Assembly (NCBI GenBank): GCA_015272165.1
Contig: JACYMF010000105.1
Coordinates: forward strand, 1-64,000
Length of the DNA: 64,000 nt
Reading direction: 5' to 3'
Origin: Cyanobacterium sp. T60_A2020_053
GTDB lineage: Bacteria > Cyanobacteriota > Cyanobacteriia > Cyanobacteriales > Cyanobacteriaceae
In this document: positions 1 through 64,000 of the stretch, in pieces
How the letters are laid out: each line of letters opens with the position of its first letter
Position numbering within the stretch: the first letter of the stretch is position 1
The notes under the pieces: generated by a model
What the model saw: the letters and a program-made list of their open reading frames with translations, nothing else
What the model was told of the DNA's origin: nothing
Database searches by the model: none
Program-made: the position numbers and the translations under genes

Positions 1-26
1 CGATTTTTTTGTTGGTTCGTTTACAT

Positions 27-75
27 CCCCCGTTGATTTCAGTGGGTATTTTTTTGTTGAGAAATTCAACGGGGG
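27..75. repeat. Inverted repeat at the window start
   Basis: The arms CCCCCGTTGATTTC (about 27-40) and its near reverse complement ending in CAACGGGGG (about 60-75) could form a hairpin with a T-rich loop. It lies downstream of the minus-strand acyltransferase gene. It could be a terminator-like structure or a repeat fragment; the sequence does not decide. Confidence 0.4.
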
Positions 76-114
76 TCTTTCACTCACATTTCAAGATAAT
101 ATAAACTTTGCATC

Positions 115-939
115 CTAATGATTGGCAAATAAATCATCTAGTTGATATTGCATCGCATTGACTACCTGATGATAACATTCGTCAATATAATCCTTGTCTT
201 TACTAGCAGAAAAACCATAGCGCTCAAAATAAATTGGCGGACATACTCTTGTGTAAATTTTAGTGGGAAAAGGTATATTAGGGATAGGACCAAAGGCTAT
301 TCCCCAAGGTAAACCGAGATAAATGGGGAAAACTTCAGGATCAAGAATGGAAAGATTATTAAACAAGCCAAAATCAGGAATTTGCTTAATATATTCATAA
401 ATATCAGCTAAAACGATTAAACTCTCATGGGCGCCCTTCGACACAAGCGGTACAATGGGTAAAGAATAACGTATTGCTAACTTCAGAAATGCTTTACGAC
501 CGACAAACTTAATCTTATCTTGTTCTGTATAGAGACGAAAGACATCCTGAGCGCCCCCCGGATACACTAACACATTAGCACCCGACTCAATAGCTTCTAT
601 GGCCATTTTGGGGTGCGCTATCACCGCTCCAGTTTTAGCAGCTAAATCAGTAACCCCATGATAAAGAGTCCATGCACTGGGGTGCATTAAGCCATACACA
701 GGCTTTTCGACCCCAAAACGCCGAAACCAATCATACATCATCATGACCATGTCGGGCGCTGTTAAACCGCCGTTATGAGAACCGACAAACAAAACTTGTT
801 GATCGGGGATATTTTCCCAACCATCGGTTTCCACCCGAAAATAATATTTATATAAAAAATCCCACAAAGGCATCATACTCCTGATTACGTCGGGGTTTCG
901 GTAATCTAAAGACCAACCTAATTTTTTCTCTTGTACCAT
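115..939 (-). CDS. Lysophospholipid acyltransferase (LPLAT) family protein
   Basis: The 274-residue protein looks like a membrane-associated glycerolipid or phytol-type acyltransferase that moves an acyl group onto a lipid alcohol. An acceptor motif of the LPLAT superfamily, SHNGGLTAPD, lies at about residues 54-63 with His55 as the likely catalytic base. A second family block, VYPGGAQDVFR, lies at about 125-135, where PlsC proteins have a PEGTR motif. The variant HNGG motif points towards the DGAT2/phytyl-ester-synthase-like branch rather than classical PlsC, so substrate is uncertain. The start is an ATG. The first copy of the 346-bp repeat lies 71 bp upstream, divergently placed, so this gene's promoter is probably in or beside that repeat. 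Confidence 0.75.
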   Translation of the reverse strand: MVQEKKLGWSLDYRNPDVIRSMMPLWDFLYKYYFRVETDGWENIPDQQVLFVGSHNGGLTAPDMVMMMYDWFRRFGVEKPVYGLMHPSAWTLYHGVTDLAAKTGAVIAHPKMAIEAIESGANVLVYPGGAQDVFRLYTEQDKIKFVGRKAFLKLAIRYSLPIVPLVSKGAHESLIVLADIYEYIKQIPDFGLFNNLSILDPEVFPIYLGLPWGIAFGPIPNIPFPTKIYTRVCPPIYFERYGFSASKDKDYIDECYHQVVNAMQYQLDDLFANH

Positions 940-1010
940 GAATTATTGCTAACAACTAACGTAATCTTAGCTTAATTGGGTTGCTAGTGTCAGAACCTGT
1001 TTGAGGAGAG

Positions 1011-1356
1011 ATTTACTAAATCTTAGATTTTCTATATAAACGGATATAAAATGACATAAAAGGACAAATAAATAAAAAGTTTGTGAAAGTATTCGATTTC
1101 GGTTTCAGAAAAGTAATATTTGATGTACGATAAAGGGAGATTTTGGTTGCCCCTTTTGGGGAAGTACCTTACAAAAATAGGATAGTAATACTATTAACGC
1201 TTCCGTGGGTGAAGCAGTCTGTTAAATCAGATAACATAAGTGTCTTAAAAATATTTTTTAAGGCTTTGAGGGATACCTCCTTTTGAGTATTTTACTCAAA
1301 TGCTATTGCAGTTTATTACGGTATATGCCGTTTTATTCTGCATAAACGTATCAGAA
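1011..1356. repeat. 346-bp identical direct repeat, copy 1 (possible structured RNA or mobile element)
   Basis: This stretch matches 48699-49044 with no difference or gap that I can find by eye. It has no substantial open frame but many potential hairpins in a row: CCCC-TTTT-GGGG near 1150-1162, CTTAAAAA/TTTTTAAG near 1243-1262, GAGG-GATA-CCTC near 1268-1279, TTTGAGTA/TACTCAAA near 1283-1300, and GCAG/CTGC enclosing ACGG/CCGT near 1308-1341. Such a run suggests a noncoding RNA or a folded mobile element. It is in the same orientation as copy 2, and both copies have a minus-strand gene start on their left. No duplication is obvious around this copy. Confidence 0.85.
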
Positions 1357-1422
1357 CATTTATGGTATTACATATACATCTGTATTAATAACCAGGTTGA
1401 AATATTCAATCATTAATTTCTT

Positions 1423-1983
1423 TTAATCTTTACGTTGTCGGCGTTGCCAGTTACGTTTAATTTCTTTTGTCCATTTTTTTAGTCTTAAATCGAGGGAATA
1501 TCCGCGCCGAGTTTGAATAATTACCGTATTAGCATTACGGTCATGAAAAGTGCGATTATATTCATCATCAGTTAAAGCGGTGAAGGCATCTGCGATGAGG
1601 GGCGCTAAAAATAATAGCATCAAAAGAAAGTCACGAAAGTTGACTTTTAAACCAATCATTGCCAGAAATGCCACCCCAGCAACAATACTTTCTCTTTTTA
1701 GTAAAGTGAGGAGGGGAGGGCGCTGTTTATTTGATTCAAAGTTACTAATTTTTAGGTCAAATGCCCAGCGCCCGATACTTTGACCTTGATTTTTGTCAAC
1801 TACCACCACACGCAAAGTTAACCATAGCAGAAGAAATACCAACAATTCAGCCAAAATATTTTTTACCAAAGAGGATAATAGCCACACTAAAATAAAATCG
1901 ACTAAAAAAGCATAAGCCCTTCTTTCGGGAGGTGCTTTAGGGCGTCTTGGTGGGAGGAGGGGGTAGTCTTCTTGGTTATACAT
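1423..1983 (-). CDS. RDD family integral membrane protein
   Basis: The 186-residue protein starts with a proline-rich cytoplasmic stretch, followed by RRAYAFLVDFILVWL, the RDD-type first helix in which Arg and Asp flank the membrane segment. Two further hydrophobic stretches lie near residues 44-60 and 95-135. The block QGQSIGRWAFDLKI is the conserved loop of the RDD family. The C-terminus is strongly basic. Family members are small membrane proteins, some linked to ion transport, but no function can be assigned here. It stands alone, tail to tail with the 346-bp repeat. Confidence 0.8.
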   Translation of the reverse strand: MYNQEDYPLLPPRRPKAPPERRAYAFLVDFILVWLLSSLVKNILAELLVFLLLWLTLRVVVVDKNQGQSIGRWAFDLKISNFESNKQRPPLLTLLKRESIVAGVAFLAMIGLKVNFRDFLLMLLFLAPLIADAFTALTDDEYNRTFHDRNANTVIIQTRRGYSLDLRLKKWTKEIKRNWQRRQRKD

Positions 1984-2111
1984 GAGAAAATAATAGATAC
2001 TACTGTGAGGTGGGAAAACCCATGATTATCCATTGTCAATTATCCATTGTGAATTGTCCATTACCTTCACGACTCTACTTTTTCATCAACCCCTCCTTAG
2101 CCTTTTTTGTA

Positions 2112-3338
2112 CTACGTTGATGATTCTGTATTTTGAACAGCGCCACAATGGACACAATAGCCTAGATGTTTATAAGTAGAATTATCACAATTTACGCATT
2201 CCACATATTGATTATAACCACAATGAGGACAATAAGCACTTTGAGGGGGAATTTTTCTGGCGCAACGCAGACATTTTGATTTTTCTACTCTTTTACTCGC
2301 TTGATTTTTGGTATTAAAAACTATTTTTTGAAAGAATTTAATCATCAAAAATCCCACTAGGGGAATGATAAAGATATACAGATAATTAATTAAAAATACT
2401 AATCCTCCTAGAAATACTTGAACAAATTCTAATAAAAATTCAAAGAATACCCCTATTTGTAAAAAGTCAAAAAATTTGATAATTAAAGGAATAAAAAAGA
2501 TTACCAATAAATGCCAACTCATTAATGCTAGTAAACCATCTCCTCGATTTTCAGCTCCCTTGTGAATAAATAAACCAATGAGGATGAGGGGCGCTAGAAA
2601 GAAAACTTGTAATATGAGTTGAATAGTGGGATACCAAAAAGAAGCCCTTTCATAACCATTTTCAACAGTGGTAAATTGTGCGGAAGATTTTAATAAGTTA
2701 AGATAATTTTGACTTTCTTCTTGTCTTAATAAATCTTGTTTGGCTTGGTTGATTTCTTTTGTTAATTGACCTATTTTTTGATTATTCTTTTCAATCTCTT
2801 TTCTCGCTTGTTGTGCCTCTACTTCATTAATTGATAATTCTTTTGGTTGTCCTGCGATTTGTTCCAGTAATGTAGAATCATATTGAGAGCGAATAGTTCG
2901 AGTTGCTTCAAGGATGCGATTAGTTTCTGTTTCTTTGTCAGTAATTATTTTTATAAAACCTTGATTTTTAGCTTGATTAAGCTGTGTTTTAACTTGGTTA
3001 AATTCTATGCAAAGAGGCGAAATAGTACCTAAGTTTTTACGCTCAATAATAGAAGTTGTTAAGCTATTTCGTTGATCAAGGGCTTCTTTAATAAATTGAT
3101 AATCTTTTTCTGAAGCATCGCTATTTTGATAACTTTGCCAACTGGAATAACAAGGGTAAGCCTCATTAGGACTGATATACCAGCGCCCGATGTCGTTCAA
3201 ACCAGAAAAAACATTAAACAAAATAAATAGATCAATAATAATGATGACAATTAAACTAAATTTATTAATCGGTTCATCATTTATTTTTCTTGATTTAGCA
3301 AAAAAAGTCCCCAATAAATTGTTAATTTTACGCCGCAT
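2112..3338 (-). CDS. Membrane protein with coiled coil and two C-terminal zinc ribbons
   Basis: Unrecognised at family level. The 408-residue protein has an N-terminal membrane helix (about residues 28-48), a long charged, Gln/Glu/Lys-rich region (about 75-220) likely to form a coiled coil, and three or four hydrophobic segments (about 235-345). The C-terminus carries two zinc-ribbon knuckle sets, CLRCARK..YCPHCG and CVNCDN..YCVHCG, eight cysteines in CxxC pairs. The topology suggests an extracytoplasmic coiled coil and cytoplasmic zinc fingers. It is a single gene; its stop lies beside a decayed end of the TTGCTGAA-type repeat family. Confidence 0.7.
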   Translation of the reverse strand: MRRKINNLLGTFFAKSRKINDEPINKFSLIVIIIIDLFILFNVFSGLNDIGRWYISPNEAYPCYSSWQSYQNSDASEKDYQFIKEALDQRNSLTTSIIERKNLGTISPLCIEFNQVKTQLNQAKNQGFIKIITDKETETNRILEATRTIRSQYDSTLLEQIAGQPKELSINEVEAQQARKEIEKNNQKIGQLTKEINQAKQDLLRQEESQNYLNLLKSSAQFTTVENGYERASFWYPTIQLILQVFFLAPLILIGLFIHKGAENRGDGLLALMSWHLLVIFFIPLIIKFFDFLQIGVFFEFLLEFVQVFLGGLVFLINYLYIFIIPLVGFLMIKFFQKIVFNTKNQASKRVEKSKCLRCARKIPPQSAYCPHCGYNQYVECVNCDNSTYKHLGYCVHCGAVQNTESST

Positions 3339-3455
3339 TTTTTACATCAATTAACGATTAGATTATAATTATTAACTGAATAATAACAGAGAATTTTTTT
3401 AGGTATAATAAATAGTGTTACTCTTTGAAAATTGTCACAAAGAGAAAAGGAAAAA

Positions 3456-4193
3456 ATGTCAGAAAGAGTTCAAAAAATTTTACGTCAATGGGGTATTGCC
3501 TCCCGTCGGGAAGCCGAAAAAATGATCGAAGCTGGAAAGGTAAAAGTTAATGGGGTTGTCATCACTTTAGGACATCAAGCTGATATAAAAAGAGATAAAA
3601 TTGAAGTGGCTGGAAAGGTTTTAAAAACTTCCCAACTACCGAAATCCACCTATTTATTACTGAATAAACCCAAAGGGGTAATCTGTAGCTGTGATGACCC
3701 AAAAAAAAGAACTACAGTGTTAGATTTGCTAACTCCTGAGCTAAAATGGGGGCAAGGTATTCATCCCGTGGGAAGACTAGATAGGGATTCTTCAGGGGCG
3801 CTGATTCTTAGTAATGACGGTGATTTTACTCTCGCTTTGACTCATCCTCGTTACCATGTGCCAAAAATTTATCAAGTATGGTTAGATGGAGTAATTAAGG
3901 AAGATGTGATCAAAAAATGGTCAGAGGGTTTTGTGTGGGAAGGAAAAATGACTCTCCCAGCGCCCATCACCGTTAAAAAAATCACTAATACTCGCAGTTT
4001 AATTGAAATCACCTTACAAGAAGGGCGTAATCGTCAAATTCGTAGTATTGCTGAATTGTTAGGTTATCCTGTGGTTAGTTTACACCGTCAAGCTATCGGT
4101 TTTATCAAGTTAGCTGAGTTAAAAACGGGGGAATATCGTAATTTAACTGCCCAAGAGGTGCAGAAATTGATTAGGTTAGCTAAAAATCAATAA
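3456..4193 (+). CDS. 16S/23S rRNA pseudouridine synthase, RsuA/RluB family
   Basis: This enzyme isomerises a uridine in ribosomal RNA. An N-terminal S4 RNA-binding domain (ILRQWGIASRREAEKMI and following) precedes the catalytic domain. The motif HPVGRLDRDSSGALIL carries the catalytic Asp of the family, and EGRNRQIRSIAELLGYPV is the conserved late motif. The reading frame extends upstream to a TTG at 3432, but the ATG at 3456 has an AAAAGG site just before it and fits the usual N-terminus, giving 245 residues. Which rRNA position is modified cannot be told from sequence alone. Confidence 0.9.
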   Translation: MSERVQKILRQWGIASRREAEKMIEAGKVKVNGVVITLGHQADIKRDKIEVAGKVLKTSQLPKSTYLLLNKPKGVICSCDDPKKRTTVLDLLTPELKWGQGIHPVGRLDRDSSGALILSNDGDFTLALTHPRYHVPKIYQVWLDGVIKEDVIKKWSEGFVWEGKMTLPAPITVKKITNTRSLIEITLQEGRNRQIRSIAELLGYPVVSLHRQAIGFIKLAELKTGEYRNLTAQEVQKLIRLAKNQ

Positions 4194-4266
4194 ATTTTAG
4201 TGAAAAAATTGACAAAAAACGTTAAAAATAAGCTAACGATAGTTATTTATACATAGGGGGGGTTAT

Positions 4267-5079
4267 ATGAATTTTTTTAAGTCTAAAGAACAAGATACCA
4301 TCGATCCAGAACAAGAAAGACAAGAATTTCTTAATAAAATCAGTTCTGTTTTAAAAAATCAGCGTAATGCTTTAGATTATGATTTAGATACTATTTCTCA
4401 TCAAACTAAGATTACTCTGACTGTGTTACGGGCGCTGGAAAATGCTGATTTAAGCCTCTTACCTGAGCCTGTATTTACAAAAGAATTGATCAAAAAATAT
4501 GCTAACTTTCTTCATTTAGATGGCGAAAATTTAGTTCTTAATTTTAATCTTGATAAAAAAGTTGTTGTTGAGCAAAAATATTTCAAACAAAGAAAGAAAT
4601 TTAACTTTAATTTAAAAATAAATACCAAATATCTTTATGTAGTTTACGGACTACTAATTTTTGTTTCTATGGGTAGTCTTAATGATATTTTACAGCCTAA
4701 TTTTTTTATTATTGATAATTCTAGCGATCAACAAATTAATACTAATGACAAATTAGTTACTCAAGAAATTAACAGTAATAATTCAGAAAATAATCAGGCT
4801 ATTACCGCCGCAGAAAAAAAAGCTGATGAGCCTAAAAAAATAGATGAATTAAATGTAAAAATAAAAGCTCAAGATGATTCTTGGATAAGAATTGTTGTGG
4901 ATGGAGAGAAAGAATTTGAGGGGATATTAAAGAAAGGCACGGAAAGGGAATGGAAAGCAAAAAAAGAGCTAACTATTCGCGCTGGAAATGCGGGAGGAAT
5001 ATTATTAAGTGTCAATGAGGAAACACCCCAAAAAGTTGGTCAAATAGGACAAGTGGAAGAAATTACTTTAAATTTATAG
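4267..5079 (+). CDS. rodZ: RodZ-like protein: helix-turn-helix, membrane helix, DUF4115
   Basis: The 270-residue protein has an N-terminal HTH_25 domain (about residues 28-90, including TISHQTKITLTVLRALENAD), a basic stretch, a single membrane helix (about 118-138) and a C-terminal beta-rich DUF4115 domain (about 195-270, with DDSWIRIVVDGEKEFEG). That is the architecture of RodZ, which links MreB to the cell-wall elongation machinery in rods. In cyanobacteria of this type the role in shape is less certain. An AGGGGGGG tract lies directly before the ATG. The gene follows the pseudouridine synthase by 73 bp and may be co-transcribed. Confidence 0.75.
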   Translation: MNFFKSKEQDTIDPEQERQEFLNKISSVLKNQRNALDYDLDTISHQTKITLTVLRALENADLSLLPEPVFTKELIKKYANFLHLDGENLVLNFNLDKKVVVEQKYFKQRKKFNFNLKINTKYLYVVYGLLIFVSMGSLNDILQPNFFIIDNSSDQQINTNDKLVTQEINSNNSENNQAITAAEKKADEPKKIDELNVKIKAQDDSWIRIVVDGEKEFEGILKKGTEREWKAKKELTIRAGNAGGILLSVNEETPQKVGQIGQVEEITLNL

Positions 5080-5182
5080 CAGTCTTAAATAAATCAAAAC
5101 CTATATTTCCTTTCTTTACGGATAATATAATAACAGCGCCCTCCACTGTAAAATAAAAATAGTCACGGGAAAAAATAAGGGC

Positions 5183-5986
5183 ATGAAAACTGATTCTATC
5201 TTTTATAAACTATTTCAATATTTACCAGAAACTCTCTTTAGTTTACTTAATTTACCATCTGAATTAGCTCAAGAATATCAATTTCTCTCCCAAGAATTAA
5301 AACAACTATCAAAAAGAATTGATGGGGTTTTTCTCACTGATAATATCCATCAACCCATCTATTTTGTAGAAGTACAATTTCAAAATGATCAGAACTTATA
5401 TCAACGTTTATTTACAGAAATATTTATGTACTTAGGACAATATCAGCCCCCTAACGACTTTCGGGCGCTGGTATTGTGGGCAAATCAGAAATTAGATTAT
5501 CCTCTACCAAAGTATTATGAAAGTTTCCGACAATTAGGGAAACTAGAGATAGTTTATCTTGACAAACTAGAACCTGAACCCACTGATAATATTGGACTAG
5601 AAATAGTAAAATTAATTGTAGCAGAACAAGAAAAAGCTAAAACTCAAGTAAAATATCTGTTTGAGTTAACTGAGAATAATATTGACAATACCACAAAAAG
5701 AAAAAATACCATAGAATTAGTTGAAAAGATTTTAATCTATAAATTTAAGCAATACTCAAGGGAGGAATTAGATAAAATGTTTACTTTAACAGACTTTAAA
5801 AAGACTCGTTTTTATCAAGAAACTTTTGCTGATGGAGAAAAACAAGGAGCAATGAAAGGCAAACTCGAAGGCAAAATGGAAACTATACCTGAACTATTAA
5901 AGTTAGGATTAAGTAGAGAACAAGTAGCCAGCGCCCTCCACCTTAGCATAGATATAGTTAACCAATTTCCCACACCAAAAGAATAA
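5183..5986 (+). CDS. Rpn family / DUF2887 PD-(D/E)XK nuclease-like protein
   Basis: The 267-residue protein begins with TDSIFYKLFQYLPETLFSLL, typical of the Rpn (PDDEXK_2, DUF2887) recombination-promoting nuclease family common in cyanobacteria. The likely active-site residues are Asp in RIDGVF (about 47) and Glu-Val-Gln in FVEVQFQ (about 62-64), a D...ExQ variant of the nuclease core. The C-terminus has the usual helical tail rich in Gly-Lys-Leu-Glu. Family members often sit in many genomic copies and cause low-level DNA cleavage. The C-terminal ASALHLS is encoded by a copy of the iterated AGCGCCCTCC motif. Confidence 0.8.
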   Translation: MKTDSIFYKLFQYLPETLFSLLNLPSELAQEYQFLSQELKQLSKRIDGVFLTDNIHQPIYFVEVQFQNDQNLYQRLFTEIFMYLGQYQPPNDFRALVLWANQKLDYPLPKYYESFRQLGKLEIVYLDKLEPEPTDNIGLEIVKLIVAEQEKAKTQVKYLFELTENNIDNTTKRKNTIELVEKILIYKFKQYSREELDKMFTLTDFKKTRFYQETFADGEKQGAMKGKLEGKMETIPELLKLGLSREQVASALHLSIDIVNQFPTPKE

Positions 5987-5992
5987 GAAAAA

Positions 5993-7627
5993 TCACTCAA
6001 CCCTAGTAATATTTTTGAGGGGAAAAGTCTGACTAGGATTAATCACCACCCCAGAAAGATTTTTTTGGGCAAAAGCATATTCTTTGGTTTGCCAAAGGGG
6101 AATATAAGGCACATTTTCCACCAAAATTGCTTGAATTTGGGCAAAAATTTCCTTCAGTTGCTGACTGTCATTAGTTTTTCGGGCTTGATTGATCAAATCA
6201 TTTAAGGATTGACTGTAAAAGAAAGAGCCTTGATTTTGAGCGCCCCCCGCCGTGCATCCAGTGCTATCATTACCTTCACTACAACTGAGAAAAGGATGAA
6301 TATAATTATCAGCATCCAGAAAATCAGGATACCAGTCACCTAAAAAGCCTTGATAAGCGCCCTTCCCCAAATTACTAAAAGCCGTGGCACTTTCCACCCC
6401 TTGAGGCTCAATTTTAATCATACCATCTAACTCCTGTTCCCCCAGCGCCCGTAAAGTATTAGCAATACCGGCACGAGGGCGCGATGTGGAAGGATACCAC
6501 AATTCAATCACTGCCGGATTTTCTGCAGAATAACCAGCTTCCGTTAATAATTGTTTGGCTAGTTCATAATTACTATCAGGATAAGATTGAGCAAAGACGG
6601 GCGCTGACACTTCAAACGCAGAGGGAATCATACTATGTAAAGGCTCCGATAAACCTTGTGCTACCCTTTCTACTAATAAATCTCGACTTACCATGGAAGC
6701 GATAGCCTGTCTCACTGGTAAAGCGGTGAGGGGCGCTTGATTGAGATTCATAGATAAATAAGTAATTACCGTGCCTTGCCCCTCGATGGCTTGAAATGCC
6801 CCGTCATTCTGGGCTTTAGCCAATAAATCCAAAGTTTGTTCGGGTGCGAAAGACTGATAAGCTACATCCACAGCGCCCGTCAAAAAGCCATTATAGAGAT
6901 TGGCGGGGTTATCACCATAAATTTGTAAATCTACCCCTTCATTAAGAGGTTTTTCCCCCCAATAATCGCTAAACACATCCAACTTAACCCCATCACTATC
7001 AAAACTACTTAAACGATAAGCACCCGTCGCCACCAACTCATTAGGTTTAAATGCGCCCTCACCGATGGTATAACTGGCTGGGGAAATGGCACAAGCGCCC
7101 GGGAAAGCCAACAAAGCAGGAAAAGCAGAAAAAGGTTGTTGGAGGGTAATTTGTAACTCATAATCCCCCGTTACTGCTACCTCTGAAACAATATCCCCTA
7201 ATAAAAAAGAGGGCTTCCCACCATTAGTAATAAATCTATCGAGGGAAAACTTCATGGCTTCAGCATTAAATACCTCTCCATCATGAAACTTCACCCCTTC
7301 ACGCAAAGGAATGGTATAAACTAAACCATCATCACTGATAGTAGGTAAATCCGTAGCTAGGAGAGGAGTTAAATTAGTTGAGCCTAACTCATAAGTGTAG
7401 AGACTTTCCCCCACATTATAAATTATATTCATTCCAGCCAGATCATAACTATCTGCAGGGTCTAAAGTGCGCGGTTTTAAAGTAGTGCCAAAACTAATAC
7501 GCCCGTTTTCCTTTACCGTCTCCCATGGGTTGAGATTAGTATTATTGCTGGTGTTACAAGCGACAATTAGCCCAGCGCACATCACCGCAACCAACAAATA
7601 TTTAAGTTTTTTAAAAGTTTTTTTCAT
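5993..7627 (-). CDS. ABC transporter substrate-binding lipoprotein, family 5
   Basis: The 544-residue precursor has a type II signal peptide with lipobox LIVAC (Cys at about residue 24) followed by an Asn/Thr-rich linker. The mature part has the SBP_bac_5 fold features GRISFGTTLKPRTLDPADSYD and GLVYTIPLREGVKFHDGEVFNAEAMKF (blocks near residues 42-60 and 115-140). Such proteins capture oligopeptides, dipeptides or similar solutes outside the membrane and pass them to permeases. No permease or ATPase gene is adjacent, which is common in cyanobacteria. The stop is tail to tail with the Rpn-type gene, with only 6 bp between them. Confidence 0.88.
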   Translation of the reverse strand: MKKTFKKLKYLLVAVMCAGLIVACNTSNNTNLNPWETVKENGRISFGTTLKPRTLDPADSYDLAGMNIIYNVGESLYTYELGSTNLTPLLATDLPTISDDGLVYTIPLREGVKFHDGEVFNAEAMKFSLDRFITNGGKPSFLLGDIVSEVAVTGDYELQITLQQPFSAFPALLAFPGACAISPASYTIGEGAFKPNELVATGAYRLSSFDSDGVKLDVFSDYWGEKPLNEGVDLQIYGDNPANLYNGFLTGAVDVAYQSFAPEQTLDLLAKAQNDGAFQAIEGQGTVITYLSMNLNQAPLTALPVRQAIASMVSRDLLVERVAQGLSEPLHSMIPSAFEVSAPVFAQSYPDSNYELAKQLLTEAGYSAENPAVIELWYPSTSRPRAGIANTLRALGEQELDGMIKIEPQGVESATAFSNLGKGAYQGFLGDWYPDFLDADNYIHPFLSCSEGNDSTGCTAGGAQNQGSFFYSQSLNDLINQARKTNDSQQLKEIFAQIQAILVENVPYIPLWQTKEYAFAQKNLSGVVINPSQTFPLKNITRVE

Positions 7628-7719
7628 TAATAATTAATATAGCAATCCTAAATCAGTTGTGAGAATTATCTTATTGTAAAAGGGAAGAGGGAAGAGGGAA
7701 AATAATTGAGTAATCTCAA

Positions 7720-7781
7720 CATCTTAGTTCAATTTATTGAACGTAAACCTGTTGGTTCCGTGTAATTCATTACACGGTGGG
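7720..7781 (+). repeat. Partial family B element (two-hairpin repeat)
   Basis: This is the core of a repeat also seen at 10146-10300, 15815-15885 and (inverted) 46506-46660. It has a first palindrome TTCAATTTATTGAA, a spacer with GTTGGTT, and a second palindrome CCGTGTAATTCATTACACGG. The outer TAATATCAAGTTCG ends of the complete copies are not recognisable here. Confidence 0.8.
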
Positions 7782-7904
7782 GTGTAGGAGGAAGACAAAA
7801 TACTATTTCTATGGTTTCTGTGTAACAGTTGACAAGGTGAATAACGAGAAAAGATATACAATTTATTGGATACTAACATCCAATTACATCAACCGTTAAA
7901 AATA

Positions 7905-9296
7905 ATGGCAGAATTAACTCCCAATCCTAGTTTTAGTTTAACCGTCCGTTTAGAATTACTCAACAAAGCCGGGACACTGGCGAAAGTTACTCAAGCCATC
8001 GCTGATGTGGGTGGTAGCTTAGGAGAAGTATTATTAATCGAGCGCAGTTTGAAAATTACCCGCCGAGAATTACATATTGACGCATCTAGCACCGAACACG
8101 CCGAGAGAATTGTTCAAGCCATTAAAGCCTTACCAGAAATCAAAGTTTTACATATCAGCGATCGCACTTTTGATATTCATAGGGGAGGGAAAATTCACAT
8201 CCAAAATCGTATCAAAATTAGTTCTTCTTCTGATTTAGCTATGGCTTATACGCCGGGTGTCGGGCGCATTTGTCGCGCCATTGCGGATAATCCGGAAAAT
8301 GTTTTTTCCCTCACCATCAAAAGTAATGCCATTGCCATTGTTACCGATGGTTCTGCTGTACTAGGTTTGGGAAATTTAGGACCTGAAGCGGCGCTACCTG
8401 TCATGGAAGGCAAGGCGATGTTATTTAAGGAATTTGCGGATATTGATGCTTTTCCTGTATGTTTAGCCACTCAGGATGTGGAGGAAATCATCAAAACGGT
8501 TAAAAATATGATTCCTGTGTTTGGGGGAGTTAACTTAGAAGATATTGCTGCGCCTCGTTGTTTTGAAATTGAGCGCCGATTACAAGAGGAGTTGGATATT
8601 CCTATTTTTCATGATGATCAACATGGTACTGCCATTGTCACCATGGCGGCACTTATTAACGCCCTGAAAATTGTCAAAAAGGACATTCAAAAAATCAAGG
8701 TAGTGATTAATGGCGCTGGCGCGGCTGGTGTGGCCATTGCTCGTTTATTACAAAAAGCTGATTGTAGCGGTATTGTCTTGTGTGATTCTAAGGGGATTAT
8801 CAGTAAAGATAGAAAGAATTTGACGGCTGAAAAACAATCTTTCGCTGTCGCTCAAACTGGCAATCTTGCTGATGCGTTGAAGGGCGCCGATGTGTTTATC
8901 GGTGTTAGCGCCCCTAAAGTAGTTACTCCTGACATGGTGCGCTCCATGGCTACTGATTGTATTGTCTTTGCCATGGCGAATCCTATCCCCGAAATCCAAC
9001 CAGAATTAATCCAACAGGATGCCGCCGTTATCGCTACGGGTAGAAGTGATTACCCCAATCAAATTAATAATGTTTTAGCTTTTCCCGGGCTATTTCGAGG
9101 GGCGCTGGATTGTCGCGCCACAACCCTAACCACAGAAATGTATCTACAGGCGGCGCGCGCCATCGCTTCCCTTGTACCACCGAATGTATTAGATAAAGAA
9201 CACATTGTGCCTTCTGTGTTTGATAGTCGCATTGTGCCTACGGTGGCGGCTGCAGTGCAACAGGCAGCCCGAGAAGCAGGAGTTGCCCGAATTTAA
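7905..9296 (+). CDS. ACT domain-containing NAD(P)-dependent malic enzyme
   Basis: The enzyme decarboxylates malate to pyruvate with reduction of NAD(P). The N-terminal ACT domain (about residues 8-85, [20 protein letters not shown]) is a likely allosteric module. The malic domain has [12 protein letters not shown] and [12 protein letters not shown] (metal and substrate binding), and the cofactor domain has [17 protein letters not shown]. The frame opens at a TTG at 7866, but the ATG at 7905 gives [10 protein letters not shown] and 463 residues, a natural start for the cyanobacterial form, so I prefer it. The upstream region carries a repeat element, and no operon partner is evident. Confidence 0.92.
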
Positions 9297-9303
9297 ACCA
9301 TGA

Positions 9304-9327
9304 GGGTTGAACAATGTTCAACCCCTA
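9304..9327. repeat. Palindrome GGGTTGAACAATGTTCAACCC
   Basis: This short palindrome with half-site GGGTTGAA lies just after the malic enzyme stop and could act as a weak terminator. Similar palindromes (GGGGTTGAAYATTRTTCAACCC) lie at 15925-15950, 53249-53275 and 56405-56430, so it is a dispersed repeat rather than a gene-specific site. Confidence 0.7.
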
Positions 9328-9351
9328 CCAAGATTATTCCGTTTGGCGAAG

Positions 9352-9437
9352 GTCTTTAATTTATAAGCATTTCACCGCGACACCCGAAACCTGACACCTC
9401 CTCTCCCTGAAGCCATTTTTTCATCAAGCCCTATTTA
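9352..9437. repeat. Partial family C element ending in a gene's stop codon
   Basis: The stretch contains the family C right half: TTATAAGCATTTCACC, degenerate CCTGACA heptamers, then TTTTTTCATCAAGCCCT, a variant of TTTTTCAGCAAACCCT. The end overlaps the last codons and TGA stop of the minus-strand methyltransferase. Confidence 0.65.
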
Positions 9438-10074
9438 CATAAGCATAAACAGCATAAAAAGGGTCATTAGCGCCCATGCCCAACATTTTGAGGAAAGTGG
9501 GAGTTTCAGGCACTTGAATCACCGTTTCTGGAGGCTTAAACTGCCCTGTGGATTGGAAGTAAGATTTAGCTAAAAATATTCTTTGTCTATCGGTGGCATC
9601 ACGCCAAGCGGTGACAGCTTTTTGATAAAACATCCGATTAGAAAAACTAAAAATAGCCACCCCGTCAGGTTTGAGAATGCGCCCAATTTCCGCAAAAATA
9701 GCTTCAGGATATTGCAAATATTGCATGGAAACGGTACACAATACAGCGTCAAAATCTTCATCAGGGCAGGGAAGTTGTAAATTTTGATTAAGATTTTGTA
9801 GAAAATAATGGTCTAAACGGGGATTTTTTGCTAATTCTGCCTCATTCATACCATGACCTTCCACATGAGAAAACTGCATTTCAGCTGGAAGATGAGACAC
9901 CCAACTACTCATTAAATCTAAAATACGACTGTTGGGTTTTAATAATTTTCGATATAGTTCCGTTAATTGTTCAATAAAACTATCGTCCACATGGGTAACA
10001 AAACGAGGCATGGCATAGAATAAGCCATCGTCACTATCATCTAATTTCGCGCGCTGGTGGGGTTGTAGTAACAT
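9424..10074 (-). CDS. Class I SAM-dependent methyltransferase (Methyltransf_11 type)
   Basis: The 216-residue protein has a Rossmann methyltransferase core. SRILDLMSSWVSHLP (about residues 53-67) is motif I with the usual glycine cluster replaced, FDAVLCTVSMQYLQYPE (about 108-124) is the post-motif-II region, and ILKPDGVAIFSFSNR (about 133-147) is motif III. The substrate is unknown. The C-terminal VNRA and the TGA stop overlap the end of a family C repeat, so the extreme C-terminus may have been rewritten by the insertion. The gene lies alone, downstream of and opposite to the malic enzyme gene. Confidence 0.75.
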   Translation of the reverse strand: MLLQPHQRAKLDDSDDGLFYAMPRFVTHVDDSFIEQLTELYRKLLKPNSRILDLMSSWVSHLPAEMQFSHVEGHGMNEAELAKNPRLDHYFLQNLNQNLQLPCPDEDFDAVLCTVSMQYLQYPEAIFAEIGRILKPDGVAIFSFSNRMFYQKAVTAWRDATDRQRIFLAKSYFQSTGQFKPPETVIQVPETPTFLKMLGMGANDPFYAVYAYVNRA

Positions 10075-10145
10075 TGTCTTTTTTTAGTGGTGTTCATACT
10101 AAAATTTTGACATATTTTTTAGTGATACTGTTAAAAATAACCTCT

Positions 10146-10300
10146 TATCTCAAGTTCGTTTGAACACTTACAAATTAGTAATATCAACATCTTAGTTCAA
10201 TTTATTGAACGGAATACTGTTGGTTCCGTGTAATTCATTACACGGTGGGTAAATTGCGAAGATATAATCTTTTATAACTAATTATCCGAACTTGATATTA
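10146..10300 (+). mobile_element. Family B miniature element, complete, 155 bp
   Basis: The ends are TTATCTCAAGTTCG on the left and the reverse complement of TAATATCAAGTTCG on the right, with the two-hairpin core at 10188-10249. The inverted copy at 46506-46660 has the same length. The right end TTA (10298-10300) read on the minus strand is the TAA stop of prmA, so the element's outermost bases close that gene. No transposase is encoded. Confidence 0.8.
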
Positions 10301-11206
10301 CATACCCCTCATATTGCTTGGTAAACGGCGCGCGTTAATGCAACACCAATTATCTTTTTTCCACACAGTTGCAACTGTCCAACCATATTCTACTAAAAGA
10401 TCACTAATTTCGGCGGATTGTTCTACTAAAATACCACTAAGGGCAATCCATCCCCCTTCTTTGACGATAGAGGCAAAATCAGGGATTAAAATTTTAATCA
10501 CCTCAGCCAAAATATTACATACTACACCATCAAATATTTGTCCGTATTTTTCTTTAACTTCCCCTAGGCTACCTTGAAAAACTGTAATATCATCAATGTG
10601 GTTGAGGGCGCTGTTTTCTTTGGTTGCTTTGACGGCAAGGGCATCAACATCGGTGGCAATGACTTTTTTTGAGCCGAGGAGATGGGCGCCGATGGATAAA
10701 ATACCTGAACCACAACCGATGTCAGCAATGGTTATATCGGAGTTTTCATTGTCGTCAAGGCGCATTTCCAGCGATTCTAGGCATAGTTGAGTGGTAGCGT
10801 GTACTCCTGTGCCAAAAGCTGATCCGGGGTCTAAACGAATGATTAATCTAGCGCCCCTCGCCTCTGGTTCAAACCAAGCAGGGTAAACCAAAAATCTCTC
10901 CCCAATTTCCATGGGTTGCCAGTGTTGTTTCCAGCTACTACTCCAATCCTCGTTATTAATCAAACGCCATGATACTTGCGGTAAATCTACTCCGGCAAGG
11001 GTAAAATCTTGTTGCAACCACAGAGTTAAAGCTGACAGGTCGAGGGGCGCTATGGTAACAGAAGGCACATAACCTTTAATACACAACTCATCATCTTCTT
11101 TTAGTACAGCTGTACCACGACAACCAAACTCCTGTAAGCGCCAAGAAATAGTTTCTTCTAACTCGGGAAGATGATTAACTTTTATTTCCCACCATTGTTC
11201 ACTCAT
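10298..11206 (-). CDS. prmA: Ribosomal protein L11 methyltransferase PrmA
   Basis: PrmA trimethylates lysines and the N-terminus of ribosomal protein L11. The 302-residue length is typical. An N-terminal substrate-recognition domain begins MSEQWWEIKV and includes DWSSSWKQHWQP. The AdoMet domain shows LDPGSAFGTGVHATTQLCL (about residues 135-153), TIADIGCGSGILSIGA (about 168-183) and VVCNILAEVI, the NxLA motif. The TAA stop is formed by the end of a 155-bp repeat element, so the last residues may not be ancestral. Several AGCGCCC/GGGCGCT motifs lie within the gene. Confidence 0.92.
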   Translation of the reverse strand: MSEQWWEIKVNHLPELEETISWRLQEFGCRGTAVLKEDDELCIKGYVPSVTIAPLDLSALTLWLQQDFTLAGVDLPQVSWRLINNEDWSSSWKQHWQPMEIGERFLVYPAWFEPEARGARLIIRLDPGSAFGTGVHATTQLCLESLEMRLDDNENSDITIADIGCGSGILSIGAHLLGSKKVIATDVDALAVKATKENSALNHIDDITVFQGSLGEVKEKYGQIFDGVVCNILAEVIKILIPDFASIVKEGGWIALSGILVEQSAEISDLLVEYGWTVATVWKKDNWCCINARRLPSNMRGM

Positions 11207-11247
11207 AAAATAATTTGAATTGTATAATAAATAAAAAAATTAGAGTA

Positions 11248-11269
11248 GGGACGTTGCATGCAACGTCCC
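11248..11269. repeat. 22-bp perfect palindrome
   Basis: The half-site GGGACGTTGCA is repeated as its exact reverse complement. It lies between the prmA start and the argJ 3' region. It resembles a dispersed palindromic repeat rather than a regulator site, though an operator cannot be excluded. Confidence 0.6.
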
Positions 11270-11290
11270 CACGTTAACAGGAAAATACCC

Positions 11291-11454
11291 AATTAATTTT
11301 GCTGACCTACTCAATATATTTTTTCCATGCCAATCAAAAATTATTGATACAAATGAGCAATTTATGAGAAATAACTATTTAGCTTAACTCTTTAATTTAT
11401 AAGCATTTCACCGCGACACCTCCCCTCAATAAAATACTTTTTCAGCATCACCTA
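11291..11454. mobile_element. Family C miniature element, degenerate
   Basis: It shares with 34255-34514 the segment from AATCAAAAATTATTGATAC through GAGCAATTTATGA to TTTATAAGCATTTCACC and the end CTTTTTCAGCATCACCTA. The right end read on the minus strand is TAGGTGATGCTGAAAAAG, and its TAG is the argJ stop codon (11452-11454). Confidence 0.75.
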
Positions 11455-12693
11455 AGTAGTGTATTCAGCATTAATTTTGACATAATCATAACTGAGGTCA
11501 CAACCCCAAGCGCACCCCACCCCGGCGCCCTCCCCCACAGCTACAGAAATTAACACCGTATCACTTTTAAGGTATTCTCCTTGGGAGGCTTGTAGTAGAT
11601 AATTACTAGCACTTTGACGATCAAAAGGTAAAGGTTGACCAAATTCCATTAAGAGAATATCTCCTAACTTAATCCTTAAATCATCTTGGTTAAACTTAAC
11701 TCCAGCGCGCCCCGCCGCCGCCGCAATTCTGCCCCAATTGGGATCACGTCCAAAAATAGCAGATTTCACGAGGGAAGAACCAACAATGGTTTTAGCGATT
11801 TTATTAGCGGAAGCATCATCTTCAGCGCCCGTCACCTGTACTTCAATCAAACAAGTAGCGCCCTCCCCGTCTCTAGCAATAGCCTTCGCCAGATATTGAC
11901 ACACTTCCGTTAACATTCCCTGTAATTTACGCCCATTATCATCCATTGTGGTAATAACAGGAGTGCGAGATTGACCATTAGCGAGGGCAATAATAGTATC
12001 ATTGGTGCTAGTGTCACCATCCACCGTGATTTGATTGAAACTAGCGTCCACCGCCCGTTTAAGCATATCCTGCCATAGCTGAGTAGAAACCATGGCATCA
12101 CAGGTAACAAAACCCAACATCGTTGCCATATTAGGATGAATCATCCCCGAACCTTTAGCAATGCCACCAATACGCACCGGGCGGTCATCTATCATGGTTT
12201 CCAAAGCGATGGATTTTGGCACTAGATCAGTGGTGACGATGGCGCGCGCCGCCGATTCTCCCCCCTCAGAGGACAACTGCGCCACCAATTCAGGCATAGC
12301 ACCCAACATGGCATCCATTTTGATCCGTTGTCCAATTACCCCCGTAGAAGCTAATAACACCTCATCAGGAGAAATATTAAGTAACTCCGCAATGCGATTC
12401 GCCGAAGTAATGGCATCTTGCCAACCTTGTTCTCCCGTGGCCGCATTTGCCTGACCAGCATTACATAAAATGGCACGGGCGCTTTTGTTGTGCTGTAATC
12501 GTTGCCGACAATAATCCACACAGGCCGCCCTCACCTCTGACATGGTGAATAGACCCCCAGCGATTGCCTCTGTTTCCGAATAAATAAGGGTCAAATCAGG
12601 AGCTTTAGACTTTTTTAGCCCTGCGGTGATCCCTACAGCCTGAAACCCTTTAGGGGCTGTGATAGACCCCTCTATGTGATGCCATTGTGTCAT
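11452..12693 (-). CDS. argJ: Bifunctional glutamate N-acetyltransferase / amino-acid acetyltransferase ArgJ
   Basis: ArgJ recycles the acetyl group from N-acetylornithine to glutamate in arginine synthesis. The 413-residue protein has the self-cleavage region GMIHPNMATMLGFVTCDA (about residues 180-197), in which the Thr of MATML is the nucleophile of the mature beta chain. It also has the oxyanion motif STGVIGQRI (about 115-123) and the C-terminal FGRDPNWGRIAAAAGRAG. The start ATG gives MTQWHHIEGS. The TAG stop is contributed by or abuts the end of a family C element. Heptamer repeats of ATGAATT fill the sequence just upstream. Confidence 0.94.
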   Translation of the reverse strand: MTQWHHIEGSITAPKGFQAVGITAGLKKSKAPDLTLIYSETEAIAGGLFTMSEVRAACVDYCRQRLQHNKSARAILCNAGQANAATGEQGWQDAITSANRIAELLNISPDEVLLASTGVIGQRIKMDAMLGAMPELVAQLSSEGGESAARAIVTTDLVPKSIALETMIDDRPVRIGGIAKGSGMIHPNMATMLGFVTCDAMVSTQLWQDMLKRAVDASFNQITVDGDTSTNDTIIALANGQSRTPVITTMDDNGRKLQGMLTEVCQYLAKAIARDGEGATCLIEVQVTGAEDDASANKIAKTIVGSSLVKSAIFGRDPNWGRIAAAAGRAGVKFNQDDLRIKLGDILLMEFGQPLPFDRQSASNYLLQASQGEYLKSDTVLISVAVGEGAGVGCAWGCDLSYDYVKINAEYTT

Positions 12694-12735
12694 GAATTAT
12701 GAATTATGAATTATGAGTTATGAATTATGAATTAT
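12692..12735. repeat. Tandem heptamer repeat (ATGAATT)n
   Basis: About six copies of ATGAATT, one altered to ATGAGTT, run from the argJ start into the gap before infC. A second array lies at 44698-44731 just upstream of fmt. These are short tandemly repeated heptamers of the kind common in cyanobacteria. Confidence 0.85.
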
Positions 12736-12799
12736 TATCAGCACATCTCGCAGTCTTCCCCATCTCCCCTTTCCTGCTTTTCTTCCCTGTCACTCAAAA

Positions 12800-13342
12800 C
12801 TAGACTTGTTTTTTCGGAGAAAGAAACATAATCATATTGCGCCCTTCTTTTTTCGGCTTTTGTTGAATTTCTGCCGATTCAGCTAAATCTTGAGCCATTC
12901 TCTCTAATAATTCTTGTCCGAGATGAACGTGTTGTGCCTCCCTACCTCGAAAATTAATGGTAGCTTTAACCTTATCACCGGAAGCAAGGAAGCGTTTAGC
13001 CTGACTAACGCGCACCTGATAATCATGTTCATCAATTTTGTAGCGCATTTTCACTTCCTTTACATCGGCAGTGTGCTGTTTTTTCTTGATTGCCCTTGCT
13101 TTTTTTTCCTGCTCAAATTTATACTTACCATAGTCCATAATTCGACACACAGGAGGGTCTGAAGTTTCGCTAACAAGGACTAAATCCAACTCTTTTTCAT
13201 CTGCCATGCGATTAGCGTCTCTGGTGTCGAGAATGCCTAACTGTTCTCCATCCACACCGATCACACGGACTTGCGGGAAACGGATGTTATCGTTAATCTT
13301 CGGTAAATCTCTTTGATTTTTTTTGTTAGTACTATAGGTCAC
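12800..13342 (-). CDS. infC: Translation initiation factor IF-3
   Basis: IF-3 binds the 30S subunit and controls start-codon choice. The 180-residue protein has the N-domain [19 protein letters not shown] (about residues 25-43), the linker [16 protein letters not shown] and the C-domain [18 protein letters not shown]. The frame begins with GTG at 13340-13342; an unusual start codon is in keeping with the family, in which rare starts allow self-regulation. There is no rpmI or rplT next to it, so the infC-rpmI-rplT cluster known in other bacteria is not seen here. Confidence 0.93.
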
Positions 13343-13553
13343 AGGCTTTGTTTAAGTTCTCCAATATGCGAAAGTTTTTTACTATTTACTAAGGGTTAAT
13401 AAAATTTACTTGCTTTGTTTTTTACAAAGTCATTTTCTATTATAGTCAGTGATTGTCACTGTCGTTAGACTATTTTGTTCATTGTACTGCTAATATTTTA
13501 ACGTGCCATCAAATTAGGTCAATTTTTAGCAAAATTTAATATTTGAACGACAA

Positions 13554-14408
13554 ATGGATGTAATACAAACTCTCTTTAATGGTGTGGCGGTGGGTAGTAT
13601 TATCGCTTTAGGGGCGGTAGGTTTAACTTTAAGTATGGGAATTTTGCGTTTGTCCAATTTTGCGCACGGGGATTTTTTGACGGTGGGCGCTTATTTGACT
13701 TGGTTAGTTAATCGCAGTGGTGTCAATATTTGGCTTTCTATGGTAGTTGCAGTTATTGGTACAATAGTGCTAATGCTGTTGGGAGAACAGTTGTTATGGA
13801 AGCCCATGCGCGATCAAAGGGCTAGTGATACAACTTTAATTATTATTTCCATCGGTTTAGCATTATTTTTGCGCAATGGTATTTTATTGATTTGGGGTAG
13901 TGCTAATCAAAACTATGATTTACCATTAGTGGAGGCGCTAGATATTGGTGGCGTTAGAATCGCTTATTTTCGTGTTTTGGTAGTGATTCTTACGGTTATT
14001 GCTATTGTGGCTTTACATTTTATTTTACAGAATACCAAAATCGGCAAGGGGATGCGCGCGGTGGCGGATAATATCGATTTGGCTAGGGTTTCGGGTATTA
14101 ATGTGGAGCAAGTAATTTTATTTACTTGGATTTTGACGGCGGTATTAACGGCTTTTGGTGGGGCGTTGTATGGTTTAATCACGGTGGTGCGCCCGAATAT
14201 GGGTTGGTTTTTAATTTTACCGATGTTTGCTGGGGTTACTCTCGGTGGCATTGGTAATCCCTATGGCGCCATTGCTGGAGGTTTGGTTATTGGTATAATC
14301 CAAGAGATGAGTGTGTCGGTGGTGGGCGCTGAATATAAGTTAGGGATAGCTTTATTAGTAATGATTGCGGTGTTATTATTTCGCCCTCAAGGGATTTTTG
14401 GAAAATAA
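13554..14408 (+). CDS. Branched-chain/neutral amino acid ABC transporter permease, LivH type
   Basis: The 284-residue membrane protein opens with TLFNGVAVGSIIALGAVGLTLS and continues with ILRLSNFAHGDFLTVGAYL, the LivH signature, followed by about seven more hydrophobic segments. The coupling-loop region GKGMRAVADNIDLARVSGIN (about residues 165-184) contacts the ATPase. In cyanobacteria the closest role would be NatD of the N-I neutral amino acid system; the urea permease UrtB is longer. No LivM, ATPase or binding-protein gene lies nearby, so the complex must be assembled from scattered genes. A 211-bp gap to the divergent infC holds its promoter. Confidence 0.85.
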   Translation: MDVIQTLFNGVAVGSIIALGAVGLTLSMGILRLSNFAHGDFLTVGAYLTWLVNRSGVNIWLSMVVAVIGTIVLMLLGEQLLWKPMRDQRASDTTLIIISIGLALFLRNGILLIWGSANQNYDLPLVEALDIGGVRIAYFRVLVVILTVIAIVALHFILQNTKIGKGMRAVADNIDLARVSGINVEQVILFTWILTAVLTAFGGALYGLITVVRPNMGWFLILPMFAGVTLGGIGNPYGAIAGGLVIGIIQEMSVSVVGAEYKLGIALLVMIAVLLFRPQGIFGK

Positions 14409-14438
14409 TCAAATTAGCAATATTAGCCAGAAAAAACT

Positions 14439-15566
14439 ATGACGAAAATCTTGGTATTTTTCGATAATTATAGTCATTATCATCTAGCGCGCGTCAACGC
14501 TTTACGAGATCATGTCAAGTCGAAAAACTGGGAAGTTATGGGCATGGAAATCACCAGAGATGGTATTGATTATCAATGGCAAAATCAATTAACTGATAAT
14601 GATGTACCAATAATTTCTTTACTAGGTAATCATAAATTAGATGAGGTTCGTTTTTCAGATATTGCCAAACAATTATTTAATAAATTAAGACAATTTCGCC
14701 CGGATGTTTTAGTAGTAGCTGGTTATCATCGTCAAATAATGATATTAGCTACTCTTGTTTTTCGTGCTTCTGGCTTCCCCGTAGTCTTGATGTCAGAGTC
14801 GAAAGAAGATGATAGCAGTCGTAAATGGTTGGTAGAAAAGGCGAAAAAATTATGGCTGAAATCGTATCAATCAGCGCACGTCGGCGGTAAATTACACCGA
14901 GACTATTTAATTAAATTAGGCATGAAACCCGAAGGGATTTTTACGGGATATGATGTGGTAGATAACCAAACTTTTCACCCTGACGTAATTAAGAAATTAC
15001 CAGCGCCCTTCACCTTCCCTTATTTTCTCACTGTTAATCGCTTCTTACCTAAAAAAAATCTTTTTAACCTGATCCATGCCTATCATCAATATCATCAACA
15101 AAGCAACAACCCATGGCATTTAATACTTTGTGGTGATGGAGAGTTAAAAGTACAAATTATACAATTAATTACAGATTTAGAATTAAAAGATTATATACAT
15201 TTAACAGGTTTTTTACAACAACAAGAATTATTACCCTATTTTGGTCATGCTCAATGTTTCATTCATGCTAGTAAACAAGAACAATGGGGATTAGTCGTGA
15301 ATGAGGCGATGGGCGCTTCATTACCCGTCATCGTTTCTCGTTGTTGTGGATGCTTTAATGATTTAGTCAGAGAAGGAGTTAATGGTTTTGGTTTCGATCC
15401 AGAAAATATAAAAGAATTAAGTGATTTAATGATGAAAATTAGCGCCCCTCACTGTAACCTAAAAGCCATGGGGGAAGCATCACTGCAACATATCCAAAAC
15501 TACTCTCCCTTAACCTTTGCCGAAGGATTAACCAACGCCATTACCTTTGCCCAAAACAGCAAATAA
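14439..15566 (+). CDS. Glycosyltransferase family 4-like protein
   Basis: The 375-residue GT-B type enzyme has an N-terminal Rossmann domain beginning KILVFFDNYSHYHLARVNALR and a C-terminal Glycos_transf_1 domain. In the latter, YFLTVNRFLPKKNLFNLIHAY (about residues 200-220) and EQWGLVVNEAMGASLPVIVS (about 285-304) give the donor-binding E-x7-E region. Donor and acceptor are unknown. It follows the LivH gene by 30 bp on the same strand, so the two may share a transcript although the functions look unrelated. Confidence 0.82.
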   Translation: MTKILVFFDNYSHYHLARVNALRDHVKSKNWEVMGMEITRDGIDYQWQNQLTDNDVPIISLLGNHKLDEVRFSDIAKQLFNKLRQFRPDVLVVAGYHRQIMILATLVFRASGFPVVLMSESKEDDSSRKWLVEKAKKLWLKSYQSAHVGGKLHRDYLIKLGMKPEGIFTGYDVVDNQTFHPDVIKKLPAPFTFPYFLTVNRFLPKKNLFNLIHAYHQYHQQSNNPWHLILCGDGELKVQIIQLITDLELKDYIHLTGFLQQQELLPYFGHAQCFIHASKQEQWGLVVNEAMGASLPVIVSRCCGCFNDLVREGVNGFGFDPENIKELSDLMMKISAPHCNLKAMGEASLQHIQNYSPLTFAEGLTNAITFAQNSK

Positions 15567-15956
15567 GTAAGGTTTGGTGAAAAAGTGGAGTGGTGAAGTG
15601 AAGGGCAAAGGGCAGGGGGCAAGGGGCAAAGGTTTCAAGCCTTATAAATTCCTAGTTTTGATCAGTAATTGACAAATCACCTCCCCATCAGCGCCCTCCA
15701 TCACACCCAAAATATTACGACTATCGTTTAATATCGCCGTGTAATAAATTTCACGGCTACAGAATTTTTCGTTTAATAAATTGAACTCTTAATTGCCACA
15801 CCAAAAGATAATAAATACCATCTTAGTTCAATTCATTGAACGATTTGCCCGTTGGTTCCGTGTAATTCATTACACGGTGGGTAACGATACCAACCCAGCG
15901 CCCTCCACCTCTCAATATCCCCTTGTAGGGGTTGAACATTGTTCAACCCACCTAAT
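15567..15956. repeat. Repeat-rich gap (390 bp), no gene
   Basis: The gap holds GGGCAAA-type heptamers (about 15600-15632), an inverted degenerate family B core (about 15730-15795), a direct family B core with both palindromes (about 15815-15885), two AGCGCCCTCC motifs (15689 and 15897) and a GGGGTTGAACATTGTTCAACCC palindrome (15925-15950). I see no coding frame or RNA gene. Confidence 0.75.
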
Positions 15957-18230
15957 TTATGCGCCAAAATAAGCCGTAGTATATAAATCCTTCATATCCT
16001 TAATGAGAGGATAACGGGGATTACTACCAGTGCATTGATCATCAAAGGCTTCCTCCGCTAAAGCATCCAGCGCCCCTAAAAACGCATTGGCAAAAGCCAT
16101 CCCAGCAATAGTTGCCGCATAATGGACTTTTTCCCTTGCCTTAATATCCTTCGCCCCATTTTCATAAGCGCGCAGCAAATAGTCAAAAATTAAACCAATA
16201 GCTTTTAAAGATAAACCGCTAGTAAATTCCGTAGCATAAGCCGACACATAAGACTCCAAAGCATGGGTTAAAGCATCAACACCACCAAAAGCCGTTAAAC
16301 TTTTGGGCATATGCAACACCAATTCAGGATCAACAATGGCAATATTAGGGGTTAAAGCATAATCAGCTAAAGGATATTTAGCGCCCGTGCGCTCATCCGT
16401 CACCACCGCAAAAGGCGTTACTTCTGAACCTGTGCCAGAAGTGGTGGGAATGGCTACCATAATAGCTTTTTCCCCTAATGGTGGCAAATCATATACCCGT
16501 TTGCGAATGTCCATAAAACGAGTGGCGATGCCCTCAAATTCAATGTCGGGATGTTCGTATAATAACCACATAATTTTAGCGGCATCCATGGGCGAACCGC
16601 CACCAATGGCAATAATCACATCAGGATTAAAACTCTTCATCAACTCTAAACCACGATTAACAGTGGCTAAACTAGGATCAGGTTCAACATCATAAAACAC
16701 ATCAAATTTAATGCCTAATTGTTCTAAAACGCTTTCAATTTTATTAGTAACACCGAGATTATATAAAGGATGATCAGTGACGATAAAAGCGCGATGTTTT
16801 CCCTTCAAATCTCCCAGAGCAACAGGCAAACAACCATATTTAAAATATACTTTGGGAGGCACTCTAAACCAGAGCATATTTTCCCGTCGCTCAGTAATAG
16901 TTTTAATATTGAGTAAATGGCTTACTCCCACGTTACCACTAACAGAGTTACCGCCCCAACTGCCACAACCAAGAGTAAGAGAAGGATCGAGACGGAAGTT
17001 ATATAAATCCCCAATAGCGCCCATGGAAGAAGGAGTATTAACTAAAACCCTACTGGTTTGCATTCTTTCTTCAAAATACTCGATTTTCTCATGATCATCT
17101 TGGGCAATATAAATCACGGAAGTGTGACCTCTACCACCAAATTCCACTAATTGTGCCGCTTTATTTGTGCCATCTTCAAAGTTTTCAGCTCGATACATGG
17201 CGAGGATGGGGGATAATTTTTCGTAGGATAAAGGCTCATCAAAACCGATTTTTTCGATTTCTGCAATCAATAATTTTGTTTCTGGGGGGATGATGATATT
17301 GGCTAATTCAGCGATTTTTAACACCGATTGCCCCACAATATCAGCATTTAAATGACCATCTTTCAAGACGACTTGTCTTAATTTCTCGGTTTCTTCTCCT
17401 GTGACGAAATAAGCGCCCCTCACCGCAAATTCTGTCCTAAACTCATCATAAATACTCTGATCCACAATTACCGATTGCTCAGAAGCGCAAATCGTGCCGT
17501 TATCAAAGGTTTTACTAATCATGACGGAAGAAACAGCCATTTTCACATCAGCACTACTGGCAACGAAAGCAGGGGTATTTCCAGCGCCCACCCCCAAGGA
17601 AGGATGCCCGGATGAGTAGGCCGCCTTTACCATACCCGGTCCACCTGTGGCTAAAACTAGCTTAATATCAGGATGTTGCATCAAGGCTTGAGACACTGCC
17701 AATGTGGGTTCAGCAATCCAACTGATGATATGGGGAGGGGCGCCGGCGGCTACTGCTGCATCTAAAACAATTTTAGCGGCTTCTATGGTGCATTTTTTGG
17801 CGCGTGGATGAGGAGATAAAATGATAGCGTTGCGAGTTTTCAGGGCTAGTAAAGTTTTAAAAATAGCCGTAGAAGTGGGGTTGGTAGTGGGAATAATTCC
17901 AGCAATAATGCCAATAGGTTCAGCTACTTTTTCTATGCCATAAAAATCATCTTTTTCAATAATTCCGCAAGTTTTTTCATCTCGATATTTATTGTAAATA
18001 ATTTCAGAAGCAAAGTGATTTTTAATTACTTTATCTTCAATAATTCCCATGGCTGTTTCACTACAAGCCATCTTCGCTAAAAGAATACGAGCATCATTAG
18101 CAGCTAAAGCCGCGCGCTTGAAAATACGATCTACTTGTTCTTGTGTGAAATTTGCGTAAATTTTTTGAGCTTCTTTAACTTCACTAATTAAAGTTTCTAG
18201 GTTAGCTAAATTTTGGTTAGTTTCGCTCAT
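15957..18230 (-). CDS. adhE: Bifunctional acetaldehyde-CoA/alcohol dehydrogenase AdhE with internal deletion
   Basis: AdhE reduces acetyl-CoA to acetaldehyde and then ethanol in fermentation. The N-terminal aldehyde dehydrogenase half looks complete, with GPGMVKAAYSSGHPSLGVGAG and catalytic Cys in DNGTICASEQ. The iron alcohol dehydrogenase half has AIGGGSPMDAAKIMW, PTTSGTGSEVTPFAV and GGVDALTHALESY. After GMAFANAFLG the text jumps straight to ALDALAEEAFDDQCTG, where the family normally has about 110 residues including CHSMAHKLG and IPHG. Two of the four metal ligands are therefore missing, and the protein is 757 rather than about 870-890 residues. The junction (16066-16078) sits on a GGGGCGCTGG motif. 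An AGGAG site precedes the ATG. The alcohol dehydrogenase half is probably inactive. Confidence 0.92.
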   Translation of the reverse strand: MSETNQNLANLETLISEVKEAQKIYANFTQEQVDRIFKRAALAANDARILLAKMACSETAMGIIEDKVIKNHFASEIIYNKYRDEKTCGIIEKDDFYGIEKVAEPIGIIAGIIPTTNPTSTAIFKTLLALKTRNAIILSPHPRAKKCTIEAAKIVLDAAVAAGAPPHIISWIAEPTLAVSQALMQHPDIKLVLATGGPGMVKAAYSSGHPSLGVGAGNTPAFVASSADVKMAVSSVMISKTFDNGTICASEQSVIVDQSIYDEFRTEFAVRGAYFVTGEETEKLRQVVLKDGHLNADIVGQSVLKIAELANIIIPPETKLLIAEIEKIGFDEPLSYEKLSPILAMYRAENFEDGTNKAAQLVEFGGRGHTSVIYIAQDDHEKIEYFEERMQTSRVLVNTPSSMGAIGDLYNFRLDPSLTLGCGSWGGNSVSGNVGVSHLLNIKTITERRENMLWFRVPPKVYFKYGCLPVALGDLKGKHRAFIVTDHPLYNLGVTNKIESVLEQLGIKFDVFYDVEPDPSLATVNRGLELMKSFNPDVIIAIGGGSPMDAAKIMWLLYEHPDIEFEGIATRFMDIRKRVYDLPPLGEKAIMVAIPTTSGTGSEVTPFAVVTDERTGAKYPLADYALTPNIAIVDPELVLHMPKSLTAFGGVDALTHALESYVSAYATEFTSGLSLKAIGLIFDYLLRAYENGAKDIKAREKVHYAATIAGMAFANAFLGALDALAEEAFDDQCTGSNPRYPLIKDMKDLYTTAYFGA

Positions 18231-18424
18231 AACAACTCCTTAACAATTAGGTGTAAATAAGGAGTTATAAAATACATCTTATGGGAAGCAAAGATCGATC
18301 TAAGATTCTAATAACTTTGTGTCTTATGCTCCTTTATTTTGATCTTAGACCTGATCTGAGCATTAATGCTTAAACATAAACTTTCCTTCACAATTCAGTA
18401 AGCAATAGACTTCTCCAACAATTA

Positions 18425-18476
18425 GGATTGTTGCACGGTGATACAGGCATCTTGCCTGTATTTCTGGAGAGGTTTA
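18425..18476. repeat. Short dispersed repeat upstream of gatC
   Basis: The sequence TTGCACGGTGATACAG through TCTGGAGA recurs in a diverged form at about 56354-56396. It contains the palindrome ACAGGCATCTTGCCTGT. It lies 50 bp before gatC and may affect that gene's leader. Confidence 0.6.
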
Positions 18477-18528
18477 TGAATTTTACCCTTACCGTGATAG
18501 AATCTAATAAAAAGTAGCCAGTTAACCT

Positions 18529-18816
18529 ATGAGTATTAGTAAAGAAGAAGTCAAAAAAGTTGCTAACCTTGCTCGTTTAGAAATCAGTAGCACCGAAGAA
18601 GAAGAATTTGGCTTACAGTTAAATAGTATTCTCGATTACTTTGAACAAATAGATCAATTAGATACCAGTACAGTTGAACCAACGACGAGAGCTATCGATG
18701 TGAGTAACATCATGCGCCCTGACAAGAAGCGCCCTTCACCAGAAAAAGAAAGTTTGCTAGACTCAGCCCCAGCAAGAGAAGATGACTTTTTTAGAGTTCC
18801 CCAAATTATGGGCTAA
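18529..18816 (+). CDS. gatC: Asp-tRNA(Asn)/Glu-tRNA(Gln) amidotransferase subunit C
   Basis: GatC is the small stabilising subunit of the GatCAB complex that amidates mischarged Glu-tRNA(Gln). The 95-residue length is usual. The sequence KEEVKKVANLARLEISSTEEEEF opens the conserved N-terminal helix region, and the later part includes VEPTTRAIDVSNIMRPD and the C-terminal APAREDDFFRVPQIMG. gatA and gatB are not in the window. The stop is followed by a tandem GGGAAGAAA array. Confidence 0.93.
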   Translation: MSISKEEVKKVANLARLEISSTEEEEFGLQLNSILDYFEQIDQLDTSTVEPTTRAIDVSNIMRPDKKRPSPEKESLLDSAPAREDDFFRVPQIMG

Positions 18817-18819
18817 CAA

Positions 18820-18855
18820 GGGAAGAAAGGGAAGAAAGGGAAGAAAGGGAAGAAG
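18820..18855. repeat. Tandem 9-bp repeat (GGGAAGAAA)x4
   Basis: Four head-to-tail units of GGGAAGAAA, the last ending in G, follow gatC directly. This is a simple-sequence repeat prone to length change; nothing shows a function. Confidence 0.9.
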
Positions 18856-18976
18856 AGGGGGAAATGGTGATAATTACGCATTACTACCCTAAGTAGTTTG
18901 TAGCAATTAAGGACATTTTTCAGTATCATAGTATAGGTCAATATTGGATAAATGAAAAAATAAGTAAAAAATTATT

Positions 18977-19225
18977 ATGGTTAAACTACGCTTAAAGAGA
19001 TTAGGAAAAAAAAGAGAAGTAAGTTATCGTATTGTCGCTATTAATAGTCGTAACCGTCGTGACGGCAGAGCTTTAGAAGAATTAGGATTTTATAATCCTC
19101 GCACTGACGAAACCAGATTAAATGTGCCAGCAATAGTTACCCGTTTAAAAGATGGAGCTCAACCAACAGAAACTGTGCGCCGTATTTTAGACAAAGCTAA
19201 AGTTTTTGAACAGGTCAATGCTTAA
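18977..19225 (+). CDS. rpsP: 30S ribosomal protein bS16
   Basis: The 82-residue protein begins [20 protein letters not shown] and continues with [16 protein letters not shown], both diagnostic of bS16. It is an assembly protein of the small subunit. Its end overlaps the next gene by 8 bp, so the KH-domain protein is very probably translated by coupling to rpsP. Confidence 0.96.
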
Positions 19226-19631
19226 TAATCAATCATTATCGAATTTAGAAAACCATAACGCACCTGATTATGATGGGCTAATTCGTTTTTTGGTTGAACC
19301 ATTGTTAGAGTCTCCAGAGTTACTCAGCTTTAACTGTGAGTATCTGGCGAGTACCAAGAAGGTATGGATTCGTTTAGCCCTAGAAGATAAAGAAAAAGGT
19401 AAGATTTATGGTCGGGGGGGAAGAAATATTCAGGCAATTAGAACAGTATTACAAACTGCCGCCCAAATGGCTGGAGATAACTTGTACTTAGAAATTCATG
19501 AAGAAGAAGGTAGGGGAAGAGGGAGAAATAACTTTAAAGCAAATCCCCCCAATCTTGTTAGTGATTCTCCTCACCGCGCCCCTCAACCTCCCGTAAGAAG
19601 AAGAAGGGGAGTAGAAAAACCAATTATTTAA
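19218..19631 (+). CDS. khpA: KH domain RNA-binding protein KhpA
   Basis: The 137-residue protein contains one KH domain with the GxxG loop [15 protein letters not shown] (about residues 64-78). A basic, Arg/Pro-rich tail (about 95-137) extends beyond the usual 75-85-residue KhpA length; such tails occur in cyanobacterial forms. In other bacteria KhpA binds RNA broadly and affects division and translation. The frame is open from a TTG at 19206, but the ATG at 19218 overlaps the rpsP stop by 8 bp and is the natural start. The rpsP-khpA pairing is widely conserved. Confidence 0.9.
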
Positions 19632-19641
19632 GTGAATATAC

Positions 19642-19669
19642 AGGCGTGGCAGGGCTACGCCTTTTTTTT
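19642..19669 (+). terminator. Rho-independent terminator after khpA
   Basis: The stem AGGCGT/ACGCCT encloses a 9-base loop and is followed by eight T residues. It ends the rpsP-khpA transcript and also overlaps the stop of the opposing DUF6761 gene. Confidence 0.85.
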
Positions 19670-19925
19670 AGTAATAGTCATGCTCTGGTTGCATTTGGGG
19701 CATTGCCAACTCAAAGTTAGATGGATCTCGCAAAAAACGAAAAGCCTCCTCCTCCAAGCGATGAATTAAGTAGGGTTCAACTAGATTCGTTTGACGTAAA
19801 CAAGCCAAGTATCCTTCCATATAAACTCTTAGTTCATCATAGCGACTGCCCCTAGCCCACAAATCTACCAGACCATCGGTTAATTTTTGATAGTATCTAA
19901 TTGCGGTTGTATCTGTTATTATCAT
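19668..19925 (-). CDS. DUF6761 family protein
   Basis: The 85-residue acidic soluble protein, beginning MIITDTTAIRYYQKLTDGLVDLW and continuing with YMEGYLACLRQTNLVEPYL, looks like the small cyanobacteria-specific family annotated DUF6761. It is mostly helical with no membrane segment or known motif. Function is unknown. It is a single gene facing khpA, and the terminator between them may serve both. Confidence 0.75.
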   Translation of the reverse strand: MIITDTTAIRYYQKLTDGLVDLWARGSRYDELRVYMEGYLACLRQTNLVEPYLIHRLEEEAFRFLRDPSNFELAMPQMQPEHDYY

Positions 19926-20111
19926 TATAATTTGGCTAGTTTTTCAAGATAAAATTTATGAAATACTGAGCTTTCATAATCTTATTTTAACTTGAAATGG
20001 CTAGTTATTAATGGGCAATGGATAAATGGATAATTGATAATTGACAATGAAAAACTATTAATTATCTTCCTTTCTCCCTCTGCTTCCCCTTCTCCCTTTC
20101 CACTATAAGAG

Positions 20112-20326
20112 CAGGGTGTTTTCAAAGTCAGGATCAAAATTGATTTGTTTTTGACAAGAAGACAATATAAGGATGATCCCCCCCAACCCCCCTTAAAAAG
20201 GGGGGAGATTCAGGGAGACAGGAGGATTTTTTACTATTAATTGATTTATTAGTAGTTAAAAACCTCTGAATTTCAGATTATTGGCTAGTTTGAGAAACTA
20301 ACATTTTTGAGAATGAAAACGCCCTG
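20112..20326. mobile_element. Family A miniature transposon, copy 1 (215 bp)
   Basis: The terminal inverted repeats are CAGGGTGTTTTCA on the left and the reverse complement of CAGGGCGTTTTCA on the right. A perfect 9-bp target duplication CTATAAGAG flanks it (20103-20111 and 20327-20335). It encodes no transposase and holds a CCCCCC/GGGGGG hairpin. It differs from the copy at 52786-53000 by only two bases. CAGGG ends with 8-10-bp duplications are reminiscent of the ISAs1 family, which is inference. It inserted at the stop codon of the permease gene, and the duplication preserved the TAG. Confidence 0.92.
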
Positions 20327-21154
20327 CTATAAGAGGTCAAGAAAAGCGCCCTTCACCCGATGAAAGAAAAACCAACCAAGAGCAAGAATGATTAAGCCAC
20401 TAGATAAACTCCAGAGATAATAATTAAGAGGAGGGGCGCTGTTTTGTAAACTAATCAAACGAAAACTCTCAATAATCGGCACAAGGGGATTAAACTTCAA
20501 AAAAGGTTGTATCCTTTCGGGTACAATGTCGACAGGATAAAAAACAGGGCTAGTAATCCACACCACAAAAGTAGCAATTTCATAGAAATAACCTAAATCA
20601 CGGAAGAAAACATACAAAGCCGACATTAACAAACCGATGCCTGTACAGACTAGAACAAGACAGAAAAAAGGAAAAAATAACAAAAAAACAGAGAAAAAAT
20701 TATCACTATTAATTAAAGTGACTATAATCAATAGGGGTAAAGAACCCACCACAAATTGAAAAATATTAACCCCAATCATAGCCAAAGGAAAAACCGCCGG
20801 GGGCAGATAAACCTTATTTAGTAAATCTCCATTACCCACAATGCTACCAAGGGCTTGGGTTGTAGAACTATTAAAAAAATTGGTCACCAATAAACCAGTG
20901 AAGGCCGCTAACATATAATTTAGAATAGAATCATTATAATAAGAAGCAAAAGCAGCCCCAAAAATAGCCGTGTATAAAGCCGTCATAGTAAGAGGATTTA
21001 AGAGTGACCAATAAACTCCTAAAAATGAACCACGATAACGGGTGTGGAGATTTTGGGGAATCAAGACCAAAAGTAATTCCCTATAACGGCGAAAACTTGT
21101 GGAAGAAAGGATTTTTAAGCATGATTGCTTAGATTTTCTCAAAGCGACACTCAT
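20327..21154 (-). CDS. ABC-2 type permease for polysaccharide / polyol phosphate export
   Basis: The 275-residue permease has six predicted membrane segments and the ABC-2 features RYRGSFLGVYWSLLNPLTMTALYTAIF (about residues 39-65) and VVWITSPVFYPVDIVPERIQPFL (about 197-219), typical of Wzm/TagG-type exporters. It would export O-antigen or teichoic-acid-like glycans with a Wzt-type ATPase, but that ATPase gene is not adjacent. The TAG stop lies inside the 9-bp target duplication of a miniature transposon, so the coding sequence escaped damage. Confidence 0.85.
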   Translation of the reverse strand: MSVALRKSKQSCLKILSSTSFRRYRELLLVLIPQNLHTRYRGSFLGVYWSLLNPLTMTALYTAIFGAAFASYYNDSILNYMLAAFTGLLVTNFFNSSTTQALGSIVGNGDLLNKVYLPPAVFPLAMIGVNIFQFVVGSLPLLIIVTLINSDNFFSVFLLFFPFFCLVLVCTGIGLLMSALYVFFRDLGYFYEIATFVVWITSPVFYPVDIVPERIQPFLKFNPLVPIIESFRLISLQNSAPPLNYYLWSLSSGLIILALGWFFFHRVKGAFLDLL

Positions 21155-21315
21155 AGATAATTAATGCTTGAAGATGATGAATTATTAATAATAAACAACT
21201 AATAATGACCTGACGAAGAAAATAAAAGTTTTTACTTTTTACTCAAAACTTACTCTCTCGAATGATTAAGATAAAGATACAATTAGCTTAACAGTATTAA
21301 TGTTAAAAACAAAAT

Positions 21316-21681
21316 ATGAGTACCGTGTTATTGGTTGAAGATAGTCAATCCACCAGAGAAGTGATGACAGAATTATTAAAGAAAAAAGGACTAACAGTTC
21401 GCAGCGCCCCCGATGGAGAACAGGCATTAGAATTAATAAAACAAATGATTCCTGATATAGTAGTATTAGATATAATTTTACCGAAGATGAACGGTTATGA
21501 AGTTTGTCGGCAAATAAAATCTAACCCCAAAACTAAAGAAGTACCTGTAATTATCTGTTCATCAAAAAAAGAAGATTTTGATCGTTACTGGGGCATGAAA
21601 CAGGGAGCGGATGCTTATATATCCAAACCGTTTCAAGCTAGTGAATTAGTTGCTACCATCAAGCAGTTATTAAGAAAGTAA
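21316..21681 (+). CDS. pilH: PilH-type response regulator
   Basis: The 121-residue single receiver domain has an acidic pair in LLVEDSQ (Glu8, Asp9), the phosphorylation site Asp in DIVVLDIILP (about 52), Ser in VIICSSK (about 81) and Lys in YISKPFQ (about 103). The phrase KKEDFDRYWGMKQGADAYISKP is characteristic of CheY-like PilH/PatA-associated regulators. With the next two genes it forms the pilH-pilI-pilJ order of cyanobacterial type IV pilus phototaxis clusters. The PatA-like partner PilG usually found upstream is not present here. Confidence 0.88.
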   Translation: MSTVLLVEDSQSTREVMTELLKKKGLTVRSAPDGEQALELIKQMIPDIVVLDIILPKMNGYEVCRQIKSNPKTKEVPVIICSSKKEDFDRYWGMKQGADAYISKPFQASELVATIKQLLRK

Positions 21682-21782
21682 ATTAGTGATCATCTTCCCT
21701 AATATTTTCTCATGATGAACAGATGATTGTTACTGAATGTAAAAAAATAATCAACTAACCACCCATAACTACAGTATTGACC

Positions 21783-22319
21783 ATGGTAGATAATCAAAAT
21801 TTCCCCGAATCTTTGGAAGATCAAGTTATTGACTTGAGCGCAGAAGAACAACTGCCCGTAGAAGCACCGGAGGGAGAATCACATCTTCGTTTTATTCTGC
21901 CCTCTGGAGATGAATTTGCCTTACCAGCACTGGGCATCAGGGAAATTATGCAACAAGAACCAGATAAAATAACTCCCATCCCTAATGCTTCTCCTCTACT
22001 GTTAGGTACCATAAACCTGCGGGGTGAAATTATCTGGGTGGCAGACTTGGGACAGTTTTTGGGTTATCCCAATCTATTGAATACTGATCGGGGAGAAGTT
22101 CCCGTCATTGCTGTGGAAGAGCAGGAAACAGTTTTAGGTTTAGCGGTACAATCATTAGGCGCGATCCACTGGTTAGAAGTGGAAAACTTACAAATACCTC
22201 AAGGAATGCCCGATCACATTGCCCCCTATGTACAAGGGGAATGGTTAGAGGGAAGAAATCATCGGGTCAGAGTATTAGACCATATAGCTATTCTACGATC
22301 CGCTCGTTGGGTAGCCTAG
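21783..22319 (+). CDS. pilI: CheW-like adaptor PilI
   Basis: The 178-residue protein has an acidic N-terminal tail (about residues 1-30) and one CheW domain with [25 protein letters not shown] and [22 protein letters not shown]. It would link the chemoreceptor PilJ to the histidine kinase. The frame opens at TTG 21777, but ATG at 21783 is the better start. It lies about 100 bp after pilH and 59 bp before pilJ on the same strand, which suggests an operon. Confidence 0.88.
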
Positions 22320-22378
22320 TTGACGTTAAATTTTATTATTCAGTAAACCTACAATATAGCAGTGGACGGAGAAAACAA

Positions 22379-25003
22379 ATGGCATCGGAAAGCGACTACC
22401 AACAAAGATATGGACAGGCACAAAATGCTTATCTCGAAGGTGATTTAACTCTAGCTCAGAGTATCACAGATGACCTGATCATGGATTATCCTGATGACCC
22501 TACAATTTTACTACTAAAGGGGCATATTTGCTTACAGAGAGAAGACTTCAGTCAGGCGAAAATAAGTTATGAAGAAGTTTTAGATTTAACTGATCGCTCT
22601 GAGTTGGTCAATTTAGCTCAACAAGGTTTAGCCCAAATTGAAGAAGAACAAATCTATCCAGCGGAATTGGACGACCCTAATTTTGCCGATGAGATTGAGG
22701 AGTTAGATGAAGATGAAGTGGGGGATAATTGGACTAATAGCATTAATTTTGATAATTTGGATTGGGATGCTGAAGAATTAGAAGAAGAGGAGGTGGAAGA
22801 CCCGACCCTTCAGCAAAATAACCCCTTAAGGGAAGATACTCTGCCTAGAACCAGTGCTAATGAATCAGATTCCTTTAGTTTTGAAGATGAAGAATTGGAA
22901 GATGAAAAAACGGCTGCTAGTTTTGACCCCCCTTCTCGGTCTTTTGGTTTAGGGGTGGATAGTAATGATGATGATAGTGATTTCAATTTTCATCCCAAAG
23001 ACTTGGACTTGAGTTTCGATCAGGTTGATCTGAAAAAACGGGGTATTGACGATGTGCCTTCTGATGGGGATGAGACGGGCGCCCCCACCTTCGTTGTTTC
23101 TTCTGAGGAAGATTCAGAGTTGAGTGATTTGGAAAAAATGCTCACTAATACGGGGGGAGATATTTTCGATGATTTAGATGATGACTATGGGGATTATAGT
23201 TCTGCTCTTGAGCCTCTGACTTCTGGAGGGCGCACTTCACCGCTACCGCAAACCACTGGCAACAACGATGGTTCATTCATGGGGGATGATGATGATGACT
23301 TTTTCTTTGTGCCGGATGAGTTGGACGATATTCCCGATATTACAGCCGATGAGTTACCGGTATCAAGTATTTTTACTAAAGATCAAAGGAGTGAGAGTTA
23401 TGGGGACGATGATGATAGTGGTTTTGACGCTGATATTACCGGGAGTTTTGGTTTTGACAGCGAAAATTTATCCCTAGATATTGATGATGAGGAAATTGGC
23501 ACGGCACAAATTTCTCCTCAAATAGCTAGTTTGCCCACATCGGTCATTTTTGCTCCAGAGGTAGAAGTGCCAACGGGCAATTTATCCAAGTATTATAATT
23601 TACCTTTACTCTCTAAACAGTTGCTTCAGGGCGCGGTTACTGGTGTTGTCACTTTCATAGCGGTAATGGTTTTTAGTACCATTTTTGCTGGTTCTACGGA
23701 AGAAAATCGGGGACTATCTTTTGGTAATAAATTTTTACTAGGTTTGTTGACGGGGGTGAGTGCTGGGGCGATGACGACGGGCGCTGGTTATTTCCAAACT
23801 CGCCATATTAAGCGATATACTACGGAGTTGCAAAATCAGTTTGAGTCTATTTATCAAGGTAATTATGATGTGAAAATCACTATTTATTCCCAAGATGAAT
23901 TTGGCTCTTTGGCATCTAGTTTTAATCAGATGGCAAAAATGATCAAAACTACCACTGCTGAGGCTAGAAAAAGGGTAGAAGAAACAGAAAAAGCAAGGGA
24001 AGATTTACAAAAGCAAGTTATTCGCCTTTTGGATGACGTGGAGGGCGCTGCTAGGGGTGATTTAATGGTGAAAGCGGAAGTAACGGCGGATGTTTTGGGG
24101 GCGGTTGCTGATTCTTTTAACAATACTATTTTTAATTTGCGCAAAATCGTTCGTCAGGTGAAACAGGCGGCGGTGCAGGTGAATAAAGCGAGTACAGATA
24201 GTGAAGTATTTGCTCGAAATCAGTCTAGTGATGCGTTACGCATGGCGGAAGAGTTGGCGGTAACGCTCAATTCGGTACAGATGATGACTGATTCTATTCA
24301 GAGGGTAGCAGAAAACGCCCGGGAAGCGGAAGAGGTAGCGCGCTCCTCCAGTGTCACGGCATTAAAAGGTGGTGATGCGGTAGAAAGAACGGTAGCTGGG
24401 ATTTTACAGATTAGGGAAACGGTGTCAGAAACTACCCGAAAGGTAAAACGTTTGGCGGAGGCATCTCAACAAATTTCTACTATCGTAGCGGTAATTTCTA
24501 ACATTTCTTCTCGTACTAACCTTTTGGCGTTAAATGCTTCTATTCAGGCGGCGCGCGCCGGGGAAGCTGGTAGAGGTTTCGCTATTGTAGCGGATGAGGT
24601 GCGCCAGTTGGCGGATCGTTCTGCGAAATCTTTGCAAGAAATTGAGCAAATCGTATTACAAATTCAAACGGAAACTGGCTCAGTTATGACGGCCATGGAA
24701 GAAGGTATCCAACAGGTAAGGGATGTAACCGATCGTTCTGAACAGGCGAAACGGGCGCTGGAGGATATTATTCAAGTATCCAATCGTATTGATGCGTTGG
24801 TGCGCTCTATCACTGCTGACACAGACGAACAAAGGGAAAACTCACGGGGTGTAGCCAAGGTTATGCAGGCGGTAGAGTTAACCGCTCAAGCCACTTCCCA
24901 AGAGTCTCAGCGGGTGGCTGGTTCATTACAGAATCTGGTGGGTATCGCTAGAGATTTAATTTCTTCAGTGGAAAGGTTTAAAGTGGGGGATGATCGCTCT
25001 TAG
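22379..25003 (+). CDS. pilJ: Methyl-accepting chemotaxis protein PilJ
   Basis: The 874-residue receptor has an N-terminal helical repeat region, a long Asp/Glu/Ser-rich linker (about residues 95-405, very acidic) and two membrane helices (about 430-455 and 470-495). A HAMP domain (about 500-550) leads to a signalling domain with the conserved hairpin tip, [18 protein letters not shown]. No periplasmic sensory domain of normal size lies between the helices. The frame opens earlier at 22241 inside pilI, but ATG 22379 has a GGAG site at the right distance. It would control type IV pilus motility through a CheA-type kinase not in this window. Confidence 0.9.
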
Positions 25004-25404
25004 TTTGATATTATAGGCAGAGGCAAAGGTTTTAAGTAGAAGGTTTTGAGATTATTCAAATTTAATATTTATTCTTTGCTTTTGTCTAATATCTTATGAG
25101 GATAACTGATTACATTTACAGCGCTTTTTAATTGGGTAAACCACACCTTCCAATGGTGAGGGGTGCATCGCCCGATCTTTATAAGAAGAATTGTGGTTCA
25201 TTAATCTGAAAACTGCTGTAAGATAGATTGAATTACAATGACACTAGGTAATATGTACTAACATAACTAACATATTAAATACTCTCAATAAAGCGTTTCA
25301 TAATAAGGCTTATATAGTCAGTATTTTGAGTTCCTTGTTCCCCGAAAAAAGCCTAATTTTGGGGATTTTTAATGTTTGTACTATGTTTTAACCCTTATGA
25401 ATAA

Positions 25405-25433
25405 ATGTTTTTGATTTATTCAGCAAACCCTAA
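25405..25433. repeat. Family C end fragment
   Basis: The sequence TTTTTGATTTATTCAGCAAACCCTA matches the end of family C elements in inverted orientation. It directly abuts the MITE at 25434. I could not find its other end. Confidence 0.55.
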
Positions 25434-25603
25434 ATATCCCTGATCTGTCACTTTCCGATCAAGTTGCTTTAATAGATATAGTTTCAGCCATTTTTAAATT
25501 CTGATAATTGTTATTAGTTAAAAACTTCTGAAGTAGTTTAGTGATCAAGGTCTTGTAATTTCAGAATGGCAAATGTTTTCGGGTAGTGACAAAAGAGGGA
25601 TAT
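25434..25603. mobile_element. Miniature element with ATATCCCT ends (170 bp)
   Basis: The left end ATATCCCTGATCTGTCACT and the inverted right end ATATCCCTCTTTTGTCACT match at most positions over about 24 bp and enclose an AT-rich core without a frame. It is directly joined to a second element at 25601-25703 in the nrtA upstream region. Confidence 0.7.
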
Positions 25604-25703
25604 AGCGTTTTTCATAGTTACGAGGTACAAAAATAAAATTAAAGTTATTAGTTATTGTCATTAAAAGAATTAAGCGTACCTCGTAAGGATAGAAAATGCT
25701 ATA
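25601..25703. mobile_element. Miniature element with TATAGC ends, IS630/mariner-like (about 100 bp)
   Basis: Terminal repeats begin TATAGCGTTTTTCATA on the left and TATAGCATTTTCTATC on the inverted right, and both continue into TTACGAGGTAC, an 11-bp perfect internal match. TA at each boundary suits a TA-targeting transposase of the IS630 type (inference). It lies about 175 bp upstream of nrtA. Confidence 0.75.
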
Positions 25704-25877
25704 ATCTAAGCTTATCAAAAAAATATAAAATAGTAAAACGAAATTATAGACAAGGATTAATCCTAGCGATATACTATTTGCTATAGATAAAAGACAATCA
25801 TTATTGAGTTACAGATAGTCATAATGCTATGTCTGCTTATCAAAAATTAGATATACACATAGTAAAAGAGGTTTTAA

Positions 25878-27236
25878 ATGTCATACTTTTCTCGTCGTAA
25901 ATTTATGGTGACTGCAGGTATTTCAGCTGGAGCAGTTTTGCTCAAAGGATGTGCAGGAAATCCACCAGAACCACAAGGGAGCGATACAGGAACTACCACT
26001 CCAGCCACCCCAGCGCCCTCCGCCATCAGCCCAGAAATGATGCCAGAAACCACTAAAGTTAAACTCGGATATATACCTATCTTTGAATCAGCGCCCTTAA
26101 TTGTTGCTAAAGAAAAAGGCTTTTTTGCCAAATATGGCATGACAGAAGCAGAACTATCCAAACAAGCCAGTTGGGCTTCAGCCAGAGATAACGTCACCAT
26201 CGGTTCACAAGGAGGAGGTATCGACGGTGGACAATGGCAAATGCCCATGCCTCACCTCATGAGCGAAGGCATTATCACCAACGGCAACAAAGTACCTATG
26301 TACGTTTTAGCACAACTCATTACCCACGGTAACGGTGTCGCCGTAGCAGGGATTCATGCAGGAAAAGGATTACATTTAGACCTTAGCAACGCCGCCGATT
26401 ACATCAAAGGTTTTGCCAGTACCAACGGCAGAAAATTTAAAGCTGCCCACACCTTCCCCAACGTTAACCAAGACTTTTGGATTCGTTATTGGTTTGCGGC
26501 CGGGGGAATAAATCCAGATACCGATATTGATTTATTAGCAGTGCCTCCCGCCGAAACAGTACAAGGAATGCGTAACGGTACAATGGATGCTTTTAGTACA
26601 GGTGATCCTTGGCCCTATCGTATTATTGCTGATAAAATTGGTCACATGGCATGTTTAACGGCCCAAATTTGGAAATTTCACCCCGAAGAATATCTTGCCA
26701 TTCGTGCCGATTGGGTTGATCAAAATCCCAAAGCAACTAAAGCCGTTTTAAAAGGTTTAATGGAAGCCCAACAATGGTGCGATGATCCTAATAATCGAGC
26801 CGAATTAGTTACCATCGTCTCTGGTAGAAATTACTTTAATATTCCCGCAGAAGTTGTTACCCCTCCCTACAACGGAAATTACATCATGGGAGATGGACAA
26901 GCGGAAATAAAAGACTTCAAAATGGGACCTTTATATTGGAAAGACGACCTAGGTAGTGTCTCTTACCCTTATAAAAGTCATGATTTATGGTTTTTAACCG
27001 AAACCTTAAGATGGGGATTTCACGATGGCAAAATTAAAGATTTTGATCAAATCAAAAAGATTATTGACAAAGTAAATCGAGAAGATTTATGGAAAGAAGC
27101 AGCCACCGAAGCAGGATTTACAGCCGATATTCCAGCCACCACCTCAAGGGGAGTAGAAACATTCTTTGATGGAAAAACCTTTGATCCTGATAATCCCCAA
27201 GCCTATCTCGATAGCCTAGAAATTAAAAAAGTTTAA
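25878..27236 (+). CDS. nrtA: Nitrate ABC transporter substrate-binding lipoprotein NrtA
   Basis: NrtA binds nitrate and nitrite outside the plasma membrane and hands them to NrtB. The 452-residue precursor has a twin-arginine type signal ([10 protein letters not shown], residues 5-14) with lipobox LLKGC (Cys25), then a Pro/Thr-rich linker. The mature domain has [23 protein letters not shown] and [10 protein letters not shown], followed by [16 protein letters not shown] of the nitrate-binding pocket region. It is the first of four genes in order nrtABCD. No perfect NtcA site (GTA-N8-TAC) was seen in the 190 bp before the start. Confidence 0.95.
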
Positions 27237-27273
27237 TAGCAATATTGATTTTGAGAAAAAAGAGGACTAAATT

Positions 27274-28113
27274 ATGACCACTTCCGTGAGAGTTTCTAGC
27301 AAAAAAAAGAGTAGTAACCCCGTTATAACTTTTTGGCAAAAGTATCAAGGAAACTTAATTCCCCCTATTATCGGCGTAATTGGATTTCTGTTCGTTTGGG
27401 AAATGGTTTCCCTACTGCCCGGTATGCGCTTACCCGGTCCAACGAGCCTATTTACAGAGGAACGCACTCGCATCCTGTTGCTATATCCTTTTTATGATCG
27501 AGGGGGTTTAGATAAGGGTTTATTTTGGCAAACTATGGCTAGTTTAGGCAGAGTTGCCCAAGGTTACTCTATTGCCGCTATCGTGGGAATTTCGACGGGA
27601 ATTGTCGTGGGTACAAACAAATTTTTAGACAAAGCCCTTGACCCTATTTTCCAATTTTTGCGCATGGTAGCGCCCCTCGCCTGGGTACCTATCGCGCTCG
27701 TTGCCCTACAACAAAACCAACCAGCAGCCATTTTCGTTATCTTTATTACTTCTGTTTGGCCTATTCTCATCAACACCACCGAGGGAGTAAAACAAATCCC
27801 TCAAGATTACATCAACGTACGAAAAGTATTACAGTTATCGAATAAAAACTTTTTCTTCAAAATCTTATTACCCTCAGCCTTACCTTACATTTTTACAGGG
27901 TTAAGAATTGGTATTGGTTTAGCATGGTTAGCAATTATCGCCGCCGAAATTGTCATGTCAGGTATTGTCGGCATTGGTTTCTTTATCTGGGATGCTTACC
28001 AACAAAACTATATCAGTGAAATTATTTTAGCCGTTATCTATATCGGTGCTGTCGGTTTAATTCTTGATCGTGCCATCGCCTATTTACAGAAAGTGATCGC
28101 CCCCGGGCGCTAA
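27274..28113 (+). CDS. nrtB: Nitrate ABC transporter permease NrtB
   Basis: The 279-residue permease forms the membrane channel. The sequence has an N-terminal helix (about 30-50), several more hydrophobic segments, and the coupling-loop EAA-type motif VRKVLQLSNKNFFFKILLPSALPYIFTGLRIGIGLAW (about residues 180-216). It follows nrtA by 37 bp. The stop overlaps an AGCGCCC/GGGCGCT motif, which encodes the final Gly-Arg. Confidence 0.94.
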   Translation: MTTSVRVSSKKKSSNPVITFWQKYQGNLIPPIIGVIGFLFVWEMVSLLPGMRLPGPTSLFTEERTRILLLYPFYDRGGLDKGLFWQTMASLGRVAQGYSIAAIVGISTGIVVGTNKFLDKALDPIFQFLRMVAPLAWVPIALVALQQNQPAAIFVIFITSVWPILINTTEGVKQIPQDYINVRKVLQLSNKNFFFKILLPSALPYIFTGLRIGIGLAWLAIIAAEIVMSGIVGIGFFIWDAYQQNYISEIILAVIYIGAVGLILDRAIAYLQKVIAPGR

Positions 28114-28155
28114 ATCAAGGCTTGTCATTACAAAACCCATTTGTTTTGAACTAGA

Positions 28156-28236
28156 AGGGGAAGCAGGGGAGAGGGGGAAGCAGGGAGATATTTATTTCAT
28201 TACTTCTTACTTCTTACTCATTCACCCTTTGCCCTT
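28156..28236. repeat. Inverted-repeat arm upstream of nrtC
   Basis: Purine-rich GGGGAAGCAGGGGAGA repeats are followed by GATATTTATTTCATTACTTC, a TTACTTC heptamer run and CATTCACCCTTTGCCC. The same sequence lies inverted at 30279-30393, beyond nrtC. Confidence 0.75.
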
Positions 28237-28269
28237 TTAACTTTTTAAATAAAAAATTGAGGAAAAAAG

Positions 28270-30270
28270 ATGAGCTTATTTGTAGCAATTGATAATATCG
28301 AAAAAGTATTTCCCCTCACGGGTGGCGGTGAATACTTAGCCCTCAAAGGCATTAATTTAGAGATCAAAAAAGGTGAATTTATCTCCTTGATTGGTCACTC
28401 TGGCTGTGGGAAATCCACTCTTTTAAACATGATTGCCGGGTTAGACTTACCCAGTGAAGGCATTGTAACTTTAGAAGGCAAAAAAATCCAAAAACCCGGA
28501 CCAGAAAGAATGGTAATTTTTCAAAGTTACTGTTTATTACCTTGGTTAACTGTCCGTCAAAATATCGCGCTCGCTGTGGATGAAGTAATGAAAGGTTACT
28601 CCGAAAGCGAGAAAAAAGACATAGTTAATGAGCATATTAACCTCGTCGGTTTATCCCAAGCCTCCGATAAACTACCCAATCAACTTTCTGGGGGAATGAA
28701 ACAACGAGTTGCTATTGCACGGGCGCTGGCAATTCGTCCCAAACTACTATTACTCGATGAACCATTTGGGGCGCTGGATGCTTTAACCAGAGGTAATTTA
28801 CAAGAACAACTGATGGAAATTTGCGCCCAAAATGAAATCACTGCCGTCATGGTAACTCATGATGTTGATGAAGCAGTATTTCTGAGCGATCGCATTGTGA
28901 TGCTAACTAATGGACCGGGTTCAAAAATTGGTGGTATTTTAGAAGTAGATATATCTCGCCCTCGTAAACGTTTAGAAGTAGTTAATCATCCTAGTTATTA
29001 CAGTTTACGCAGTGAAATTATTTATTTTCTCAATCAACAAAAACGCATTAAAAAATTCCGAGCCCAAAAACAAGGAGTTGTTGCCCGTCATGGCTTAGAA
29101 AAAGTTAACCTAGAAATCGGTTTTGTGCCTTTAACTGCCTCAGCGCCCCTCGCCGTTGCCCAAGAAAAGGGTTTTTTCCGTAAACATGGCTTAGACGAAG
29201 TTAATCTTGTTAGGGAAAGCAGTTGGCGCGGTATTGTCGATGGTATCGCTGGAGGCTACCTCGATGGTGCGCAAATGCCCGCAGGGATGCCCAGTTGGCT
29301 AACTATCGGTGGTAATAATAATGAACCTTTACCCACTGTCACGGGTTTAACCATGACTCGTAACGGAAATGCCGTTACCCTCGCTAAACAGTTTTATGAT
29401 CAAGGTATTTATGACGGACAAAAACTAAAAAGAATGCTTCTGGAGTCCGTTGATAGTAGCCATCGCTTTGGCATGGTGCATCCTTCCTCAATGCACAATC
29501 TTCTCTTACGTTACTGGTTAGCCGGTGAAGGGGTTGATCCAGACCGAGATGTTCATTTGCAAACTATTCCCCCTGCCCAAATGGTAGCAGATTTAAAAGC
29601 TGGTAGTATTGATGGCTATTGTGTGGGAGAACCTTGGAACTTACGCGCTGCCATGGAAAATGTTGGTTTTACCATCGCCACTGACTTGGAAGTGTGGAAT
29701 GGACATCCGGGCAAGGTTTTAGGTGTAAGAGAAGATTGGGCTCTGCTATATCCTAATACTCACATTGCTTTAGTTAAAGCCTTATTAGAAGCCTGTCAAT
29801 ATTGCGCCAATCCGCAAAATCATCAGGAAATTAGAGAGATTCTCGCTTCTCGCCAGTACCTTAGTACCAATATTGATTACATCCAACTAGGGGATCCCCA
29901 AAACTACAGTTGTAATTTAGGTGATAATGTTCAGTATGCGCACCATCACTTTTTTGGTGATGGTATGAATCGCCCTAGTCGTACGGAACATTTATGGATG
30001 ATTACACAGATGGCGCGCTGGGGTGATATTCCTTTCCCCCGTAACTGGGTAGAAATTTTAGAAAGAGTTTGTCGAGTCAGTGTTTTTAGTACCGCTTGTC
30101 GGGAATTGGGTTTAACTGATTTAAAATATCGCCGTGAGGCAATTAAACTATTTGATGATGTTCCTTTTGATGGAGAAGATCCTGTCGGTTACTTAAATAG
30201 CTTAACCATTAAACGTGATATTACTATGGCGGAAATTGCTCTTAATTCTCGTGTTCTGGTTACCGCCTAA
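28270..30270 (+). CDS. nrtC: Nitrate ABC transporter ATPase NrtC with NrtA-like regulatory domain
   Basis: NrtC is a fused subunit known from cyanobacteria. The N-terminal ATPase (about residues 1-255) has Walker [10 protein letters not shown], signature [16 protein letters not shown], Walker [13 protein letters not shown] and the switch His in MVTHD. The C-terminal half (about 275-660) resembles NrtA ([25 protein letters not shown]) and is the domain that senses cytoplasmic nitrogen status and inhibits transport. At 666 residues the length is typical. It is flanked by two inverted copies of a purine-rich repeat, unlike the tighter nrtA-nrtB junction. Confidence 0.95.
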
Positions 30271-30278
30271 ATTGATGG

Positions 30279-30393
30279 AAAGGGCAAAGGGTGAATAAGT
30301 AAAAAGTAAGAAGTAAGAAGTAAGAAGTAATGAATAATATCTCCTTGTTTCTCCTTTCTCCCCTCCTTCCCATTCCTCTCTGCTTCCCTTTCC
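30279..30393. repeat. Inverted-repeat arm downstream of nrtC
   Basis: AGGGCAAAGGGTGAATAAG, a run of GAAGTAA heptamers, GAATAATATCTCC and a pyrimidine-rich CTGCTTCCC-type tail mirror the segment at 28156-28236. The two arms could pair in a nrtC transcript or recombine. Confidence 0.75.
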
Positions 30394-30460
30394 TATCAGC
30401 GTCTTTCTATTTCAAAAAAGAAAAATACTTTGTTCAATGACTGAATTGCGGAGATGCACT

Positions 30461-31303
30461 ATGCAAGTATCAAAAAATAGAAAAATCATTAACCAAATGG
30501 AGCAACAATTACACATGAATTCTTTTTTAACCATTAATAATGTCTCTAAAGTTTATCCCACAGCCAAAGGTTCTGTAACGGTTCTCAAGGATGTTAATTT
30601 GGTGGTGGAAGAAGGAGAATTTGTTTGCGTCATTGGTCATTCTGGCTGTGGTAAGTCCACCCTTTTAAATATGGTATCTGGTTTTGCTGAACCGACGAGG
30701 GGCGCTGTTCATGTGCAAGGTAAAGCCATCACGAAACCAGGTCCAGATCGTATGGTAGTATTCCAGAACTATGCTTTATTGCCTTGGTTAACAGTCTTTG
30801 AAAATGTTTATTTAGGGGTGGATTCTGTTCACCCGAACAAAAAAGAAGCAGAAAAAAGAGCCATTGTGCGAGATCATTTAGCTTTAGTGGGCTTAACTGA
30901 TGCCTCTGAGAAAAAGCCAGATCAAATTTCGGGGGGAATGAAACAGCGCACTTCCATAGCGCGCGCCTTGGCAATACGCCCAGAAGTATTGATTTTAGAT
31001 GAACCTTTTGGCGCCCTTGACCCCATTACGAAAGAGGAATTACAGGAGGAATTACTCAATATTTGGAATGAACACCGTTGCACCGTTTTAATGATTACCC
31101 ATGATATAGACGAAGCGTTATTTTTATGCGATCGCCTCGTGATGATGACCAATGGACCAGAAGCAACCATCGGAGAAATTATGCACATTCCGTTTCCTCG
31201 CCCACGAGACAGAGAAAGAATGATGGAAGACCCTAGCTATTACGATTTGCGTAATCATGCTTTAGACTTTCTGTACAATCGTTTTGCTCATGGTGTGGAT
31301 TAA
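30461..31303 (+). CDS. nrtD: Nitrate ABC transporter ATPase NrtD
   Basis: This is the second ATPase subunit of the nitrate transporter, without the NrtA-like extension of NrtC. Walker [10 protein letters not shown], signature ISGGMKQRTSIARALA, Walker [14 protein letters not shown] and MITHDIDEA are all intact. Several in-frame starts exist (30437, 30461, 30497, 30515). I chose 30461 because GGAG lies 7 bases upstream, giving 280 residues. A 157-bp repeat-filled gap separates its start from nrtC. The usual downstream gene narB is absent; arsJ follows on the other strand. Confidence 0.94.
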   Translation: MQVSKNRKIINQMEQQLHMNSFLTINNVSKVYPTAKGSVTVLKDVNLVVEEGEFVCVIGHSGCGKSTLLNMVSGFAEPTRGAVHVQGKAITKPGPDRMVVFQNYALLPWLTVFENVYLGVDSVHPNKKEAEKRAIVRDHLALVGLTDASEKKPDQISGGMKQRTSIARALAIRPEVLILDEPFGALDPITKEELQEELLNIWNEHRCTVLMITHDIDEALFLCDRLVMMTNGPEATIGEIMHIPFPRPRDRERMMEDPSYYDLRNHALDFLYNRFAHGVD

Positions 31304-31385
31304 CTTTAAGTTCTCGTGCAAAATAATTGTATATATAGCGATCCTATCTGAGTTGTGAGATTATTAGCAATTGAATTTTGATAAC

Positions 31386-31403
31386 AAGGGGCTTAAGCCC
31401 CTT
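31386..31403. terminator. Palindrome after nrtD, possible terminator
   Basis: AAGGGGCTTAAGCCCCTT is a perfect 18-bp palindrome about 80 bp after nrtD. It lacks a long T run, so it is either a weak terminator or one of the dispersed palindromes. Confidence 0.5.
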
Positions 31404-31433
31404 GCCCTTTAACCTTTTGATCCATTATTAATT

Positions 31434-31671
31434 CGGGTTTGCTGAATAAATCAAAAACTTTGTCAAATAAAGATTTTAGGCGTTGCTGATTTTAAATATG
31501 ATTTATATTTAATACCTATCAGTAAACGATTAAATAACCAATATTTGAGATTATGAAATTTTTATGTTCATAGCTTAAATCAGCAACGGCAGATTTTAAT
31601 TATAAGCATTTCTCCTGACTCCTAAATCCTAACTCCTGACTCCTCCCCTCACCACTTTTCAGCAACCCCTA
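31434..31671. mobile_element. Family C miniature element with a nested element
   Basis: The left end GGGTTTGCTGAATAAATC (31435 on) and the right end CTTTTCAGCAACCCCTA (to 31671) are inverted family C termini. The right end read on the minus strand starts TAGGGGTTGCTGAA, and its TAG is the arsJ stop. The interior is interrupted by a second element at 31479-31590. Confidence 0.85.
31479..31590. mobile_element. Nested 112-bp miniature element with 8-bp target duplication
   Basis: The termini are GGCGTTGCTGATTTTAA and, inverted, GCCGTTGCTGATTTAAG. The 8-bp AGATTTTA flanks it on both sides (31471-31478 and 31591-31598). It lies inside a family C element and is therefore the younger insertion. Confidence 0.85.
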
Positions 31672-32904
31672 ATTATTCTCCGCCATTAACTCTTTATGCT
31701 GTTTCGGCGAGGGTAATTTAAAAGAAACTAAGGATGCCACTAAGACAAAAAAGGCGGAAAACCATAGACAGCCGACAATGCCATATAGTTGATAACAAAT
31801 ACCAGAAGTGATTGTACCCAACAAGCGCCCTCCGGAGTTAGCCATGTAATAAAAACCAACATTAAGCGCCACGTCATCATCTTCGGTATAAGCTAACACG
31901 AGGTAGGAATGCACCGCAGAATTAAAAGCAAAGACGATACCAAAAATAATTAATCCCCCCGTGATAGTAAGTTGGGGGTCAACTCCAGCGTGAAATGCTA
32001 AAGCAATGCCCACAGGCACAACGGTTAAGACGGTAGTCCAAATTTGAATAGTTTTGGCTTGAGGTGCTGTACTTTTGCGATTTTGCCCTAGGATAGCTGG
32101 GGAAAAAGACTGAATAAAGCCGTAACCAATTACCCAAGAAGCCATATAACTACCAACTTGAATATATGTCCAACCCAATTCACTTTGAAAAAATACGGGT
32201 AAAGCCACCACAAACCATATATCCCTAGCGCCAAATAAGAAAAATCTGGCTAGTGACAAGATATTGATAGCTTTACTTTTTGAGAATAGCTGTTTAAATT
32301 TAATTTTAGCTTTGATTTTGCCCATATTTTTCGGCAAAAATTGACCACTCAGGAAGATGATAAATAGTACCCCAGCTTGAATGAATAAAGCATTTTGAAA
32401 CCCTGAAATTTCCAAAAGCGCCGCACCCACAAAAAACCCTAAACCTTTGAGGGCATTTTTTGAACCGGTGAGAATTGCCACCCACTTAAATAATTTTGAT
32501 TCTGCTTCTTTTGGCACAACCAAGCGCACGGCACTTTTTGAACTCATCTTGGTTAAGTCTTTGGCAACTCCCGAGAAGGCTTGGGAAACCATAACATAGA
32601 AAACTTGTACCGGTGTTGCCCAATCAGGGTTAAGAAATCCTAACATGACAAGGGCGAAAATTTGTAAACCAATACCGCCGTAAAGGGTTAATCGTAAGCC
32701 AAATTTTGAACCAATCCAACCGCCAAAGAAGTTGGTAACAACGCCAAAAACTTCGTAAAAGAGGAAAAGAAAGGCGATTTCGATGGGAGTATAGCCAAGT
32801 TGGTTGAATCGCAATAATACTATCATTCTCAGCGCCCCATCCGTAATGGTATAACCCCAGTAGGCTGCGGTTACTAGGCAATAGTTTCTAATATTTTTAT
32901 CCAT
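31669..32904 (-). CDS. arsJ: Organoarsenical efflux MFS transporter ArsJ
   Basis: ArsJ exports 1-arseno-3-phosphoglycerate, the unstable arsenate adduct produced by its partner GAPDH. The 411-residue protein has about 12 hydrophobic segments. The start NYCLVTAAYWGYTITDGALRMIVLL, and later AFSGVAKDLTKMSSKSAVRLV, are characteristic of ArsJ. The frame opens at TTG 32932-32934, but the ATG at 32904 (MDKNIRNYC) gives the normal N-terminus. It lies downstream of the GAPDH gene on the same strand, in the pairing known from ars clusters. The stop codon is at the end of a family C element. No arsR, arsC or arsB is in the window. Confidence 0.9.
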   Translation of the reverse strand: MDKNIRNYCLVTAAYWGYTITDGALRMIVLLRFNQLGYTPIEIAFLFLFYEVFGVVTNFFGGWIGSKFGLRLTLYGGIGLQIFALVMLGFLNPDWATPVQVFYVMVSQAFSGVAKDLTKMSSKSAVRLVVPKEAESKLFKWVAILTGSKNALKGLGFFVGAALLEISGFQNALFIQAGVLFIIFLSGQFLPKNMGKIKAKIKFKQLFSKSKAINILSLARFFLFGARDIWFVVALPVFFQSELGWTYIQVGSYMASWVIGYGFIQSFSPAILGQNRKSTAPQAKTIQIWTTVLTVVPVGIALAFHAGVDPQLTITGGLIIFGIVFAFNSAVHSYLVLAYTEDDDVALNVGFYYMANSGGRLLGTITSGICYQLYGIVGCLWFSAFFVLVASLVSFKLPSPKQHKELMAENN

Positions 32905-32984
32905 TTTTTTTGCTGATGTATTGTTTGTTGTCAATAATCAATTACCCTCACCCCCAACCCCTCTCCCATAGGAGAGGGGAGAAA

Positions 32985-33063
32985 GAAGTAGGTTGGGTTG
33001 AGTTTATGAAACCCAACACCAATAACGAAAGAAGTAGGTTGGGTTGAGTTTACGAAACCCAAC
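32985..33063. repeat. Two tandem copies of a hairpin repeat
   Basis: A 33-bp unit with arms GGTTGGGTT and AACCCAAC occurs at 32985-33017 and 33031-33063, one base apart in sequence. It lies between arsJ and the GAPDH gene and could attenuate arsJ expression. A related hairpin lies at 57555-57576. Confidence 0.8.
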
Positions 33064-33088
33064 AAGAAAAAGAGGGGGAAGGGCGAAA

Positions 33089-34099
33089 TTATAAAGATGA
33101 GGCGATTTTGGCGACTAATTCCACAAGACGATTAGAATAACCCCATTCGTTGTCATACCAAGCCAGAATTTTTACTTGTGTCTCGTCAATTACCATGGTG
33201 GAAAGTGCATCCACAATACTCGAACGGGGATCGTCTTTGTAGTCCACAGATACTAATGGTAATTCTTCATAACCTAAAATATCTTTGAGGGGTTCTTTAT
33301 TTGATGCTTCTTTGAGCATTTTATTGACTTCCTCTACGGTTGTGGGACGATTTACCTCAAAAACGCAGTCCGTTAACGAAGCGTTTAATAAAGGTACTCT
33401 GACCGCTAATCCGTTAATTTTTCCTTTCAGTTCAGGGTAAATCATAGCGATGGCGGTGGCTGATCCTGTGGTGGTAGGCACGAGGGATTCTAGGCATGAT
33501 CTTGCTCTTCTTAAATCCTTATGAGGTGCATCGACGACAATTTGAGTATTTGTCACATCGTGAATAGTGGTGATGGCACCGTGTTTGATGCCCAGCCCTT
33601 CTTGAATGACTTTGACGATGGGCGCTAGGCAGTTGGTGGTACAAGAGGCAGCCGTTAAGATATGATCTTTGTCAGGATCGTATAAGTGATCATTTACTCC
33701 CACAACGACATTAAAAGCGTTTTCTTTGACGGGCGCTGCTACTACTACTTTTTTGACACCACAATCAAAGTAGGGGTTAAGGGTTTCGGGAGTGCGGAAT
33801 TTTCCTGAACTCTCAATAACGATGTCCACGCCGTAGTCTGCCCATGGCACTTCTTGGGGGGTAGAAAATTCACTGTAGGTGATTTCTTGACCTTCTATGG
33901 TCATTTTTTCACCCTCTACGTCAATTTTTCGATCCCATTTCCCATGCACGGAGTCATAGGTGAGGAGATGGGCGCCCGTCACCGCACCACCTTTTATCTC
34001 GTTGATATGCACAAATTCTATGGCTGGATTTCCCCAACCAGCGCGCATCGCCAGTCTTCCTATCCTACCGAATCCATTAATTCCTACTCTAATCGCCAT
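33089..34099 (-). CDS. ArsJ-associated glyceraldehyde-3-phosphate dehydrogenase
   Basis: With arsenate in place of phosphate this enzyme forms 1-arseno-3-phosphoglycerate for export by ArsJ. The 336-residue protein has the NAD-binding start [19 protein letters not shown], catalytic Cys153 in [10 protein letters not shown], His about 180 in [10 protein letters not shown], and the C-terminal [15 protein letters not shown]. The adjacent arsJ on the same strand identifies the role better than sequence alone, since glycolytic GAPDH is very similar. The frame opens at TTG 34117, but ATG 34099 gives the standard N-terminus. Confidence 0.92.
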
Positions 34100-34254
34100 A
34101 AATTTTTTATATACCAATTTTCCTTGTTTTATTCTGGTTTTAATATATCAAGAAAAGTCAGGAACTTGGTTAAGTATAGATTAAGAAAACTTAGTAATTG
34201 ATAAAAGGGCAAAGGGCAAAGTTTTTTAAAGGGCAAAGGAAATTAATAATTAAT

Positions 34255-34514
34255 TAGGATTTGCTGAATAAATCAAAAACCTTGTCAAATAAAGGTTTAA
34301 AGTCTATTTTACATAACAAAAAGTGTCATAAATTGACTTTTTTCTCTAAAAATACTGTATTTTTTCATCCCCATCAAGAATTATTGATACAAGTGAGCAA
34401 TTTATGAAAAATAACTATTTGGCTTAACTCTTTAATTGATAAGCATTTCACCTGAAACCTGACACCCGACACCTGACACCTCCCCTCACTAAAATACTTT
34501 TTCAGCACCCCCTA
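34255..34514. mobile_element. Family C miniature element, full length (260 bp)
   Basis: The ends TAGGATTTGCTGAATAAATC and, inverted, TAGGGGGTGCTGAAAAAG enclose a core shared with 48004-48262, 50088-50348 and 11291-11454, including degenerate CCTGACA heptamers near the right end. TAATTA flanks both sides, suggesting a 6-bp target duplication. No frame is present. Confidence 0.88.
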
Positions 34515-34522
34515 ATTATTTG

Positions 34523-35560
34523 TTATAGAAAACTTTTTATTTGAGCAATTTTTTCTCTAATTTGACCACTACTTAAAAGGCTTTTACTTAAATCAATCCC
34601 TGTGGCTAAATCCTTTGTTAAAGCAGAGTGCCAAAGATAAAAAGCACCATTCCAGATAGCACTATCAAAAAGAGATGATTTTTCTCCATTAATTAACTTA
34701 GTTAATTCTTGGTAATATTCTGCGTCACTCCCTAGAGAAACATCATGATGACTGAGGTTAAATTCATGGGAATTAAGTTTCAAATATTGATAATTGTCTT
34801 CACTATTAACCCCGATAATAGTAGTTTGGGATAATTTTAAATCTCCACTTCCTTCTAATCCTTTAATCATGGTAAAACTTTTTATTCCTCTCAATTCCAG
34901 CGCCCTCCGCACCATATTTTCTGTGGGGGGATGCACATAACCAGCGATTAATTTCGTGTTGCCAAGATAAGGTTGCCAAATTAATTCTAAAGTAGCGAGG
35001 GGAGGGCGCTTACCGATTTCATCCCGATATTTTACTAAACTATGGGCAAGGGGGAAATGAGTGGGTAAATAAAGAAATCCTAAATTAGTTTGATTCAGTA
35101 AATCTTCAATTTGAGTGAGAGATAATAGGGTAAAATCAATGCCTAAATATTGCCATATTTCCGCCAATGTTATACCATATTTAGTGGGCATCCTTGCACC
35201 ACCGTGCATTAAAACTGGTACGTCACAACAGGCTAACATTAAAGCGGTAATAGGAGAGATAGGGGCGCTACGACTGCGCCCATCGTAAGGTATGCCTAAA
35301 ATTGTCAAAGGCTGATTGGTAGCAGTAAGAGGGGATAATTTTGAGCCTAAATCCATGTAGGCATCCAACATTCCTGCCAATTCTTCCCCCGTGGGGCGCT
35401 TGATGCGGTGCGCAATCAAAAAAGCGCCAATTTGTGCGGGGGTGGCAATACCCCGTAACATCATTTCTGTAGCTTCATAGGCTTCCTCTCTAGTTAAGTC
35501 TTTGTGAGTGTGCGCGCCGCTACCAATTTTTTTTAATAATTCTCTAAATTCTGCACTCAT
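34523..35560 (-). CDS. Anthranilate phosphoribosyltransferase family protein (TrpD-like paralogue)
   Basis: The 345-residue protein has the helical N-terminal domain of the family (LTREEAYEATEMMLRGIATPAQIGAFLIAHRIK, about residues 19-51). The glycine-rich PRPP loop expected as GTGGDG is replaced by LGIPYDGRSRSAPISP (about 87-102). The family's KHGNR segment is represented by MHGGARMPTKYGIT. These changes make true TrpD activity unlikely, and a different nucleoside or phosphoribosyl substrate, or a regulatory role, is possible. Its stop lies 8 bp from a family C element. Confidence 0.8.
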   Translation of the reverse strand: MSAEFRELLKKIGSGAHTHKDLTREEAYEATEMMLRGIATPAQIGAFLIAHRIKRPTGEELAGMLDAYMDLGSKLSPLTATNQPLTILGIPYDGRSRSAPISPITALMLACCDVPVLMHGGARMPTKYGITLAEIWQYLGIDFTLLSLTQIEDLLNQTNLGFLYLPTHFPLAHSLVKYRDEIGKRPPLATLELIWQPYLGNTKLIAGYVHPPTENMVRRALELRGIKSFTMIKGLEGSGDLKLSQTTIIGVNSEDNYQYLKLNSHEFNLSHHDVSLGSDAEYYQELTKLINGEKSSLFDSAIWNGAFYLWHSALTKDLATGIDLSKSLLSSGQIREKIAQIKSFL

Positions 35561-35669
35561 GATTAATTATTTAATATTCTAAGACTTGAAGGAAAACAAG
35601 AGGTTTAAACCCCTTGCCAAAAACCTACATATTTTGTTTGGCTGTTACTTTAAAATTCTATCTAGTTTT

Positions 35670-36785
35670 CTATCGCAATGCCTTTAAAGCTGATTGTGCA
35701 TGAAATTTAACACTATTTTGTGCAGATTCTTCCATATATTTTAACTGATTAATGCTTTCTTTAATCTCTAATTTTTGCCATGTATAACAAAGATTTTGCC
35801 AGATTAATATATCATCTTTACGAGGGTAGTTATCTTCATAAAATTCAATGGTAATTCTCGCAATTTGAGCATATAATGCTTGATTATTTATTCTGCCAAA
35901 ACTAGCAATTATTTCACTGATGATGGATTCTTTCACCAGAGATAATGCTTTCCCTAAACACTCGATACTAAAAGCAGTTTCTTGCCATGCCAGAGCTTGA
36001 ATTAAACTCTTTTGTAATACGGTGGGAGTATAATCGCTGATTAAAGTAGTATAAAGGGCTAGGGTTGCTGAAGGGGTGGCAAAACGACTAAGGGAAAAAC
36101 AGGCTTGTTGCGCTACATTGAGAGCGACATCATCAAGATAAGGGATAATTAGTTTAACGGGGGTTTCTGTGTCTTCAAAGCGCATTTGCCGAGTCAATCC
36201 CATAATAGCTTCTTGGCGCACTATACCGTTATAATCTCCTAAAGCGTGGATGAGGGCGCTGGTAATTTCGGGGCGATTAAAACCGCCTAATAGTGCCAGC
36301 GCCCCTCGCCGTACTTCTGGGTTATCATCGTTAATGATATTTAAGAGGGGAGAAATAATTTCTGGGTAGGTAACTTGGGCGAGAGCTTTAATTACTGAAA
36401 GGCGATATTGAGAGTTATTGAGGAGAGGTAAGAGGGGAAGTAATGCGTCTTTGCCTTGTTTCGCTAAGATTTCAGTAGCTAATATAATTAAATCGTCATC
36501 AATATTTTCTTGTAATAATTCACTAATAATTAGGGTAATTTGAGGATGTTTAAACTCACTTAATACTTTGAGGATATACCAGCGCCCATCACTATCAGTA
36601 TTGCTATCAAATAATTTTTCAGCTAAAGGGATAATGACGGTTTCACCATACTTTACCAAAAATTTAGACATTGCCCAACGTTCTTCAAAATTTCCTGTCA
36701 ATAATATCTCTATGGCGGGGTGAAGGGCGCTGGATTCCTCAGCAGGGAAAGGTGATTCTATCATTGAAGCGGTTTGATTAAGCAT
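35670..36785 (-). CDS. HEAT-repeat (PBS lyase HEAT-like) protein
   Basis: The 371-residue, all-helical protein has at least five HEAT-like repeats, for example LISPLLNIINDDNPEVRRGALALLGGF (about residues 143-169) and SALIHALGDYNGIVRQEAIMGL (about 176-197). Such repeats are common in cyanobacteria in phycobiliprotein lyases (CpcE/F, PecE/F) and in scaffolds. There is no phycobiliprotein gene nearby, so a lyase role is not supported. It has no signal peptide or membrane segment. Confidence 0.8.
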   Translation of the reverse strand: MLNQTASMIESPFPAEESSALHPAIEILLTGNFEERWAMSKFLVKYGETVIIPLAEKLFDSNTDSDGRWYILKVLSEFKHPQITLIISELLQENIDDDLIILATEILAKQGKDALLPLLPLLNNSQYRLSVIKALAQVTYPEIISPLLNIINDDNPEVRRGALALLGGFNRPEITSALIHALGDYNGIVRQEAIMGLTRQMRFEDTETPVKLIIPYLDDVALNVAQQACFSLSRFATPSATLALYTTLISDYTPTVLQKSLIQALAWQETAFSIECLGKALSLVKESIISEIIASFGRINNQALYAQIARITIEFYEDNYPRKDDILIWQNLCYTWQKLEIKESINQLKYMEESAQNSVKFHAQSALKALR

Positions 36786-37027
36786 GAGGGATTATTTTTT
36801 TGTTGCGCATTTCTTCTGGCAGTTTAAGCAAATTATATCCAGTTTTTAGTAACTTTTATGACATTTTTACCTATCGTAAGCGAAAATTGCATCATTGTTC
36901 TGTTAGGTGCGCATCTAAAATCACGTTTTTTGTTTCTCGCCTCGATGCGCAAAGACGCAAAGAGAATCTTTGCGATAATCCAAAGTATACTTTAAGGAAA
37001 TGAAAACTGCGGTAAATGTGTCTTAGT
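36786..37027. other. Intergenic gap with a GCGCAAAGACGCAAAG repeat
   Basis: The gap includes GATGCGCAAAGACGCAAAG at about 36943-36961, a short motif often dispersed in cyanobacterial intergenic DNA. A 67-codon frame here lacks coding character. The rest holds nothing I recognise. Confidence 0.5.
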
Positions 37028-40000
37028 TTATTGAATTTTCGTGATCAAATTATAACTAGCAATAGCAAAAGGATTAATAATTTCATCGTCATTATTCACT
37101 ACATTTTCTAAGAAATTGACTCTATTCTTGACTTTTAAATTAAAATCATTATTAATTATCAATTCTGTTTTTTCTCCTTCACATTCATATAAGCGCAAAA
37201 TATACTCATTTTGATTATTTTCTGATTCTTTGAAGGCAATCACTATTAAATGATTCGAGTTGATAGTTAAGAAGGGAAGGGCGCTGGGCAAATCACCTAT
37301 TTTCTCATGACAATTATCTTGAATAATTACCGATAGTGGTGTATTTAATTCATAGCCATGATGAATAGTTTTAGCACTTTTCCAATCTCCTTGATGGGGA
37401 TATATAGCATAAGTAAAATAATGTAATCCTTGATCAGCAAAAGCATCGGGCCAATTTGGACTTCTCAACAAACTAAGTCTAATTTGATTAGGTTTAACAT
37501 CATAACCATATTTACAATTATTCAGCAAACTAACTCCATAATTATTATCAGTTAAATTGAGCCAGTGGTGGGCGCATAATTCCCATTTTGCTTTTTCTTC
37601 AGCCTTTTGAGGATTAGTAGTATGACTCATAACAGCGCCCGTCGCCTCATAATTTACATTATCACTACTAAAATTTAGAGGAAAGTTTACTTTTAATAAA
37701 GTATATTTTTCTTGCCAATTAACTTTATTCTCGATATGTATAATCGCACTATTCACATTTAAAATATAACGCTGAGTAAAAGTAGAATTGTGATATATTT
37801 TAACCACTTCGATAACTTGTCTTAAATTGCCCTTTTCTAACCATTGAATTTTACTTAAACTAGGACTTTCTAGGGGAAACTGCTCATAATTAGGATCAAT
37901 ATTCCACGCATCCCAATATTGTCCTTGATCTTGAAATAATTGTAACTCATTCCCTTGTCCTTTGATAACTTCTCGATGATTAACTTTATCATAGATACTA
38001 ATTAAATTCCCTGACTGGCTATCAATTACCGCTTTAATATAATCGTTTTCTAAACAAAAATCAGCTAAATTATTTAATAAATCATTGTTGACAGTCTGAA
38101 TTGATTTAGGTATTGCCAGAAATCTTTTATAACCAATACTAGGGATATTTTCTGCTAAAAATAAAAATTGCTTGTCACTAGATACCTGAGTAGTTAATAA
38201 ATTACCTTCACTATCATAAATATCATAATCAATACTATCTAAATTAACGGCGACTAATTCCGTGCGCAACCAATTTAAACTATTAAAAATAACAATCTCT
38301 TTACTACCTAAATCTGATGAATGATGAGGTGCTAAATATCGAGTAATACTAGACAAACAAACTGATAAAATCTTTTTTGTTTCTTTTATAACTTCCTGCC
38401 AATATTTATTTGCATCTGTAAAAACTTCCGTAATTGATGTGCCGGGCAAAATATCATGAAATTGATTTAATAATACTTTTTGCCATAATAGCTCTATATT
38501 TTCTTGTTTAGAACCTAAACTGTCATCATTAATATTATATTTTTTAGCTAATAAATGATTAATTGATAAAAATAATTCCGCTTGATAAAGTAACCTTTCA
38601 CAATAGCGATTAAAATATTTTTGATCGCCATGGGTAGTATAACAACCCCGATGTAACTCCAAGTATAAATCTTGATGCCAAACGGGTAATTTTTCAGGGA
38701 AATAAGAGCTAATTTTATCCAAATAGTCTTCAGCCGTAGTAAAGTTAACTTGAGGAAAAAAAGGTGACTCATCATAACGTTTCACTACTTCTAACATATC
38801 ACGAGTCGGACCACCGCCATGATCTCCCACTCCCGGCAACCAAAAAATATCTTTTAATCCTGTTTGTTTTTCCCAATTAATACTGTAATCTGTCATGGTG
38901 TCAGGGTTAGTATCCATTACTCCAGCAACGTTAGGGGGTGACATTGCCGTAAAAATACGACTACCATCCGGAGATTCCCACCAAAAACAACCATAGGGAA
39001 ATTTATTGGTGTCATTCCAGTGTAATTTACCAGTAACGAAATATTTTATTTCTCCTTGTAATAAAATTTGTGGTAGTTGTGCTGGAAATCCAAAACTATC
39101 TGGTAACCATGCGACTTTGTTATATTTACCAAACTTATTTAAAAAATATTTTTGACCATATAATAATTGTCTTGCTAAAGATTCTATACTAATCAAATTT
39201 ACTTCAGGTTCAACCCACATTCCTCCTAAAATTTCCCATTTTCTTTCTTGTACTCTTGATTGAATTTGCTGCAATAAGACTTGATTATGACTTTCTAACC
39301 ATTGATATAGATAAGCAGTGGTATGTCCAAAAGTTAGTTGATTATATTCTTTTTGTAGGTTTAAAACTGAGGTGAAAGTGCGCCCTCCAACCTGATATGT
39401 TTCTTCTAAAGTCCACAACCAAGCCATATCTAAATGGGCATGACCTAATAAATAAAACTTTCTTTTTTTAATAGTATTACTTAAATTTAATAAGTTATTT
39501 CTTAGGCTAATTAATTCTTGATTAAATGCTAATTGTTGATTAACTTTTTGCCAATTTAAGTTATTAAGAGATGTAATTAAATTATCTTTTTCTTCTTGAT
39601 TAAAATATTCATAATATTTAGCTAAAATATTTAATTCTTGAGCGACAAAACTAGGATCAATTTGGTTATACTCACTTTCATAAAGACAACGAGAAACCAT
39701 CAAACCACCAATATCATGACTAGGACTAATTAAGCGTAAACTGATAATATATTCTTGATTTGGTTGAATATTATTAGCTACTAATACTCGACTAGAGGAA
39801 TCAAATAAATCCCCCTCACAAACTTTAGTTTCATTGATAAATACTTCGGCGGAGTGCGCCCACCATGTTAGCATTACTCTGAGATTTAAACCCTCTAAAG
39901 GATAATCATTTAAAGCGTGGGGAATCATAATTTTTTGAGCAAACCATCTCACTTTATTACCTTTTGACCAAATTAAATAATTTTTTTCATTGGGAATTGC

Positions 40001-40126
40001 TTTTTGCCAATTTTGCTCAATTTTTGTAGGAGGATTGATTAACTTTTCATCAGTGAAATACCAATCAAGTTTAATATCTAATTCTGTTAAAGATTTGAGG
40101 TGCGCTATGGTGTCTTGAATTTTCAT
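37028..40126 (-). CDS. Alpha-mannosidase, glycoside hydrolase family 38
   Basis: The 1032-residue enzyme removes alpha-linked mannose. The GH38 catalytic domain (about residues 220-500) shows the zinc-binding LLGHAHLDMAWLWTLEE and the nucleophile Asp in VAWLPDSFGFPAQLPQIL, then HDILPGTSITEVF near the middle domain. The C-terminal beta-sandwich region contains SHTTNPQKAEEKAKWELCAHHWLNL and FADQGLHYFTYAIYPHQGDW. There is no signal peptide, so it probably acts in the cytoplasm on glycans or storage sugars. It is a single gene; its upstream region holds a decayed family C copy (about 40150-40335). Confidence 0.92.
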   Translation of the reverse strand: MKIQDTIAHLKSLTELDIKLDWYFTDEKLINPPTKIEQNWQKAIPNEKNYLIWSKGNKVRWFAQKIMIPHALNDYPLEGLNLRVMLTWWAHSAEVFINETKVCEGDLFDSSSRVLVANNIQPNQEYIISLRLISPSHDIGGLMVSRCLYESEYNQIDPSFVAQELNILAKYYEYFNQEEKDNLITSLNNLNWQKVNQQLAFNQELISLRNNLLNLSNTIKKRKFYLLGHAHLDMAWLWTLEETYQVGGRTFTSVLNLQKEYNQLTFGHTTAYLYQWLESHNQVLLQQIQSRVQERKWEILGGMWVEPEVNLISIESLARQLLYGQKYFLNKFGKYNKVAWLPDSFGFPAQLPQILLQGEIKYFVTGKLHWNDTNKFPYGCFWWESPDGSRIFTAMSPPNVAGVMDTNPDTMTDYSINWEKQTGLKDIFWLPGVGDHGGGPTRDMLEVVKRYDESPFFPQVNFTTAEDYLDKISSYFPEKLPVWHQDLYLELHRGCYTTHGDQKYFNRYCERLLYQAELFLSINHLLAKKYNINDDSLGSKQENIELLWQKVLLNQFHDILPGTSITEVFTDANKYWQEVIKETKKILSVCLSSITRYLAPHHSSDLGSKEIVIFNSLNWLRTELVAVNLDSIDYDIYDSEGNLLTTQVSSDKQFLFLAENIPSIGYKRFLAIPKSIQTVNNDLLNNLADFCLENDYIKAVIDSQSGNLISIYDKVNHREVIKGQGNELQLFQDQGQYWDAWNIDPNYEQFPLESPSLSKIQWLEKGNLRQVIEVVKIYHNSTFTQRYILNVNSAIIHIENKVNWQEKYTLLKVNFPLNFSSDNVNYEATGAVMSHTTNPQKAEEKAKWELCAHHWLNLTDNNYGVSLLNNCKYGYDVKPNQIRLSLLRSPNWPDAFADQGLHYFTYAIYPHQGDWKSAKTIHHGYELNTPLSVIIQDNCHEKIGDLPSALPFLTINSNHLIVIAFKESENNQNEYILRLYECEGEKTELIINNDFNLKVKNRVNFLENVVNNDDEIINPFAIASYNLITKIQ

Positions 40127-40149
40127 TGATGATAAGATAACTAGGTGGT

Positions 40150-40335
40150 GCTGATAAAGTGGAGTCGTGAAGGGAATTTAGAATGTAGAATGTAGAATTT
40201 AGAATTTTTGATTGGGATGGAAAAAATACAGTATTTTTAAAGAATAAAGCCATTTTTACACTTTGTCGTGTTTGTAATATGTTTAATTCTTTTGTTTTTC
40301 ACGGGTTTTGAATTATTCCGCAGACTTTAATTAGT
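40150..40335. repeat. Decayed family C element
   Basis: The sequence TAGGTGGTGCTGATAAAG on the left and, inverted, TAATTAAAGTCTGCGGAATA on the right resemble family C ends. The interior has GATGGAAAAAATACAGTATTTTT, as in the complete copies. It abuts the 3' end of the DUF3352 pseudogene. Confidence 0.55.
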
Positions 40336-41950
40336 TCATTTTTTTTGATAAAGCGACATTAACATCAACTTGGATAGTGCTAGAATTCGTCGTTATCGAA
40401 GTCATTGCTATTGCTATTATTGATTGTAATAGTTTCTCAGTATCGTTATCTAAGTCATCAAAAATGCTGGGGTTAATGTCTATCATCAAATTAACACTTT
40501 TTTGTAAGTCAAAATAAACATAACCATAGTTGTTTTTAGGCAAAGTTGCTGTTGTTAATTTAAAAGTAGCACTTTCAGCTAAAGAATTACTGCTACTGGA
40601 AGTATTTATTAAGTTAGTATTTTCACTAAAATTCAATAATAAAGATTGATCATTTTCTCAACCGTAAGACATTATTTCCCGATTAAAAGTCTGCAATGTC
40701 GTGACATCTATTCCTTCGATATTAGTTTGATTAATTTCCAATAAAGAAATTGATTTTGCAATATTTTCTAAACGCTTAATTGTTTTTTCTGCTAAGTTTT
40801 TATCACTGGTTTCTACAATTAGTTTTCCTCTAATTCCCGTATCAGCAAAAGGGTTATTTTCATCAAGGGATAAACTAAAGATAAATTCCCCGTCTAACCA
40901 GCTAAAAACATCGTTACTTAAATCTAAGTTTAACACAGTTTTCAGGAATGACTTTATTTGTTCAATTTCAGGAGATAATTCAGGAATTGTCTCTCCATTA
41001 TTTTCTATTTCTTGCCATAGTTTATCAATGCCAATACCTTCAATCATAAAAATAGTGTCATCGGGAATTTTTTTAACTAAGTTATTACTAGAAGTTTTAA
41101 TATCTATATAGGGTTGATTGAGATTAATTAACGTGCGAAAATTTAAGCCATGATTTTCAATATTCACATTGATTATAGCTGAATTAATAGGAGTTTCAGG
41201 AATATCATTTTCATTCAAACCAACTGAGTTTCTAGCAATATTAACCAATATTTCCCGATAGTCAAGCAAGTGAATTTGCACAAATGGATCGGGTGTTTGT
41301 AATTTTTTGATAATGCCTGGACTCAATTTTTTTTGTTTTGCTAGAGAGTTTTTTGTTTTATATGTTGTGATAATTTGCTGAACACCAAATTCACTCTCTC
41401 CTACGACTAAATAGTTATCAAAAAATGTTAACCAATAAGAAGTATTGTCAGCAGAAGTTATTTGATATAAAGTAACATCAAGATGTTTTGTTTCTACAAC
41501 TTGACTAGCGCCCTCCTTTCTTAATTTATCGAAAAAGTTTTTAGCCTTTAATTTATTTTTAATACCGCCAATAAAAACAGGTTTATAATCTAAACCTGTT
41601 TCACCACCGGGTAACATGGTAATCATCATTCCCCCTAACCAAGGTTCGATTTCTTGTTGATAGTTAATATCGTTATTCTTCGGGTCAATTTCTGATGGTA
41701 ATTCCAGCCAATCTTCTCTGTTACTAGCTAATTCAAATTATGATAGTTGTTGCCAATTTGCTGAATCAGTGTTGATAAAAGCGGTGAGAGGGGCGCTGGG
41801 AGGAAGGATTTCTAAACCACTGAAAGGAGTTAATTTTTCTCCCAGTAATTTACTTTTTCCATAATAGAAACCCAGCGCCCCTCCTCCTATAATAACCAGA
41901 GGAAAAATTATCCATCCCCAACCTTTTTTCTGTTGTTTGTTTTGTGCCAC
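40331..41950 (-). pseudogene. DUF3352 family protein gene with two in-frame stops
   Basis: Three open pieces (41738-41950, about 40658-41740 and 40331-40657) lie in one reading frame and together give about 540 codons of a cyanobacterial DUF3352 protein. An N-terminal membrane anchor (IIFPLVIIGGGALGFYYG) leads to the domain with EPWLGGMMITMLPGG and LDLSNDVFSWLDGEFIFSL. The first piece ends at TAA (41738-41740) and the same frame continues FELASNREDWLELP. The second ends at TGA (40658-40660) and continues ENDQSLLLNF, and a TGG-to-TGA change would restore Trp. Two point mutations are the simplest account. Translation of the N-terminal piece alone would give only a 70-residue membrane stub. Confidence 0.85.
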
Positions 41951-42050
41951 GATTAATTAAGAGTAATTTCATACCTTAATTTTATCCAAAATTAATGGCT
42001 ATAAATAGACTTTAACAATTAAATAAGTATTAAATTTAAAAGTAATTAAT

Positions 42051-42755
42051 TTAGCTGTTGGTTGTTGAAGTTTCTTCAGTATTTTTAGCAGAAAAACCCC
42101 AAGTAAAAATAGCAAGAATGGTAATAATCATCACCCACTCTGGAGGGACAAAATCTGGCATTGCTACCTTTAAAATTAATCTAGCGCCCACCAAACCAAC
42201 AGTAATGAAACCGGCATCTTCAAGGTGAGTATATTCTTCAATCCAGCGGATAAATAAACCAGCTAAAAATCTTAAAGCAATTACTCCAATTGTACCACCA
42301 GCGATAATCAACCAAATTTCATCTGCTACAGCGATGGCAGTGGTGACACTATCGAGAGAAAAAGCTAAGTCGGTGACGGCAATCATGGGAATCGCTTGCC
42401 AAAGCCCTTTTAAATTTAAACTAGAGTGATTTTCTTCTCCTTCTTCTGATTTAGAATTGGTATAATAACGAAATGTTAACCAGAGTAAATATAAGCCACC
42501 TGCTACGGAAAATTGCCAAAACTTAATTACCCATGTAGCAGTGATAATTAGAGTAATTCGGAGAATGTAGGCGAAGACTAAACCAACATTTAGGGCGTAC
42601 TTTTGTTCTTTTTCGGTTTGTAAACCTTGGGCGATAGATGCCAAAGCTATGGCATTATCTGCCGACAATACTGCTTCTAAACCCACTAGAATAATTAAAA
42701 TGAAAACCGTTTCAATGCTGAAATCAATCGAGGGATGTAATACTTCTTGTAACAT
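42051..42755 (-). CDS. TerC family integral membrane protein
   Basis: The 234-residue protein has about seven membrane segments. The signature LVGLEAVLSADNAIALASIAQGL (about residues 22-44) and IAVTDLAFSLDSVTTAIAVADE (about 124-145) place paired acidic residues in membrane helices as in TerC/Alx proteins. These are implicated in manganese or other metal export and, in plants and cyanobacteria, in photosynthetic membrane biogenesis. It is a single gene, divergent from the YdcF gene. Confidence 0.88.
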   Translation of the reverse strand: MLQEVLHPSIDFSIETVFILIILVGLEAVLSADNAIALASIAQGLQTEKEQKYALNVGLVFAYILRITLIITATWVIKFWQFSVAGGLYLLWLTFRYYTNSKSEEGEENHSSLNLKGLWQAIPMIAVTDLAFSLDSVTTAIAVADEIWLIIAGGTIGVIALRFLAGLFIRWIEEYTHLEDAGFITVGLVGARLILKVAMPDFVPPEWVMIITILAIFTWGFSAKNTEETSTTNS

Positions 42756-42895
42756 TAAATTATCTGACCATTAGAAATGTGCTTTTATGGCTGGTACAGA
42801 ATCGTAAATTTTCCTCATTTTTTCCGCACCATCAGCTATTATCATATCATAAATAATTACTAGAAAAACTTTTTTATTTATAGAAATTATCATCA

Positions 42896-43582
42896 ATGTT
42901 TTTTAAGCAAGACCAGTTTTTTATAAAATCAATTTTGAAGTTATGTGTTTGGATAATTCTCTTTATTAGTGGTATTAATAGCTTTAGTTTAATTAATCAT
43001 TTCCTCAAATCTTGGCAATATTTCCATGATCCCATCGATATTTATTTGGTATTAGGGGGAAGTATTACAAGGGAGATTTATGTTAGTAAAATAAGAAAAA
43101 ATCATCCTCAAATACCGATTATTATTTCTCAGGGTTCTCAAGAGCCTTGCATTTTATTAATCTTTGATAAAGAAAAGGTAAGCATTGATAATGTTTGGTT
43201 GGAGAAGTGCGCTAATTCTACATTTGATAACTTTTTTTTCTCTATTTCTTTACTAAAAAAATGGCAAAAAAAACACGTCTTTGTAATTACTTCCGATACT
43301 CATTTTCCCCGTGCTAAATTAATGGCAAAAATTGCCCTACTCAGTCAAGGCTTTGCGGTAACAGTGGAAGGTATCCCCGAATTTGACGGTATTCCTGCCA
43401 ATCATGAGAATATTGTTAAAACTATTCTCGATGTCATTCGCACGGTAGCTTGGGCATGGCTGGGGCAATTTGTCAATCCTGTTTGTAATAATATAATTCC
43501 ATTATCTGATGTGGATTTGCAACAGTGGTATGTGGATGGTTTTGCTTGTGAGAGTCGCGCTAATTTACAGTTAAAGGATTAG
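42896..43582 (+). CDS. YdcF family protein (DUF218)
   Basis: The 228-residue protein has one N-terminal membrane helix (about residues 14-32) and a DUF218 domain with IYLVLGGSITREIYVSKI (about 48-65) and FVITSDTHFPRAKLMAKIALL (about 125-145). Relatives include SanA and YdcF, linked to envelope integrity, and the fold binds nucleotides. The specific role is unknown. It is divergently transcribed from terC. Confidence 0.8.
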   Translation: MFFKQDQFFIKSILKLCVWIILFISGINSFSLINHFLKSWQYFHDPIDIYLVLGGSITREIYVSKIRKNHPQIPIIISQGSQEPCILLIFDKEKVSIDNVWLEKCANSTFDNFFFSISLLKKWQKKHVFVITSDTHFPRAKLMAKIALLSQGFAVTVEGIPEFDGIPANHENIVKTILDVIRTVAWAWLGQFVNPVCNNIIPLSDVDLQQWYVDGFACESRANLQLKD

Positions 43583-43616
43583 GGGAATGAATAATGGACA
43601 ATGGATAATTGATAAT

Positions 43617-43708
43617 TAATGATAGATAATTTATAAACATTTCACCTGAAACCTGACACCCGAAGCCTGACACCTCCTCTCACCAAAATATTTTTTCGGC
43701 AAACCCTA
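43617..43708. repeat. Family C right-end fragment at the fmt stop
   Basis: TTTATAAACATTTCACCTG, degenerate CCTGACA heptamers and TTTTTTCGGCAAACCCTA form the right end of family C. Its end read on the minus strand starts TAGGGTTTGCCGAA, and its TAG (43706-43708) is the fmt stop codon. Confidence 0.75.
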
Positions 43709-44695
43709 GTTCATAATTTCACCTATTTCCAAACGATTACCGTTAGCAAAACTCCATGCGGATTGTGTTTTTTTACCGGCTGGTTGCACTTCTAAAATTA
43801 ATAATAATCCAGCGCCCGTCGCCACTACCATACCGATATTTTTAATAATTTTCACCACTTCCCCCATTTTCCCCCGCCAAGACTCCATACCTTGAAGATA
43901 AGCAGATAATTTTTCTAAATGGGGCGGTAAATTAATATTAACTATCTCAGAAAGGGGTAAAGATTGAGTAATTTTGAGCGGTTGAGTGCGCCATGAGGTA
44001 ACACCATTAGGATAAAAAGCAGAAATTTGTTGATGAATTGCCAAAGCCGATTTTGACCAATCAATGACATAATCATCTTTAGTGATTAAACGGGCATAAG
44101 TAGCTAAACTATCATCTTGAGGAATGGGAGTAATTTCTGGTAACTTTGCCAGAGTTTCTAAAAGTAACCCAGCGCCCACCACCGCCAACCTTGCCCCTAA
44201 ACTATCAGCATTATCAAATAAAGTGATGGGAGTAGTGGCTTTTAATAACATAGCGCCCGTATCCATACCCTTATCCATTAACATGGTAGTCACTCCCGTT
44301 TCCGCCTCACCGTGATAAATACTCCATTGGATGGGCGCCGCGCCTCGATAAGCAGGTAAAATCGAGCCATGAACATTAATACAACCATATTTCGGCATTT
44401 GTAGTATTTGAGGTGACAAAATTTGTCCATAAGCCACCACCACAAAAACATCCGCTTCTAATTGTTGTAATATGTCCAGAGTGTTTAAATCTCGTTTGAG
44501 GCGCGCTGGTTGCCACACAGACAAATTATGAGCTAGTGCCACCGTTTTCACAGGAGAAGGAATCATTTTATTACCCCTTCCCCGGCGCTTATCAGGTTGA
44601 GTCACTACTCCCAAGACTTCATGGTGATTATCATTCAATAACTCTTGAAGCGTCACCACCGCAAAATCAGGAGTGCCAAAAAAAACTATACGCAT
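43706..44695 (-). CDS. fmt: Methionyl-tRNA formyltransferase
   Basis: Fmt formylates the initiator Met-tRNA. The 329-residue protein starts MRIVFFGTPDFAVVTLQELL. Its catalytic region includes CINVHGSILPAYRGAAPIQW, with the SLLPxxRG-like block and catalytic Asn and His, and GVTTMLMDKGMDTGAML with catalytic Asp. The C-terminal OB-like tRNA-binding domain ends NGNRLEIGEIMN. The TAG stop belongs to the end of a family C repeat. An ATGAATT heptamer array lies directly upstream of the start. Confidence 0.95.
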   Translation of the reverse strand: MRIVFFGTPDFAVVTLQELLNDNHHEVLGVVTQPDKRRGRGNKMIPSPVKTVALAHNLSVWQPARLKRDLNTLDILQQLEADVFVVVAYGQILSPQILQMPKYGCINVHGSILPAYRGAAPIQWSIYHGEAETGVTTMLMDKGMDTGAMLLKATTPITLFDNADSLGARLAVVGAGLLLETLAKLPEITPIPQDDSLATYARLITKDDYVIDWSKSALAIHQQISAFYPNGVTSWRTQPLKITQSLPLSEIVNINLPPHLEKLSAYLQGMESWRGKMGEVVKIIKNIGMVVATGAGLLLILEVQPAGKKTQSAWSFANGNRLEIGEIMN

Positions 44696-44697
44696 AA

Positions 44698-44731
44698 TGA
44701 ATTATGAATTATGAATTATGAATTATGAATG
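44698..44731. repeat. Tandem heptamer repeat (ATGAATT)n upstream of fmt
   Basis: Nearly five perfect copies of ATGAATT lie immediately before the fmt start, as at 12692-12735 before argJ. Such arrays can vary in copy number. Confidence 0.85.
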
Positions 44732-44797
44732 ATAATCTTGTCTCAGTTTCCCCTTCTCCCTGTCTCCCCTTCCCCAATTAGGTAAATAAATCAAACG

Positions 44798-44829
44798 TTT
44801 GCCCTTTGCCCTTTGCCCTTTGCCCTTTT
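44798..44829. repeat. Tandem heptamer repeat (TTTGCCC)n
   Basis: Four or more TTTGCCC units follow the SPFH gene's stop on the plus strand. Related GGGCAAA runs occur near 15600-15632 and 34204-34240. They match the short tandem heptamers known in cyanobacteria. Confidence 0.85.
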
Positions 44830-44837
44830 CCCTTCCT

Positions 44838-45680
44838 CTACTTATTGACATCCTCAAGATTAAACAAGAAAGGAAGACTATTACCAGAATCCCCACCATT
44901 AATAACTAACACCTTCGGCACTTGAGAGCCTCCCGTGCGCCATGCCTCGATAGCTTCTTTTTGTAGAACTAAAGTACCACCTTGAGCCTTGAGAGTTTCC
45001 GCCAAAAGCCTTTGAGCTTCTGCCCTACCTTTGGCTCGGTTAATGTCCGTTTGAGCTTCCTGTTCAGCTTCCCTCGCTACATATACAGCTCTTTGCGCCC
45101 TTTGTTCGGCAATTTGCTTATCTTCCACCGCTTTGGCAAACTCAGGAGAGAAGTTTAAATCAACCACACTGGTATCTAGTACAATAATACCGTATTTATC
45201 CAGTCGAGAAGTTAAAGCATCATCAAAATCTTGTTTCAACTCACTGCGTTGAGTGATGGCTTCTTCCACCGTGCGCCTTGCAGCCGCAATTTTAAAAGAT
45301 TCTTGGGTTTGAGGAGCAATAATTTTGGCGACAATATTTTGTAAAGTTCCCTGAGTTCTCCTAATATCAACCACTTGAATGGGATCGAGACGGAAGTTAA
45401 TGGCAAAACTCGCCGATAAATTCTGTAAATCTTTGGTAGAACTTTGCGCTGGTACTTCAAATTTTTGTACGGTAACATCGTAAATATCCACATTGGAAAT
45501 CACGGGAGGTTTAAAATGGATTCCCTCCAAAAGTGGTCCATCTTGAGCTTTACCGAGAATACTTAATACTCCTGTTTGTCCGGGATTAATAATCACAAAG
45601 GAATTAAGCCCCACAAAAACGATAAAAGCCGTCACGATGGCGGCAATTACGGAGGAAATGTTTGCATTTTGACGTTCCAA
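44838..45680 (-). CDS. Prohibitin-type SPFH (band 7) domain protein
   Basis: The 280-residue protein has an N-terminal membrane anchor (VIAAIVTAFIVFVGLNSFVII), an SPFH domain starting NPGQTGVLSILGKAQDGPLLEG, and a helical coiled-coil tail rich in Ala-Glu-Gln (AEQRAQRAVYVAREAEQEAQ). This is the prohibitin pattern, membrane-ring scaffolds that in cyanobacteria lie near FtsH proteases. The start is TTG at 45678-45680, supported by AGGAG about 9 bases before it and by the absence of any nearby ATG that keeps the anchor. Conserved LNFSPEFAKAVEDKQIAEQ is visible. Confidence 0.88.
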   Translation of the reverse strand: MERQNANISSVIAAIVTAFIVFVGLNSFVIINPGQTGVLSILGKAQDGPLLEGIHFKPPVISNVDIYDVTVQKFEVPAQSSTKDLQNLSASFAINFRLDPIQVVDIRRTQGTLQNIVAKIIAPQTQESFKIAAARRTVEEAITQRSELKQDFDDALTSRLDKYGIIVLDTSVVDLNFSPEFAKAVEDKQIAEQRAQRAVYVAREAEQEAQTDINRAKGRAEAQRLLAETLKAQGGTLVLQKEAIEAWRTGGSQVPKVLVINGGDSGNSLPFLFNLEDVNK

Positions 45681-45846
45681 AATAGAATACTCCTATTTTT
45701 TGTTCTTTTTACTACTTATTCATCTTATCGAAAAATAAAAAGTTTAAAACCTCGTCTTTTGAGACATAAGCAAAGAAACACGGTAATTCAAGCTAAATTT
45801 ACCTTTGCTTTTTGCCCTTTTTAAACCTTTGCCCTTTTTTGGTATA

Positions 45847-46072
45847 TTAATAACTGATGTTACGCAAAATATAGAATTAATTGTTGGTGTCAGGTGTCAG
45901 GTGTCGGGTGTCAGGTATTAGGTTAAAGAATTGACAAGAAACTTATGTTTATTGATCTTTTTGTTGTACAAGAGTCTATTGAGGGAAGGGTTTTAAACCT
46001 GAAACCTGCTACCTGCTACCTGAAACCTCCCTTAACGTAACATTTGAATCAGTGCGTAACGTCAGTTAATAA
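45847..46072. mobile_element. Family D miniature element (226 bp)
   Basis: The left end TTAATAACTGATGTTACGCA and the inverted right end TTATTAACTGACGTTACGCA match at 18 of 20 positions. The interior holds GTGTCAGG heptamers and an AT-rich core with no frame. TTAATAA may be the target duplication. It lies between the SPFH gene and the MazG gene. Confidence 0.8.
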
Positions 46073-46119
46073 TTCTGTGACATTTTGCCTATATAGTCGA
46101 TTTTTTCGTCAAAAAATTT

Positions 46120-46440
46120 ATGAATATCCAAGAATATCTCCAGTTAACGAGAGAAACAGCCATTTATCCTTCGGCAAGGTTTTTAGAATATTTAACTCTA
46201 GGTTTAGCGAGTGAATCGGGGGAAGTTAGTGGCGTGGTGAAAAAATATATCCGTCAAGATACTAGCCTAGATATAGCAAAGGAAAAATTAACGAAGGAAT
46301 TGGGCGACGTGTTATGGTATTGGGCAAGGTTATGTGATGAGTTGGGCTTAAATCCTGAAGAGGTGATGGAGCAAAACATTGACAAATTATTACAAAGAAA
46401 GCAAAATCAAACTTTACAGGGTGATGGTGATAATCGTTAA
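46120..46440 (+). CDS. MazG nucleotide pyrophosphohydrolase domain protein
   Basis: The 106-residue protein fits the single-domain MazG-like family that hydrolyses (d)NTPs to NMP and pyrophosphate. The acidic metal-binding residues lie in GLASESGEVSGVVKKYI (about residues 29-45) and KELGDVLWYWARL (about 61-73), the EExxE...ExxD pattern in a variant form. Its likely role is house-cleaning of abnormal nucleotides. It is followed by a family B element. Confidence 0.85.
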   Translation: MNIQEYLQLTRETAIYPSARFLEYLTLGLASESGEVSGVVKKYIRQDTSLDIAKEKLTKELGDVLWYWARLCDELGLNPEEVMEQNIDKLLQRKQNQTLQGDGDNR

Positions 46441-46505
46441 GCTAGGCGCACATCTAAGTTAACTGGTAAGGATAAGCAAAAAGCAAGAACCAACAGTTAA
46501 ACCGT

Positions 46506-46660
46506 TAATATCAAGTTCGGATAATTAGTTACAAAGAGATTCTAGCTTCGCACTTTACCCACCGTGTAATGAATTACACGGAACCAACGGAATTACGTTC
46601 AATAAATTGAACTAAGATTATTTTAATTAATTTATAAGTGATCAAACGAACTTGATATTA
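46506..46660 (-). mobile_element. Family B miniature element, complete, inverted (155 bp)
   Basis: Perfect outer repeats TAATATCAAGTTCG occur at both ends (46506-46519 and, inverted, 46647-46660). The two inner palindromes CCGTGTAATGAATTACACGG and TTCAATAAATTGAA are the reverse of those at 10146-10300, and the length is the same. It lies 17 bp before the HigB-like toxin gene. Confidence 0.85.
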
Positions 46661-46677
46661 GTTTTATATTTTAATCT

Positions 46678-47025
46678 ATGAATTGGCAAATATTATTTCA
46701 CGATGACTTCATGCCAGAATTTGATGAATTTAGTCAAGATGTACAAAATGAACTATTAGCTATTGCTAATCGCCTTCAAGAAAAAGGACCACGACTAGGA
46801 AGACCATTAGTAGATACATTGGAAGGCTCAAAACACAGTAATATGAAAGAAATTAGATTCAATGCTGATAATGGTGTTTGGCGAATAGCTTTTGCGTTTG
46901 ATCCTCAAAGAAATGCTATTCTGTTAGTGGGTGGTGATAAATCAGGTATAAGTCAAAAAATGTTTTATAAAAAATTGATTAAAAAAGCTGATTCTCGCTA
47001 TAAAAAATATTTGAATGAACTTTAG
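46678..47025 (+). CDS. Type II toxin, RelE/HigB (phage Gp49-like) family
   Basis: The 115-residue basic protein has features of the Gp49-like toxin family: KGPRLGRPLVDTLEGSKHSNMKEIRF (about residues 41-66), GVWRIAFAFDPQRNAILLVGGDKSG (about 71-95) and a Lys/Arg-rich C-terminus. Such toxins cleave mRNA on ribosomes. The following antitoxin gene lacks its DNA-binding domain, so control of this toxin is in doubt, or the toxin is already weakened. A family B element lies just upstream. Confidence 0.82.
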   Translation: MNWQILFHDDFMPEFDEFSQDVQNELLAIANRLQEKGPRLGRPLVDTLEGSKHSNMKEIRFNADNGVWRIAFAFDPQRNAILLVGGDKSGISQKMFYKKLIKKADSRYKKYLNEL

Positions 47026-47035
47026 TGGAAAAATA

Positions 47036-47209
47036 ATGGCTATAACACTAGAAGAAATAATGGCAAAAATGCCGGAAGAACGTCAAAACAAAATCATAGC
47101 AAGAGCGCAAGAATTAAAACAAGAAGAAGAAAAAACTATTGTAGTTAGAAAAAAAAGCAACTGGGATAAATTGAGGAATTATAATGAATTATCGAGACCC
47201 TTTAAATGA
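47036..47209 (+). pseudogene. Truncated antitoxin of the HigB-like toxin
   Basis: The 57-residue frame starts MAITLEEIMAKMPEERQNKI, the usual N-terminus of HigA-type antitoxins paired with Gp49-like toxins. Those proteins normally continue with about 60 residues of helix-turn-helix. Here the sequence ends instead with SNWDKLRNYNELSRPFK and runs 26 bp into thyX. The domain seems to have been lost by a deletion that fused the remnant to the thyX leader, although an intact short protein that only blocks the toxin is possible. Confidence 0.65.
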
Positions 47210-47909
47210 TGGCAAGAGTAGAATCGAGTTAATTGATTCTTTAGGCAATGATTTAAGTATTGTTAATGATGCAAGGGCTTCTTTTGACAAGGTTTCTTCG
47301 GCGTTAGAGGAAAAAGATATTAAGCTAATCAAGTATTTGATCAAACATGAACATACTAGCCCTTTTCGGGGGGTGGTGTTTAAGTTTAAGGTAAAAGCGC
47401 CCCTCTACATTTGCCGTCAGTGGTGGAAACACGTCATCGCTAGTAACCACAATGATGAGCAGTTAGGCTGGAATGAAAAAAGTTTTCGTTATGTATCGAT
47501 AGACGATAGTAATGAGTTTTATATTCCCCAAAATTTCAGACAGCAATCAAGCAATAATAAACAGGCTACGGAGGGTAGTTTAGCGCCCTCCGAAAATCAA
47601 TTAGCGATTTCTATTTATGAAAAGCAGTGTCAGGCTAGTTATGAAGCCTATAGTCAATTATTACAGTTAGGAGTAGGTAGGGAACAAGCTAGGGGGGTTT
47701 TAGTTCCTTCTGTTTATACTTCTTGGGTTTGGACTGTTTCTCTTCAGGCTTTGTTAAATTTTATTGCTTTGAGGAGGGGCGCCGGGGCGCAGTCAGAAAT
47801 CGGCGCTTATGCCCAAGCTATTCTTGATTTAATTACCCCCATTGTGCCTGAGACGACGGGCGCTTGGCTTTCTGACAATAATACCTCAGTTGGATGCAAG
47901 AATGCCTGA
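47184..47909 (+). CDS. thyX: FAD-dependent thymidylate synthase ThyX
   Basis: ThyX makes dTMP from dUMP with FAD and methylene-tetrahydrofolate. The 241-residue protein has HEHTSPFRGVVFKFKVKAPL and YICRQWWKHVIASNH near residues 50-90. The ThyX motif RHRxxSxNExSxR is altered: KHVIASN is followed by an inserted HNDEQLGW before NEKSFRY. C-terminal LNFIALRRGAGAQSEIGAYAQ holds the conserved Arg region. A GAGG site precedes the ATG, which overlaps the truncated antitoxin frame. The fold is clear; the altered motif resembles a cyanobacterial subgroup. Confidence 0.88.
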   Translation: MNYRDPLNDGKSRIELIDSLGNDLSIVNDARASFDKVSSALEEKDIKLIKYLIKHEHTSPFRGVVFKFKVKAPLYICRQWWKHVIASNHNDEQLGWNEKSFRYVSIDDSNEFYIPQNFRQQSSNNKQATEGSLAPSENQLAISIYEKQCQASYEAYSQLLQLGVGREQARGVLVPSVYTSWVWTVSLQALLNFIALRRGAGAQSEIGAYAQAILDLITPIVPETTGAWLSDNNTSVGCKNA

Positions 47910-48003
47910 TAAGGGCAGGTTTCAGGTTGCAGGTTGCAGGTTTCAGGTGTAATTTTCAGACGATGATATAATTCGAGCAAAAAGTTGAACCGACGAAATG
48001 AAT

Positions 48004-48262
48004 TAGGGGTTGCTGAAAAAGTATTTTGGTGAGGGGAGGTATCAGGCTTCAGGTGTCAGGTTTCAGGTAGAATGCTGATAAATTAAAGACTTTAGCCAAA
48101 TAGTTACTTTTTATAAATTGCTCATTTGTATCAATTATTTTTGATTCGGATGGAAAAAATAGAGTATTTTTAGAGAAAAAAGTCAATTTATGACACTTTT
48201 TTTTATGTGTAATAGACTTTAAACCTTTATTTGACAAGGGTTTTGATTTATTCAGCAGACCC
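48004..48262 (-). mobile_element. Family C miniature element, full length, inverted (about 260 bp)
   Basis: The left end TAGGGGTTGCTGAAAAAG and the inverted right end GGGTCTGCTGAATAAATC enclose the same core as 34255-34514 in reverse order, including CCTGAAA-type heptamers. GAATTA borders both sides (47999 region and 48263-48268), a probable 6-bp duplication. Confidence 0.85.
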
Positions 48263-48333
48263 GAATTAAGATATATTTTTTGTCAATTCTTTCACCTAAT
48301 ACCTAACACCTGATACCTGACACCTTTACAGCA

Positions 48334-48374
48334 CAAAAAAATCACCCTTCATCATATTTGATTAAACGGGTGAT
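48334..48374 (-). terminator. Rho-independent terminator of the hliP gene
   Basis: On the minus strand the inverted repeat ATCACCC/GGGTGAT (48341-48347 and 48368-48374) is followed by seven T residues. It lies 22 bp after the hliP stop. Confidence 0.8.
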
Positions 48375-48396
48375 TGTCAAGGAAACTAATGAGTCA

Positions 48397-48567
48397 TTAC
48401 ATTAAACCTAACCAAGAAAGTAATCCTTGTCCGGTAGTATATTCAATGGCGAGAGTGATGATAAAGCCCATCATTGCGGCTCTACCGTTTAATTTTTCGG
48501 AATAAAGGTTAAAACCAAATTTAGGGTCTTCCATATTGGGGGTTGTGGTCGGTTTGTTATTTGCCAT
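48397..48567 (-). CDS. High-light-inducible protein / one-helix chlorophyll-binding protein
   Basis: This 56-residue gene is easily missed because of its size. The product starts MANNKPTTTPNMEDPKFGFN, and the helix NLYSEKLNGRAAMMGFIITL carries the ExxNGRxAMxGF chlorophyll-binding motif of Hli/ELIP proteins. It would sit in the thylakoid membrane, bind chlorophyll and carotenoid and protect photosystem assembly intermediates. An AAAGGA site precedes the ATG, and a strong terminator follows. The second copy of the 346-bp repeat lies 131 bp upstream in divergent position. Confidence 0.92.
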   Translation of the reverse strand: MANNKPTTTPNMEDPKFGFNLYSEKLNGRAAMMGFIITLAIEYTTGQGLLSWLGLM

Positions 48568-48698
48568 GATTTTTTCCTTTTGTGGTTATTTATTGCTAAA
48601 ACTCTTTGTTAAGTTTCATTAATATGATAACATTTCATTGCGTAAAATTTTGTTATGAAATAAGGTTTTTTGAAAAACGGTGATATGGTGAAAGAGAT

Positions 48699-49044
48699 AT
48701 TTACTAAATCTTAGATTTTCTATATAAACGGATATAAAATGACATAAAAGGACAAATAAATAAAAAGTTTGTGAAAGTATTCGATTTCGGTTTCAGAAAA
48801 GTAATATTTGATGTACGATAAAGGGAGATTTTGGTTGCCCCTTTTGGGGAAGTACCTTACAAAAATAGGATAGTAATACTATTAACGCTTCCGTGGGTGA
48901 AGCAGTCTGTTAAATCAGATAACATAAGTGTCTTAAAAATATTTTTTAAGGCTTTGAGGGATACCTCCTTTTGAGTATTTTACTCAAATGCTATTGCAGT
49001 TTATTACGGTATATGCCGTTTTATTCTGCATAAACGTATCAGAA
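48699..49044. repeat. 346-bp identical direct repeat, copy 2
   Basis: This copy is the same as 1011-1356. The 9-bp GAGATATTT occurs at 48694-48702 and again at 49045-49053, so this copy looks like an insertion with a target duplication, the unit then being 48703-49044. The termini do not form an obvious inverted repeat. It ends 29 bp before the LmeA/pentapeptide gene and may supply that gene's promoter or leader. Confidence 0.85.
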
Positions 49045-49073
49045 GAGATATTTTTTACTACTAAATTAAGACG

Positions 49074-50090
49074 ATGTTAGACTGCCCTTTATTAAAGTTA
49101 GAAAATCACTGCCCTGAGTGTGTATCGATGGATTTAAAGATGATTCCTCTCGACAGTCAGCAGTTTGAATTACGTCTTAATGTTAGTTTGGCACAACCTG
49201 AGATAAGTATTCTAACGGGGAAGATGCGCTTGGGGTTACGGGCGCTGACATTGGGATTAGATTTGCAGGATGTGAGTTTGGTGGCGGTTAAAGATTTGGA
49301 TTCATCTTTCATCAAAAGGGTTAATAATCCTTTATCTCGTTTGCCTCATTGGGAAATTCGTCATTTACCTAACCAAAAGTTTTTACAGGATGATTTAACT
49401 GATGTTGCTTTGGGGGTGGTGAAGATAACTAATGCAGAAGATTTTCGTCTTGGAGTAACATTGACTTGTAAACCAGCGCACGTCTATCTGAGCGATATTG
49501 AGGGGTTATGGCGTCACGATATTACCCCGAATAAACATGGCATTTTAGAAAGAAAGTTGGCTAAGTTTATCTATCAAACGAGGTTAAATCCTTTTGTTAG
49601 TGAGGTAATTTTTGCTACTACTGACAGGGAAGTTAATCATAATTCTGATACTTTAACCAGCGCCCTCCACCAAAATTTAAAAGATACTTTACAGTTAATT
49701 TATCAAGCTAATCAAGATAATTTTGTCGAGTTGGCAAATATTGCGGAGTTGAATTTGTTAACGGATTTTGCCGGTGCTGATTTGACGGGCGCTAATTTGA
49801 GTGGGCTAAAGCTAAGTAGTGCTAATTTAAAGTATGCTAATTTGAGAGGCGCTGATTTGACCGATACTGATTTGAGTGAGGCTAATTTGAGTTATTCTCG
49901 TCTCAATGGCGCTGATTTGACGGGCGCTTATCTGGAAGGGGCAAATCTTCGTTACTGTAATTTGCAATCGGCTAGTTTGGCTTTGGCTAATGTGATGGGC
50001 GCTGACCTTAGTTATGCTAATCTCATTAATACTAATTTGACTAACACCAGTCTCTCTCAAGCTACGGTGGAGGGCGCTGTTTTTAATTAG
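49074..50090 (+). CDS. LmeA family (DUF2993) protein with C-terminal pentapeptide repeats
   Basis: The N-terminal part (about residues 1-225) resembles the DUF2993/LmeA phospholipid-binding domain, with KMRLGLRALTLGLDLQDVSLV and TPNKHGILERKLAKFIYQTRLNPF. The C-terminal part (about 230-338) is made of about 20 pentapeptide repeats of the A(D/N)LxG type, such as ADLTGANLSGLKLSSANL, which fold as a right-handed beta-helix. Many repeats are encoded by the iterated GGCGCT motif. The TAG stop is formed at the junction with a family C element; before the insertion the frame would have run on into TATCCG, so the C-terminus was probably altered. Confidence 0.82.
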   Translation: MLDCPLLKLENHCPECVSMDLKMIPLDSQQFELRLNVSLAQPEISILTGKMRLGLRALTLGLDLQDVSLVAVKDLDSSFIKRVNNPLSRLPHWEIRHLPNQKFLQDDLTDVALGVVKITNAEDFRLGVTLTCKPAHVYLSDIEGLWRHDITPNKHGILERKLAKFIYQTRLNPFVSEVIFATTDREVNHNSDTLTSALHQNLKDTLQLIYQANQDNFVELANIAELNLLTDFAGADLTGANLSGLKLSSANLKYANLRGADLTDTDLSEANLSYSRLNGADLTGAYLEGANLRYCNLQSASLALANVMGADLSYANLINTNLTNTSLSQATVEGAVFN

Positions 50091-50348
50091 GTGTTGCTGA
50101 ATAAATCAAAAATCTTGTCAAATAAACATTTTTAGCATCATAAAAACCCAAAAAAGTGCCAAAAATAGGGGTTTTTAAGAGAAAATACTGTATTTTCTGG
50201 TCACTAATCGACAATTTTTAATAAAAGCTCAAAATTTATCACAGTATTCAGTTATGCTAAAGTCTTTAATTTATCAGCATTCTACCTGAAACCTGACACC
50301 TGAAGCCTGATACCTCCCCTCACCAAAATACTTTTTCAGCAAACCCTA
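50088..50348 (+). mobile_element. Family C miniature element, full length (about 260 bp)
   Basis: The ends GGTGTTGCTGAATAAATC and, inverted, GGGTTTGCTGAAAAAG are flanked by TAATTA at 50084-50089 and 50347-50352, a 6-bp target duplication. The core has CCTGACA-type heptamers near the right end. The junction TA-G forms the stop of the upstream gene. Confidence 0.88.
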
Positions 50349-50495
50349 ATTATCCGAACTTTATATTACTTTTGACTCTGCTTCCCCTTCTAAAATTGAT
50401 ATGTTTGATTCGACTTGGAAAATCCTCTGCAATTGAAGTGGTTAATAAATGTTAGATTATTGATCAATTTGACTGTTGTCCATTTAAAGAGGTTC

Positions 50496-52592
50496 ATGGA
50501 AAACTTATTATCTTCAATTCCCAGTAGTCCCGTTATTACCTTCACCATCTTATTATTAATCATTCTCACTGTACCGCCTATCTTTGAAAAAATTAAGTTA
50601 CCCGGTTTAGTTGGTTTGCTGGTGGCTGGGGTAGTATTTGGTACTGATGGTTTAGGCTTATTAGAGGCTAATAATGAGTCAGTAAAACTCTTGGCGGATA
50701 TTGGCAAAATTTATTTAATGTTTGTGGCTGGTTTAGAAATTGATCTGGAAGATTTTCGTCGTAGTCGTAATCGATCTTTTTTATTTGGGGTTTTTACTTT
50801 CATTTTTCCCCTGATTATTGGCACTGCTTTAGGATTAAGTTTTGGTATAGGTTTAAATGCTTCGGTGTTAATTGGCTCTCTCTTAGCTTCTCATACTCTG
50901 TTGGGTTATCCTATCGTTAATCGTTTGGGAGTGGTAGGTAATGAAGCAGTAGTGGTTACCATCGGTGCGACTATTGTTACTGATACTGCTGCTTTGTTAG
51001 TATTAGCCATTTGTATTTCTATTCACGGTGGTGATTTTTCTTTAGCTAGTTTAGTAATTCAGTTGTTAAGTTTAGCTATTTATGCGGTGGTGGTGTTATA
51101 TGGATTTGATCGGGTGGGAAAAGAGTATTTTCGTCGTACGGGGGATGAGCAGAGTAACCAGTTTTTATTTGTTCTTTTAGCGGTTTTTCTTGCGTCGGTG
51201 GGCGCTCAGGTGATTAATATTGATATTATTGTGGGCGCTTTTCTGGCTGGGTTAGCTGTTAATGATGTGGTGGGAAATGGTCCTGTTAAGGAAAAAATTG
51301 AGTTTGTGGGTAGTACGTTATTTATTCCCTGTTTTTTCGTTTCCATGGGTTTATTGTTGAATGTTTCTAGTTTTATCACCACTTTAAGCGAAGATTTCTT
51401 ATTAACTGTTGCCATTGTGGTCGGTTTATTTGTTGGGAAATTTTTAGCGGCCTTAGCTTCTAAATATGTGTTTCGTTATGATTGGGATCAATGTTTGACC
51501 ATGTGGTCTTTATCTTTACCACAGGTAGCAGCAACTTTGGCGGCGACTTTAGCTGGTGTTAAGGCTGGATTACTTTCTGATTCGGTTTTTAATGCGGTAA
51601 TTGTATTAATGTTGGCTACTTCTTTGGCTGGACCAATTTTAACGGGTAAATTTGCTCCCAAACTGCGCCCTTCCCTTATTCCGTTTCCTGAAAAACCTAC
51701 TACAAAAGCAACTGATCTTCCCCTCAACGATGAGGAGAAGAATTTTATTGGTGAGGATTCTCTGATTAATCATCCTTTTACCGTAGTTGTGCCGATTAAT
51801 AATCCTAATACGGAAAAGTTTTTGATTGAAATGGGAGCCATGTTAGCCCGTTATGAGTCGGGGATGATTATTCCTCTGTCGGTGGCTAAGGCTCATGTTC
51901 ACATGGATGAACCGGAGTTGGATGAAGAAATGAACCAAAGTGATAAATTAATGGCAAGGGCGCTGAGATATAGCGAAGAGTTTGCCATTACCTCAAAACC
52001 TGTGGTGCGTATTGATGATGACGTGGCGGAGGGTATCAGTCGCACGGCAAGAGAAAATAACGCTAGTCTAATTGTCATGGGTTGGACTCCTATTACTACT
52101 ATTCAGGCTCGTTTATTTGGTAATTTGATTGATAACGTGTTTTGGTCTTCCCATTGCCCCGTGGCAGTGATGAAGTTATTGGATGAACCCAGTAATATTC
52201 GCCGTATTCTTGTGCCGGTTAAAAATATTGATCTAAAAACTATTAAAACGATCCATTTTGCTTCTATTTTTGCTGATAGTAACCATGGCAGTGTAACTCT
52301 TTTGCACATTCACAACCGAAAAGCCACTAAAAATGAAATTACTTTATTTCAAACTGCCTTGAGGGGCGCTATTACTCAAATTTCTGAAAAGGTGGAAATT
52401 ATCATCAAAACTCTTCGTTATGAAGATACAGCAGAGGCGATCATTCATACTGCTAATAAATATGATTTTGATTTAGTTGTATTGCGTTCAGTTAGAAGAC
52501 GCACGGCTGGAGGTTTATCCGTTAGTGATGTCACAACTCAGACTATCAAAAAACTGCGGCGCTCGGTTATTTTATTTGGTGAACCCCATTAA
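50496..52592 (+). CDS. Na+(K+)/H+ antiporter, CPA2 type, with universal stress protein domains
   Basis: The 698-residue protein has an N-terminal antiporter domain (about residues 10-400, about 12 membrane segments, with LLADIGKIYLMFVAGLEIDLEDF and the ion-site region GATIVTDTAALLVLAI) and a soluble C-terminal half with two UspA-like domains (about 440-690, ending in VVLRSVRRRTAGG and SVILFGEPH). The architecture matches cyanobacterial NhaS-type antiporters such as the NhaS5 group, but the exact ion is uncertain. The frame is open from 50415, but the ATG at 50496 has an AGAGG site before it and starts just ahead of the first helix. Confidence 0.85.
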   Translation: MENLLSSIPSSPVITFTILLLIILTVPPIFEKIKLPGLVGLLVAGVVFGTDGLGLLEANNESVKLLADIGKIYLMFVAGLEIDLEDFRRSRNRSFLFGVFTFIFPLIIGTALGLSFGIGLNASVLIGSLLASHTLLGYPIVNRLGVVGNEAVVVTIGATIVTDTAALLVLAICISIHGGDFSLASLVIQLLSLAIYAVVVLYGFDRVGKEYFRRTGDEQSNQFLFVLLAVFLASVGAQVINIDIIVGAFLAGLAVNDVVGNGPVKEKIEFVGSTLFIPCFFVSMGLLLNVSSFITTLSEDFLLTVAIVVGLFVGKFLAALASKYVFRYDWDQCLTMWSLSLPQVAATLAATLAGVKAGLLSDSVFNAVIVLMLATSLAGPILTGKFAPKLRPSLIPFPEKPTTKATDLPLNDEEKNFIGEDSLINHPFTVVVPINNPNTEKFLIEMGAMLARYESGMIIPLSVAKAHVHMDEPELDEEMNQSDKLMARALRYSEEFAITSKPVVRIDDDVAEGISRTARENNASLIVMGWTPITTIQARLFGNLIDNVFWSSHCPVAVMKLLDEPSNIRRILVPVKNIDLKTIKTIHFASIFADSNHGSVTLLHIHNRKATKNEITLFQTALRGAITQISEKVEIIIKTLRYEDTAEAIIHTANKYDFDLVVLRSVRRRTAGGLSVSDVTTQTIKKLRRSVILFGEPH

Positions 52593-52735
52593 ACAATTGA
52601 TAATTGATAATTGATAATGGGTAATTGGAGGGCGCTGGGGCGAGAAAAAATATTCGAGGCATCTTATCACTAAATTATTAAAATCTGTTTAACATTATTA
52701 AGCGCCCACCCTAGACAGGCAAAAAAATAAGGGGT

Positions 52736-53223
52736 AAATTCCCCTTTGAAGCCGAAGCATATTTAGATCATGCCATCTTAGGAAGCAGGGGATTTTCAAA
52801 GTCAGGATCAAAATTGATTTGTTTTTGACAAGAAGACAATATAAGGATGATCCCCCCCAACCCCCCTTAAAAAGGGGGGAGATTCAGGGAGACAGGAGGA
52901 TTTTTTACTATTAATTGATTTATTAGTAGTTAAAAACCTCTGAATTTCAGATTATTGGCTAGTTTGAGAAACTAACATTTTTGAGAATGAAAACGCCCTG
53001 CTTAGGAAGCAGACTCAAAGAATGTAGTCAAATTTTATTAGACATTGAAGAAACATCCGCAGACAGTATCTTTGGTTTTCCTGACAATAAAAAACTACAG
53101 TCATCTATGACTCTTTTTAACCTTATTTCTGACTCGTCTCCTGTTTTTGAGGAGGTTTTGGCTAAGTTTTTTGATGGTCAACAAGACAATAAAACCTTAG
53201 AATTATTGGATTTCTTCTATTAG
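52736..53223 (+). pseudogene. DUF1810 family gene, truncated and split by a miniature transposon
   Basis: The reading frame before 52786 gives PFEAEAYLDHAILGS, and after the element (from 53002) it resumes LGSRLKECSQILLDIEETSA, IFGFPDNKKLQSSMTLF and VLAKFFDGQQDNKTLELLDFFY. Together these match the C-terminal two thirds of DUF1810 proteins. Family A element 52786-53000 splits the frame with a 9-bp duplication CTTAGGAAG. The N-terminal third is not visible upstream, where low-complexity repeats lie, so the gene is doubly broken. An apparent frame from 52981 reads through the element end and is not a real start. Confidence 0.88.
52786..53000. mobile_element. Family A miniature transposon, copy 2 (215 bp)
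   Basis: The ends are CAGGGGATTTTCA and, inverted, CAGGGCGTTTTCA. The perfect 9-bp duplication CTTAGGAAG lies at 52777-52785 and 53001-53009. The sequence differs from copy 1 (20112-20326) at two bases near the left end, so both moved recently. No transposase is encoded. Confidence 0.94.
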
Positions 53224-53248
53224 AGCTATTTTCAGGGCTGAATCCGGT

Positions 53249-53275
53249 AAGGGTTGAATATTATTCAACCCCTAC
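53249..53275. repeat. Palindrome AGGGTTGAATATTATTCAACCC
   Basis: The half-site GGGTTGAAT pairs with ATTCAACCC. It follows the DUF1810 remnant and precedes a family C end fragment (about 53300-53345, CAAAATACTTTTTTATCAACGCCTAA in diverged form). Confidence 0.7.
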
Positions 53276-53436
53276 AAGCTAAGGAAAAGTAATTTTTGGA
53301 GATGTCTCATCACCGACACCCAAAATACTTTTTTATCAACGCCTAAGTATTGACTTCTTGACTTATTGTTAAAATTAGAGTTTTCTCTGGTAATTACTAA
53401 TTAAAATAGTGAGAAAATAATATTTGATAGCAAGAT

Positions 53437-54606
53437 ATGATTAAATTAGCCCAGAGAATTGCTCAGGTCAATGAATCCATTACTTTAACCATTACGGCGC
53501 GCGCCAAAGCCATGAAGGCTGAAGGTCTTGATGTTTGTAGTTTTAGTGCTGGTGAGCCTGATTTTGACACCCCCATTCATATTAAAGAAGCAGCTAAAAA
53601 AGCCCTTGATGAAGGTAAAACTAAATACGGTGCTGCCGCAGGGGAATTAAAGTTAAGAGAAGCTATTGCTCGTAAACTGAAGGAATATAATAACCTTAGC
53701 TATCAACCTGAAAATATTATTGTCACCAACGGGGGAAAACATTCTCTTTATAATTTAATCATGGCATTGATTGAACCGGGTGACGAGGTAATTATCCCTT
53801 CCCCTTATTGGTTAAGTTATCCCGAAATGGTAACACTCGCCGCAGGAAAATCAGTGATTGTGCCTACCAGCGCCCTCAACCAGTACAAAATCACTCCTGA
53901 ACAATTAAAATCCGCCATCACTCCCCAAACTAAATTATTTGTACTTAATTCTCCTTCTAATCCGACGGGCGCTGTTTACACTCCTGAAGAAATTAAAGCC
54001 CTCGCGCAAGTGATTATTGACCATGATATTTTAGTAGTATCCGATGAAATTTACGAAAAAATTCTCTATGACGGCGCCACTCATTTAAGTATCGGTGCGG
54101 TTAATGAAGAAATCTTTAAACGTACTATTATTAGTAATGGTTTTGCTAAAGCATACTCCATGACGGGATGGCGTTTAGGTTATGTAGCTGCACCACTTGA
54201 AATTACCAAAGCTATGATTAAAATACAAGGACATAGTACCTCTAATGTCTGTACTTTTGCTCAATATGGGGGCATAAGTGCGCTGGAATCTTCCCAAGAA
54301 TGCGTCAGCGAAATGCTCAAAGCCTTCGGCGTGCGCCGAGAAGTAATGTACAACAAAATTAAAGCTATACCTCAAATCAGCGCCCCTCTCCCTGACGGCG
54401 CATTTTATCTTTTTGTGGACATTAGTGCCACAGGTTTAAATTCCCTTGATTTTTGCCAAAAACTACTCCAAGAAGAACAAGTTGCTACCATTCCGGGTAT
54501 TGCTTTTGGAGAAGATAAATGTATTCGTTTTTCCTACGCCACTGACATGGCAACTATCGAAAAAGGTTTAGATAAATTTGCTCGATTTGTCGATCAACTC
54601 ACCTAA
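53437..54606 (+). CDS. aspC: Pyridoxal phosphate-dependent aspartate aminotransferase
   Basis: The enzyme transfers the amino group between aspartate and oxoglutarate. The 389-residue class I fold-type protein has [16 protein letters not shown] (about residues 39-54), [16 protein letters not shown] (about 171-186), [13 protein letters not shown] (about 203-215) and the PLP-binding Lys in [19 protein letters not shown] (about 235-253). The terminal [21 protein letters not shown] holds the conserved Arg neighbourhood. Prephenate or other keto-acid activity cannot be ruled out in subgroup I-beta enzymes. Confidence 0.92.
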
Positions 54607-54759
54607 ATAGTGTCAAAAGGGCAAGAAAAGTTAGAATTTAGACAACAATTACTTCTACATTCTTCGTTTTCTATTCTTTTGAATAGTTGCATTTCCGAAT
54701 ATGAACAGTTATGATGGATTGTAAAGATTAAAAACAATCAAAAGGAGTCTTCTTTATTA

Positions 54760-54894
54760 ATGGGTCAAATAGAGAAAATCATCGAAAAAATCAAAGAGTG
54801 GACTCAAAAGTTAATTGAGGCATTGGCTGGACCTTCCGCCGAACCTGAACCTGAGTTAATTCCTATTCCAGTTAATGATCGTCGCTATCGTTAA
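54760..54894 (+). CDS. Small conserved-looking protein of 44 residues
   Basis: This short frame has a strong AAAAGGAG site 11 bases before its ATG and closes just before aroQ. The product is [20 protein letters not shown] followed by a short spacer, [10 protein letters not shown] and a basic end NDRRYR. The first half is a clear amphipathic helix with Ile/Leu on one face and Lys/Glu on the other, suggesting membrane-surface or protein binding. I do not recognise a family. The spacing to aroQ (5-14 bp) suggests co-transcription. Confidence 0.7.
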
Positions 54895-54908
54895 TAACTG
54901 TGGAAAAC

Positions 54909-55376
54909 ATGGTAGAAACCGATCAAATGGATACTAGATCAAAAATTCTAGTATTACATGGACCAAATCTCAACCTATTGGGTACTAGAGAAACAGATAT
55001 TTACGGTAAATATACCTTAGCTGATCTTAATGAGACTTTAGTCAACGATAGTCTAACCCTAGGGGCAACGATTTTTGCCCATCAGTCTAACCACGAAGGA
55101 GAATTGGTCGATCTTATTCATCAAGCAAGGGGTTATGCTCAGGGAATTTTGATTAATGCTGGTGCTTATACCCATACCAGTATTGCCATTCGAGATGCCT
55201 TAGCTGGGGTGAATCTCCCTACGGTGGAGGTTCACATTAGTAATATCTATCGGCGAGAAGATTTTCGTCATCATTCTTATATAGCGCCCGTGGCCATTGG
55301 TCAAATTAGCGGTTTTGGGCTGGATAGTTACCGTCTTGGCTTACGTGCTTTAGTTAACTATGTCCAAAATCATTAG
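54909..55376 (+). CDS. aroQ: Type II 3-dehydroquinate dehydratase
   Basis: AroQ dehydrates 3-dehydroquinate to 3-dehydroshikimate in aromatic amino acid synthesis. The conserved [21 protein letters not shown] (nucleotide-like loop and active-site Tyr), [19 protein letters not shown] and [17 protein letters not shown] with [20 protein letters not shown] are all intact. The frame begins with GTG 54900, but ATG 54909 is a more likely start (155 residues). It follows the 44-residue gene and precedes the lipid kinase gene by 3 bp, a likely operon. Confidence 0.93.
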
Positions 55377-55379
55377 GGG

Positions 55380-56279
55380 GTGAAGGGCGCTGTGGGAAAA
55401 AAAGCCTTGTTATTGATCAATACTCATTCTCGTAACGGCAAAAAACTATTTCCCATGGCAGTAGAACATTTTTACTCCCATGGTTTTGAGTTAATCGTTA
55501 AACCCCTTCAAAGTATTCAAGAATTAAAGACTGTAATCACAGAATACCATTCTCGCATTGATTTAGTCATTGTTGGTGGCGGAGATGGCACTCTTAATGC
55601 CGTGGTGGATAGTTTAGTAGAAACTAATTTACCTTTAGGTATTTTACCCTTTGGCACTGCCAATGATCTGGCTCGGACTTTAGGAATACCCACTAATATT
55701 AAGGATGCTTGTGATGTTATTATTAATGGTCATCTCAAGTGTATTGATTTAGGATTAGTTAACGGTAAATATTTTTTTAACGTGGCTAGTATTGGTTTGA
55801 GTGTGGATATTACCGAAAAACTATCTAAGGGTTTAAAGAGACGTTGGGGAGTTTTAGCTTATGGCATAACTGCTTTACAGGTATTAGCTTCTACTCGTCC
55901 TTTTACTGCTACTGTGGTAGTTGACGGGGAATCTTTACCTAGCTTTAAAACCATTCAAATTGCGGTGGGTAACGGGCGCTATTATGGCGGTGGCATGGCT
56001 GTTGCAGAAAATGCTGCTATTGATGACCAAAAATTAGATTTATATAGCTTAGAGTTAAAACACTGGTGGCAAATTTTTCCTTTAATTTGGCATTTACCAG
56101 AAGGAAGACAGCATCAGTTACAATGGGTGAGGACTTTAGAAGGGCAAGAATTTGAAGTACATACCCGTAAATCTTACAGCATTAACACTGATGGGGAAAT
56201 TACTACCATCACCCCTGCAAAATTTAAAGTAATTCCCCACAAATTAAAAGTTTTCGCACCGGTGGAAGTTGAATCGTAA
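55380..56279 (+). CDS. YegS/BmrU-type lipid (diacylglycerol) kinase
   Basis: The 299-residue protein has a DAGK catalytic domain: LLINTHSRNGKKLFPMA (about residues 10-26), the nucleotide loop LVIVGGGDGTLNAVVDSLV (about 62-80) and LGILPFGTANDLARTLGIP (about 86-104). The C-terminal domain has IAVGNGRYYGGGMAVAENA. It would phosphorylate diacylglycerol or a related lipid with ATP. The start is GTG at 55380, just after aroQ; another GTG at 55392 is possible. The start region lies in a GGTGAAGGGCGCTG motif, so the motif shapes the first codons. Confidence 0.88.
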   Translation: MKGAVGKKALLLINTHSRNGKKLFPMAVEHFYSHGFELIVKPLQSIQELKTVITEYHSRIDLVIVGGGDGTLNAVVDSLVETNLPLGILPFGTANDLARTLGIPTNIKDACDVIINGHLKCIDLGLVNGKYFFNVASIGLSVDITEKLSKGLKRRWGVLAYGITALQVLASTRPFTATVVVDGESLPSFKTIQIAVGNGRYYGGGMAVAENAAIDDQKLDLYSLELKHWWQIFPLIWHLPEGRQHQLQWVRTLEGQEFEVHTRKSYSINTDGEITTITPAKFKVIPHKLKVFAPVEVES

Positions 56280-56288
56280 AAGTTTAAG

Positions 56289-56404
56289 CAGGGGATTTTC
56301 AAAGTCGAACCAAAAATCTAAATCTTGGAAGAAGAAGCAGATATAAAGATTATTGCACGGTGAAACAGTCACCCTGTCTGCATTTTTGGAGAAGTGAAAA
56401 CGCC
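56289..56404. repeat. Family A-related repeat with a foreign interior (116 bp)
   Basis: The left end CAGGGGATTTTCAAAGTC and the right end GTGAAAACGCC match family A ends, but the centre is different and includes the TTGCACGGTGAAACAG segment also seen at 18431. There is no clear target duplication. It follows the lipid kinase gene, and a GGGGTTGAA palindrome lies directly after it (56405-56430). Confidence 0.65.
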
Positions 56405-56446
56405 GTAGGGGTTGAATATTATTCAACCCATTACTATATAATTTTG

Positions 56447-56758
56447 TTAAATGGCTTGTGCTGGTTTAGAAGTCATCATTTTTTCTCGATTACGCCCCCG
56501 ATTATTTTCTACTTCTTCCATAGGCACAAATTCAATGTGATTAAATAAAGTAGTGACAAAAGCGAAGAGAAGGAAGGGTAAAGATAACACTAAAACGATG
56601 CCAACGGTGGCAAAAGCATAAATTTGACGGGTGCTACTCCACAGGGCTAGGGTACTTGCTAAACTAACAAAAATAACGATTAGCCAAATGATAATTTGAG
56701 CGTAAATATCCCCAAAGCTGAGGGTACAAACCATGCGATATTTTTTTTCTTGATCCAT
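56447..56758 (-). CDS. Small membrane protein of unknown function
   Basis: The 103-residue protein has two hydrophobic helices (about residues 22-44 and 50-72), then a charged C-terminus (HIEFVPMEEVENNRGRNREK). I do not recognise the family, although it has the look of a conserved cyanobacterial membrane protein. The ATG is preceded by a 161-bp gap shared with the divergent VWA gene, so the two may be co-regulated. Confidence 0.7.
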   Translation of the reverse strand: MDQEKKYRMVCTLSFGDIYAQIIIWLIVIFVSLASTLALWSSTRQIYAFATVGIVLVLSLPFLLFAFVTTLFNHIEFVPMEEVENNRGRNREKMMTSKPAQAI

Positions 56759-56919
56759 TGTTTTAATCCTAATAATTTTCTATATTTAAGTTAACCTTGT
56801 AAGTCCGTTCTAGCTTAAATTTAAGGATTTTCCCCAGATTTGCAATAACAATTTACAATTTAGCTTCTTTTTTTTTCGCTATGATTCTGAGTAGGCAGAA
56901 ATTTTAGGAATTAATACTG

Positions 56920-57540
56920 ATGAATACTGATAATAATAGTTTGGTGATGAATCGTGATTATACTTTAATCATCGATAAAAGTAGTAGTTTAAATGCTGAT
57001 GATGGGCAGGGTAAAACGAGGTGGGAAATTGCTCAAGAATCCACCATTGCCTTGGCTAAAAAATGTGAAGAAATTGATCCGGATGGCATTACGATTTATC
57101 TCTATTCAGGGCGTTTTAAACGTTATGATAACATGACTGCCAGTAAAATTGAGCAGATTTATGCCCACAATGAACCCATGGGAAAATCGGATTTGAGAAG
57201 CGTTTTAGAGGATGCTTTAGATAATTATTTCCTGCGCAAGGCTAGGGGAGAGGCAAAAAGTGGCGAAACTATGTTAATTATTACTGATGGTATCCCTGAT
57301 GAGCCGAAGGAAATTATCCGCATTATCATGGAAGCTACGGAAAAAATTGATCGGGATGAGGAGTTAGGTATTTCTTTTATTCAAGTTGGCAAGGATAAAA
57401 GGGCTACGGAGTATTTTAAAGCATTAGATGATTTGTTGGAGTCGGCGGGCGCTAAATATGACATCGTTGATACTGTTACCCTTGAGGATATGCAAAATAT
57501 GTCTTTGACTGATGTTTTGTTAAATGCGCTAATTGATTAA
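56920..57540 (+). CDS. von Willebrand factor type A domain protein
   Basis: The 206-residue soluble VWA domain has a metal-ion-dependent adhesion site: IIDKSSSLN (DxSxS, about residues 17-23), a Ser/Asp in KSDLRSVLEDAL (about 89-100) and Asp in LIITDGIPDEPKEI (about 125-138). There is no signal peptide, so it probably works in the cytoplasm, for example with a chaperone-like ATPase or phosphatase as in tellurium-resistance clusters. None is adjacent. A hairpin with arms GGTTGGGT/ACCCAACC (57555-57576) may end the transcript. Confidence 0.8.
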   Translation: MNTDNNSLVMNRDYTLIIDKSSSLNADDGQGKTRWEIAQESTIALAKKCEEIDPDGITIYLYSGRFKRYDNMTASKIEQIYAHNEPMGKSDLRSVLEDALDNYFLRKARGEAKSGETMLIITDGIPDEPKEIIRIIMEATEKIDRDEELGISFIQVGKDKRATEYFKALDDLLESAGAKYDIVDTVTLEDMQNMSLTDVLLNALID

Positions 57541-57554
57541 TTGTCGCTGGTTTA

Positions 57555-57576
57555 GGTTGGGTTTCCTTACCCAACC
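57555..57576 (+). terminator. Hairpin after the VWA gene
   Basis: GGTTGGGT and ACCCAACC form an 8-bp stem with a 6-base loop 14 bp after the VWA stop. There is no T run. The arms match the repeat at 32985-33063, so it may be a dispersed repeat rather than a dedicated terminator. Confidence 0.45.
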
Positions 57577-57633
57577 AACATTCTCTGGATGGGATGGAGG
57601 GCGCTGGGTTTGAAAGAGTAGATTTCATAGAAA

Positions 57634-58176
57634 TTACTTAATAAAAAATCTCTTTTCCAGAAGTCTAGCAGTTGTTTCTTTAGCAATTATCTGCCAATTA
57701 TTTTCTAACATTCCCTGTAAACCCTCTCGCCAGTATCCTTGCTTGATTAATCTTAAATTCCAACTGTATGAATCAACGTTAACCGCCCATTGTCTTTGCT
57801 GACTTGAATTTAAGGGGTAGTATTGACTTCGAGGATTTTTTTTATTCGTTTTTTCCCAGACTTCATAATAAGTTTGTTCTAATCCGGCTAAAGTTGTTTC
57901 CCAAGTAAGGTAATTCTCTATGGTTTTAACTGCTAATAATGAAGTAACGTCATCTTGTATATCTGCCTGATCAAATAAATTAACTGTGACAACTTTTACC
58001 CTCCCAAAACCAGGCAGTATTTGGGTAGAACCTTTTCCGATACCCCCAAGATCAGCTACTGTAGGCAAATCATCATCGAATATTTGTGAGCTTTTTTCTT
58101 CTAGTTCAATTAGATATTGATTAAACTTTAATTTAAGTTTGCCGTATAGACAAATCATTTTTTCCAAAAACATCAT
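57634..58176 (-). CDS. Hypothetical protein of the polysaccharide cluster
   Basis: I do not recognise this 180-residue soluble protein. It has a basic N-terminus with hydrophobic residues, then DLPTVADLGGIGKGSTQILPGFGRVK, a Trp- and Tyr-rich middle (YLTWETTLAGLEQTYYEVWEK) and a C-terminal QGYWREGLQGMLENNWQIIAK. It lies last in the minus-strand run of glycosyltransferase genes, which suggests a related role. An alternative start at 58158 has GGA before it. The preceding frame ends in stops, so it is not simply a continuation of the upstream glycosyltransferase. Confidence 0.6.
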   Translation of the reverse strand: MMFLEKMICLYGKLKLKFNQYLIELEEKSSQIFDDDLPTVADLGGIGKGSTQILPGFGRVKVVTVNLFDQADIQDDVTSLLAVKTIENYLTWETTLAGLEQTYYEVWEKTNKKNPRSQYYPLNSSQQRQWAVNVDSYSWNLRLIKQGYWREGLQGMLENNWQIIAKETTARLLEKRFFIK

Positions 58177-58215
58177 TTTATCTTTTCCAAAAAAATTAAC
58201 ACTATTTCTTATCTA

Positions 58216-58395
58216 TTATCGATTTATTGTAGTATTTTTAGCCCAATTTAATAATTTTTCTGCAAACGAAGCAGGTAGAAATAAGCCCACTAATAGTTTA
58301 AACAATAAAATTGAAGTCAAACGTTGCCTTTTTTTGATAATTAGTGGTTCTTTTTGTAATAAAACAAAAAAATACTTTAATCCATTCAAACTTTT
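58216..58395 (-). pseudogene. C-terminal remnant of the GT2 gene after a premature stop
   Basis: In the same frame as the GT2 gene, directly after its TAA (58396-58398), translation continues KSLNGLKYFFVLLQKEPLII and then LLVGLFLPASFAEKLLNWAK to a TAA at 58216-58218. This has the look of the C-terminal helical tail of GT2 enzymes of this size class (about 320 residues). Confidence 0.7.
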
Positions 58396-59184
58396 TTAAA
58401 AACTTGGTTTTCCTTCTACTGATTTAAGGGTGAGATACATATAAAAGTCAGCTAATGTAGCTTTTTTCAATGGTTTTAATGAAGGAGAAGTCTCGGCAAA
58501 GTTTTTTTGAATTACTGATAAGCCAAATTTTTCCATTTTTGCTATGTTTGTGGACATGGAATTAGAAGAAATTCGATATAAAACTTGTGAAGAAGGAACA
58601 CATATAAAATGATATTTTTTTGCTGTGCGTAAATATAAATCCCAGTCTTCTACACCGGGGAAAGATTCATCAAAATTACCAATTTTAGTAAATACTTTTT
58701 TTCTTATTAAAGGATTAGAACCACTCTCCAGAAAATTTCCTATCAATAATTTCTCATATACATTGCCACTAAATGTTGAGTGTAAACCAGAACGGGAAAA
58801 TCGACTATCTTCGTCAATATAATCTGTCCAACTGTAAGCTAAAACGGCTTCTTCATTTCCTTGTAATGCTTTTAATTGTAACTCTAATTTATCTTTTGTC
58901 CACAGATCATCGGCATCGATAAAAGCTAAATAATCACCCTGAGAATTAGTAATTCCACGGTTGCGACTGGTAGCTAAACCTTTATTAGGAAAAGATAATA
59001 CTTTCATTCTATCATCTTTAAGTTGAGCAATTTTTACTAGGGTAGAATCAGTTGAACCATCATTAATAATAATTAATTCAAAGTCAGTAAATGTTTGTTC
59101 AAGTACAGATTTAATGGTCTCCTGTATGGTCTTTTCACCATTGTAAACTGGTATAATTACGGAAATAATAGGCATTATTAACAT
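58396..59184 (-). CDS. Family 2 glycosyltransferase, likely shortened by a nonsense mutation
   Basis: The 262-residue protein has the GT-A fold: SVIIPVYNGEKTIQETIKSVL (about residues 8-28), ELIIINDGSTDST (about 36-48) and the DxD metal site in YLAFIDADDLWTKDK (about 86-100). Catalytic-region residues VEDWDLYLRTAKKY lie near 184-197. The frame stops at TAA after GKPSF, but the same frame stays open for 59 more sense codons of plausible C-terminus. The ATG follows the hpsE stop directly (TGA-ATG), with AGGAG upstream. Donor and acceptor sugars are unknown. Confidence 0.82.
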   Translation of the reverse strand: MLIMPIISVIIPVYNGEKTIQETIKSVLEQTFTDFELIIINDGSTDSTLVKIAQLKDDRMKVLSFPNKGLATSRNRGITNSQGDYLAFIDADDLWTKDKLELQLKALQGNEEAVLAYSWTDYIDEDSRFSRSGLHSTFSGNVYEKLLIGNFLESGSNPLIRKKVFTKIGNFDESFPGVEDWDLYLRTAKKYHFICVPSSQVLYRISSNSMSTNIAKMEKFGLSVIQKNFAETSPSLKPLKKATLADFYMYLTLKSVEGKPSF

Positions 59185-60150
59185 TCATCTCCTGAAAATT
59201 TGATGTTTCCAAAAATAAAAAGGGCTAATTAATGAACTTAACAAAAATTTTCTTTCTGCTGTCAAAACAATATCTGTTTCAGATAGTTTTCCATACTCAA
59301 AAAAGTGAATCATAATTTTTCTTAAATCATTAATTGCGTAAAGAGGAAGAATAAAAGGGCGTTGCCATACTTTCCAGCTTAACATTCGAGTGTAGTATCT
59401 ACTTAAACCACATCCCCTCATTAAATTAATAATGTAGTCTTTTTCTAAACGTTTTTTGGGGATTTTATGATTGATTTCCATTGCTGGGTTATGCCAAATT
59501 TCCCAACCCTGTTTTCTTAAATATAAGAATGCTTCTAAATCATCCCCCGGTAGTTGAAGTCCAGTTACTCGACCTTGCAAAAATAGATTTTGAGGAACAC
59601 TATCTAACCATGCTTGTTTATTAACAACGATTCCAGCGCCCGATGGCAACACTCTTTTATGGGAGTATTTATAATTATCGGATGTATAGCAAATTATTTT
59701 ATCAGAACCGCCAATGGCAAAAAATCTACTTATTTTATTAAAATGGGGTGGTGGCTCTATTTCATATTCTCCTTTTATCCTACTACCATAAGCACCTGCT
59801 TTAGGGTATCTTTGACCAAAGAGATAAGCCTCTTTGACCCAATTTTGGTTTGGTAAGTTATCGTCGTCGAGAAAACCAATTAAAGTTCCTTTTGCTTCTT
59901 CGACCGCTTTTTGCCTTGCATAAGCTAATCCTTGTCTGGTTTCTAAATAATATTTAATGGGATAAGATAAATTCCAATTATTTTGGTATTTTTTTATTAC
60001 TTCAGCAGTATTATCGTTACTATTATTGTCAATAACTATTATCTCCCAGTTAATATCTTCGGTTTCAACTTGCTGTTTGAGTTTTTTGAGTACATCTGGA
60101 ACTCTTTTTGCTCCGTTATAAGTACAGATGGCAACGGTAAAATCTATCAT
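59185..60150 (-). CDS. hpsE: Hormogonium polysaccharide biosynthesis-type glycosyltransferase HpsE
   Basis: The 321-residue GT2 enzyme begins MIDFTVAICTYNGAKRVPDV and has EIIVIDNNSNDNTAEVI and the metal site GFLDDDNLPNQNW (about residues 95-107). The sequences VLPSGAGIVVNKQAWLDSVP and LPGDDLEAFLYLRKQGWEIWHNP are typical of the HpsE group. In filamentous cyanobacteria HpsE helps make the gliding slime; in this probably unicellular strain it would serve a similar exopolysaccharide. The next gene starts directly at its stop. Confidence 0.85.
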   Translation of the reverse strand: MIDFTVAICTYNGAKRVPDVLKKLKQQVETEDINWEIIVIDNNSNDNTAEVIKKYQNNWNLSYPIKYYLETRQGLAYARQKAVEEAKGTLIGFLDDDNLPNQNWVKEAYLFGQRYPKAGAYGSRIKGEYEIEPPPHFNKISRFFAIGGSDKIICYTSDNYKYSHKRVLPSGAGIVVNKQAWLDSVPQNLFLQGRVTGLQLPGDDLEAFLYLRKQGWEIWHNPAMEINHKIPKKRLEKDYIINLMRGCGLSRYYTRMLSWKVWQRPFILPLYAINDLRKIMIHFFEYGKLSETDIVLTAERKFLLSSLISPFYFWKHQIFRR

Positions 60151-60261
60151 AATTAACTAAATATCAAATGATGGGATAGTGTTGAGTTTATCTTCAAACC
60201 TCAGTAATTTATCATACTCAATACTCAAGGTGAAAGAACTAATTTTTTTTCTGGACTAATT

Positions 60262-61128
60262 CTAAAATAAGACATATTTACTAACGCAAAACCATAGAAT
60301 GCGCCAAGGCACAGAAGATTTTTTTAATACTGGTAAACGAATAAATTTACCGAATAAAAAGCGACCAATACCTTTTATACGTCCATAAAATCTTTCCTGA
60401 ACTAAAGTTAAAAAGGGATATTTCGCATTAGAAGCATAGTCAGGCATAAAAGCTAATTTACTATAGAGTATATCGGCTCGATGTTTTAAGCTCAAACCAT
60501 TTTTTTTATGTTCTAAATTGGGTTTTCCTCCATGTTCACCGTAGCAACGAAAGGGAATATAATTTTTTAATCCTCTGTTTCTTAAGTAACTATCAACTTC
60601 ACCATCCCAAGATGAATAATTTTCTTCCCCATACTTTTCTTTAATTTCCTCTGCTAAATCTATCAAGTATTTTGCACTTTGAGGGGAAATAATATAAGCT
60701 ACCATTGAGGTAGAAAAGCCTTGGGCATACATATCTGAAGATACGGAATACACTTGAGGGGCGCAGGTATAAAGCCAGTTAATACCTAATTTTTCCTCAT
60801 TTTGAGGGAATGCTAAAGGTAGTTGATCCATATTGATAACTGGCACAAAATCCGCCTCAATAATTAAACAGGGTTTATTAATGTTAATAATTCTCTGCCA
60901 AGCGCCCTTGTGATTGAGCAAACACAAATAACTAGGAGAATAATTCTTGTTGGTTTCATTCAAAGGAGGTTGTCGTAAAATTTCACATTGAAAACCTTGA
61001 TCTCGTAGCGTTTTTTCTAATAAATCGGTATTTTCTTTGTAAGCAATGATAAAAACCTGATTGATAAAACTACCGATGGAGGGTTTATTGGTGGAGGGCG
61101 CTGGGTTAATAAAGATTTTCTTACTCAT
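60262..61128 (-). CDS. Glycosyltransferase family 25-like protein
   Basis: The 288-residue protein resembles LPS-type GT25 transferases: INQVFIIAYKENTDLLEKTL (start of the domain), LCLLNHKGAWQRIININKPCLIIEADFVPV (about residues 75-105), a metal site in IIEADF and MVAYIISPQSAKYLIDLAEE (about 155-174). The frame extends upstream to 61182, but ATG 61128 overlaps the YoeB stop by 8 bp (ATGAGTAA) and gives a better N-terminus, MSKKIFINPAP. Translation is likely coupled to the toxin gene. Confidence 0.8.
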   Translation of the reverse strand: MSKKIFINPAPSTNKPSIGSFINQVFIIAYKENTDLLEKTLRDQGFQCEILRQPPLNETNKNYSPSYLCLLNHKGAWQRIININKPCLIIEADFVPVINMDQLPLAFPQNEEKLGINWLYTCAPQVYSVSSDMYAQGFSTSMVAYIISPQSAKYLIDLAEEIKEKYGEENYSSWDGEVDSYLRNRGLKNYIPFRCYGEHGGKPNLEHKKNGLSLKHRADILYSKLAFMPDYASNAKYPFLTLVQERFYGRIKGIGRFLFGKFIRLPVLKKSSVPWRILWFCVSKYVLF

Positions 61129-61378
61129 AATGTGACCAAACAGAAACAACTTTAACTTTTCTATTGTTTTCATCAATGGCATAAACTAGACGATGCTTAA
61201 TATTAATCCGCCTTGAATAATAACCCGTAAGATTTCCCGATAATTTTTCGTATGGTGGCTGATAGGGATTTTCTTTTAATATCTGAAGTAATTGTTTAAG
61301 GTTACTGTCGAGGTTAGCTAATTTTATTTTCTTAGCATCTTTCAAAGCCTTACGACTGAACTCAATTTTCCACACCAT
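61121..61378 (-). CDS. yoeB: YoeB/Txe family toxin
   Basis: The 85-residue toxin is of the RelE superfamily and cleaves ribosome-bound mRNA. MVWKIEFSRKALKDAKKIKL, then LKENPYQPPYEKLSGNLTGYYSRRINIKHRLVYAI (about residues 35-69) and VKVVSVWSHYE at the end match YoeB, including the His-Tyr end needed for catalysis. The ATG lies inside the yefM 3' end (17-bp overlap), and its stop overlaps the GT25 start. The toxin is therefore embedded in a glycan operon. Confidence 0.92.
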   Translation of the reverse strand: MVWKIEFSRKALKDAKKIKLANLDSNLKQLLQILKENPYQPPYEKLSGNLTGYYSRRINIKHRLVYAIDENNRKVKVVSVWSHYE

Positions 61379-61625
61379 CTAATACCTTCAAAAATTCCTC
61401 TTCTGATACCCAATCATTTTCTGATTCTGCTTGTTTTACGGATTCTACTAAGCCTGGAATAGATTGCAAGTAAAGAGTTTCTTGTAAGCTATCCCAATCT
61501 TCCTTTGATAGTAACACTGCATCACCATTTTTACTGGTAATAATCACTGGTATATGGTCTTGGTTTACCCGTTGCACTAAACCAAATAAATTAGCTCTAG
61601 CTGTACTGGTATTTAGTGTTTTCAT
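61362..61625 (-). CDS. yefM: Phd/YefM family antitoxin
   Basis: The 87-residue antitoxin has the Phd fold MKTLNTSTARANLFGLVQRVNQDHIPVIITSKNGDAVLLSKEDWDSL, in which the N-terminus binds the operator and the C-terminal NDWVSEEEFLKVLDG wraps the toxin. It would repress the yefM-yoeB promoter and neutralise YoeB. The module is complete and gives the usual antitoxin-first order with overlapping frames. Confidence 0.92.
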   Translation of the reverse strand: MKTLNTSTARANLFGLVQRVNQDHIPVIITSKNGDAVLLSKEDWDSLQETLYLQSIPGLVESVKQAESENDWVSEEEFLKVLDGVEN

Positions 61626-61716
61626 TTTGATTCTAGCTTGATTTTTGTACTTATTATTGTACTACTTTCAGGTGAAATTTTTTCAAATCTGTTTATCTAT
61701 CACAAGATAAAGAGAT

Positions 61717-62862
61717 TTAATGGTGGAGGGCGCTGGATAAATAAAAAGACTTCTCAAATATAGGAGCAATTGACTCTGCTGTTCTACCTTTTCTCCACTG
61801 CCAATGGTTATCCTGTCCATGATTTTTTATATTTTCAATGGTTTGATCAATTAATTGAGGTATTTCTTCAAATTCAGAGAAATTGTAGCCAATCTTCGCA
61901 GGATAATTAAGTTGATGATGAATGACAGGATAATCAGAAGCGATGATATAATAACCAGCCGAAGCTGCATCGCTAATTACTCCACTAGCACGGTAAAAAT
62001 AACGCTCTTTGTCATAGTAAATGATTAATATATCTATTTGTTGTAACACTTTCAAATAGTCTTCTTGCCTAGTGGTATCTAAAAAAGTACCCTTTATTCC
62101 ATCTAAATAAACAGGTTTTTGATTTATGGGTGTGCCGATAATTAATTCACATTGGTGATTACTTTGAGCGATATATTCTTGTATTTTATGGAGGATAAGG
62201 GCGATTGGTTTATCGGGGCGAATCATGCCGACTACCCCAATTTTGATAACGTTATTCCCTGATAATCTTTCTCCTAACTTTAGTCTTGGTGTAATTTCAC
62301 TAATGATGGGAAGGGGCATTAAATATTTACAATGGTTAGGAAATCTATATTTCTCAGGAATAACATTATCATCAATTTCTAGGAGAACTACTTTTAAATT
62401 TTTAAGTAATTGTAGATATATTTTTAAATAAATAAAACCTAAATATTTAATTTTACTATTCATAGCAAATTGCTGATTTCCATGAATACACAAAAAGGTT
62501 AATTTACCTCTTAATAACAATAGAGGAAGTAAGAATAAGCAATGTTGATTATAAAATTCAAATATAAAAACTGAATCAATATCTTTGAATTGGAATGCTC
62601 TTAGCCCCATGGCAATATGACGATATTCTCGTCTAATTTGTAAACCTATTTGATAGGGAAATAATTTACTAAATTTTAAGAACCAGTCCGGTAATTCTAT
62701 TTCTAAAGAGCAAAATGCTATTTTATTTTTACTTAAATATTCGGGGATTTTTAAAAGGTCTTTTAAGCAATTATGTCTTAGCTTCATAGATTTGATTGTA
62801 TTTATAATTTCTCTTATTTTCAGCAAAAATTTGATTAACTTATCCGCCGATAATAAAATCAA
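61717..62862 (-). CDS. GT-B type glycosyltransferase
   Basis: The 381-residue protein has a C-terminal Glycos_transf_1-like domain with IKIGVVGMIRPDKPIALIL (about residues 205-223), ILIIYYDKERYFYRASGVISDAASAGYYIIASDYPVI (about 280-316) and donor-loop acidic and serine residues. The N-terminal half is hydrophobic and less conserved. A second in-frame ATG at 62787 is a plausible alternative start. The last codons SSALHH come from a GGTGGAGGGCGCTGG motif. It heads the minus-strand polysaccharide cluster. Confidence 0.72.
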   Translation of the reverse strand: MILLSADKLIKFLLKIREIINTIKSMKLRHNCLKDLLKIPEYLSKNKIAFCSLEIELPDWFLKFSKLFPYQIGLQIRREYRHIAMGLRAFQFKDIDSVFIFEFYNQHCLFLLPLLLLRGKLTFLCIHGNQQFAMNSKIKYLGFIYLKIYLQLLKNLKVVLLEIDDNVIPEKYRFPNHCKYLMPLPIISEITPRLKLGERLSGNNVIKIGVVGMIRPDKPIALILHKIQEYIAQSNHQCELIIGTPINQKPVYLDGIKGTFLDTTRQEDYLKVLQQIDILIIYYDKERYFYRASGVISDAASAGYYIIASDYPVIHHQLNYPAKIGYNFSEFEEIPQLIDQTIENIKNHGQDNHWQWRKGRTAESIAPIFEKSFYLSSALHH

Positions 62863-62918
62863 TTTCCTGTATCATTTATCTTACTTTAAATATTCACTAA
62901 AAGTTAATCTTCTGGAAT

Positions 62919-62938
62919 GGTGGAGGGCGCCCTTCACC
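62919..62938. repeat. Near-perfect palindrome of the iterated motif
   Basis: GGTGGAGGGCGCCCTTCACC joins two half-motifs GGTGRAGGGC head to head with one mismatch. It lies upstream of the glycosyltransferase at 62862 and contains GGGCGCCC. It shows that the widespread GGTGRAGGGCGCT motif has palindromic symmetry. Confidence 0.75.
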
Positions 62939-63065
62939 CCATACAACCTACCTTCAGCACTTCATTTAGTAATAAATCATAGTACATAAAGAGAACACCC
63001 TATTAGTAATCATTTGAGTGAAAATGATTGCCAGTTTATGTCTCTATCCACTGACAATTCTCTCT

Positions 63066-63270
63066 AATCTCTATTTTTTTTGCACGACAAAATAGCCCCC
63101 TCAATGTTTCCTGATTCTTCTCTTTTTCTTATTAATTCTTGAGCTTTTTTTATCGTTAATGGTACTCTTGTTATCCATTTCGTTTTACCCATTAATTGAA
63201 TATTCTCTTGACTATATAATTCACTATCACATATCATTGTGCCATCTGTTGTTATGTTCTCTTTTTTATT
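63066..63270 (-). pseudogene. Transposase fragment, probably IS1634 family
   Basis: On the minus strand the frame reads KENITTDGTMICDSELYSQE, then MGKTKWITRVPLTIKKAQEL and RKREESGNIEG before a stop. This resembles the central part of IS1634-type (IS4-like) DDE transposases, in which the Asp of a D-S-x-L/F-Y motif is catalytic. Only about 65 codons remain and no ends are recognisable. It may be a source of some local repeats, but that is not shown. Confidence 0.65.
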
Positions 63271-63495
63271 ATTTTTCTGGTTTTTTTTTGGGCGAAGGTA
63301 TTACACTACAATAATTATTGAAGAGGTCTAATAGCAAAACATTTTGATTCCCATCAAACTAATCCATAACAGAAACAAGACTTTTGAGTGATAAAAATTA
63401 TTAAATGCAAACTAGCTTACAAACCAATATAGAGAGCAAAAATGAATTAAAATGGCAATAGAGAAGTCTGCTATCTCCGTTGTAACTGAAAAAAC
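63271..63495. other. Region upstream of ccsA, nothing recognised
   Basis: The 225-bp AT-rich stretch between the transposase remnant and ccsA holds no frame or repeat I recognise and presumably contains the ccsA promoter. Confidence 0.4.
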
Positions 63496-64000
63496 ATGGA
63501 TTTAATTAATTTACAAAATACTTTAGATAATCTTTCTTTCGCCGTTTTATTTTTGGCGATGTTGCTTTATTGGGTGGGTAGCGCCCTCCCCTCTTTGACG
63601 ATATTACCCAAGTTAGGCAAAACTGGGGTGATTATTGCCAATATGGCTATGGCTACTCTTTTATTAGCCCGATGGATTGAAGGGGGTTATTTCCCTTTGA
63701 GTAATCTTTATGAGTCTTTATTTTTCTTGGCTTGGGGCATCACTACAGTACATTTGATCGCTGAGGGAATGAGTCAAAGTCGTTTGGTGGGAGTGGTGAC
63801 AACTCCAGTTTTAATGGGTATTACTGCTTTTGCTACTATGTCATTACCTGCGGAAATGCAACACAGTGAGCCTTTAGTTCCAGCGTTAAAATCAAATTGG
63901 TTGATGATGCACGTTAGTGTAATGATGCTCAGTTATTCCGCTTTGATGGTGGGCGCTTTGGTAGCCCTTGCCTTTCTGATTTTAACTCAAGGCAAAGAAA
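63496..64000 (+). CDS. ccsA: Cytochrome c biogenesis protein CcsA (CcsB/ResC type), 5' part
   Basis: The gene runs off the window end; 168 codons are visible. The product begins [20 protein letters not shown] and shows several membrane helices, with [20 protein letters not shown], typical of CcsA, and [20 protein letters not shown]. The family's WWD domain would follow beyond the window. With Ccs1 it forms the system II haem-attachment complex that delivers haem to apocytochromes on the lumen side of the thylakoid. AGCGCCCTCCCC encodes part of the first loop. Confidence 0.9.

Follow-up and report, generated by a model that had tools for sequence, protein, structure and literature searches.

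Introduction

Members of the IS607 transposon family carry a serine-recombinase TnpA together with TnpB, and the guide RNAs of TnpB (reRNAs) are usually pictured as being made in cis from tnpB-bearing elements. For IscB, trans-acting omega-RNAs that stand alone exist. IS607 recombines at a matching dinucleotide, and the reRNA of the IS607 TnpB of ISXfa1 depends on a pseudoknot in which an apical loop takes part (PMC10711439). In the IS607-family element IS1535, TnpA coats the left end, where four phased 9-bp motifs are found at ~20-60 bp (PMC6188088), and TnpBs of the pro-Fanzor clade are marked by IDPG as their RuvC-I signature (PMC10711439). RAGATH-18 RNAs adjoin TnpB in 64% of cases (PMC11061315), and some of them therefore stand apart from it.

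Here, we describe a 344-bp unit from Cyanobacterium sp. T60_A2020_053, studied in a window of 64,000 nt (contig JACYMF010000105.1, positions 1 to 64,000 of the forward strand), the components of which, namely IS607, reRNA and MITEs, are already known. With the IS607 elements of the cyanobacterium Paraprochloron terpiosi (L035 and L036 on G029:C1) it shares a left end of GAG and ..GACTAAAT, a right end of ..GCATAAATGTATCAG, insertion at GAG and the hairpins S0-S3, but it has neither tnpA nor tnpB and measures 344 bp as opposed to ~1.76 kb. Like the ISXfa1 reRNA (PMC10711439), it features right-end stem-loops, an apical-loop pseudoknot (a candidate in the unit) and a fixed flanking dinucleotide, and the TAM is of the G-dinucleotide type in both, being GGG in ISXfa1 and presumably GAG here. 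The ISXfa1 RNA, however, is encoded with tnpB, whereas the putative RNA of the unit lies in a tnpB-less element, some relatives of which are equipped with a promoter and differ in their 5′ domain. The related cyanobacterial TnpB shares the DPG RuvC-I motif, as judged from sequence, with pro-Fanzor TnpBs and Fanzor2, although the unit itself encodes no protein. RAGATH-18 reRNAs (PMC11061315) are likewise noncoding RNAs tied to IS607 TnpB, yet the RAGATH-18 covariance model of Rfam has no match in the unit or its relatives. Finally, palindrome-associated elements (PATEs) and MITEs resemble the unit as non-autonomous elements with transposon ends, and IscB omega-RNAs as stand-alone guide RNAs, but PATEs and IscB omega-RNAs concern IS200/IS605 Y1 systems, whereas the unit belongs to IS607. 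Our literature search, the coverage of which left most subscription papers and preprints outside, found no description of tnpB-less IS607 elements with an independent reRNA.

Results

A 344-bp unit dispersed at GAG sites

A preliminary description of the window had reported that the segments 1011-1356 and 48699-49044 are fully identical, and indeed there are 0 differences in 346 bp, while the flanks outside diverge. Alignment of 20 full-length copies nevertheless sets the mobile unit proper at 344 bp (1011-1354 and 48699-49042), because the bases 3′ of TATCAG vary in other copies, so that the two right flanks share the trailing AA of the 346-bp interval by coincidence. The two copies and the features of their ends are as follows.

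1008..1010, + strand: GAG target and presumed TAM at the left junction; GAG is found in 21 of 22 copies, and the same GAG occurs at the left ends of the Paraprochloron IS607 elements bearing tnpA and tnpB
1011..1354, + strand: copy 1 of the non-autonomous IS607-family element, ATTTACTAAATC...CATAAACGTATCAG, with boundaries taken from 20 full-length copies with differing flanks
1011..1026, + strand: left end ATTTACTAAATCTTAG, homologous to the IS607 left end TTTGACTAAATATCAG
1035..1064, + strand: three direct motifs TATAAACGGA / TATAAAATGA / CATAAAAGGA in 10-bp phase, presumed TnpA binding sites
1353-1354, + strand: AG, the presumed recombination dinucleotide of the GAG target, recurring here where the element ends
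48699..49042, + strand: copy 2, identical to copy 1 but separated from its GAG by two added bases, AT, at 48697-48698
48956..49042, + strand: right end of copy 2 (S1-S2-S3-terminus)

When the genome (118 contigs, 3.36 Mb) was searched for the unit, 22 matches were obtained, 20 of them full length at 97-100% identity. Sixteen of the full-length copies are 99-100% identical and four are 97% identical, the remaining two matches being a truncated copy and a 54-bp piece at a contig edge. The four 97% copies have a 10-bp deletion in common, which removes the same stretch, corresponding to one unit of the phased repeat. With 22 matches, most of which differ by 0-2 substitutions and have unrelated flanks, the unit is multicopy and has moved recently. 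A search for further copies had been suggested in the preliminary description, and such copies extend beyond this genome, as an 86% identical one occurs in Geminocystis sp. GBBB08.

Every copy begins with ATTTACTAAATCTTAG, and the full-length copies finish with the same right terminus (...TATCAG), after which the next base differs between copies in the genome alignment. At the left junction, GAG directly precedes the element in 20 of the 22 copies, GAG with an inserted AT does so in one (copy 2 of the window), and CAG in one. Except for copy 2, where AT follows GAG, all copies have (G)AG at the left and AG at the right end, and this repetition of AG alone fits the expectation for IS607 dinucleotide recombination. 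The unit has no terminal inverted repeats, and no target duplication beyond AG was seen among the genome copies; for both reasons, a MITE of the terminal-inverted-repeat type was discarded. A 9-bp repeat, AAGAGATAT, around copy 2 was also considered as a target-site duplication and rejected, as it is absent from the other copies and is accounted for by the AT insertion and the purine-rich flank.

An empty site could be reconstructed for one copy (L016), which is inserted in a dispersed repeat that the window contains as well: once ATTTAC...ATCAG is taken out, its flanks align ungapped across the junction to the repeat at 25437 of the window, which makes the comparison a paralogous one. Orthologous sites within the same genus were uninformative, as the neighbours are not syntenic there. 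A dispersed repeat family of ~270 bp, with members 76-89% identical, occupies 34250-34521, 47996-48269 and 50083-50351 of the window, and its relatives provided the empty-site comparison of L016.

IS607-type ends

In Paraprochloron terpiosi LD05 (G029), the genome of which is complete, there are two ~1.76-kb IS607 copies, the left end of which, GAG followed by TTTGACTAAATATCAG (GAG followed by TTTGACTAAAT), matches the left end of the unit, just as their right end, ...TTTGAGGGATACCTCC...GCTATTG...GCATAAATGTATCAG, matches its right end. Both code for a serine recombinase. One of these copies itself hits NCBIfam transpos_IS607 (NF033518) with an E-value of 6.2e-57, a close homologue of the Paraprochloron TnpA hits the same model with 1.6e-56, and the copies code for TnpB as well (guided_TnpB, 1.3e-45). 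The membership of the unit in the IS607 family, as a non-autonomous element, is solid. Two observations concern these relatives themselves. In the cyanobacterial IS607 elements L035, L054 and L056, the reading frame of tnpB continues without a stop upstream across tnpA, which lies in another frame, giving a long overlapping frame (541-568 aa), while near the Paraprochloron terpiosi IS607 copy L036 two group II intron domain matches are found on opposite strands (376-453 and 786-863).

The direct motifs near the left end of the unit start at 25, 35 and 45 and span 25-54 bp from the terminus, and it is from this stretch that exactly 10 bp are missing in the four deleted copies. Such helically phased left motifs have the arrangement seen in IS607-family TnpA binding and are presumed to be TnpA sites. 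A further motif, CCGTTTTAT (1328-1336), lies at the right end, inverted relative to those at the left end.

In the right ~100-110 nt of the unit we recognise the homologue of the tnpB 3′ end and right end of cyanobacterial IS607 elements, and a vestige of the TnpB C-terminus, KALRDTSF, is still readable inside the unit. The related cyanobacterial TnpB carries the RuvC-I motif IDPG, and among solved proteins the one that it matches best in sequence is the TnpB-like L79 (9b0l, E 1.3e-22), which suggests that the TnpB of these elements is of the pro-Fanzor type, or Fanzor2-like.

Compensatory changes in the right-end hairpins

The preliminary description had further claimed that the unit lacks a long frame, carries hairpins in series and matches no known RNA class, all of which we can confirm. 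The longest frame seen is a 47-aa ORF at 48831-48974, the fold is stable both as RNA (z -2.5) and as single-stranded DNA (z -4.05), and Rfam gave no credible match even at E<5, with chance matches only for the unit at permissive E and nothing relevant in its relatives. The features of the putative RNA in copy 1 are listed below.

1104..1131, + strand: weak sigma-70-like promoter candidate TTCAGA-16-TACGAT; related mini-elements have TTGACA-18-TATAAT at the corresponding position
1139..1241, + strand: 5′ domain of the putative RNA, of the type found in this genome and Geminocystis
1242..1264, + strand: hairpin S0, with compensatory changes; its position relative to S1 is that of a hairpin in the tnpB codons for ~GALGILLKAL
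1268..1279, + strand: hairpin S1, GAGG-GATA-CCTC, with compensatory GAGG/CCUC, GUCG/CGAC and GCGG/CCGC
1282..1300, + strand: hairpin S2, TTTGAGTA/TACTCAAA, with compensatory changes in 7 of 8 pairs in 16 sequences
1308..1341, + strand: hairpin S3, which contains CCGTTTTAT
1341..1354, + strand: right terminus CATAAACGTATCAG, near-invariant among relatives; the next genomic base would begin the guide
1349-1352, + strand: TATC, candidate pseudoknot with the GATA loop of S1; strands invariant

Covariation in S1, S2 and the pseudoknot was assessed in an alignment of 16 right ends, taken from elements with tnpB and from elements without it. Of the cells of these pairings, 95.8% hold standard pairs; both sides are changed in 45 cells as compared to 13.7 in shuffles (0 of 500 shuffles reach 45), and the signal collapses when partners are shifted by 1-3 columns. 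The GATA loop and the terminal TATC are complementary in 16/16 rows, but both strands are invariant and, because they never vary, the pseudoknot gains no covariation support; the data are only consistent with pairing between the S1 loop and the 3′ end. Directly upstream of S1, S0 derives from tnpB codons in the coding elements and has a very different sequence in several mini-elements, at equal spacing; one Paraprochloron mini-element is without S0. With arms read from predicted folds, S0 arms pair at 98% within a mini-element versus 66% when swapped between mini-elements, the corresponding values for S2 being 100% and 55%. In line with these observations, we infer that the right ~110 nt constitute a TnpB guide-RNA (reRNA) scaffold of four hairpins plus a candidate pseudoknot.

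Upstream of the scaffold, a generic promoter scan of the window placed the promoter candidate of the unit not above chance. As the identity between the 5′ domain of the unit and those of other mini-elements falls within the shuffled range, homology is not detectable there and is not claimed. At the other end, S3 followed by TTTTATT is terminator-like and could halt transcription ahead of the guide.

Distribution and partner proteins

A covariance model of the right end found matches in 72 of the 293 genomes of the order, many of which are tnpB 3′ ends. Elements without tnpB were found in the Cyanobacterium genome itself, Geminocystis sp. GBBB08, Prochloron didemni, Paraprochloron terpiosi, G038, Microcoleus and genus g57, and the same hairpins and candidate pseudoknot recur in tnpB-bearing elements and mini-elements of about seven cyanobacterial lineages. 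No copies of the unit were found in four genomes of the same genus, none in plasmids, and none, by exact pattern, in viral contigs.

The right ends of the mini-elements from this genome, Geminocystis, G038 and Paraprochloron are 76-83% alike, whereas the resident tnpB-derived ends (this genome, G038 and Paraprochloron) are only 63-69% like the mini-element of the same genome, which suggests long persistence of the mini-elements rather than repeated fresh deletion. In Prochloron, the right end of the mini-element is 95% identical to the resident tnpB element and its 5′ domain is 69-77% identical to other mini-elements, suggesting modular exchange. The mini-elements of Prochloron and Paraprochloron carry a perfect TTGACA-N18-TATAAT just 5′ of the conserved 5′ domain, and those of Microcoleus and g57 a perfect TATAAT; those with a perfect sigma-70 promoter look like stand-alone guide-RNA genes within mini-transposons.

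IS607 TnpA was found above the curated cut-off in 11/11 other genomes, which had been picked for right-end matches and include carriers of mini-elements. The assembly of the Cyanobacterium genome itself contains no intact TnpA or TnpB of the lineage, and tnpA survives there only as a ~48-aa relic at C65. The TnpA that spread the copies is thus lost or unassembled, and since the assembly consists of 118 contigs, an intact copy may be missing from it. A Y1 transposase was rejected as a partner, with two weak matches only, in ORFs without sign of linkage to the element. Three tnpB fragments in this genome (L041, L042 and the truncated L043) represent a second small element of 296 bp (1498-1793 in both L041 and L042), made up of tnpB C-terminal codons and the right end; its copies are identical and their flanks differ. 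Its left boundary is a cryptic AAGAG followed by ATTTAAACAAG inside tnpB, which suggests a one-step route by which a mini-element consisting of guide RNA plus right end could originate.

Discussion

Sequence comparison shows that the unit has ends of the IS607 type, that it inserts at (R)GAG with no longer duplication, that ~22 copies are nearly identical, and that its right half, a homologue of the tnpB 3′ end, retains the four hairpins and the candidate pseudoknot although tnpB is gone. We propose that this IS607 mini-transposon has probably been moved by TnpA in trans, with a right half that serves as a stand-alone reRNA usable by TnpB. The perfect identity of the two window copies, ascribed in the preliminary description to recent duplication, gene conversion or RNA constraint, reflects the recent transposition of a multicopy element. 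RNA-level constraint does exist, given the compensatory changes across genera in the right-half hairpins, but it does not act on two particular loci, and gene conversion is not the cause. A gene conversion between the two loci, or an assembly duplication, would readily explain perfect identity, yet the flanks differ, 20 full-length copies are spread over many contigs and an 86% identical copy resides in another genus, leaving such an origin with practically no likelihood. The same description had held that a known insertion sequence end would overturn it. This is partly the case, as the ends are of the IS607 type and the RNA-like half is the reRNA-region right end of IS607 tnpB elements.

It had also pointed out, correctly, that both copies lie upstream of divergent minus-strand genes (an acyltransferase-like ORF at 115-939 and a 56-aa Hli-like ORF at 48397-48567), which, together with the stable fold, could be taken to indicate a host regulatory RNA or cis-element, such as an attenuator, riboswitch or sRNA, kept at two loci. 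However, since GAG sites in otherwise unrelated sequence are where the family inserts, we regard this placement as a coincidence without evident meaning, and with 22 copies in unrelated surroundings, none in four genomes of the same genus, transposon boundaries with a target site, and no Rfam match, a regulatory role for the host is highly improbable. Hardly more plausible is a PATE of the IS200/IS605 type, moved as a single strand by a Y1 transposase: subterminal hairpins at both ends, the absence of terminal inverted repeats and a site-specific left flank would suit it, but the related coding elements have the IS607 serine-recombinase TnpA rather than Y1, phased TnpA motifs are present, and the two weak Y1 matches in the genome show no sign of linkage to the element.

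The chief rival is a passive MITE, in other words an internal-deletion derivative of IS607 moved by TnpA, in which the right hairpins are leftovers of the tnpB 3′ end and of the DNA end and no RNA is made or used. IS607-type ends with TnpA motifs would be enough for movement, the promoter of the unit is weak, and the second family of this genome (296 bp) resembles a one-step derivative with a cryptic left end inside tnpB. Against this, the TnpA footprint at the right end of the IS607-family element IS1535 is ~28 bp (PMC6188088), whereas the distance of S0 and S2 from the right terminus, ~55-110 bp, puts them outside such a footprint, and they keep their pairing with differing sequences in tnpB-less mini-elements. 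Moreover, some mini-elements have a perfect promoter just 5′ of a conserved 5′ RNA domain, and the right ends of mini-elements from four genera resemble one another more than they resemble the resident tnpB ends in three genomes. While mobility history, IS607 ends, target and scaffold conservation are demonstrated by sequence comparison on either account, we consider purely passive hairpins unlikely, albeit far less so than the other alternatives.

According to the proposed explanation, IS607 TnpA acting in trans would have excised the unit and inserted it as a circle, with crossover at the AG dinucleotides. The right half would be transcribed as a stand-alone reRNA (omega-RNA), with the genomic sequence just 3′ of TATCAG as the guide, so that each copy would carry a different one. 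Loaded with this RNA, a resident pro-Fanzor-type TnpB would cleave sister chromosomes at empty sites flanked by GAG, and the ensuing repair would restore the copy. The mini-element would in this way parasitise TnpA for its movement and TnpB for its retention, although in this genome the TnpB-dependent retention may be extinct, since the assembly is without intact TnpA or TnpB of the lineage.

Tentatively, this can be carried further, to a reading that we deem possible without calling it probable. Persistent tnpB-less IS607 mini-elements of cyanobacteria would be stand-alone guide-RNA genes with their own promoter, their own 5′ domain and a pro-Fanzor-matched scaffold, the insertions of which supply different trans-acting guides that recruit a protective TnpB, and in this genome ~22 guides would form a dispersed array that spreads itself. 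If true, protein-free mini-elements with an RNA-selected scaffold would mean that parasites of the transposon can make use of its TnpB in trans. Such use is a proposed step on the path from a selfish nuclease to guide-RNA genes that stand separate, as they do in CRISPR-Cas12, and the lineage concerned is the bacterial one nearest to the eukaryotic Fanzors. As scaffolds, the mini-elements would be both natural and compact, some of them having a perfect promoter, and they identify an unannotated repeat family of cyanobacterial genomes.

The window contains one further repeat, separate from the unit. It is 219 bp long (20110-20328 and 52784-53002), occurs ~40 times at full length and ~100% identity across the genome, and looks like a typical MITE: its termini are inverted repeats (GCAGGGTGTTTTCA/TGAAAACGCCCTGC), and TATAAGA and TTAGGAA appear to be target duplications of 7 bp.
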